The notes beneath the pieces are model-generated. The model searched no databases, was not told the origin of the DNA, and saw nothing but the letters and a program-made list of their open reading frames with translations. A stretch of 28,789 nucleotides of DNA from positions 1-28,789 of the IMG/VR virus record IMGVR_UViG_3300009418_000079. One strand, 5' to 3'. Below are positions 1 to 28,789 of this stretch, one piece after another. How positions within the stretch are numbered: position 1 is the stretch's first letter; each line of letters opens with the position of its first letter. This DNA is from a virus. Position numbers and translations under genes: made by a program.

Positions 1-1207
1 CCCGATACAATAGGAGCGTGTCATTGCTCTCAGCGAAGGAATGCACTAATTGGTGGGTATCTGGTTTCAGTGGATGGTCTATAACGAATGAGCCTGACCC
101 CTTGCTGAACGCGCCAGGCACATTGACCGCGCCAGCGGTGTCGATACTCAAACGCACCGAATCATTGAGATTGCTACTTTGGCTGATCTTGTAACTGTCG
201 CCGTCCGAATTGTCGACTCCCGTAGACCAGCTAATGACACCCGACATCACATACCGAGTTGATGCGTCACCTGTACCGTCTTGCTCCAGCATGAGTGTGC
301 CAAGAACGCTGGTATCATTCAGATAGGCATGGAGATTCGTTTGTGGCGTGGTAGTTCCAATGCCCACATTCGGTCCACCGTTATAGCCAATCACCATGCG
401 CTGGGTTGTATCGACAGAGCTTGTGGCTATGGTGTTGATCTGAATCTCAGTCGGGTGCGAACTCGATGTCCATGTTCCCGCAACATCGGCTATGATGTTC
501 GCTGCATTGACTTCTAAAGTACTATCAGAATCCTGACCGCCGAAGTAGACATACCCAAGGTCGTAGCCATCGGTAAAGGCCGCACCAGTATTGATGCGCG
601 TGATCAGCACAGGTGCTGCATTGGGATTGTCAATATGGAGGTCTGCTTGTGGCGTGCCAGTTCCAATCCCCACGCGATCCTCCCCACCATCCACAAACAA
701 CATGTTCTGGTTGTCATCAGATTCGACGCGGAAGTCTACATCTGCACCTGTATCATTGATCGTGACTGCACCGTCAGGATCGAAGGAGGTGACGGTCTGC
801 CAGGAATTGTCCCCACGCAGGAACGTCGAGCTACTCGCGGTGCCTGACCCCAGTCTCGCGGTTGCCACCGTTCCTGATGACAAGGCACTGGCATTCAATG
901 TGGTGAGGTCTTCTGCGGAGAGGTCCACCAGATACTCTGTATCGAGTGAGGTGATCTGTCCAGTCGCGTCAACCAGGGCGACATCGCCGGAGCCGGCCTG
1001 GATGCCCCCTGCTACATCGAGGGCATCAGCCGCTGTGCTGGTAATATCGAGGGTGCCACTGAATACTCCCGGCGTCGTCAGCCCCCAGGCGTCCAGGGCA
1101 CGACGAATCTGCGCGGAGAATGGCCCCTGTGCCTGGAGTTCAGGGAGACCAATCCCCAGCGCTGCACTCGCAACGATGAGTAGGGCCACGATGCCGTATC
1201 GGCGCAT
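1..1207 (-). CDS. Tail fibre / S74-type chaperone-like structural protein, partial (runs off left edge)
   Basis: The frame is open from an ATG at 1207 to base 1 without a stop, about 402 codons, so the C-terminus lies outside the window. The N-terminus reads MRRYGIVALLIVASAALGIG and looks like a signal peptide with a cleavable AQA-type end near residue 27. The middle has tail-fibre hallmarks: a DARLG/STFLRGD-like stretch, then two copies of a VGIGT-x-TPQ-x-x-LH repeat typical of fibre beta-solenoids. The last visible part contains SGSFVIDHPLKP and LVHSF, the signature found before or in intramolecular-chaperone tail proteins. The start codon overlaps the upstream stop by one base (TAATG), so translation is probably coupled. 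The role inferred is distal tail or receptor-binding. The signal peptide is unusual for a virion protein that assembles in the cytoplasm. Confidence 0.8.
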   Translation of the reverse strand, partial: MRRYGIVALLIVASAALGIGLPELQAQGPFSAQIRRALDAWGLTTPGVFSGTLDITSTAADALDVAGGIQAGSGDVALVDATGQITSLDTEYLVDLSAEDLTTLNASALSSGTVATARLGSGTASSSTFLRGDNSWQTVTSFDPDGAVTINDTGADVDFRVESDDNQNMLFVDGGEDRVGIGTGTPQADLHIDNPNAAPVLITRINTGAAFTDGYDLGYVYFGGQDSDSTLEVNAANIIADVAGTWTSSSHPTEIQINTIATSSVDTTQRMVIGYNGGPNVGIGTTTPQTNLHAYLNDTSVLGTLMLEQDGTGDASTRYVMSGVISWSTGVDNSDGDSYKISQSSNLNDSVRLSIDTAGAVNVPGAFSKGSGSFVIDHPLKPDTHQLVHSFAESNDTLLLYR

Positions 1208-1413
1208 TACTTCCCCCAGATCATGTCTGTCTTGTTTGGTGAAATGAACCCAGGCGTCTTCGGTGTGATGTCGTCCCGGAGCTTCTCAGGAAGCATGCCG
1301 CCAGTTCTGGCACGCCCAGGGAAGTGCGGTTCTTTATCATAGGTGCCCGATGACCCACGCCTGGGAACCTCAGAACGGCCTACCGTGCCCTTGAACGGAG
1401 TGTCAATCGCCAT
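1207..1413 (-). CDS. Small basic protein of unknown function, between adaptor and tail fibre
   Basis: This is a 68-residue protein starting MAIDTPFKGTVG. I chose the ATG at 1413 because GAGGAG sits five bases before it; the frame is open further upstream (to 1479), but that would overlap the adaptor gene deeply. It is rich in Gly, Pro, Lys and Arg, has no membrane segment and no recognisable domain, and looks mostly disordered. Its stop overlaps the ATG of the tail fibre gene by one base. Position between adaptor and fibre suggests a minor virion or tail-assembly protein, but this is inference from context only. Confidence 0.7.
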   Translation of the reverse strand: MAIDTPFKGTVGRSEVPRRGSSGTYDKEPHFPGRARTGGMLPEKLRDDITPKTPGFISPNKTDMIWGK

Positions 1414-1423
1414 AATCTCCTCG

Positions 1424-2359
1424 CTAATACCCGTGTTTCTGTAAGAAAGCCGCATCCATCGGGGCATACGGCCACGCACTCCAGTTACTCGTGCCCCACC
1501 ATGTCAGGTAGGTATTCTCGTCCTGCCGCTCCAGTTCGGCTACACCCATCTCAAACTCCGCTTCCCATGTCCGAGAGGCTCCACCTTTCGAGTCATACAT
1601 GAGATTCGGTCGTTCGGCAGATCCTGGCCACCGACACACATCCGCGAGCGCCCCCCGTACCAGGAGGTCTCCCCGGATGGGGATCTCTGGCGTGTCCGTA
1701 TCGTCCGTCAGGTCCGCTACCGACTTCTCGTAGTAGAAGGGATAGTTTCGGGCCGACGCAGAATACGGCCACATCTCGTAGGTGGCCCGCCCCTTTGTGG
1801 CTGTCAGCGTTGAATAGCGCCGATCAATCAGTGCCCAGGGGGTGCCTGCTGATGACCGTGCAGGATCAAGCTGTGCAATATCGTCCTGGGTGACAAAGTG
1901 CCGAAGCCGCCAATTCTGCTTCGGATCGTAGACCACCAGGAAGTGCTTGAAATCTGCAGGACAGGTGACATACGCATCCAGGATGCGATAGGTCAAACCT
2001 GCGCCTACAATCGTATCCCCGTAGACACGGTCCAGGGTCAGCGATGTCGTATTAGCGACTGCGGAGACGGTATAGGTCGGTGCCCGATTCCCAACCTGGA
2101 ATTGGCGTCCGACATCAGACGACGCAAATGCGGTGCCTGACCCCGTGATTGTTGCCGAGTTCCTCGTCGCAGTGACCGTTCCAGCGATCTTGGCATCGTT
2201 CAGAATGAACTCCGCTTCGGCCCGCAGGGCTGACCACACCCGACGTTCGGCAACACGGCGATACCGATCCCGGATCAGCTGCTTCGCTAGGAAGATCGGC
2301 AGATCCGGGACCCAGAGCCGCAGCGACCGATACATGCTGGAGAAGGTGTCAACTGCCAC
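1424..2359 (-). CDS. Head-tail adaptor-like protein (podovirus/SU10 adaptor type)
   Basis: This protein has 311 residues and a GTG start at 2359, preceded by AGGAGGGG. It follows the capsid genes and precedes the fibre, the usual place of the adaptor or connector that binds the portal ring. The N-terminal part is helical and basic (RDRYRRVAERR, residues about 30-40). A beta-rich insert follows with TVTATRNSATITGSGTAF and TSLTLDRVYG, resembling an Ig-like or knob domain. The C-terminal half is rich in aromatic residues (YYEKS, TWWGTSNW). This arrangement recalls the phage adaptor family typified by SU10. The assignment rests on remembered family features and gene order, not on a search; a different head-completion protein is the alternative. 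Confidence 0.6.
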   Translation of the reverse strand: MAVDTFSSMYRSLRLWVPDLPIFLAKQLIRDRYRRVAERRVWSALRAEAEFILNDAKIAGTVTATRNSATITGSGTAFASSDVGRQFQVGNRAPTYTVSAVANTTSLTLDRVYGDTIVGAGLTYRILDAYVTCPADFKHFLVVYDPKQNWRLRHFVTQDDIAQLDPARSSAGTPWALIDRRYSTLTATKGRATYEMWPYSASARNYPFYYEKSVADLTDDTDTPEIPIRGDLLVRGALADVCRWPGSAERPNLMYDSKGGASRTWEAEFEMGVAELERQDENTYLTWWGTSNWSAWPYAPMDAAFLQKHGY

Positions 2360-2368
2360 CTACCCCTC

Positions 2369-2692
2369 CTAATGTCCAGTCGCAACAAATTCGACAACGA
2401 CTGCAGAGAGGTTGACAGCGCTCGCTACCTGCGCCAGGACCCCGTCAGCACCAGCATCGTTATCGCCATAGAAGGCCATCACTTTGCCGTTCGCCTTATC
2501 CCAGTGGAAGACATACCCGTCTTCACCCTGGTTTAGCTGCAAGGAATCAAGCACCCCAAGGCCAACATCGGCTGCCGCGAGGGTCTCACCCCCCGTGGCA
2601 TACGACGAGTCCATGGTGATCGTTCCATGTGATTGCTGACGGTTGCCAACACTGGTCAACCAATCTCCAGTAAGGGAGACAGAAAGTGCCAT
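2369..2692 (-). CDS. Small beta-rich structural protein, unknown
   Basis: The protein has 107 residues, with its start supported by AAAGGAG upstream. It begins MALSVSLTGDW and carries a TMDSSYATGGE segment followed by a DGYVFHWDKANGKVMAFYGD strand-rich stretch and a hydrophobic C-terminus. Small proteins with a comparable TMDSSY-TGGE pattern occur next to capsid genes in tailed phages. It lies in the capsid-to-adaptor interval and is probably a virion component such as a decoration or head-completion protein. No catalytic motif is visible. Function is inferred from position only. Confidence 0.7.
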   Translation of the reverse strand: MALSVSLTGDWLTSVGNRQQSHGTITMDSSYATGGETLAAADVGLGVLDSLQLNQGEDGYVFHWDKANGKVMAFYGDNDAGADGVLAQVASAVNLSAVVVEFVATGH

Positions 2693-2705
2693 AATCAGAT
2701 CTCCT

Positions 2706-3272
2706 TTACATCAACATACCAAGATGCCACCGCACCTTAGCACTGTTGGCGAGCGAAGCACTGTTGTCGGTCGTCGTTGTCCCACGAGCACTAAGCGCTA
2801 CGGCAACAACTGGATTCACCGACGCTGTCGCCGCTGCTGTACGAGTAAGGATGTTGTCAGTGGAAGCATGCCCACTCATCTGGTCAGAGATCGCTGTGCT
2901 TGCTGCGACCTGGACTGCTGCTTGGTCTCCACCCACCTGGACGTAGATATACCGGTCAGTTCCGACCGAGACATCGACTACAACATGGGTACCACCAGCA
3001 ACACCATTTGCGAGAGCTTCACCGGCTGATGCGTCTGTGTTGACTGTCCAATTGGACCTGTCTTCCCAGTAAGCAACACCGCCGTCGATACTATCTACTG
3101 CAGTCTCACTGACGTCTACCTTCACAAGTCGAAAGACACGGTTGCTCCATTCTACGAGCATCCCGAGCTTACCCCCGTGCGGGAGTGACGTTTCGTTAAA
3201 CGTCAGCGGCGACCCAGTTGGGCCCAGATCTACTGTCTGGACTGGGAAATGCGAACCTCGTCCACCTGCCAT
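2706..3272 (-). CDS. Putative capsid-associated structural protein, unknown
   Basis: This is a 188-residue protein directly downstream of the major capsid gene, with AAGGAG before the ATG. It is rich in Ala, Thr, Ser, Val and Gly, has alternating hydrophobic residues suggesting beta structure (THVVVDVSVGTDRYIYVQVGG near residues 93-113), and lacks Cys. Composition and position fit a head decoration or accessory capsid protein. No specific family was recognised, so the call is deliberately general. Confidence 0.7.
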   Translation of the reverse strand: MAGGRGSHFPVQTVDLGPTGSPLTFNETSLPHGGKLGMLVEWSNRVFRLVKVDVSETAVDSIDGGVAYWEDRSNWTVNTDASAGEALANGVAGGTHVVVDVSVGTDRYIYVQVGGDQAAVQVAASTAISDQMSGHASTDNILTRTAAATASVNPVVAVALSARGTTTTDNSASLANSAKVRWHLGMLM

Positions 3273-3284
3273 ATCAATCGCTCC

Positions 3285-4313
3285 TTATCCGGTGATGGCA
3301 TACAGGTGCCGCATCAAACGCGGAGCCTGATTTGTCATATTGCAAGTTGCCAGATACTGTCCGGCTACCTGCGTGTTGTCCTGCGCTGGCTTGAATCCAG
3401 TGAACCCAAAACCAAACTCAGCGTCGTCAGTGACCCAGAACCGGATATATTTCGTGTTTAGGTAGAACAACGTCTCACCGGCAGACGCAAGGTAGTTCCC
3501 TAGGTTGGCGTCATTGACGCCCTGGGTCCCAGGAGCATACTGCGACTGGAAGATGCGGGACGCATTGAAGGAGAGGCTGTTGAAGCCAATCTTCGGGTCC
3601 TGCGATTCCACTCGCCACTGCGGCTGGAACTTCTCCTTGATGTAGGAGTAGCCTAGGTTCGTAGTGACCATCAGGTCGGGATGCTCAGCGCCAATGACGA
3701 TGCTGTTGTAGGCCTCTTCCAAGATCTTGTACGTGATTGGACCTGAGACCGACGCAGCTGGTGACGTCATGGGCGAGTTGAGCGCCGTGCCAACGGTGCC
3801 CCCGCGTGTGAGAGTGCCATACGTCGTGTAGGCTGCACCATCCCAGCTGCTCACAGACCCATCGTTGAGCATCTCCGAGAACCCGTTCATCTCATTCGTA
3901 CGGGACGCGGTCTGCCCTTCGCGGTATTGCGCGATAGCCAGGATAGCTGACATGGTAAGCGCTGCGTTCTGAAGATCAGCATCGATCAACCGGAACACCG
4001 CATTCTCACCCTTGTTGAAGATCTGGATATCTTCCTTGAACTCCGTGACATTCACTTGGTAGTGCTTCGGATCGAAGCTCGCCCCAGTGGCTGTCTGTCG
4101 GCGGCTGATGTCAAAGGTGTCACCCTTGGCATACGATCCACCGGCCATCGGTGCATACAGGAAGTTCTCCTGGATCTTTGTCCCGCCCGTAAACTTCACG
4201 GAACGGTTCGCCTTGATCATCGCCAAGACGGGGTCATTCTTAAACACATTGTCTACGACCCCACCGACGATGTGCTTTCGTGTATAGGTGTTCAGTTCAT
4301 CAAGGAACGCCAT
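3285..4313 (-). CDS. Major capsid protein
   Basis: The protein has 342 residues and is preceded by GGGAAGG. It starts MAFLDELNTYTRKHIVGGVVDNVFKN. The N-terminal helix, the early KFTGGTKIQENFLYAPM segment and the FDPKHYQVNVTEFKEDIQIFNKGE segment resemble HK97-fold phage coat proteins that lack a long cleaved delta domain. The region around residues 205-255 (IVIGAEHPDLMVTTNLGYSY, then an IGFNSLSFNASRIF-like segment) matches the coat pattern of a target loop in which a residue substituted at one locus identifies the capsid lattice; I rely on overall pattern. It is preceded by a scaffold-like gene, as expected. It should be the most abundant virion protein. Confidence 0.85.
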   Translation of the reverse strand: MAFLDELNTYTRKHIVGGVVDNVFKNDPVLAMIKANRSVKFTGGTKIQENFLYAPMAGGSYAKGDTFDISRRQTATGASFDPKHYQVNVTEFKEDIQIFNKGENAVFRLIDADLQNAALTMSAILAIAQYREGQTASRTNEMNGFSEMLNDGSVSSWDGAAYTTYGTLTRGGTVGTALNSPMTSPAASVSGPITYKILEEAYNSIVIGAEHPDLMVTTNLGYSYIKEKFQPQWRVESQDPKIGFNSLSFNASRIFQSQYAPGTQGVNDANLGNYLASAGETLFYLNTKYIRFWVTDDAEFGFGFTGFKPAQDNTQVAGQYLATCNMTNQAPRLMRHLYAITG

Positions 4314-4337
4314 GCTTACCTTCCCTAGGAAGAGAGG

Positions 4338-5129
4338 CTATCGTGCTAGCTGTGCCTGACGCCATGCAGACGCAGCTGCGTTCACACGATCCTCCGAGGT
4401 TGACTCCTTATCCAGCCCATCGAGCGGGCGGGGACTAGAAGAATCAGGGCGCACTGGAAGTTGGGCTTGACTCCGTCCTTCCATCATGCCCTCTTCTCGT
4501 GCCTGCTTAATCTGTTCCTGGATCTTCTCATCCTGGGCTTTCTGCACCCGATCAGAGATCAGATCCTGGTAGGCCGCCTGGATGGGCAACCCACTCTTCT
4601 GTACATGGTCGAACAGTTTTGCTGTGTCCAGCTTCTCAGTGAAGCGTTGGTTATGCTCCAACTTCAGATCGGTCAGGATATCAGCGAATTGAATCGCTTG
4701 GCGGTCATGCCGATCAAACTGTTCAGCGAGGATTTGTGAGTGCTCTTCACGGGTGAGCGCATTCGATGGTAGTGAGGCCACAGTCGGTTCCTTTCCTTCT
4801 CCTGCCTCAAGATCACCATACTCATCTTTGTAGGCATTCAACTTCTCCATCGCAGCAGTGTAGTCTTTGTTCGCCCCTTCGTACCAATCAACGTATCGGG
4901 AGCGTTCTGCATCCACTGCTCCTTGCTGGTAGACGATCTCCTGTTGCGCCTGATCCCGCGCTGATCGCAACTCGTCCATCTTTCGAGAGTAGTCTGACTG
5001 TCGGGAATAACCTGATTCCAATTCCTTGGAAACAGCTTCCATTCCCAGCGCTTCCTCGACAACCTGCTTCTTGTCCTCAGGGACATTCTTCAGGACATCG
5101 GCCAGAAACTGTTCTGCGTCAAACGCCAT
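4338..5129 (-). CDS. Capsid scaffolding-like protein
   Basis: This is a 263-residue, highly charged, Glu/Gln/Lys-rich protein with almost no Cys or Trp. Long predicted helices and coiled-coil stretches cover residues about 40-120 and 165-215, and the C-terminal tail is Ser/Pro/Arg-rich. Such proteins sit immediately upstream of the major capsid gene and act as internal scaffolds during procapsid assembly. The start is well supported by AAAGGAG. The C-terminal helix (VNAAASAWRQAQLAR) is a plausible coat-binding segment. No protease motif is present. The call follows composition plus gene order. Confidence 0.75.
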   Translation of the reverse strand: MAFDAEQFLADVLKNVPEDKKQVVEEALGMEAVSKELESGYSRQSDYSRKMDELRSARDQAQQEIVYQQGAVDAERSRYVDWYEGANKDYTAAMEKLNAYKDEYGDLEAGEGKEPTVASLPSNALTREEHSQILAEQFDRHDRQAIQFADILTDLKLEHNQRFTEKLDTAKLFDHVQKSGLPIQAAYQDLISDRVQKAQDEKIQEQIKQAREEGMMEGRSQAQLPVRPDSSSPRPLDGLDKESTSEDRVNAAASAWRQAQLAR

Positions 5130-5204
5130 ATGGTCTCCTTTGGGTCCAGGACGTTACCCGCTCACCTTCCCATAGGGGATCCAGCAAGCAGTTTGTCCCT
5201 TCCG

Positions 5205-5561
5205 TTAGAGTCGGCCCTGTCCACCGGGGAACGCTGCGTTCTCTGATGGCTCAGCGCCTGTTGGGATGTCGCCCCCCATGAGGGCTTGTCCTAACTGTGC
5301 TCGCAGTTGAGAAGTTGCTTGCTCTGCCCAGGGGCCCAACTGCGGAACCATCTGAGCGAGTAGTTTCATGGACGCATCCAGCTCCATGGCCAAGCGCATC
5401 GCAGCATTACCCGTCTGGTTCTGCCCCATTCCAGCCCCTGTCATATCGGGCTGGCCCTGCTCTGCGGGCAGCATGCTGCTATACGTTGGTGCCCCCTCAC
5501 CACCACCCATGGGAGGTAGTGGTGGAGCACCCATACCAGGCATTCCGGGCATGACAGGCAT
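5205..5561 (-). CDS. Met/Pro/Gly-rich protein between portal region and scaffold
   Basis: The protein has 118 residues. The first 35 are a low-complexity run of Met, Pro and Gly (PVMPGMPGMGAPPLPPMGGG). A helical middle follows (NAAMRLAMELDASMKLLAQMV), then a QLRAQLGQAL segment. The ATG lies directly after the stop of an 18-codon ORF, suggesting translational coupling. Similar Pro/Gly/Met-rich small proteins occur between portal and scaffold genes in podovirus-like genomes, where their role is unclear. A 75-base gap (5130-5204) separates it from the scaffold gene, and it holds only that gene's ribosome-binding site. Confidence 0.7.
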   Translation of the reverse strand: MPVMPGMPGMGAPPLPPMGGGEGAPTYSSMLPAEQGQPDMTGAGMGQNQTGNAAMRLAMELDASMKLLAQMVPQLGPWAEQATSQLRAQLGQALMGGDIPTGAEPSENAAFPGGQGRL

Positions 5562-5618
5562 TTAACGGCTTCCCTTGCCTGGTTTGCAGATTGCATCCGA
5601 AAAAGGTGTGCTGATCAT
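5562..5618 (-). CDS. Possible 18-residue microprotein or leader ORF
   Basis: This is a very short ORF, MISTPFSDAICKPGKGSR, with a strong GGAGG five bases before the ATG. Its stop codon abuts the ATG of the 118-residue gene. The good ribosome-binding site and exact junction suggest it is translated, either as a microprotein or as a coupling leader for the next gene. There is no family recognition. It is too short for a statistical case. Confidence 0.4.
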   Translation of the reverse strand: MISTPFSDAICKPGKGSR

Positions 5619-5631
5619 CGAATCCTCCAAC

Positions 5632-5730
5632 CTACTCCTTCTTTAAGAAGGCAGGGCCCAGGGTATCGTGTCGGATATTTCCCAGGCCCCACCAGGGTTT
5701 CTGGCGGAAGGAGGAGTCGCCATTGCCCAT
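5632..5730 (-). CDS. Possible 32-residue small phage protein
   Basis: The ORF encodes MGNGDSSFRQKPWWGLGN followed by IRHDTLGPAFLKKE. The PWW-G-GN-R-D-LG-FL pattern looks protein-like and I have a faint memory of similar short phage proteins, but I cannot name a family. No clear Shine-Dalgarno site precedes the ATG. The frame is open upstream to a TTG near 5760 (adding LTAAVLSDDD). Its end, AAGAAGGAG, supplies purines ahead of the next mini-ORF. Confidence 0.4.
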   Translation of the reverse strand: MGNGDSSFRQKPWWGLGNIRHDTLGPAFLKKE

Positions 5731-5756
5731 ATCGTCATCTGATAAGACTGCAGCCG

Positions 5757-5957
5757 TCAAGCGCTATCACATCCATACAGTGACAAAAGGTAGAAGACGG
5801 ACCAAAAACAGAAGCCCCACCAATACCACCGGACTACTCGTCTGGTGGTAAATCTCTTGGTACCCGTCTTGGTGAGATCCCCGACGTCTTGTGGAAGAGG
5901 CCCTTGCTCTTGGCCAACTTCAGGATCAGCAGGATCGTGTTCAACAATCGTTTCCAC
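5757..5957 (-). CDS. Possible 66-residue membrane protein (overlaps another small ORF)
   Basis: This frame has a GTG start at 5957. The N-terminal half is acidic and polar. The C-terminal half has a basic patch (KRFTTRRVVR) followed by a hydrophobic aromatic stretch, WYWWGFCFWSVFYLLSLYGC, that could span a membrane. It overlaps the 41-residue ORF starting two bases earlier in another frame, and at most one may be real, although nested lysis genes (Rz/Rz1 style) are known. It has no clear ribosome-binding site. It follows a holin-like gene, so a lysis accessory role is possible but unproven. Confidence 0.35.
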   Translation of the reverse strand: METIVEHDPADPEVGQEQGPLPQDVGDLTKTGTKRFTTRRVVRWYWWGFCFWSVFYLLSLYGCDSA

Positions 5958-5959
5958 AT
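5834..5959 (-). CDS. Possible 41-residue small protein after the holin-like gene
   Basis: The ATG lies three bases after the stop of the holin-like gene, a spacing that favours coupled translation. It encodes MWKRLLNTILLILKLAKSKG, a basic amphipathic or membrane-active helix, followed by a short basic/proline-rich tail ending LPPDE. It overlaps the alternative 66-residue frame starting at the GTG inside its second codon. Composition fits a tiny lysis or membrane-associated protein, but nothing identifies it. Confidence 0.35.
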   Translation of the reverse strand: MWKRLLNTILLILKLAKSKGLFHKTSGISPRRVPRDLPPDE

Positions 5960-5962
5960 AAG

Positions 5963-6151
5963 TTACTCTACCGGGGAAACACGGCTCCGAATGATTGTTG
6001 TCACAAACGTGACCAGGGTGCCCACGGCAACTACCAAGCCTGCCTCACCCCCTACGGCTTCCAGGGCCGACCGCACCGGCTCCCAGAAGAGGCCCATTAC
6101 CCCAACTACTGCCACGATCTGCCCAACCAGGACCGGTTCACGTTGTAGCAT
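5963..6151 (-). CDS. Small holin-like membrane protein
   Basis: This is a 62-residue protein with AAGGAG eight bases before the ATG at 6151. It starts MLQREPVLVGQIVAVVGVMG and has two hydrophobic segments, about residues 7-22 and 36-52, separated by a short polar stretch (PVRSALEAVGGEAG), ending with the basic tail RSRVSPVE. Many phages encode small two-helix proteins with an REPV start and an RSRV-type end; they are usually labelled holin or membrane protein of unknown role. It sits directly after the portal gene. Holin function is inferred, and no endolysin is visible in this window. Confidence 0.65.
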   Translation of the reverse strand: MLQREPVLVGQIVAVVGVMGLFWEPVRSALEAVGGEAGLVVAVGTLVTFVTTIIRSRVSPVE

Positions 6152-6163
6152 CTGTGTTGCTCC

Positions 6164-8110
6164 TTAGTCTGACTCAGAGATGACCGGACGGGGGATTCCG
6201 TCCGCATCAGGTTTCTGTTCCAATTTTGGTGGGGACTGTCCCGTGGGCTTTGGTCCCGGTGTCGGGACATCCTGCCCAATCCCCATGGCCATCGCTTCCT
6301 GTATCCGTTTCGGGATTTCCTTGGTGCCTGAGGGCGGCGATCCACCGTTCGGAATCTCCAGCACCTCAAACAGCGTCCACGGGTCCATCAAGCCTTCCCG
6401 GTGCAACCGCAGATACATCATCTTCCGGGAGATCTGCGAGATGGACAGGAGGCTGTTCGGCGTAATCTGGAAGGTGAACTGCTTGTGATGCAGCTTCGCC
6501 CGCTTCGCCCGTGGGATATACATATCGTAGGCTGGGTCATACGCATCCCCATCTGCTTCCTTGCTATAGGCAGGGATCAGGGTGCCTGGGTCAAACTGGA
6601 AGTCCTCCATGTCGATGCCCTGGTCACCCAGCATGGAGATCCGCCGCTGCATCGTGTAGAACTGGAAGAAGTTGGTCTTGACCATCTCTCCCACATCACG
6701 CAAGAATACCTCCAGCAATCGGCCTTTCATCCGCAGGGTGGGGCTCAGGGCCTCCATCATCTGCTCGATACTGTCGGCTCCAGGAGCCTGTTTCAGCTGC
6801 GTCAGGGCCTGTAGGTTGGCCACACCCCCGTGGTAGTCCATCTCCGACACCATCATCTTCAAGAAATCGAAGACATAGGACGGGATGTTGGGCGGGGGCT
6901 CAAATTCAATGTTGCCCATCACCGGATTGTGCCGCACCTTGGTGCCGGGAATCCGCGTGTCCAGCCGGTTCCACAGCGACTCTGGCATGGCCCGTGCATC
7001 ACCCTTCAATCCAGGGCGCAGGGCCTTCCTGACCATATCCAGGATGCCATTCGCTGTCTCGTTCACCGCATCCTGCAGGGGCATCAGGTCCCGTGTGATT
7101 CCCACGCCCAGCAGGCCCCAGGGCCAGGGATCCAGGCGGAGCCGCGTAATCGGGAACATGCCGTGCCAGAAGGGGTTCGGCCCATCGAACAGAATGCAGT
7201 CATCCGTTGCAATGATCAGCCGCCCACGGGGGTAGAGCTTGTATTCATCGTCGTCAAACCGCTGACCGTTCGGTTTCTTTGATCCTGCTGGCTGGACCGT
7301 ATAGGACCACGATGTGTTTGGGTCCCCAATCGTGATGGGGCCCACCCCTGTGTGGAGCCGTCGATCCTTGATATACACATAATAAAGGTTAGTCGTTGCC
7401 ACTGCCGCCGAGACGTTCTTCGGGGTGGAGGACAGGAATCCTGCCGCCGGGGACATCAGCTGCTGCGCCCCTTTGGAGTTGCCCCAGGTGCGCGTGGGAA
7501 CGGCTCCCGCCCGTGAGGCCGAGATTCGATGGGCCTTGCCGGGGAACCGTGCCTGTAGCTCACCCACCGTCTTTGCGGTGCGGATAATGACCCCTTCCCA
7601 GTCCTGTATATCCCCATCCAGGGTCGGACGAATCGGGATGACATCCCGTGGGTCTCTGGGCGTCAACACGACCTCCCCGGTCCCACCACCTGCCGAGGCA
7701 TCCCAGTGCACCTCACAGTAGCCCGTCCCTGGGCCTGAGGCATACCGCAGCACGTTCGACAGCTGCAGATCGGCCTGGGTGTTGGTCCACCATGCCGTCA
7801 CCAACTTGTTCAACACCTCTGCCTGGGGCTGAAACCGGTCGTTCTGCGTCTTGAACCCAAACAGGGGATGAATGTCCGTGAGCGCGGCGACCTGCTGCAG
7901 CACGATATGCTTCGTGCGGTTGTCATACACCCCCGACAGGGTCGAGGGGCGCTGTGAATCGATCTGGTCACCCATGATGTAGGAGATCGCTTTCTCAATC
8001 TCCGCATACATGGGCTCTGACTGGAGGACTCGCTCCCCTTCGGTGCGAGCCGTCGTGATCCACTCCAGCATCGACTGCTCATACTTTTCGTTAGGTAGTG
8101 GAAAGTCCAT
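6164..8110 (-). CDS. Portal protein
   Basis: The protein has 648 residues, the size of a podovirus-like portal. It forms the dodecameric ring through which DNA enters and leaves the capsid. Portal-type features include an N-terminal helical region with DNRTKHIVLQQVAALTD, a wing-like part with TGYCEVHWD and a DPRDVIPIRP strand followed by DWEGVIIRTAKTVGELQARFPGK, a crown/stem part with PITRLRLDPWPWGLLG and DAVNETANGILDM, and a long helical C-terminus. It sits downstream of the terminase block and upstream of the scaffold, as expected. The ATG directly follows the stop of the zinc-ribbon gene (TAAATG). Confidence 0.9.
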   Translation of the reverse strand: MDFPLPNEKYEQSMLEWITTARTEGERVLQSEPMYAEIEKAISYIMGDQIDSQRPSTLSGVYDNRTKHIVLQQVAALTDIHPLFGFKTQNDRFQPQAEVLNKLVTAWWTNTQADLQLSNVLRYASGPGTGYCEVHWDASAGGGTGEVVLTPRDPRDVIPIRPTLDGDIQDWEGVIIRTAKTVGELQARFPGKAHRISASRAGAVPTRTWGNSKGAQQLMSPAAGFLSSTPKNVSAAVATTNLYYVYIKDRRLHTGVGPITIGDPNTSWSYTVQPAGSKKPNGQRFDDDEYKLYPRGRLIIATDDCILFDGPNPFWHGMFPITRLRLDPWPWGLLGVGITRDLMPLQDAVNETANGILDMVRKALRPGLKGDARAMPESLWNRLDTRIPGTKVRHNPVMGNIEFEPPPNIPSYVFDFLKMMVSEMDYHGGVANLQALTQLKQAPGADSIEQMMEALSPTLRMKGRLLEVFLRDVGEMVKTNFFQFYTMQRRISMLGDQGIDMEDFQFDPGTLIPAYSKEADGDAYDPAYDMYIPRAKRAKLHHKQFTFQITPNSLLSISQISRKMMYLRLHREGLMDPWTLFEVLEIPNGGSPPSGTKEIPKRIQEAMAMGIGQDVPTPGPKPTGQSPPKLEQKPDADGIPRPVISESD

Positions 8111-8488
8111 TTATCCCTCCGTCCGTGGGGCTCGTGGCCCCTCATAGGCCCGTCCACCGGGACGCCCTACCGGGAGATCACGGGGGGAGTCCGGGTTCCC
8201 TGGATCCTGAGAGAACCCTGAGACACAGACCCCATACTTTCGCTCCAGATGACGGAGATGACCCAGGCTTTCAACCGTCACCGGTCGGCCATCCCCGCTA
8301 ACATGGGTCGTTGTATACGGAAATACCCCTGTTTTCCCGTAAATATGGCCCGATGAGAGGGGTAACATGGTTAAATCCGCCCCACAGGACTCGCACGTAG
8401 GAAGGGTAGTTTCACCCTGTTTCACGGTATAAAGCCGCTCTATGGCCGTAGCTTTGCAGGCGAGGCACTCGAAATCTCTGAGTGGCAT
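8111..8488 (-). CDS. FmdB-like zinc-ribbon protein
   Basis: The protein has 125 residues. The first 45 form a zinc ribbon: MPLRDFECLACKATAIERLY followed by TCESCGADL, giving CxxC at residues 9-12 and 32-35. This matches the regulatory-type FmdB fold often seen as a small gene in phage head modules. The rest is polar, with a Gly/Pro/Arg-rich tail that is probably disordered. It is tightly packed between the ribbon-helix-helix-like gene and portal. Zinc binding is inferred from cysteine spacing; its role in phage is not known. Confidence 0.7.
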   Translation of the reverse strand: MPLRDFECLACKATAIERLYTVKQGETTLPTCESCGADLTMLPLSSGHIYGKTGVFPYTTTHVSGDGRPVTVESLGHLRHLERKYGVCVSGFSQDPGNPDSPRDLPVGRPGGRAYEGPRAPRTEG

Positions 8489-8490
8489 GC

Positions 8491-8889
8491 CTAAATCCTG
8501 TTCAGGGTCTCATCAAGCACACGATTCACGGTGTTCTCGATGAATTCCCCCGGAGTCTGGCCCCAGAACTTCGCCTGTTCCGTCAATTGAATGGACTCAC
8601 CGGGGCTGAGTGCCCGTACCGAATCCCCAATGCCGACCTGAGAGAGGCCTTCCACCCGTGTTGCCAGTTCCTCTGCCGAGGAGACTGTGGTCTGGAAGAC
8701 CTTCTCCAGGCGACGGCGCTCTTTCCCGTCTACCAGGAAGTAACGATGGCCATCAGATCCCACTGTATTGAATTCTTTTAACACAGCGCGGATCCGGTTG
8801 TTCACCGCTGTCTTATCAGACTTTGGCTCCGTACATCGCTTCTTCAGGTCTGCATACAGCTCATCCGGGATATCAATCGTAACGCGCAC
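8491..8889 (-). CDS. Ribbon-helix-helix-like small protein
   Basis: This is a 132-residue protein with a GTG start and an excellent AAGGAGG. The N-terminus MRVTIDIPDELYADLKKRC is a typical ribbon-helix-helix opening strand plus helix. The rest is helical and charged, with a second segment (AEELATRVEGL) and a C-terminal helix (GEFIENTVNRVLDETL) that again resembles a dimerising helix. It may bind DNA as a dimer and regulate the late genes, or act in packaging near terminase. The RHH assignment comes from pattern only. Confidence 0.6.
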   Translation of the reverse strand: MRVTIDIPDELYADLKKRCTEPKSDKTAVNNRIRAVLKEFNTVGSDGHRYFLVDGKERRRLEKVFQTTVSSAEELATRVEGLSQVGIGDSVRALSPGESIQLTEQAKFWGQTPGEFIENTVNRVLDETLNRI

Positions 8890-8899
8890 TCAACCTCCT

Positions 8900-9652
8900 T
8901 CACGGGAACCACTGGTATTCGTCCCGACGCACGGCATCCCTGAACGCACTGAACCGAGACACGGGAATGGACACCACGCTGGGGTTCCCCTTCACGGTGC
9001 CCACGATGAAACACACAATCGCTTCCTGCTCCAACGAAATTACCGAGGAGCCGCTGGACCCTGGCCCTCCATCAACCTGCAGCAACATCGCATTTGTCCA
9101 GTTAATGTCACGGCTGGTCACCGGACGGTCCATGTTGAGCAAGCTCACCCGTCCGAAGAACAACTGTCGGCCCAACCCGACTGGAGCCGCGACATTCAGG
9201 ACTTCATCGCCCATCTTCACGAGCCCCACGTTGCCCAGAGGCATTGTAGGCCATTCTTCCTTGGTGTCCACGGACAGAATCGCAAAATCGTCACCACGGC
9301 TCTGATAGCCCGCCATCACGACCTCTGCCCTATGAAAGGTCTTGTCCTGTAGCTGATCAAACGAAATGTAGAAGGGAGACGAAGAGACGACCGCTTTCTT
9401 GTGGGTTTTATCGTCGTCTGCCACACAGTGTGACGCACTCACAAAGAGGTAGCCCTTCTCCCGCTTCTCAAACGCGGTAGCCGTACATGCCATATCCATC
9501 CCGCCCGAAGCGGTCTGCTTATAAAGGATTGCCGTCGCTGCATACGCCCGCTCTGAGACAGTCGTTAGTTCCTTCGCGTTAACCTCAAGAGGCCTTACTG
9601 GAGAGAACAGAATAGTCGTCAGCAATAGAGAGGTGAGGATGATTCGACGCAC
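8900..9652 (-). CDS. Secreted trypsin-like serine protease
   Basis: The product has 250 residues from a GTG at 9652. I prefer this start over the ATG at 9658 because AAGGAG is six bases away from the GTG but touches the ATG. Residues 1-26 form a signal peptide (MRRIILTSLLLTTILFS). The chymotrypsin-fold triad is visible: His75 in VSASHCV, Asp122 in DDFAIL and Ser200 in GGPGSSGSS. Cys56 and Cys76 sit where trypsin has its Cys42-Cys58 disulfide. This is an intact, exported peptidase encoded between terminase and ribbon-helix-helix genes. Targets could be host envelope or extracellular proteins. A capsid maturation role is less likely because of the signal peptide. Confidence 0.85.
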   Translation of the reverse strand: MRRIILTSLLLTTILFSPVRPLEVNAKELTTVSERAYAATAILYKQTASGGMDMACTATAFEKREKGYLFVSASHCVADDDKTHKKAVVSSSPFYISFDQLQDKTFHRAEVVMAGYQSRGDDFAILSVDTKEEWPTMPLGNVGLVKMGDEVLNVAAPVGLGRQLFFGRVSLLNMDRPVTSRDINWTNAMLLQVDGGPGSSGSSVISLEQEAIVCFIVGTVKGNPSVVSIPVSRFSAFRDAVRRDEYQWFP

Positions 9653-9663
9653 AAGCATCTCCT

Positions 9664-10506
9664 TTAGTGAAAGGCCTCCTCATCCCATTTGTCCATCATC
9701 TCCTGATATGACACAGCAGTGTTCTGCCACGTGGGCTTTCGAGAGGCCACTGCCTTCTCAGCTTCTTCCAGTTTTCCTGCAGCTTGCAAGCGCTTTCGTT
9801 CGGCTGAGGTATCAATACCGGCCAGCCATTCGTTGTCATGTGCAGCCCAATATGCCATCAGCATGGCCATGACACGGTCGTCATGCCGTCCTGACATCGC
9901 CTGTGCCTTCGACATATAGAGGTCCCCCTGGAAGTCTTCCAACTCATCCAGCAGGAACTCCGAGTGGATTGTCAGGTCATCGTTCACCAGGGCATGATGT
10001 CCCCTGGCAATGAGCTTCGGACGAGTCGATGGCGTCGTCCACCAGCCCAGCCGGGAAGTCTGGAGGTTCTTGGTCTTGTCGTAGATCTTCCAGACAAAGA
10101 GATGCCCATAGGCCATCCGGCTTCGCAGGTCGAACAGACAGGAGTCCCCAAACTCTCCGTTGCACTCCACGATGACCATGGCCTCTCCTTCCGCGCCATC
10201 TCCGTAGAGCCGTCCGACCAACGCCACCACAGGAGCCAGATCATGGGGACCATGGAAGTCGCTGGCGAACTCCGCTACCTGGGCATCAGGCCGCTGGTTA
10301 TCTCCCACGCGCACCACCTCGATCACCGACCGATCCGCGCCTTTGCCCCCGGCAGGGTCCACCCCCAGGACATACTCCGCTGTTGGCTCAGGGTCCTCAA
10401 AGACCAGCAGCCGTCCATTCCAGTAGTTCAGGTCATACTCCCCCGGATCTGGGAGGCCCTTGAACCCCCACCCCACCGGGACACGATCAAGAAATGAGTT
10501 GTTCAT
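9664..10506 (-). CDS. Large terminase, nuclease domain (split gene)
   Basis: The product has 280 residues from ATG at 10506 (a GTG at 10527 would add seven). It carries the RNase H-like nuclease of large terminases: Asp50 in YVLGVDPAGG, Glu114 in MVIVECNG, and Asp209/Asp210 in SGRHDDRVMA. These are the three metal-binding acidic positions that cut the concatemer. No P-loop is present. The ATPase half lies upstream as a separate gene (10671-11951) with a zinc-protein gene between them. The start overlaps the zinc-protein end by 20 bases and has no good ribosome-binding site, so translation is probably coupled. The alternative is an assembly frameshift, but two would be needed. Confidence 0.85.
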   Translation of the reverse strand: MNNSFLDRVPVGWGFKGLPDPGEYDLNYWNGRLLVFEDPEPTAEYVLGVDPAGGKGADRSVIEVVRVGDNQRPDAQVAEFASDFHGPHDLAPVVALVGRLYGDGAEGEAMVIVECNGEFGDSCLFDLRSRMAYGHLFVWKIYDKTKNLQTSRLGWWTTPSTRPKLIARGHHALVNDDLTIHSEFLLDELEDFQGDLYMSKAQAMSGRHDDRVMAMLMAYWAAHDNEWLAGIDTSAERKRLQAAGKLEEAEKAVASRKPTWQNTAVSYQEMMDKWDEEAFH

Positions 10507-10678
10507 TGATTTGTGGGAGGTCGTCACTTGTCAGGGCTATCTGCTCCCCGGTGCCACGACAGTCTGGGCAGGCCATCACAAAGCAGATACCCTGCATTTC
10601 TACTTCTTCTTCCCCTGCTCCTTCACAGATCGGGCAGGGAATCTTCTCTCGTGTCGGGAGCGGCAATGGCTCAGTCAT
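10487..10678 (-). CDS. CxxCxGxG zinc-finger small protein inside the terminase locus
   Basis: This is a 63-residue protein (ATG at 10678; a GTG at 10684 is also possible) whose start overlaps the ATPase stop in an ATGACTGA junction. It has two DnaJ-type half-sites, CPICEGAG and CPDCRGTG, giving CxxCxGxG twice about 24 residues apart, enough for one zinc site. The rest is acidic. Such domains bind proteins or nucleic acid. Its location exactly between the two terminase halves suggests it may bridge them or help them assemble; that is inference. Confidence 0.8.
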   Translation of the reverse strand: MTEPLPLPTREKIPCPICEGAGEEEVEMQGICFVMACPDCRGTGEQIALTSDDLPQINEQLIS

Positions 10679-11951
10679 GTTCACGTAGTCCTTCCTTGTC
10701 CAGCCCCGCCAGATACGCCTTCGGTTGGATCTCTACCAACCCTACCGGCCTCTTCAACCGCTGTCGGATGTCATGCAGCACCTCAAACGGGAAGACGGAC
10801 TGTCCAGTGTTCTGAAATGCCTCATTGGGGTCTGCACAATACTCCGCGAGGAAGGTGTGCAGCCGCCGTTTCTCCTTGGCCTCCGTTCGCGTCGTCTCCC
10901 ACCAGAACAACTGGTCCCGTGTCAACCGGATCACCTTCCCACACCACTGGGCCGACACATCCAACGCCCGTTCTGCGTGGGCTTTGGTCAAATCTGTGGG
11001 TTCCCAGCCCTCTGGAGCCCGTGCCACATACGTGCGGGACTCCCCATACCAGGGAATGAAGATAGGCACGACCCGACCGATGCCCCGACAGGCAACCAGC
11101 CACATATCGTGCCATTCATTGCCCCGTCCCCGCGCTGTCGACTCGAAAATCGCCAGGGTCCGGGGGTGACGGGGGATAGCAGGCATCAATGAGTCGTCAA
11201 TCTGCCCCGCATTCTCCCAGGTGGAGATTTCGGACAGGTGTGCCAGCGGAATGGTCTTCCCACGGGCCATTTGCCCCCGTTCCTGCCCCAACGTGGCCCC
11301 TCCCCGCACGGATTTCCCCGATTCCACCAGAATCAGGCTGTCTGTCCGGTCAAAATACAGCTGTGACTCCTTCTCCCGATACTTTTGCTCCGGTTGCATC
11401 CACCACGGGAGGTTATCGTAGATGCGTTCCAACATATTATAGAGGTAGGCCGACTGCGCCGGGACATCTGCGGCGATCAGGGCCGTCGTATTGCCATACA
11501 GGAACGCACGATGGGCTAACATGGCCTCACTCAGCGTTGATGCGCCTAATTGTCGGGCCTTCAGGATAGCCACCAGGATGCCATCCAGGCGTTCCCGGCT
11601 ATTACACTGCTCTTCAATCCTTCCGATCCGCTCTAAAATGATGGATTGGCTCTCAAAGAGGGGAAAAAGCGGGGTAGACGTCGTATCCTTCGTCTTGATC
11701 AGGGCGTATCGAGTGGCCCAATACTCAAAAGAGGCCTTGGAGAGCACCAGTTCATTGAGAATCCACCGTTCCTCTTCTGGCTTCAGTGGGCGGAGCATGG
11801 CTCCGCCCTCCTCTTGGAGAGGAGCTAATTGTGCCATCCGCTTCCGTGCATCCTCCTGGGGCGTGGGCTTCGGGTCGAACGACGGATCGGCCACACGGAT
11901 CGCATCGACAATCTTGGCCAGACGTTTCTCCGAGACCAGTGGGCTATACAT
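10671..11951 (-). CDS. Large terminase, ATPase domain (split gene)
   Basis: The product has 426 residues from the ATG at 11951, chosen because it overlaps the upstream HTH stop by eight bases; the frame is open to 12032. It is the packaging motor ATPase. The Walker A variant is KARQLGAST (residues 131-139), as in terminases with an RQxGxST loop. Walker B is IPLAHLSEIS with catalytic Glu241. The coupling motif is FESTARGRGN. It ends soon after FLAEYCADPNEAFQ and SVFPFEVL, where single-chain terminases would continue into the nuclease domain. That domain is instead encoded at 9664-10506. Confidence 0.88.
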   Translation of the reverse strand: MYSPLVSEKRLAKIVDAIRVADPSFDPKPTPQEDARKRMAQLAPLQEEGGAMLRPLKPEEERWILNELVLSKASFEYWATRYALIKTKDTTSTPLFPLFESQSIILERIGRIEEQCNSRERLDGILVAILKARQLGASTLSEAMLAHRAFLYGNTTALIAADVPAQSAYLYNMLERIYDNLPWWMQPEQKYREKESQLYFDRTDSLILVESGKSVRGGATLGQERGQMARGKTIPLAHLSEISTWENAGQIDDSLMPAIPRHPRTLAIFESTARGRGNEWHDMWLVACRGIGRVVPIFIPWYGESRTYVARAPEGWEPTDLTKAHAERALDVSAQWCGKVIRLTRDQLFWWETTRTEAKEKRRLHTFLAEYCADPNEAFQNTGQSVFPFEVLHDIRQRLKRPVGLVEIQPKAYLAGLDKEGLREHD

Positions 11952-12105
11952 GACCCCCCGCTTCCCGCCACAACGCCAGATAGTAATAGATGGTCCGCTC
12001 TGAGACCCCGAAACGCACCGCGAGATGAGCAATCGTCACAGGTTCCTCCGCCTGTCGTAACGCCACCAGACGTTTAATCTGTGTCCGTGTCAATTTCTTC
12101 GGCAT
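11944..12105 (-). CDS. Helix-turn-helix microprotein (possible terminase small-subunit DNA binder)
   Basis: The protein has 53 residues and begins MPKKLTRTQIKRLVALRQ. A helix-turn-helix follows (TIAHLAVRFGVSERTIYYYL, residues 24-43), of the type found in Hin-like invertases and in small terminase subunits. Its stop overlaps the ATPase ATG (ATGTATAG). Its start lies 32 bases inside the end of the 219-residue gene. It could be the DNA-recognition part of a small terminase or a regulator. Being 53 residues long, it is easy to miss by automated calling. Confidence 0.65.
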   Translation of the reverse strand: MPKKLTRTQIKRLVALRQAEEPVTIAHLAVRFGVSERTIYYYLALWREAGGHV

Positions 12106-12733
12106 CTATCGGATCAGCATCTAGCACATCGAAGGCTGCCTCATCTGTTGCCTGCACGAACTTGTCCAGGAAGCCCCCTCCCATTGCCAGTCCCAGCTGC
12201 TGATTCACGTTGACATTCACGCCACCCCCCTCTTTCGTCAGGCCTGTCGCCTTGAACACCATCTCCGCATGTTTCAGGTCACCCCGGTAGAACAGCTGCC
12301 CCCGGCCCCCACACTCCGGGCAGGTCGGGTCCGGTTCCCCCACAGCACTCAGGATCTGACACCGACACTCCTCCACATGATTGGCGGCTTTCTCCGCAAC
12401 GTCCCTGACCACGACATCGAGCTTGTCGGCCAGGGTGCTCTGGGCCTGCACCATGCTTCGGGCCACGGCAGCATCCCGGAACATCCCCAGCACCTCTGTC
12501 GTACTCATCCCGGCATCCTGGCAAATCCGCACCAGGGAGTCCCCGGCTCGCCCAGGGTCAGACAACAACCGCAGCAGGATGTCCTGCTTGGTGCCCCGCA
12601 CCTGTGTGGCGAGCATCTCGGTCAACTGGTCCCGACCGCCGACCGCTGTCTCGAACTCTGCCGCCGCTGTCCGTTCCCCGGCCCGTCGCGGGGGTTTACC
12701 GGAGACGAGCGTTCCGTCTGTCTTCTTCTTCAT
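12074..12733 (-). CDS. Putative terminase small subunit-like protein with a zinc knuckle
   Basis: This is a 219-residue protein upstream of the packaging ATPase. Residues about 35-100 are helical with an HTH-like stretch (LVRICQDAGMSTTEVLGMFR). Residues 120-145 carry a cysteine cluster (CRC and CPECGGRG) that fits one zinc site. A GLTKEGGGVNVNVNQQLG region follows and the C-terminus is strongly acidic. Comparable HTH-plus-cysteine proteins precede terminase in many phages and are considered small subunits. The assignment rests on domain order and position; the start overlaps the previous gene by 38 bases. Confidence 0.55.
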   Translation of the reverse strand: MKKKTDGTLVSGKPPRRAGERTAAAEFETAVGGRDQLTEMLATQVRGTKQDILLRLLSDPGRAGDSLVRICQDAGMSTTEVLGMFRDAAVARSMVQAQSTLADKLDVVVRDVAEKAANHVEECRCQILSAVGEPDPTCPECGGRGQLFYRGDLKHAEMVFKATGLTKEGGGVNVNVNQQLGLAMGGGFLDKFVQATDEAAFDVLDADPIDAEEIDTDTD

Positions 12734-12929
12734 TCTCCCGTGACTCCCGGTCTGTCATGACCGTTACCGAGGCCTCGCCCTCTCCCAGGTCCATCGTCAG
12801 CATCGGATCGGGCTGATCCGTTGCCACACGAATCGATGTGTTCAGGGCCTCCAATCCCCGCGCTATCCGTTCCAGGGTTCGCAGAATCCGTCGCAGCAGG
12901 AAGACTGCCGTGCAGCGTCTCACCTTCAT
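12696..12929 (-). CDS. Small charged helical protein, unknown
   Basis: This is a 77-residue protein starting MKVRRCTAVFLLRRILRTLE. The ATG overlaps the upstream stop (ATGA) and is preceded by GGAGGAGAGG, so I prefer it to the longer open frame reaching 13217. The N-terminal helix is basic and amphipathic, resembling a short coiled coil. The C-terminal half is acidic, then mixed-charge. The tail overlaps the next gene's start by 38 bases. There is no family recognition; the neighbourhood points to packaging or head assembly. Confidence 0.6.
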   Translation of the reverse strand: MKVRRCTAVFLLRRILRTLERIARGLEALNTSIRVATDQPDPMLTMDLGEGEASVTVMTDRESRENEEEDRRNARLR

Positions 12930-13558
12930 TTCCTCTCCTCCATCGGGGGGATCCAATCCACCGGGGTCCGTGCGTGGGCTCCCGGTGTCGGTTGACGCAA
13001 GACCAACGACACAAAGATCGGGGTGCGGCAGTGGGTGCAGGTCACCTGCCCCAGTCCCGGCAGCGGCTTGCCCAGATTCCGGGTGCCGCATTCGGGACAC
13101 CACCACTCCATCGGGCCCACGACCTGTCCAATGGCGCGGGCACTGCCTGTGGGCGCACCGCCCAGGGAATTCACCACGATCTCCTCCCCGGAGTCCGTGA
13201 CCAGCAGGGCCCCCCACGGGGGCTGTCGGATCAGCTGCAACCCCCCGTGGATACCGAAGCTGATTAACCGGTTACAATGCCGATTCGTGCAACGCCAGCG
13301 GGGCTTTCTCCAGTTGACCGTGAGGACATGCTGGAACCGGAAACAGTGGGGGCAGACAAACTCGACCGTCCCTAAGGCCCTCGCATGAAAGGAGATCGAC
13401 GGCACGCCGCGAGGGTGGTGAGGAGAGGAGGCCACTCGGAGAGGGTACAGGGCGGGGGTGGAGGTGTCAAGATTTTGACGAAATTTTTTCCAGGAATCGC
13501 CGGAGCCATCCCCGCGAGTAGGGGGGGTTTCTCGCCCTTTGGACATTAACTCGTTCAA
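12926..13558 (-). CDS. Double zinc-ribbon protein, first gene of the leftward unit
   Basis: The frame spans 210 codons with four Cys pairs: CPHC, CTNRHC, CPEC and CTHC, forming two separate zinc ribbons (about residues 70-95 and 153-180). It has a basic/proline-rich N-terminus and may be a DNA- or RNA-binding regulator. The start is uncertain. An ATG at 13546 (MSKG) overlaps an inverted repeat, and a GTG near 13408 (then PSISFHARAL) would fit if a TTGACA/TACCCT promoter at 13442-13470 is used, removing a low-complexity N-terminus. The longest version is given. The stop overlaps the next gene's ATG. Confidence 0.55.
   Translation of the reverse strand: MNELMSKGRETPPTRGDGSGDSWKKFRQNLDTSTPALYPLRVASSPHHPRGVPSISFHARALGTVEFVCPHCFRFQHVLTVNWRKPRWRCTNRHCNRLISFGIHGGLQLIRQPPWGALLVTDSGEEIVVNSLGGAPTGSARAIGQVVGPMEWWCPECGTRNLGKPLPGLGQVTCTHCRTPIFVSLVLRQPTPGAHARTPVDWIPPMEERK
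13442..13470 (-). promoter_or_regulatory. Possible minus-strand promoter inside the zinc-ribbon gene 5' end
   Basis: Read on the minus strand, TTGACA (13470-13465, perfect -35) is followed after exactly 17 bases by TACCCT (13447-13442, weak -10). If used, the zinc-ribbon protein starts at an internal GTG. The weak -10 makes this tentative. Confidence 0.25.
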
Positions 13559-13680
13559 CCCCCCCTGGGCTAAGTCCTTTGTTCACAACGAGTTACGGGG
13601 GGTAAGTCGATTATACGGAGCCTTTTACCAGATAGGCCAGAAATCTGTACCTAGATATAACCTATCGGGAGGAAGTACGT
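13547..13680. promoter_or_regulatory. Divergent promoter/operator region between the two transcription units
   Basis: This interval between the leftward zinc-ribbon gene and the rightward 289-residue gene must drive both units. On the minus strand there is a perfect TATAAT at 13615-13610 with only a poor -35. On the plus strand TATAAC at 13656-13661 is a possible -10 but would give a very short leader. A 9-bp inverted repeat, TAACTCGTT (13547-13555) and AACGAGTTA (13587-13595), flanks opposing C and G runs (13559-13565, 13597-13602). GCTAAGTC and GGTAAGTC form a short direct repeat. These could be operators. The GGGAGGAAG before 13681 is the ribosome-binding site. Confidence 0.45.
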
Positions 13681-14550
13681 ATGACTAATTCATACTCGCC
13701 GTTAGTTGCGCCAGTGGATGCCTCACAGTATGGCCATGGGCTTGAGCCACAAGGGGAGCACGTAGCCCCGGTTCAGGCCGCCACAGCGCCACCGCCCGTC
13801 CAGCCTGTGATTCAGACTTGGGGGGAGAAAGTCGGACAGCCGTGGCAGGATGTTGCTCACTTCATCGTGACCAGCATTCAGTCCCGTTCGCTCCAGCCTA
13901 TCAAGCTGTTGCAAGCTGTCCGTGACCTTCACACGATGGCGCTCATGCCAAACAAGACGGCACAGGGCAGCGCAGCACTCAAGGCAGGCTCACTCAGTCC
14001 TGGTTCACCAAGTCCCAATGCGTGGGACTGTGGGCCCAGGGGCAGTAGGATACTGTGGCCGCACAAGATGGTGAGACTCACGTATGACGTGAATACACCC
14101 ATCCGGTTCGGCACTGGTGAACCTGTCAAGGGAAGTGCGCTGCCTTCCACTCGCTACCCAGTAACCGCTGTCGAAGGTTTCATCGGCGACAGATACGACC
14201 TTGCCAGGTTCAAGATTTCCGGCAAGGGAGTGCAGAGAACACGCGGTTACTTGGCCCTTCTAGCAGCCTCGGCGAAGGCCCATGGTTGCGACGGAGAGCC
14301 CAAGGGAGCGAGGTCGAAGGTTACGTGGGACCTGATTATCTCAGACCCAATCAAGGCCTTCGAGGAGGCATCCAAGGTGAAGGGTTCCAACATCGCAGTG
14401 GAACGTAAGTACGTTGACTCCGAGCCGAAAACAGGAGCACCGTATAGAACCATGCACATCACAATCCACCGAAGCGATGTTGAGATTCCCACCAAGGTGC
14501 AGCAATCGGCAGAAGCGGGCCTCACACCCGAGAACATCATCGGGTTCTGA
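13681..14550 (+). CDS. Hypothetical first protein of the rightward unit
   Basis: This is a 289-residue protein with a strong GGGAGGAAG. The first 45 residues are proline/alanine/glutamine-rich and probably disordered. Residues 50-95 are helical (DVAHFIVTSIQSRSLQPIK). The C-terminal 200 residues are mixed, with FKISGKGVQRTRGYLALLAA and a KVTWDLIISDP strand. No catalytic motif or membrane segment is recognised. It stands alone in front of a terminator, so it is probably highly and independently expressed early, as host-takeover genes often are. That is inference from position. Confidence 0.75.
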   Translation: MTNSYSPLVAPVDASQYGHGLEPQGEHVAPVQAATAPPPVQPVIQTWGEKVGQPWQDVAHFIVTSIQSRSLQPIKLLQAVRDLHTMALMPNKTAQGSAALKAGSLSPGSPSPNAWDCGPRGSRILWPHKMVRLTYDVNTPIRFGTGEPVKGSALPSTRYPVTAVEGFIGDRYDLARFKISGKGVQRTRGYLALLAASAKAHGCDGEPKGARSKVTWDLIISDPIKAFEEASKVKGSNIAVERKYVDSEPKTGAPYRTMHITIHRSDVEIPTKVQQSAEAGLTPENIIGF

Positions 14551-14554
14551 CGTC

Positions 14555-14612
14555 CTCTTCGCAAGAGACCCTCTGGGGGCTATCCAGCCCCTAGGGGGTT
14601 TCCCCTTTTTTT
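14555..14612 (+). terminator. Rho-independent terminator after the first early gene
   Basis: Three stacked hairpins lie here. CTCTT/AAGAG (14555-14567) comes first, then GGGGCT/AGCCCC with loop ATCC (14576-14591), then GGGG/CCCC ending at 14605, followed by seven T residues (14606-14612). Confidence 0.7.
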
Positions 14613-14667
14613 CGCTCTTTCAGAGCCAAACATGAAGCGTGTTGGGCTGTGATGGTGTGAAAAGACG

Positions 14668-14673
14668 TATAGT
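14668..14673 (+). promoter_or_regulatory. Possible -10 element restarting transcription
   Basis: TATAGT lies between the terminator and the next gene, 22 bases before its ATG at 14696. The -35 region is poor (nearest TTGGGC is 20 bases upstream). It is offered because genes beyond the terminator need a source of transcript. Confidence 0.2.
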
Positions 14674-14695
14674 GTCCTATTCGCAAGGAGGAGGC

Positions 14696-14899
14696 ATGGA
14701 AGACAGCAGGGAGTACCAGCAGCTCACACTCTTCCCCTATTCTAGGGAAGAGCTACATATCAAGGCCCAGGTGGAGGAGATAGGGCAGTGGTTCACAGCA
14801 GCAGTCCTACGAGCACCAACACCAGATGAGATGAGAAGGATGCGAAGGGAGGTAGCCTTGGCACTGACCATGATGAAACGGAGGAGGAGTAGAGCATGA
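14696..14899 (+). CDS. Small charged protein, unknown
   Basis: This is a 67-residue protein. The ATG at 14696 follows AAGGAGGAGGC, so the longer frame from 14639 is not used. It starts MEDSREYQQLTLFPYSREEL and ends with a basic helix (MRRMRREVALALTMMKRRR). The short LTLFP motif resembles a clamp-binding peptide (QLTLF) that phage and bacterial proteins use to contact the beta sliding clamp. Its stop overlaps the next ATG. No wider family was recognised. Confidence 0.65.
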   Translation: MEDSREYQQLTLFPYSREELHIKAQVEEIGQWFTAAVLRAPTPDEMRRMRREVALALTMMKRRRSRA

Positions 14900-15279
14900 A
14901 ACAGCACCGGCGAACCTACAAAAGCACGCACAATAGGGGGAAGAACTCTGGACTGTCTGTCAGGCTAGAGAACGGCATCAGGCTGTCGATTATTTGGGGC
15001 GAAGGAGCCATGTGCGACAGCGACAGCGTTGAAGTGCTGGCATTCGTTACGGAGGGGTATGACCTGCCTGCCAACAGCGTGAGGCTTGAAGGGTTGGGTG
15101 ATGGGGAATGTGGTTGGCCGATGATTCCTGGCTACGGAGGCCGCACCCCTAAGAATGGCATACCTGAAGCGTCCTACCTGCCAGTCAGGGACATCCCCCA
15201 CCTGATTGAGGCAGCGTTGACGATTCAACTGACGCCGACAGCAGCGAAGCGTGCTGCACTCCCAGTGGAGTTGCTCTAA
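14896..15279 (+). CDS. Hypothetical early protein
   Basis: This is a 127-residue protein translationally coupled to the previous gene by an ATGA overlap. The basic N-terminus (KQHRRTYKSTHNRGK) is followed by a beta-rich part and a helical C-terminus. Two Cys are present (CDSDS and GECGW) but do not form a recognisable zinc site. It has no membrane segment. It is unrecognised, and position suggests an early accessory function. Confidence 0.65.
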   Translation: MKQHRRTYKSTHNRGKNSGLSVRLENGIRLSIIWGEGAMCDSDSVEVLAFVTEGYDLPANSVRLEGLGDGECGWPMIPGYGGRTPKNGIPEASYLPVRDIPHLIEAALTIQLTPTAAKRAALPVELL

Positions 15280-15286
15280 AAGGAGG

Positions 15287-15357
15287 CTGCCCCATAGGGG
15301 GCAGTTTCCCATGAAGCTACTGACCTGTTCAGTGGTTTCATGGGGCACTTATGCCCC
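15287..15357 (+). promoter_or_regulatory. Structured RNA leader with mutually exclusive hairpins
   Basis: This lies between the stop at 15279 and the ribosome-binding site GGGAGGAG. Hairpin A is CTGCCCC/GGGGCAG (15287-15293 with 15298-15304). Hairpin B pairs 15308-15323 with 15329-15344, sixteen pairs including two G-U, loop CCTGT. Hairpin C is GGGGCA/TGCCCC (15342-15347 with 15352-15357). B and C share bases 15342-15344, so they cannot both form fully. TGCCCC of C could also pair with GGGGCA of A. Confidence 0.55.
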
Positions 15358-15372
15358 CAAGGGAGGAGTACC

Positions 15373-15657
15373 ATGCCAGATACAGAACGATTCACCGTTG
15401 GGCAGGTCAGGGAAGTGATGGAGGTCAATGAGGCAGAGGTCAAAGAGAGGACAGCCTTTCAGAACAAGCACCATACATTCCACTTCACAATCCTGCTGTA
15501 TGATGGGACAGAGGTTAAGATTCCTGTCCTGACCACCAAAACGACCACATCTGAGACTCGGATGAGGGAGTGCATGGACCATGTCATCGAGCACATGAGG
15601 AAGCTCCACCTCGCTGACTGGTGCCTTGAGTCTGTCTACACCTACCACAAGAACTAG
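15373..15657 (+). CDS. Hypothetical small early protein
   Basis: This is a 94-residue protein; ATG at 15373 follows GGGAGGAG at good spacing. The sequence is acidic at the start (TVGQVREVMEVNEAEVKE), then a beta hairpin (FHFTILLYDGTEVKIPVL) and an amphipathic C-terminal helix. It has no Cys cluster or catalytic motif. It sits behind the strong leader hairpin, so its translation or stability may be controlled. Unrecognised. Confidence 0.65.
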   Translation: MPDTERFTVGQVREVMEVNEAEVKERTAFQNKHHTFHFTILLYDGTEVKIPVLTTKTTTSETRMRECMDHVIEHMRKLHLADWCLESVYTYHKN

Positions 15658-15671
15658 GGGGTAGCCACCGT

Positions 15672-15717
15672 GGGGGTGGTGTGGTGTTATTTCCAGCGCA
15701 CTGCATCACCCCCTTTT
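15672..15717 (+). terminator. Long hairpin with T tract (terminator or RNase III site)
   Basis: Bases 15672-15687 pair with 15698-15713 (sixteen pairs, a few G-U), loop of ten, followed directly by TTTT (15714-15717) and then the next gene's GGGAGGA. It could end some transcripts or be processed. Confidence 0.5.
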
Positions 15718-15734
15718 CCTGGGAGGAACGAGAG

Positions 15735-15965
15735 ATGCAAGATACACACACTATCACCCTCCGCCTCAAACAGGCGGACTACGACGCATTTGCCGAAGCT
15801 GTTGATGAGAAGAATGCTATCACCAACCCTGGGGACAGACTGACGAAGTCAGCTGTTGCCATCCAACAGATTGTCAACTGGTCCGTTGAGCAGAAATGGG
15901 ACCGAGAGGGGAAACAAGGCGTTAGGCCATTCAAGCCGAAGAGGTCAGATTGGAGGACACTATGA
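15735..15965 (+). CDS. Small protein with a ribbon-helix-helix-like start
   Basis: This is a 76-residue protein; ATG at 15735 is preceded by GGGAGGAACGAGAG. The N-terminal HTITLRLKQADYDAFAEAV looks like the beta strand and first helix of a ribbon-helix-helix repressor or antitoxin, and KSAVAIQQIVNWSVEQ could be the second helix. The C-terminus is basic. It may be an early DNA-binding regulator. The family call is tentative. Its stop overlaps the next ATG (ATGA). Confidence 0.6.
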   Translation: MQDTHTITLRLKQADYDAFAEAVDEKNAITNPGDRLTKSAVAIQQIVNWSVEQKWDREGKQGVRPFKPKRSDWRTL

Positions 15966-16198
15966 TATTCGACCAAAGTGGGAGCCTCTTCAGGTATACA
16001 TCAGACTGTGAGGTCACCATTGATGACTTCACAGAGAAGACAGACCAAACCGAGGGTGACCCGCACTTCTGGGTCAGAATCACCAAGCTGGATGGCACCA
16101 TATGGACAGGTGCTCTCACACGCAGACCACTACGTGCTCATGATGAGCTAGCCGAGAAGCTGACATGGAAGGCAGGAGGGAGCCATGATGTTGTTTGA
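15962..16198 (+). CDS. Hypothetical small early protein
   Basis: This is a 78-residue protein starting MIFDQSGSLFRYTSDCE, with GGAGG five bases before the ATG. It is acidic and beta-rich (HFWVRITKLDGTIWTGAL). The next small gene has a similar short pattern, YVVYTREDGTVYEGRLWP, so these two proteins may share a fold and derive from a duplication. No function is recognised. Confidence 0.6.
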   Translation: MIFDQSGSLFRYTSDCEVTIDDFTEKTDQTEGDPHFWVRITKLDGTIWTGALTRRPLRAHDELAEKLTWKAGGSHDVV

Positions 16199-16391
16199 GC
16201 GCAATGCCATGGAAACCGTGGAGATTGAACCCAACGCCGAGGATGAACCAGACCACTGCTACGTGGTCTACACCAGGGAAGACGGCACCGTCTACGAAGG
16301 GAGACTCTGGCCAAAGCCCAAGAGGTGGGCGCTGGAAGACGCCAGTATCTTCGTGGACTCACTGGGTCTTGCCGACAAGGAAGACCGATGA
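16185..16391 (+). CDS. Hypothetical small acidic protein, possible paralogue of the preceding gene
   Basis: This is a 68-residue acidic protein. The start at 16185 follows GGAGGGAGCC and overlaps the previous gene by 14 bases. The core YVVYTREDGTVYEGRLWP resembles the preceding protein's FWVRITKLDGTIWTGAL (aromatic-V-x-x-T-x-x-DGT-aromatic-x-G). The C-terminus is a short helix. Its stop overlaps the next ATG. Unknown role. Confidence 0.6.
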   Translation: MMLFERNAMETVEIEPNAEDEPDHCYVVYTREDGTVYEGRLWPKPKRWALEDASIFVDSLGLADKEDR

Positions 16392-16759
16392 TAATAACCG
16401 AGGAGGATGCATGGATGGTCGGAGGACCTGTCAAACCACGACGCACTTACGTTGTGACGAAGCGAAGAGATGGGGAGAGCAGAGACCGCCGGTTTATCCC
16501 CCAGCACCCACCGAATGGGACGGCTGTCTCAAAGGGAAGGAGGGCACACAAGAGAGGTGACGCACGGTGGGCCAATCCCTATACTCATGAACGAGCAAGG
16601 GCCTGGACCTATGGATGGAACAGTGCACACACGAAGGATCGGTGGCCAGGTCAGGAAGGAGCATGTCCAGGATGTGATCAGTGTGGAAAAGGAACAGCAG
16701 TACCATCTGAGAGCTACGTGCAGTGGCTCAAGCAATGGCATAGGGGAGATGTGCAATAA
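16388..16759 (+). CDS. Rmf/CrpP-like protein
   Basis: The product has 123 residues, with the ATG overlapping the previous stop. The central region, residues 51-82, reads RRAHKRGDARWANPY then ERARAWTYGWNSA, matching the helix-NPY-helix-W-x-x-GW pattern of ribosome modulation factor and CrpP-like proteins. Those bind ribosomes (Rmf), or have been linked to drug modification in plasmid copies, a claim that is disputed. The N-terminus is basic and the C-terminus has a CPGCDQCG knuckle not found in Rmf. In a phage early region it might hibernate or modulate host ribosomes. The fold is inferred from the motif only. Confidence 0.6.
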   Translation: MIITEEDAWMVGGPVKPRRTYVVTKRRDGESRDRRFIPQHPPNGTAVSKGRRAHKRGDARWANPYTHERARAWTYGWNSAHTKDRWPGQEGACPGCDQCGKGTAVPSESYVQWLKQWHRGDVQ

Positions 16760-16768
16760 TACGTGGAG

Positions 16769-16792
16769 GGGGTGACTTCGGTCACCCCTTCT
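16769..16792 (+). terminator. Hairpin with TTCG tetraloop, terminator-like
   Basis: GGGGTGAC (16769-16776) pairs perfectly with GTCACCCC (16781-16788) around a C(TTCG)G tetraloop, an exceptionally stable RNA hairpin. The following tract is TTCTTCG, T-rich but short, so termination may be partial. Confidence 0.65.
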
Positions 16793-16797
16793 TCGTA

Positions 16798-16943
16798 GCT
16801 CTGGTTGACGGAGCGAGCACATGAGCAGCCCCGTATTCCCTCCGGGGTTAGGCTGCTCCCTAGCTTCACCCTCCCGTTGCTGGGTAGGTGGTCTACCGAC
16901 CACATGAGCGCCGTGTTCATGTGCTCCCTCCGTTAACCAGGGC
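16798..16943 (+). ncRNA. Multibranched RNA element (candidate structured 5' UTR or ncRNA)
   Basis: Bases 16801-16824 pair with 16917-16940 in 23 of 24 positions (one G-U, one C-C mismatch); weaker pairing extends outward to 16798/16943. Enclosed are three hairpins. GAGCAGCC/GGCTGCTC (16823-16858) shares two bases with the outer stem, then CCTAGC/GCTGGG (16859-16884), then GTGGTC/GACCAC (16888-16903). The 9-mer CACATGAGC occurs at both 16818 and 16901, so TCATGTG at 16917-16923 can pair with either copy. The element ends 9 bases before AAGGAGG, so it could gate translation of the gene at 16969. It is not a tRNA: the outer stem is too long and no anticodon arm fits. Confidence 0.6.
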
Positions 16944-16968
16944 ACCATCACTGAAGGAGGAACACTAT

Positions 16969-17346
16969 ATGGGACGATACATGAAGGTTGACCTGAACCC
17001 AGTATCAGGGTTCAAGTCCATCGACCGACCGTCAGGGGCACTCACCCCTTTCGGGAAGCTGGTGCGAGCAGTCGCCAGGACTGCCCACTCTGAAACAGCA
17101 GTCGAGGTAGGTGACGCCTACTGCCCACGGAAAGCGGGCTACATGCAGCTGGGTAGACGGCTCAGACGGCGAGGTCTGGGCCTGAGGAGTAGTGAACTCC
17201 CTAACGGCAATCGTGCACTATGGGCATCCACTGAGGTGCGAGGGAAACCACCCAAGGGGGTGGTCACATTGAAGGAGGACCATCGGTCACTGTCACCCAG
17301 TGAGCCAAAGATACCGTTTGAGGGCCAACGCTCGGATCACTCGTGA
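16969..17346 (+). CDS. Hypothetical basic protein behind the structured RNA element
   Basis: This is a 125-residue protein with ATG at 16969 preceded by GAAGGAGG. It is rich in Arg, Lys and Gly with a strongly basic centre (GRRLRRRGLGLR, about residues 63-74) and a flexible C-terminus, suggesting nucleic-acid or ribosome binding. No domain is recognised. Its leader is the multibranched RNA at 16798-16943, so it may be autoregulated; that is a hypothesis. Confidence 0.6.
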   Translation: MGRYMKVDLNPVSGFKSIDRPSGALTPFGKLVRAVARTAHSETAVEVGDAYCPRKAGYMQLGRRLRRRGLGLRSSELPNGNRALWASTEVRGKPPKGVVTLKEDHRSLSPSEPKIPFEGQRSDHS

Positions 17347-17423
17347 GTATGGGTGAGGTCGTCGCAGTCGTATGGAGTATTTTCATCACGTACGTCTTCG
17401 TTAAACTCGTTATCTCATCATGA
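17343..17423 (+). CDS. Possible membrane microprotein (24-26 residues)
   Basis: A GTG at 17343 overlaps the preceding stop (GTGA), with an in-frame ATG at 17349. From the ATG it encodes MGEVVAVVWSIFITYVFV followed by KLVISS, a single hydrophobic segment long enough to cross a membrane. No separate ribosome-binding site is seen. Coupled translation is plausible. Tiny phage membrane proteins can act as lysis or superinfection-exclusion factors. Confidence 0.4.
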   Translation: MSMGEVVAVVWSIFITYVFVKLVISS

Positions 17424-17436
17424 GGGAGCACATTAA

Positions 17437-18207
17437 ATGGCATTACTTGATAGTCAACTCTGCATTCACACACCAGGGTCACACTTCGTGGCTTACGAAG
17501 CACTCCGCAATCTACCAGAGCCTGAGTCCATGGGCAGCCGACACCTGCCTGTGCCCCACTGGAAGCTGGTAGACACCATCAGGGACCAAGTAGCTGACCG
17601 TGGGTGGACTGTCCACAAGGAGAAGCTGGGCATCTCACAGAAGGGCAAGCGGCTCTTTGGGACGATGCAGTTGCGTGGACCCGACACCATGGATGGGATG
17701 GACACCTGCTTTGGCTTCCGCTCATCCACCAACCAGTCCTTCGCCATCCGTGGAGTGGCAGGGTCACGCATCTTTGTGTGTGACAATCTGGTCCTGTCTG
17801 GTGATGAGTTCGTCCTCAACAGGAAGTCCACAACCCTGTTGAACCTGCCGCAGATGGTGAGCGTAGCCCTGAACAAGTTCATTGACCAGGGTAAGCAGCT
17901 GTTGCTTGACATCGACCTGATGAAGCAGAACTGGATTGACAACCAGACGGCCAAGCTCCGCATCTTCAACCTGTTCCACCAGGGAGCAATGCCACTGCAC
18001 CTGTTCGATAATGTCTGTGGTAACTACTTCAGCCCACAGGATGAGCATGTCGATTGTCAACCACGGACCATGTGGGGTTTACATAATGCCTGCACTCGTG
18101 CAATAAAGCTGCTTAAACCAGCGGCCCAATTCTCAGCGAGCATCGATGTGGGTCGTCAGTTCCATCTGGCAACGGGGGATGCACAGAAGCTCGTCACGGC
18201 CCACTAG
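17437..18207 (+). CDS. DUF932-like phage/plasmid protein
   Basis: The protein has 256 residues and its ATG follows GAGGGAG. The layout matches the DUF932 family common on phages and plasmids. It includes an N-terminal RHLPVPHWKLVDTIRDQVADRG helix, a central FGFRSSTNQSFAIRGVAGSRIFVCDNLVLSG block (residues about 91-121; the SxxxS...G-x-x-V-x-V-C-x-N pattern is the family signature), then long helices with KLRIFNLFHQG, and an SPQDEHVDCQPRTMWGLHNACTRAIK segment near the C-terminus. The biochemical function of DUF932 is unknown. It is the last gene before the ACTCTAG repeat array. Confidence 0.8.
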   Translation: MALLDSQLCIHTPGSHFVAYEALRNLPEPESMGSRHLPVPHWKLVDTIRDQVADRGWTVHKEKLGISQKGKRLFGTMQLRGPDTMDGMDTCFGFRSSTNQSFAIRGVAGSRIFVCDNLVLSGDEFVLNRKSTTLLNLPQMVSVALNKFIDQGKQLLLDIDLMKQNWIDNQTAKLRIFNLFHQGAMPLHLFDNVCGNYFSPQDEHVDCQPRTMWGLHNACTRAIKLLKPAAQFSASIDVGRQFHLATGDAQKLVTAH

Positions 18208-18212
18208 TGCTC

Positions 18213-18372
18213 ACTCTAGGGGTCACCCAAGGGGGGGAGAGTATACCACTCTCTCCCTCTCTATCTCTCTCTATTCATTGGACTTAACCCACTCTAGTGG
18301 GGGGTAGAGTAGCCTAGAGTGCCTAGAGTATTACTCTAGCCCACTCTAGTCACTCTAGCTGCCCGTTAGAGT
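18213..18372. repeat. Palindromic ACTCTAG repeat array (candidate origin or operator)
   Basis: ACTCTAG occurs exactly at 18213, 18291, 18333, 18343 and 18352, and its complement CTAGAGT at 18314 and 18323, with near copies at 18305 and 18367. From 18305 to 18357 three inverted copies face three direct ones around ATT, giving a nested palindrome. CCCACT/AGTGGG (18288-18301) is a separate hairpin, and 18393-18462 holds CCCCAC/GTGGGG (18417-18436). The 255-base gap 18208-18462 has no gene. The location just before a RepA-like ATPase fits a replication origin with iterons; a repressor site is the alternative. Confidence 0.6.
18233..18257 (+). terminator. Hairpin after the DUF932-like gene
   Basis: GGGGGAGAGT (18233-18242) pairs with ACTCTCTCCC (18248-18257), ten pairs with one G-U, loop ATACC. 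A pyrimidine-rich tract (TCTCTATCTCTC) follows rather than a T run, so it may be a weak terminator or an RNA-processing site. Confidence 0.45.
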
Positions 18373-18462
18373 GGACTGAGCCCTTTCTTTTCAAGGGTTT
18401 ACGAGGTTCTATGGCTCCCCACTCAGGGGGGTGGGGTGCCGTGTAGCGAAAGGAAAGCGAAG

Positions 18463-18687
18463 ATGGCCTATCAGCGTTGGACATGCTGCATCTGCAGGAA
18501 GGAGGTCGTTTCACATTGGCCTGATGACAAACCACCACCGGAGAACCTTGGGCACGATGCCGAGCCAGTCAACAGTGACAAGGAGTCCTGCTGTGACTTC
18601 TGCTTCGTGGAGAAGGTGATCCCAGCCCGTGTTGCTATTCAGAAGCTCGTTCAGGAGCAGATGGATGGGACACTAACCGTGCACTAG
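18463..18687 (+). CDS. Small zinc-finger protein
   Basis: This is a 74-residue protein. The ATG at 18463 follows AGGAAAGCGAAG; the open frame to 18436 is less well supported. It has CCIC at residues 6-9 and CCDFC near residues 44-48, giving one zinc site across a proline-rich linker (WPDDKPPPENLG). The C-terminal half is an amphipathic helix (RVAIQKLVQEQM). It is the first gene after the repeat array and directly precedes the RepA-like ATPase, so it could be a replication accessory or DNA-binding protein. Confidence 0.65.
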   Translation: MAYQRWTCCICRKEVVSHWPDDKPPPENLGHDAEPVNSDKESCCDFCFVEKVIPARVAIQKLVQEQMDGTLTVH

Positions 18688-18698
18688 GGAGGAGTATA

Positions 18699-19709
18699 AT
18701 GGCTCCCTTGTCGTCCCCGAATGAACTCCAGAAGCGTGGTATCTACACCTTTGAGACGTTAGAAGCCTCACTTGGGGAGGAGATCAACTACATCATCGAC
18801 GGACTCCTCACCGACCGGTCCATTAACATCCTCGCCGGGGACTCAGGCATTGGGAAGACCCCACTCTGCCTGACCCTCGCGTTATGCATTGCTGCAGGCA
18901 TTCCCTTCCTGGGTATGCAGGTGCCCCGTCCTCGACGGGTGCTCTACTGTGATGCAGAGTCGTCACGTGTGGCGTTTCATGGGGTGGTGTCCACCCTATC
19001 CCGGTATCTCCGTCTCAAGTCGGTGCCTGACAACTTCCATGTGTGGTCACCGAACTGGGACACATCCCTACGAGGTATTGATTATGCCAGTGCCCTCTTC
19101 CAGAAGGCAGAGTGGAATGGGTTCCAACCCGAGGTTATCTTCGTGGACCCCCTCCGTGTGTTCTTCCCGGAAGCGGACCTCAAGCGAGACGTAGCACTCG
19201 CCGTCCTGAAACGCATGCGTCGAATCAACGAGGGGGCTGCCATGTGGACCATCGTGCACCATACACGAAAGCCCAGCGTTGATGAACGACCACCACCCAT
19301 CGAGGATAACCCACACACATGGTTCCATGAGGTAGCAGGGCAGCATGCCATTGTGAACCACGTGGACACACGGCTGGGTGTGGAGGCGACACCACATCGT
19401 GACGCCTCTGACCTCACCATGGGGGGCTTCGTACGGATGCTTGGACCCATCTCTCCCCTCTACCTGACACGGTCCTACAACGAGGATGGAGAGCCACAGG
19501 GCTACATGCGGGCCAGTTCACTGGACCTGCTCGTCCCTGACTACCGCACCGCCTTTCACCAGCTACCACCCCCTGGTGATACCTTCACATTCAAGATGGC
19601 TTCGGACACCTTGGGCAAGAGCGATAGCTCAGCTAACAACATGCTCAAGCGCTTCAAGTCTGTTGGAGCCATCAAACAAGTACCCGGCGGCTATACACGA
19701 CTACATTGA
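18699..19709 (+). CDS. RepA/DnaB-like P-loop ATPase, probable replicative helicase or loader
   Basis: The protein has 336 residues and its ATG follows GGGAGGAG. It has a RecA-like fold. Walker A is GDSGIGKT (47-54), VLYCDAES (81-88) supplies the catalytic Glu strand, Walker B is VIFVD (146-150), and IVHHTRKP (185-192) matches the sensor His-His-x-x-Lys pattern of plasmid RepA hexameric helicases. A winged-helix-like C-terminal domain (about 295-335; SDTLGKSDSSANNMLKRFKSVGAIK) may bind DNA. It lies next to the ACTCTAG array, so it likely acts at the origin. No separate DnaB-type gene is in this window. Confidence 0.8.
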   Translation: MAPLSSPNELQKRGIYTFETLEASLGEEINYIIDGLLTDRSINILAGDSGIGKTPLCLTLALCIAAGIPFLGMQVPRPRRVLYCDAESSRVAFHGVVSTLSRYLRLKSVPDNFHVWSPNWDTSLRGIDYASALFQKAEWNGFQPEVIFVDPLRVFFPEADLKRDVALAVLKRMRRINEGAAMWTIVHHTRKPSVDERPPPIEDNPHTWFHEVAGQHAIVNHVDTRLGVEATPHRDASDLTMGGFVRMLGPISPLYLTRSYNEDGEPQGYMRASSLDLLVPDYRTAFHQLPPPGDTFTFKMASDTLGKSDSSANNMLKRFKSVGAIKQVPGGYTRLH

Positions 19710-19721
19710 AGGAGGAACACC

Positions 19722-19985
19722 ATGCTAGGCAAACTACGACGACTGTTCAGGTTTTTCAAGTGGATACTGGCTGAGACAGAGGGATGGGAGGCTGATCAGC
19801 AACTCCTAGAGAACCATGATGAGAGCATCGGGAACCTTGAACAGCGAGAGGGTCCAAGCCTCAGTGAACTCATAGATGACGACCCTGCTGCGCTTCGATC
19901 CGTTATCGAAGACCAACTCGCTGAGATTAACTGGGCTGATCAGCTTGAGATCACAGCGACAACAGAGATTGAGGTGGAAGGATGA
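19722..19985 (+). CDS. Small acidic protein, unknown
   Basis: This is an 87-residue protein; the ATG follows GAAGGAGG. The N-terminal LGKLRRLFRFFKWIL is a basic amphipathic helix that could touch membrane. The rest is strongly acidic (LSELIDDDPAALRSVIEDQL). Its stop overlaps the next ATG. Unrecognised. Confidence 0.6.
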   Translation: MLGKLRRLFRFFKWILAETEGWEADQQLLENHDESIGNLEQREGPSLSELIDDDPAALRSVIEDQLAEINWADQLEITATTEIEVEG

Positions 19986-20131
19986 TTCGATTGTCTGTGG
20001 TCTTCGGTGATGCCAAGCATCTCAAGGAGGAACTCGAAAAACTGCAAGAAACCATAGAAAAGCAGGAGAAACGCATCGAAAAACTAGAGAAAGCGAGGGA
20101 GGATAGACATGAAGAACACAGAGCAACCTGA
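19982..20131 (+). CDS. Coiled-coil microprotein (49 residues)
   Basis: The ATG overlaps the previous stop (ATGA). It encodes MIRLSVVFGDAKHL and then an almost continuous charged heptad helix (EELEKLQETIEKQEKRIEKL), ending in REDRHEEHRAT. The regular Leu/Ile spacing marks a coiled coil, probably dimeric or trimeric. It overlaps the next gene by 23 bases. It may be a partner for a neighbouring protein. Its length hides it from common gene-calling cut-offs. Confidence 0.6.
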   Translation: MIRLSVVFGDAKHLKEELEKLQETIEKQEKRIEKLEKAREDRHEEHRAT

Positions 20132-20732
20132 TGTTGGCCCAACCTATGACGAACTCATCATTGACAGAGCGCACTGGCTCAGAGGGAGGGTCTGCCCACG
20201 TGACTTCCTCCCCAAGGAAACCTGTCTCCTGAATGAGAAGGGGGATATGTGTCCGATGGGCTTTCACATGCTCGCCCTAGGATTCCCCGAGGACTTCATC
20301 CTGGGGCAGGGAGAGCCAGTTGAACTGGACTGGGATGAGGCAGATTGGCTGGGTAATGGGACAGCGGGAAGACTCGGCCCAGGTCCAGCCTTTCTGGGAC
20401 GGTTAGGACCAGCCCAACACCCACAGATGGAGCCCCTCCTTGGCAACAATTGGCGCGGTGACTACTGGGACAGGGAGGAGGATGACGAGCGGCTCAGGAT
20501 GAGCAGCGCTGACACAACCCCTGCACAGGCACTGAGACATGCCACGAGTGACCCTAGTGGGGCCATCATCAACATCAACGACAACGTGGCACTGGATGAT
20601 GATGAGCGAGAGAGTCTACTCGCACAACTCTTTCATGAGGTGCTTAATATCACGCTCATCTTCACTGGACCGAAGCGGCCCACGGGAGAGGAGCTACGCC
20701 GGATTCTGCACCCTCAGGGAGAGGAGGAATGA
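20109..20732 (+). CDS. Hypothetical acidic protein
   Basis: This is a 207-residue, strongly acidic protein with GAGGGAGGATAGAC before its ATG. The N-terminal 60 residues contain Cys/His spaced as in a compact metal-binding unit (VCPRDFLPKETCLLNEKGDMCPMGFH). The middle is Gly/Pro/Asp/Trp-rich, and a helical C-terminal domain (DDDERESLLAQLFHEVLNIT) precedes an acidic tail. No family is recognised. It overlaps the next ATG by four bases, so it is in the same operon. Confidence 0.6.
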   Translation: MKNTEQPDVGPTYDELIIDRAHWLRGRVCPRDFLPKETCLLNEKGDMCPMGFHMLALGFPEDFILGQGEPVELDWDEADWLGNGTAGRLGPGPAFLGRLGPAQHPQMEPLLGNNWRGDYWDREEDDERLRMSSADTTPAQALRHATSDPSGAIININDNVALDDDERESLLAQLFHEVLNITLIFTGPKRPTGEELRRILHPQGEEE

Positions 20733-21430
20733 GTGTCCCAGGGTACGTCATCTACGACGGACCCTCACGCTTGGGAGGGGGTGGCGAGATCATCGCCATC
20801 CTCACCATGCGGAGCGAGAACCAGAAGACGGGTGACATGCCACAGGTGTGGATACTGCGGAAGGACTGTGCACCAACCACAGCAGCCTCCGATGGGACTG
20901 ATGAGGACATCTGTGGACAGTGTGCCTTCCGTCTCTACCTTGCACGACACGATCCAAACCGGAAAAACTGCTATGTCACCCTCATTCATGGCCCCAATCA
21001 GATCTGGAGGGCCTACCATGCAGGAAACTACGCCCCACACTGGCCGGATATGATCACAGATCCAGTCAGGATTGGGTCCTACGGTGACCCTGCTGCTGTC
21101 CCACTCAAGATGTGGCGAGACTTCCTCACTCGCTGTCGGGGAGGACACACCATGTATACCCACCAGTGGCGTCGGTTCAGTGGGCTGCGACACTATGCTA
21201 TGGCGTCAGTGAATAGCTTAGCCGAACAGCACACCGCAGCAGAACAGGGCTGGCGCACGTTCCGTGTCATTCAGAAGGAGGACAACCACCTACACAATGT
21301 CATTGGGGAGATCACCTGTCCTGCAACACCAGAGGCAGGACGCCGCACCACCTGTAAACACTGCCGTATCTGTGATGGAAAGAAGGGGGACTATGACAGA
21401 CGCAAACACATCACCGTCGCCGCACACTGA
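20729..21430 (+). CDS. Conserved phage protein (DUF7227-like)
   Basis: The protein has 233 residues and is translationally coupled to the previous gene. Features I associate with a widespread phage family are VWILRKDC, CGQC (62-65), CYVTLIHGP, RIGSYGDPAAVP (114-125), GGHTMYTHQWR, and a C-terminal cysteine cluster (EITCPATPEAGRRTTCKHCRICDG). The conserved Cys suggest two metal or Fe-S sites. The family is frequent near phage replication genes but has no established activity. The family name is from memory and should be treated as tentative. Confidence 0.65.
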   Translation: MSVPGYVIYDGPSRLGGGGEIIAILTMRSENQKTGDMPQVWILRKDCAPTTAASDGTDEDICGQCAFRLYLARHDPNRKNCYVTLIHGPNQIWRAYHAGNYAPHWPDMITDPVRIGSYGDPAAVPLKMWRDFLTRCRGGHTMYTHQWRRFSGLRHYAMASVNSLAEQHTAAEQGWRTFRVIQKEDNHLHNVIGEITCPATPEAGRRTTCKHCRICDGKKGDYDRRKHITVAAH

Positions 21431-22595
21431 GTGGTACTTCAGCCGAGGGGATGCTGAACTCTACGACAAGTGCCCACGGGCACGATTCAACCGCACTATC
21501 CTGGAGGGACGGGGCGTCATCAAGGTTGGCTCATCCTTTGAGCTATCCCTGGGACGTATCGTTCACCATGCTATCGAGAATATCCTGATAGTCCAGAACC
21601 CAATTGCGCTTAAGGATGCCGCGTTGGATGCTGCCGACCGTATTGAGAAGGTCGTTGCAAGTGGGGAGGTGCCCAAGAAGATCCTCCCGGAATTCCATGA
21701 GCAGTTCACACAGGAGGCACGGTGCCTTGCTGAAGGGCTGATCTGGGCCTGGGGGCTGCATGTCTGGCCCTCCATCAAGGCGAACTATCATGTGCACTGC
21801 ATCGAGACGCAGGCAGCGTATCGGCGGGAGTGGGGAGAGACTTACATGGTCCTGCCTACCGTCGCAGATGTGGTGCTCCAGTCCAAGGACGATGGTTCGT
21901 ATGTCTACCCGGACTGGAAGACAGCCGCCTGGGTCAACGGAGCCTGGATGGACTCCTGGAATCGAGCTGCACAGCTACATACCACAGCCCTGGCAGTTGA
22001 GCAGGCCCTGGGTGAGGAGGTGGAATACTGCTACATCCAGGCCCTGGTCAAGGGACGATGGCAGAATGGCTACCAGCAGAGCCCCCTGTGCTGGGCCTAT
22101 CAGCACACGGACACAGGGGAGTGGCGCTATAAATATACAGCTGGGAACAAGTGGCAGCGGACACCCATGTGGAGTACTGGCACCAGCATGGAGGACTGGA
22201 TACGAAACATGCCGCAGGAGATTGCCATGAACCTCGTCCCACGCACACCACCCATCATCATCGACCGTGACCTGGCCGAAACCTGGTGGCGACAGCGGGT
22301 TGTCAAGGAGGAGCGCATCAAGGAGGGGAAGGAGAAACTCCTGAGGCTGGGTGTCGCTCCCAACCTGGGCACTGGTCCAAGAGCCACGAAGACAGCCGGT
22401 GCTTACAGGGCACAAGCCATCATGGATGTCCACTTCCCACAGCACTTCGATCAGTGTGCTCCAGTGATTGGCTTTCGGTGTGACTACTACGACGTCTGTC
22501 ACTCACCCACCATCGGAGATGATCCCATTGGGAGTGGGCTCTACCGTCGTCGCCCCACGTATGCTGAACGCATCAAGGAGGAGGGCACCCAGTAG
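21393..22595 (+). CDS. PD-(D/E)XK nuclease, RecB/Cas4-like
   Basis: The product has 400 residues from ATG at 21393, preceded by AAGAAGGGGG (the frame is open to 21264). It starts with a RecB-type opener, WYFSRGDAELYDKCPRARFN, including Cys27. The active site is LPTVADVVLQ with Asp159, then YPDWKTA with Asp174 and Lys176. The C-terminal CAPVIGFRCDYYDVC holds three Cys that could join Cys27 in an Fe-S cluster, as in AddB and Cas4. The likely role is end resection or recombination together with the Sak4-like ATPase and ssDNA-binding protein downstream. It overlaps the preceding gene by 38 bases. Confidence 0.8.
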   Translation: MTDANTSPSPHTEWYFSRGDAELYDKCPRARFNRTILEGRGVIKVGSSFELSLGRIVHHAIENILIVQNPIALKDAALDAADRIEKVVASGEVPKKILPEFHEQFTQEARCLAEGLIWAWGLHVWPSIKANYHVHCIETQAAYRREWGETYMVLPTVADVVLQSKDDGSYVYPDWKTAAWVNGAWMDSWNRAAQLHTTALAVEQALGEEVEYCYIQALVKGRWQNGYQQSPLCWAYQHTDTGEWRYKYTAGNKWQRTPMWSTGTSMEDWIRNMPQEIAMNLVPRTPPIIIDRDLAETWWRQRVVKEERIKEGKEKLLRLGVAPNLGTGPRATKTAGAYRAQAIMDVHFPQHFDQCAPVIGFRCDYYDVCHSPTIGDDPIGSGLYRRRPTYAERIKEEGTQ

Positions 22596-22596
22596 G

Positions 22597-22833
22597 ATGG
22601 CAGACCTCAAGCTCAAGCGCATCCATGTCAACCGCCATATCCTGGCCCGGAACAAGAAGAAGGAGGAGGAAGAACCCCCCATCGGTATTGAGGAGAGCGG
22701 GGAGAAGAAGCGCTATGCTCACGCTGTCTACATTGGTGGGCCAAGCATCGTCTGTTACGATGAGAAGAAGCCACTGAAGTGTGGCGCACGTGTCTGGATT
22801 GAAACCTACGCATCCATCAGTTACCGGGAGTAA
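22597..22833 (+). CDS. Conserved small phage protein
   Basis: This is a 78-residue protein; ATG at 22597 lies directly after the nuclease stop, with GGAGG about 12 bases upstream. RIHVNRHILARNKK and YAHAVYIGGPSIVCYDEKKP then CGARVWIETYA fit a conserved phage/plasmid family with an IHVN-x-H opener and a PL-CGARVWIET ending. The function is unknown. The family is often seen near replication genes. The start is the weakest part of the call. Confidence 0.65.
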   Translation: MADLKLKRIHVNRHILARNKKKEEEEPPIGIEESGEKKRYAHAVYIGGPSIVCYDEKKPLKCGARVWIETYASISYRE

Positions 22834-22847
22834 TCAAAGGAGCGCGC

Positions 22848-23135
22848 ATGAGTGACGAGAAACCGCAGACTATGACCATTGGCGACGTTGGAAAGTTCCG
22901 AGCTGCCGAAGCCATCGCCGCCATCAGAGTGCATGGGCGGAGAGAGGAGGAAGAAGCTAACCTCATCATAGCGATGGGGCTGTATATGATTGGCGCAATC
23001 GTCGTTGGCTGTGAGGAAGGGGAGCCCCTGAAGACACAGCTAGGGCTCATCGAACAACGATTGATGGAGGTGGTTCGCGATCTCCGTGAGGAGATCAAGA
23101 GAGGGGAGGCCCCACATGGCGCAGTGCCCAAGTGA
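22848..23135 (+). CDS. Small helical protein, unknown
   Basis: This is a 95-residue protein with AAAGGAG before its ATG. The N-terminal half is charged (HGRREEEEANL), and a hydrophobic helix, LIIAMGLYMIGAIVVG (about residues 39-54), could be membrane-spanning or a buried core. The C-terminal helix is charged (QRLMEVVRDLREEIKRG). It overlaps the next gene by 20 bases. Unrecognised. Confidence 0.6.
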   Translation: MSDEKPQTMTIGDVGKFRAAEAIAAIRVHGRREEEEANLIIAMGLYMIGAIVVGCEEGEPLKTQLGLIEQRLMEVVRDLREEIKRGEAPHGAVPK

Positions 23136-23622
23136 ATCGTGGATGACCTACGAGAAAGATCAAGAATCTTCCGAGGAGAACGCCAGCCAGAAGGAGCGTC
23201 TGGCCGCGCTGGATGCTTATGGGCACCTGGCCTGGACAGTCGGGTTCGGATCAGAGGATGACGACGACTGGCCGGATCGAGGAGATATGTTGTGGTGTTT
23301 CGACTATGCAGTTCACCATGACATTGATCTCGGTAGTATCGTGATTGCATACCATGTTGTGCTGAACTCAGAGTCTGGCTCATGCATCGAGACGCAGGAG
23401 TCCGCTGTTGTGCCTCTCAGCAAGGCACCCTACAACCTGCCTGAGCAATATGTAGACGGAAGTATATGTGCTGATGACCAGTGGCGTGACGACGAGCTAA
23501 CGCGGGCGCAGGACACGAACGACATGTGGAATGCCGACCTCAAACGGTCGATTGCTGCTGCACTGAACGAGGCATTCTACGGGAGGTCGAACCAACTACC
23601 GCGCACAGTAGGGGGGCTATGA
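23116..23622 (+). CDS. Hypothetical acidic protein
   Basis: This is a 168-residue acidic protein from ATG at 23116, supported by GGGGAGG; an ATG at 23143 (MTYEKD) is also possible. It contains acidic runs (SEDDDDWPDRGD), an aromatic middle (MLWCFDYAVHHDIDLG) and a C-terminal helix. There is no recognisable motif. It is in the same operon as its neighbours, just upstream of the Sak4-like gene. Confidence 0.6.
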   Translation: MAQCPSESWMTYEKDQESSEENASQKERLAALDAYGHLAWTVGFGSEDDDDWPDRGDMLWCFDYAVHHDIDLGSIVIAYHVVLNSESGSCIETQESAVVPLSKAPYNLPEQYVDGSICADDQWRDDELTRAQDTNDMWNADLKRSIAAALNEAFYGRSNQLPRTVGGL

Positions 23623-23623
23623 C

Positions 23624-23905
23624 ATGGGGAGGAGGAAGAAGACGGGGAGGCGAGTAGAGAAACAGGCGATCTTTAATCGCTTCTCGGCATTGGCTGATCT
23701 TGCACAGAAGGGAGTGGAATATCGCACCAGTAGCACCAGGAAGAAATTCGGCGGACTCAAAGCGGTTACCATGGAACATATTGGCGTTGGTCAAGGGAAG
23801 TGCCCAGGAGGACACAGTAAAGCCACCAGATGTGACATCTGTGACCCTCCCTCACTTCTAAAGGAAGAAGGAGGCAAACACTATGAAGACAACCAAGATG
23901 AATAG
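23624..23905 (+). CDS. Small basic protein with a possible zinc knuckle
   Basis: This is a 93-residue protein. The basic N-terminus (GRRKKTGRRVEKQ) suggests nucleic-acid binding. CPGGHSKATRCDIC (about residues 60-73) supplies three Cys and one His in zinc-knuckle spacing. The ATG is one base past the upstream stop, with a GGGGGG ribosome-binding site. The last 23 bases overlap the next gene. Unrecognised. Confidence 0.6.
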   Translation: MGRRKKTGRRVEKQAIFNRFSALADLAQKGVEYRTSSTRKKFGGLKAVTMEHIGVGQGKCPGGHSKATRCDICDPPSLLKEEGGKHYEDNQDE

Positions 23906-24869
23906 GGAACCTGAAGAGCGGCGAGGGGGCTTCCCCTCATTCTGTATCTATGGACGGTCAGGCAGTGGCAAGACACCACAGATTGGTATCTTTGCCGAGG
24001 CTCTCTTCAAGCACACTGGAGGCACCATCAGCGAGGATGGTACCCTCGTCGGCGGGCTGCGAACACGGCTCTACACTGCTGACCGGGGTGGGTATGATAC
24101 TATCCTCTCCGAGATCGAACTGGGACTCATCGAACTAGTCGATCTGAGGGGGACAGAGAAGCCATGGGTCTGGATGGCTAAGGCCATCCAAGGACGCATG
24201 CCCACACCTGATGACCCACACCGCTGGACCCGTCAACCAATGCTCAAGGATGCCCAGGATAACATCATTGGGTGCTGGGCCTTTGAAGGGCTGACCGAAT
24301 GGGGAGATGCCCTCATGCGGGACATGCGAGCCCAGGCTGTGGCTGGTGTGAACATTGGTGGGGGAGCACAGGCGCTCATAGAACAGAAGGACGACGACGG
24401 CGAGAAGTTTGACTACGCTGGCAACAACAAAGCGCACTACCTCATGGGGCAGAACCGCATGAACGACATGATTAGCCAGAGTATGCGGCTCCCTGGCTAT
24501 CTTATCTGGACGGCTATCGATCTCCGGTCGTCTGAACCAGACTCCGCACGGCAGGTCTTCGGACCTGATGTGGGAGTGGGCAAAGCCATGACTTCCAAAG
24601 TGCCACAGAAGTTCACCTATACCTGGAGGACGGTGAACGTGGCCAAGAAGGGAGAGCATCCAAAGTATGCACTCTATCTGGTGACACATCAGGACCCAAT
24701 GGTCCCGTCAATCACCTGTGTGTGCAATGCACGGTATCCCAAAGATGCACCAGAAGCTAAGAAGGTGCAGGTGGTAGAACCCGCAGACATGGCACGGGCC
24801 TACACCGTCGTAAAAGAGGCACGAACCAGTGCCACCGCCGTGATTACCTCGCGGCTTCGTCAATCCTAA
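23883..24869 (+). CDS. Sak4-like RecA-family P-loop ATPase, probable single-strand annealing recombinase
   Basis: The protein has 328 residues and AAGAAGGAGG before its ATG. Walker A is GRSGSGKT (24-31), a Rad51/RecA-type loop. The middle contains GGGAQALIEQKDDD and a long MNDMISQSMRLPGYLIWTA stretch with a sensor-like TAI strand, as in phage Sak4 proteins. Sak4 ATPases bind ssDNA and promote homologous recombination with a cognate SSB, and the next gene fits that partner. RepA-like helicase function is excluded by the different motif order. Confidence 0.7.
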   Translation: MKTTKMNREPEERRGGFPSFCIYGRSGSGKTPQIGIFAEALFKHTGGTISEDGTLVGGLRTRLYTADRGGYDTILSEIELGLIELVDLRGTEKPWVWMAKAIQGRMPTPDDPHRWTRQPMLKDAQDNIIGCWAFEGLTEWGDALMRDMRAQAVAGVNIGGGAQALIEQKDDDGEKFDYAGNNKAHYLMGQNRMNDMISQSMRLPGYLIWTAIDLRSSEPDSARQVFGPDVGVGKAMTSKVPQKFTYTWRTVNVAKKGEHPKYALYLVTHQDPMVPSITCVCNARYPKDAPEAKKVQVVEPADMARAYTVVKEARTSATAVITSRLRQS

Positions 24870-24897
24870 AGACTCCGAAGGAGGAGCACTTACAATC

Positions 24898-25590
24898 ATG
24901 AGTAACTTCATAGACGACATCTCGACACTCACTGGTGACCTGGGCGACATCGACATGCCCACTGATGACGAGCCGTATGAGGCTCCGAAGACGGGATCCC
25001 GGAGGACGCCACCCGCTGGTCGCTACAACCTGCAGCTACCCACCGAGATCAAGGTGGGTGCATGGCCCGCACAGAACGGGAGGCCAGGGAGCATCGAACT
25101 CACCATGGATCCGGTGGTGGTGAGCAATCCGGGTGGTCCTGGTGACGGCCTGGAAATCCGGTTCGTCTCTGTCTCCACCCGTCGCATCGGAGGAGCCAAC
25201 GCCTCATCGGCCACGGACCTCCTGCAGCGGATGGGCTACAGCCCACTGCCTCGCAGCGCTACCGAGTGGCAGGATGCAGCTCGCGCCATCGCTGGACAGA
25301 TGGCTGAGGACGTCTACTGTGACTGGGAATGTCGTGCCCCCAAGGACACGGACCCCGATGTCATCCGTGACTTCCTCCGTGACACAGCGAAGATCAAGGT
25401 CACGGACCCGAAGGCCCGGAAGGTTCTCATCCGGGGCATGAAGTCCTTTCCCTCCGATGGGAATGGTGGGCACCAGTCACGGTTGCAGTTCGATCCAGGT
25501 CCGAATGGGGAGACCTTAACCCTCTATGCAAACTTGAAGCCGACACTTCGTGGCTTCGGCCTGACGGCAGAAGAGCGGGCAAGTCGGTAG
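24898..25590 (+). CDS. Putative ssDNA-binding protein (SSB-like)
   Basis: This is a 230-residue protein; the ATG follows GAAGGAGG at a long spacing of about 12 bases. It is acidic at the N-terminus and proline/glycine-rich thereafter. The core GRYNLQLPTEIKVG and LEIRFVSVSTRRIGG contains alternating strands that could form an OB fold, and SRLQFDPGPNGETLTLYANL is another strand pair. Its position directly after the Sak4-like ATPase and before polymerase is where phages keep their SSB. The call relies on context, as no signature motif was recognised. Confidence 0.45.
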   Translation: MSNFIDDISTLTGDLGDIDMPTDDEPYEAPKTGSRRTPPAGRYNLQLPTEIKVGAWPAQNGRPGSIELTMDPVVVSNPGGPGDGLEIRFVSVSTRRIGGANASSATDLLQRMGYSPLPRSATEWQDAARAIAGQMAEDVYCDWECRAPKDTDPDVIRDFLRDTAKIKVTDPKARKVLIRGMKSFPSDGNGGHQSRLQFDPGPNGETLTLYANLKPTLRGFGLTAEERASR

Positions 25591-25604
25591 GAAGGAGGGG
25601 CGTA

Positions 25605-25850
25605 ATGTCCCTACCTCCAGATGAGTTAGCCCTTGACCCAGCGGACATCGTGGCGGCAGCGTCCAAGGTCTTGGATGCTGTGGTGCACGAGGAACTGCGG
25701 GAAACAGCCTTTGCTGGGGCTGCTCTCGCAGCTATCATGCTGCATCGTGGTCCGTCACCAGATGTTCAGACGGACCTTGCGTTGGTGGAGGAGCTGTCGC
25801 AGTGGTTAGCGGCACAGCCACCAGAGAATCCAACAGGCTTAATCCATTGA
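25605..25850 (+). CDS. Small helical protein, unknown
   Basis: This is an 81-residue protein with AAGGAGG before its ATG. It is composed of alanine/leucine-rich amphipathic helices (LDAVVHEELRETAFAGAALAAIM and LALVEELSQWLAAQ), acidic overall, with no Cys. It is probably a small helical bundle that binds another replication protein. Its end adjoins the terminator-like hairpin before the polymerase gene. Unrecognised. Confidence 0.6.
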   Translation: MSLPPDELALDPADIVAAASKVLDAVVHEELRETAFAGAALAAIMLHRGPSPDVQTDLALVEELSQWLAAQPPENPTGLIH

Positions 25851-25886
25851 AAGGAGACAGGGGGTCCAAGGGGGCCCCCTTTTTTT
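25851..25886 (+). promoter_or_regulatory. Terminator-like hairpin between Shine-Dalgarno and start codon of the polymerase gene
   Basis: AAGGAG (25851-25856) is followed by AGGGGG (25859-25864), a ten-base loop, CCCCCT (25875-25880), a run of seven T (25880-25886), and then ATG at 25887. Unfolded, the ribosome-binding site is 30 bases from the ATG, too far. Folded, the hairpin brings them to about 8 bases apart. The same hairpin plus T run is also a typical intrinsic terminator, ending exactly at the start codon. Confidence 0.6.
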
Positions 25887-28595
25887 ATGGCAGGACTCAA
25901 GCTCCCAGACGGCCCGCAATGTCGGGGCTGTATCCTGCAGCGGTCAGGTCGAGGATTCCTCACCATCGACGGGCAAGGCACCAACGGGGTGATGCTCATT
26001 GGTGAGGCCCTAGGATTCAATGAAGCACTCACCGGGAAGCCCTTCGTTGGACCCGCTGGATTCCTCCTCCGCAAAGTCCTGAAACGACATGTCAAAGCAG
26101 AGCGTGATGACTTCTGGATTGCGAATGTCCTCTTCTGCCGTCCACCAGGAAACAAGCTGCAAGATACCAGCTACAAATACGAAGCGATCAATCAGTGCCG
26201 TCCACATCTGGACGAGGCACTCAACCAACATCGTCCGAAGGCCATCGTGGCCCTGGGAGACATCGCTATGGAGCGTCTCCTGGGACGGCGAGGCATTGAG
26301 CAGTGCCAGAACTATGCCTTCTGGTCTGATGAATACAGTACCTGGGTGGTACCAGCACTCCACCCCTCTTTCATTCAACGAGGGAACAACAAGTATCAGC
26401 CCATCCTGGGCCTGGCCATCAAGAAGGCCATTGCTATCGCTGAGCATGGCTACGCCCACGAAGTCCCCACCACGATCCACCATCCCACCAGTTCAGAGGT
26501 AGCGGCCTGGGTAGCTGGGTACAAGGCTGCCTTGCGACAAGACCCCGCTACCCCTCTCGCCTTCGACATTGAAACCAACTACAAGGGAGCCAGAGATGAG
26601 AGCAAGCTGAAGCAGGACCAGGACCCCAGCTTTGACATCCTCCAGATTAGCTTTGCCTATGGTCCAGATGAAGGGATTAGTATGGAGTGGTGCGCGTCCC
26701 TGAAGCCTGCCATTCAGGAAGCCCTGGGTACGATGGGCACGAAGATTGTCTGGAATCGGTCGTATGATGTGCCCCGTATCCTTGCCAATGGTGTGCCTAT
26801 CAGGGGGGACATCCGGGACTCCATGATTGCGTGGCATGCCCTCCAGTCTGACCTGAGCAAGGGCCTGGGCTTTGTCACACCCCTCATCCCTGGCAATGAG
26901 CGGGTCCCCATGTGGAAGGACCAGTCCAATGATGATGGTGGCTGGTTCTACTCGGCCATGGACTCTGTCATGCTCTGGCGAAACGACCGGGGCATCATGC
27001 ACAGCCTGAAACAGGAGGGCATCCTCACCTTCTACCAGCAATACGTTGAGCAGGTCCGTCCTGTCCTCGATGACATGGAAGGGGCAGGGGTGTTGGTTGA
27101 CACTGAGGAACAGCACCGGCTCGTCTCCACCATGGAGCAGGAAATCGATGTGTTGGAAGAGTCCATGCAAACCCTCGTCCCTGACCAGCTCAAGGACCTC
27201 CACCCCAAGAAAGGCTACAAGCGAGATCCTGAAGACACTGTTGGCATGCGGCAGATCCTGGTGCCCAACCAGACATGGACTGTCTGTCCCGTCTGCCAGC
27301 TGAAGAACCCCCCCACGGCTCACTTCAAACGCTATGTCGCCAAGCGCTCCCTGCACAAGAACACAGCCTGCTCCGGGATGGAGGCGGTGCCTGTCAAAGG
27401 AGACGAGCGACGGTGGGCGACAGTGCTGCCCTTCAAACCCAGCCCCGTGCAACTCATCCGGTATGCGGTGAGCAAGGGCTACAGGACCCGTACGAATTAC
27501 AAGACGGGGCGGGCTACCATGAACGAGGAGACCATTGAGAAGCTGCTCAAGAAGCACCCGAACGAACCGCTCTTCCCACTGGTGCTGTCACACCGGAGTC
27601 TCCAGAAGCTCTATGGCCTGTATGGACCAGGGGGGCTGCTCATTAGCCCAGATGGACGAGTGCACACGCACTTCTCAGACAACCCCTCGACGTTCCGATT
27701 CGCCTCCTACGGACCAAACATGCAGAACATCCCGAGGGAGTCGGGGATCCGGGACCTCTTCGTCGCAGCCCCCGGCCACACCCTGGGAGCACGGGACTTC
27801 TCCGGGATTGAAGCCGTCCTCGTAGGCTACTTCGCTGGAGATAAGCACTATACGCGGCTAGCCAAGATGGGGGTACATGATTACTTCAATGCCCACATTG
27901 CTCATGCACAGGGAGCACTGCAGGAGAAGGACCTCCCCAACCTGGCGTGGTCTGACACAGACCTGGCTGCCTACCTGCAGGACCTGAAGCGTCAATTAGG
28001 AGACAGCCGAGCCGTCGCTAAGATGGGGGTGCATATGTCGAACTACATCGGCAGTCCCATTCGGATGTTTCAACAGGCTCCTGCACTCTTCAAGACTGTA
28101 GCAGGGGCTGAAAAGGTGCAGCGGCTCTACTTTGAGGTGTTCCCCCTGATCCGCACGTGGCAGCATCACACCTGTGATCTGGCCGAGAAGCAGGGCTACA
28201 TCCGCAGTCCCTACGGGGTGCCGCACCGGTTCTATCAGGTCTACAACTACAAGAAAGACCCGGACACAGGAGAGTGGACCAAGGTCCTGGGTGATGATGC
28301 CAAGCGCTGCGTGGCCTACAACCCACAGCACACAGCAGCCGTCATCATGCGCCGAGCACTCTGGCTGCTGGGCCAGCATGCTGACATCCGCCCCTATCTC
28401 CGGTTAACTATCCATGATGAGCTGCTCTGGGAATGCCCCACAGAGATGCATGACCGTGTAGACGCAACGATTCAGCACATCATGGAAGCACCACAACCTG
28501 AGCTACCCCTGGATCCAGACTGGCAGATGGGGCGTTGGCTCACTATCCAGACGGAGGGAAAACATGGGACACGTTGGGGCAGTATGCTACACTAA
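25887..28595 (+). CDS. Uracil-DNA glycosylase / 3'-5' exonuclease / family A DNA polymerase fusion
   Basis: This is a 902-residue replicative DNA polymerase. Residues 1-165 form a family-4-like uracil-DNA glycosylase: GEALGFNEALTGKPFVGPAG, VLFCRPPGNK, IVALGD, and HPS at 159-161, with Cys12, Cys15, Cys84 and Cys104 placed for an Fe-S cluster. Residues 220-370 are a 3'-5' exonuclease: Asp227/Glu229 (DIE), Asn290/Asp294 and Tyr355/Asp359. A CxxC...H...C insert (Cys467, Cys470, His490, Cys495) precedes the polymerase. Motif A is DFSGIE (637-642), motif B RAVAKMGVHMSNYIG (708-722), motif C HDE (843-845). His716 occupies the motif B position that is Phe762 in E. coli Pol I. UDG-Pol fusions are known in some phages, for example SPO1. 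The ribosome-binding site is separated by a hairpin. Confidence 0.92.
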   Translation: MAGLKLPDGPQCRGCILQRSGRGFLTIDGQGTNGVMLIGEALGFNEALTGKPFVGPAGFLLRKVLKRHVKAERDDFWIANVLFCRPPGNKLQDTSYKYEAINQCRPHLDEALNQHRPKAIVALGDIAMERLLGRRGIEQCQNYAFWSDEYSTWVVPALHPSFIQRGNNKYQPILGLAIKKAIAIAEHGYAHEVPTTIHHPTSSEVAAWVAGYKAALRQDPATPLAFDIETNYKGARDESKLKQDQDPSFDILQISFAYGPDEGISMEWCASLKPAIQEALGTMGTKIVWNRSYDVPRILANGVPIRGDIRDSMIAWHALQSDLSKGLGFVTPLIPGNERVPMWKDQSNDDGGWFYSAMDSVMLWRNDRGIMHSLKQEGILTFYQQYVEQVRPVLDDMEGAGVLVDTEEQHRLVSTMEQEIDVLEESMQTLVPDQLKDLHPKKGYKRDPEDTVGMRQILVPNQTWTVCPVCQLKNPPTAHFKRYVAKRSLHKNTACSGMEAVPVKGDERRWATVLPFKPSPVQLIRYAVSKGYRTRTNYKTGRATMNEETIEKLLKKHPNEPLFPLVLSHRSLQKLYGLYGPGGLLISPDGRVHTHFSDNPSTFRFASYGPNMQNIPRESGIRDLFVAAPGHTLGARDFSGIEAVLVGYFAGDKHYTRLAKMGVHDYFNAHIAHAQGALQEKDLPNLAWSDTDLAAYLQDLKRQLGDSRAVAKMGVHMSNYIGSPIRMFQQAPALFKTVAGAEKVQRLYFEVFPLIRTWQHHTCDLAEKQGYIRSPYGVPHRFYQVYNYKKDPDTGEWTKVLGDDAKRCVAYNPQHTAAVIMRRALWLLGQHADIRPYLRLTIHDELLWECPTEMHDRVDATIQHIMEAPQPELPLDPDWQMGRWLTIQTEGKHGTRWGSMLH

Positions 28596-28614
28596 AATTC
28601 GGTAAGGAGATGAC

Positions 28615-28789
28615 ATGAGAGATGTAAATTGGAAGAACATTGCAATAGGTGTAGCCATCGTGGCTGCCCTCTTTGGTGCCTTCAAAGGGGGGCAACACGT
28701 ATGGCAGGACCATACTGCACTCCACTTCCAGGGAGGACTGCTGGATGCCGTGCGGCAAGCCGTGCTGAACGTACACCCGGAGCTAGCAC
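28615..28789 (+). CDS. Membrane-anchored protein, partial (runs off right edge)
   Basis: The frame is open from an ATG at 28615 to the window end, 58 codons. GGTAAGGAG precedes the start. The N-terminus DVNWKNIAIGVAIVAALFGA has one hydrophobic stretch (about residues 8-23) that is either a signal anchor or a transmembrane helix, followed by a soluble basic/polar part. It directly follows the polymerase gene. Its function cannot be judged from the fragment. Confidence 0.55.
   Translation, partial: MRDVNWKNIAIGVAIVAALFGAFKGGQHVWQDHTALHFQGGLLDAVRQAVLNVHPELA

Follow-up and report, generated by a model that had tools for sequence, protein, structure and literature searches.

In models of T4-type packaging motors, the hinge passes the force of the ATPase on to the domain that grips the DNA. 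When T4 gp17 is split at the linker, the ATPase and nuclease activities are kept and translocation is lost (PMC3012670, PMC9958956), and the domains of gp17 meet in an interface with more than 1000 square angstroms buried (PMC3012670). A natural split is known in most Arthrobacter phages of cluster AY, in which the large terminase (TerL) is divided into ATPase and nuclease genes, as mentioned without analysis, in one sentence each, in two reports (PMC11920828, PMC12820723). The first-pass annotation of the locus described here, which considered its packaging motor unusual, thus overstated the rarity. In the annotation of the AY phage BillyTP, the ATPase is encoded at 600-1679 and the nuclease at 1663-2259. 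Moreover, the NrdA of phage Aeh1 and the T4 topoisomerase are enzymes split by a homing endonuclease whose two chains reassemble (PMC2988022). One published account describes the herpesvirus terminase as having three subunits (PMC6466031).

In this work, a terminase locus of an uncultivated phage was analysed in a window of 28,789 bases (IMG/VR virus record IMGVR_UViG_3300009418_000079, positions 1 to 28,789). The locus shares with T4 gp17 the ATPase and RNase H nuclease folds, the catalytic residues and their order; among PDB entries, T4 gp17 matches the ATPase best, and T4 gp17 and RB49 gp17 match the nuclease best. However, the T4 protein is one chain with a covalent hinge, whereas the TerL encoded in the window is broken in that hinge. 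The AY phages BillyTP and BlueShadow also carry consecutive overlapping ATPase and nuclease genes, in this order and near the small terminase (TerS) and portal genes, but they have no gene between the halves and the window has one. The split TerL of cluster AY probably works alike, and family kinship with the window was not detectable by profile comparison (E 0.11 and 0.011). NrdA and the T4 topoisomerase are likewise phage enzymes split into two chains; there, however, the splitting was done by a homing endonuclease, and the slot of the window is occupied by a zinc protein. By E-value, the best match of the ATPase among isolates is the TerL of Tunturiibacter phage Tunturi_1 (30% identity), which is also matched by the nuclease but is a single chain of 723 aa. 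Each of the catalogued phage records matching the ATPase or the nuclease whose annotation was inspected has one gene of single-chain TerL length. The nuclease fold also matches herpesvirus pUL15 (Z 14.9), although in pUL15 the ATPase and nuclease share one chain.

Gene layout and identity of the two halves

Table 1. Features of the terminase region in the window
Feature	Positions	Strand	Remarks
Terminase large-subunit ATPase, stand-alone chain, 426 aa	10671..11951	-	ATG 11951, stop 10671
Zinc protein, 63 aa, two CxxCxGxG motifs, between the motor genes	10487..10678	-	ATG 10678, stop 10487
Terminase large-subunit nuclease (RNase H fold), stand-alone chain, 280 aa	9664..10506	-	ATG 10506, stop 9664
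8-nt overlap, ATPase stop and zinc gene start	10671..10678	-	
20-nt overlap, zinc gene end and nuclease start	10487..10506	-	
GGAAGGA about 10 nt upstream of the zinc gene ATG	10689-10695	-	putative ribosome site
Helix-turn-helix ORF, 53 aa, overlapping the ATPase start by 8 nt	11944..12105	-	
Candidate small terminase, 219 aa	12074..12733	-	weak Sf6 TerS match, E=0.033
Trypsin-like protease gene	8900-9658	-	PF13365, 6e-12
Portal protein (P22 type), downstream on the same strand	6164..8110	-	PF16510, 9.9e-9

The minus strand encodes, in the order of transcription, the candidate TerS, the helix-turn-helix ORF, the ATPase, the zinc protein, the nuclease, the protease, two small ORFs and the portal protein. 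The ATPase, zinc and nuclease genes start in three different frames, and the overlap lengths reported in the first-pass annotation were obtained again from the ORF coordinates. The candidate small terminase contains a CPECGGRG motif resembling half of the motif of the zinc protein. The protease, encoded between the nuclease and portal genes, has a signal-peptide-like start and H-D-S residues, and is present in one related locus (L003) and absent in another (L005). Elsewhere in the window, 25887-28595 (+) encodes a 902-aa protein in which an N-terminal uracil-DNA glycosylase (PF03167, 5e-21) is fused to a family A DNA polymerase (PF00476, 5e-29).

By sequence and predicted fold, both motor ORFs are halves of a large terminase. 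The ATPase carries the Walker A motif (K131-ARQLGAST), Glu241 and the sequence FESTARGRGN at 269-278, and the nuclease carries the acidic residues D50, E114 and D209-D210, so that all of the catalytic motifs listed in the first-pass annotation were found in place. Alignments of 36 rows show no variation at K131, E241, D50, E114, D209 and D210. The PHROG terminase-large-subunit profile matches the ATPase at 1.3e-11 and the nuclease at 3.7e-7. Profiles built from relatives and compared with PDB sequences gave T4 gp17 for the ATPase (8.6e-9), and RB49 gp17 (1e-18) and T4 gp17 (1.8e-13) for the nuclease. The AlphaFold model of the ATPase (pLDDT 89) aligns its residues 33-385 on gp17 72-360 (Z 22.2 over 275 residues), and that of the nuclease (pLDDT 85) its residues 26-229 on gp17 376-561 (Z 21.3 over 183 residues). 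Two of the features that define a TerL are therefore present, namely an ASCE P-loop ATPase (Walker A, catalytic Glu, coupling motif) and an RNase H-fold nuclease with an acidic triad. Another, ATPase and nuclease in one polypeptide, is absent; they are two ORFs in different frames with a third gene between them. Of the neighbours expected for a TerL, the portal gene was recognised and the TerS gene is a candidate with a weak match (E 0.033).

Position, recurrence and history of the split

By aligning the predicted models to gp17, the chain break was mapped between T4 residues about 360 and about 376, which is the flexible inter-domain hinge, because the ATPase model aligns up to residue 360 and the nuclease model from residue 376. 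Counted from the last conserved position of the ATPase to the first of the nuclease, the linker has 39 residues on the ATPase side and 44 on the nuclease side. The linker total has a median of 78 in split and 60 in fused homologues, and is 60-116 in the fused members of the large clade of the window. These totals are similar in both states, and therefore the linker was cut, not lost. In split relatives without an insert, the spacing between stop and start ranges from -20 to +16 nt and the relative frames 0, 1 and 2 all occur, which fits re-initiation; programmed frameshifting was rejected, as the frames vary.

The same three genes were found in contigs from other samples (loci of our survey are numbered with L). 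L002 and L004/L009 are identical to the window in the compared parts, and three-gene junctions also occur in L003 (92% identity) and in L010 (75%, in the ATPase), the latter with different overlap lengths. Between the window and L003, dN/dS was 0.084 for the ATPase, 0.053 for the nuclease and 0.175 for the zinc gene, low values as for translated and selected genes. With junctions recurring across samples and such low dN/dS, the earlier description of an operon of overlapping genes that encodes ATPase and nuclease apart, and not of a simple frameshift, holds. The split is genuine and old, and no artefact.

Profile searches of viral contigs yielded 162 loci with both domains, represented by 106 loci at less than about 90% identity, of which 61 were called split and 45 fused. 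L127 was then counted as fused because its apparent frameshift lies inside a conserved ATPase motif, leaving 60 of 106 split. In L127 (3650-3850), a TerL of the fused clade, an apparent extra base (CCC TAG C) in this motif is a sequencing error or a frameshift site. Conserved splitting in relatives, proposed in the first-pass annotation as a check, is borne out by these 60 representatives, the same zinc gene being present in L002/L009, L003 and L010; one ORF with the zinc motif inside it occurred in none of the relatives found.

The window was placed in a clade of 66 rows (SH-aLRT 99) that is mostly split. A fused clade (L029, L075, L083, L085, L088, L125, L127, L129) is nested inside it with strong support, which suggests re-fusion. 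A second and distant split clade of eight rows (L132, L139, L142, L152, L169, L172, L180, L194) lies beside fused relatives. Its ATPase has about 300 aa and its nuclease about 225 aa, and among catalogued relatives the single-chain TerL of podovirus ct52p938 comes closest (51% identity). At least five changes of state are needed on both trees, and starred branches force five on the first and three on the second, in which L127 is scored as fused; both trees were made quickly and have some long branches. The direction of the changes between split and fused states is an inference from these trees, and re-fusion is probable.

Eighteen other contigs of the family (53-76 kb) were searched whole, and each has a single region matching the ATPase and a single nuclease gene, although in L087 that region is two pieces around an insert and one of the 18 contigs has a 117-base edge match. 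No additional terminase matching phrog_2 was found in these 18 contigs. The distances of ATPase and nuclease correlate with Pearson coefficients of 0.85 in the split set and 0.89 in the fused set; the correlation is thus similar in both, and swapping of nucleases between lineages, of which there is no sign, was rejected. Rejoining by a split intein was also rejected, as no intein motif was seen by eye at the ATPase C-terminus or the nuclease N-terminus. Some relatives do have intein-like inserts in the TerL ATPase, L005 (3-347), L026 and L028 at the GA/ST site of Walker A and L087 close to the C-terminus of the ATPase (model positions about 370); the window has none. One scan of bacterial genome contigs for prophage relatives gave zero confirmed matches, so no host is proposed.

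The junction slot and the zinc protein

The junction between the ATPase and nuclease genes behaves as an insertion slot for different small genes. In a census with heuristic start choice, in which the slot ORFs of L020, L073, L087 and L114 are uncertain, 33 of the 61 called-split representatives have no gene between the halves and 28 were scored with an insert (L127 wrongly among them). The three-subunit packaging motor suggested in the first-pass annotation does not agree with these empty slots, nor with the unrelated genes in the others. Within the 12-row clade of the window, the zinc gene is found in the window, L003 and L010, and the slot is empty in L012, L014, L015 and L019; the remaining slots hold an HExxH protein (L011), Cys-rich proteins (L005, L046), an HNH-like protein (L016) and a 95-aa ORF (L073). 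Among all slots, HNH proteins occur in L113 (PF13392, 7.9e-13) and probably L016 (HNH-like by eye), a DNA methyltransferase in L031 (PF01555, 2.5e-22), a methyltransferase-domain protein in L116, HExxH proteins in L011 and L074, and small, mutually unrelated Cys-rich proteins in L005, L046, L069, L108/L109 and L114. The slot of L108 also encodes a 703-aa protein. Apparent slots of 1.8 to 3.7 kb were seen in L081, L082, L071, L108, L109, L114, L117 and L118, some of which encode proteins of 703-981 aa (DUF7178 in L108). The slot protein of L020 (4869-5261) has a CCxxHDxxYW motif and weak similarity to phospholipase A2 (E 0.002). Many slot genes overlap both neighbours by 4 nt or 1 nt (ATGA or TAATG), as in L010, L023, L030, L031, L069, L074 and L077. 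Small metal-binding proteins account for 5 of 21 slot ORFs, against 21 of 251 in the background (Fisher p=0.04); the comparison is rough, and the slot set includes two near-copies.

The zinc ORF contains two CxxCxGxG motifs, both complete, and its score for the DnaJ domain (PF00684) is 26.2 bits versus a Pfam gathering cut-off of 32.7. Of the earlier designation as a DnaJ-type zinc protein, the motif therefore stands and the domain membership does not: the protein was rejected as a DnaJ member, with a score below the cut-off and two motif repeats instead of four. It was rejected as an anti-TRAP as well, again below the Pfam cut-off. Both CxxCxG motifs are retained in three contigs 43-68% identical, and the zinc gene is under purifying selection. 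It nevertheless evolves faster than the motor genes (68% versus 91-92% identity to L003). In our scan, the family was found only in the lineage of the window (window, L002/L009, L003, L010) and always in the slot, and sister lineages with the same split are without a CxxCxGxG gene. We infer that the zinc protein is most plausibly the cargo of a slot with coupled translation and not a required third motor subunit. The split relatives with empty or unrelated slots speak against a required subunit, but not against a lineage-specific helper.

A candidate two-chain packaging motor

We hypothesize, with a probability of roughly 0.78, that the locus encodes a two-chain large terminase, known here from its genes and predicted folds, in which TerL is cut at the hinge, the two chains are made together and assemble non-covalently, and the slot gene is accessory cargo. 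The reading that it makes one chain after all, by a sequencing or assembly frameshift or by programmed frameshifting, is hardly credible. L127 does show such a pattern, but the window, L002, L003, L009 and L010 are all split at 75-100% identity, the ATPase match reaches the end of the model except in L127 and L169 (where it ends early), the frames vary among relatives, and a whole selected gene separates the halves. A frameshift artefact was thus rejected for the window on recurrence, frames and dN/dS, the pattern being met in L127. The origin of the split is a separate matter. An HNH or other homing gene may have broken TerL at the hinge, the present slot genes being replacements, and this would be compatible with the two-chain terminase, since it concerns origin only. 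HNH-type slot genes in L113 (PF13392) and probably L016, and the precedent of homing endonucleases, which split the T4 topoisomerase gene and the nrdA gene in phage Aeh1 (PMC2988022), favour such a history. However, HNH-like genes fill only 2 of 28 slots, many splits are empty, most slot genes look like ordinary cargo, and an endonuclease gene at the split site is absent from the slot of the window, so that we regard this origin as unlikely.

Less probable still is a motor of three subunits, in which an obligatory zinc protein holds ATPase and nuclease together in place of the covalent hinge. The conserved position of the zinc gene, its tight overlap with both neighbours, the kept CxxCxG motifs and the purifying selection are in line with it, as are the need of T4 for its linker and, weakly, the mild over-representation of metal-binding proteins among other slot products (p=0.04). 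On the other hand, L012, L014, L015 and L019 of the same 12-row clade are split without a slot gene, others carry unrelated genes, and the zinc gene changes faster than the motor genes. It is similarly doubtful that, in some lineages, a small metal-binding slot protein (here CxxCxGxG) is a removable coupler in place of the hinge, with the T4-type motor of the clade working without a covalent link.

In the two-chain terminase that we favour, a single TerL polypeptide would have been cut between the ATPase and the nuclease/translocation domains, with folds, active sites and the usual amount of linker retained. As the overlaps suggest, ribosomes ending the ATPase gene would re-initiate first on the slot gene and next on that of the nuclease, and coupled translation across the stop/start overlaps may yield roughly matched amounts of the chains. 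The two chains would dock via a gp17-like domain interface and assemble non-covalently on the portal, where the assembled motor would package and cut DNA. The CxxCxGxG protein would be the slot gene product of the window lineage and a selected accessory. Since T4 gp17 split at its linker loses translocation, the two-chain motor must differ from that of T4 somehow, and the hinge may be substituted by a stronger docking interface, by retained linker tails or by coupling supplied by the slot protein. In these phages, the motor appears to work without a covalent link, or with a substitute for it.

Since the AY phages were already reported as split, the kind of arrangement is known; what is described here is a split at the hinge that is widespread, has evolved repeatedly and has a slot for genes at the junction. 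With a large natural clade cut at the T4 hinge, and at least one distant split clade besides, the need for the covalent link and its replacement becomes directly testable. Moreover, the probable re-fusions and the junction slot form a natural series in which the separation and rejoining of motor domains can be followed.
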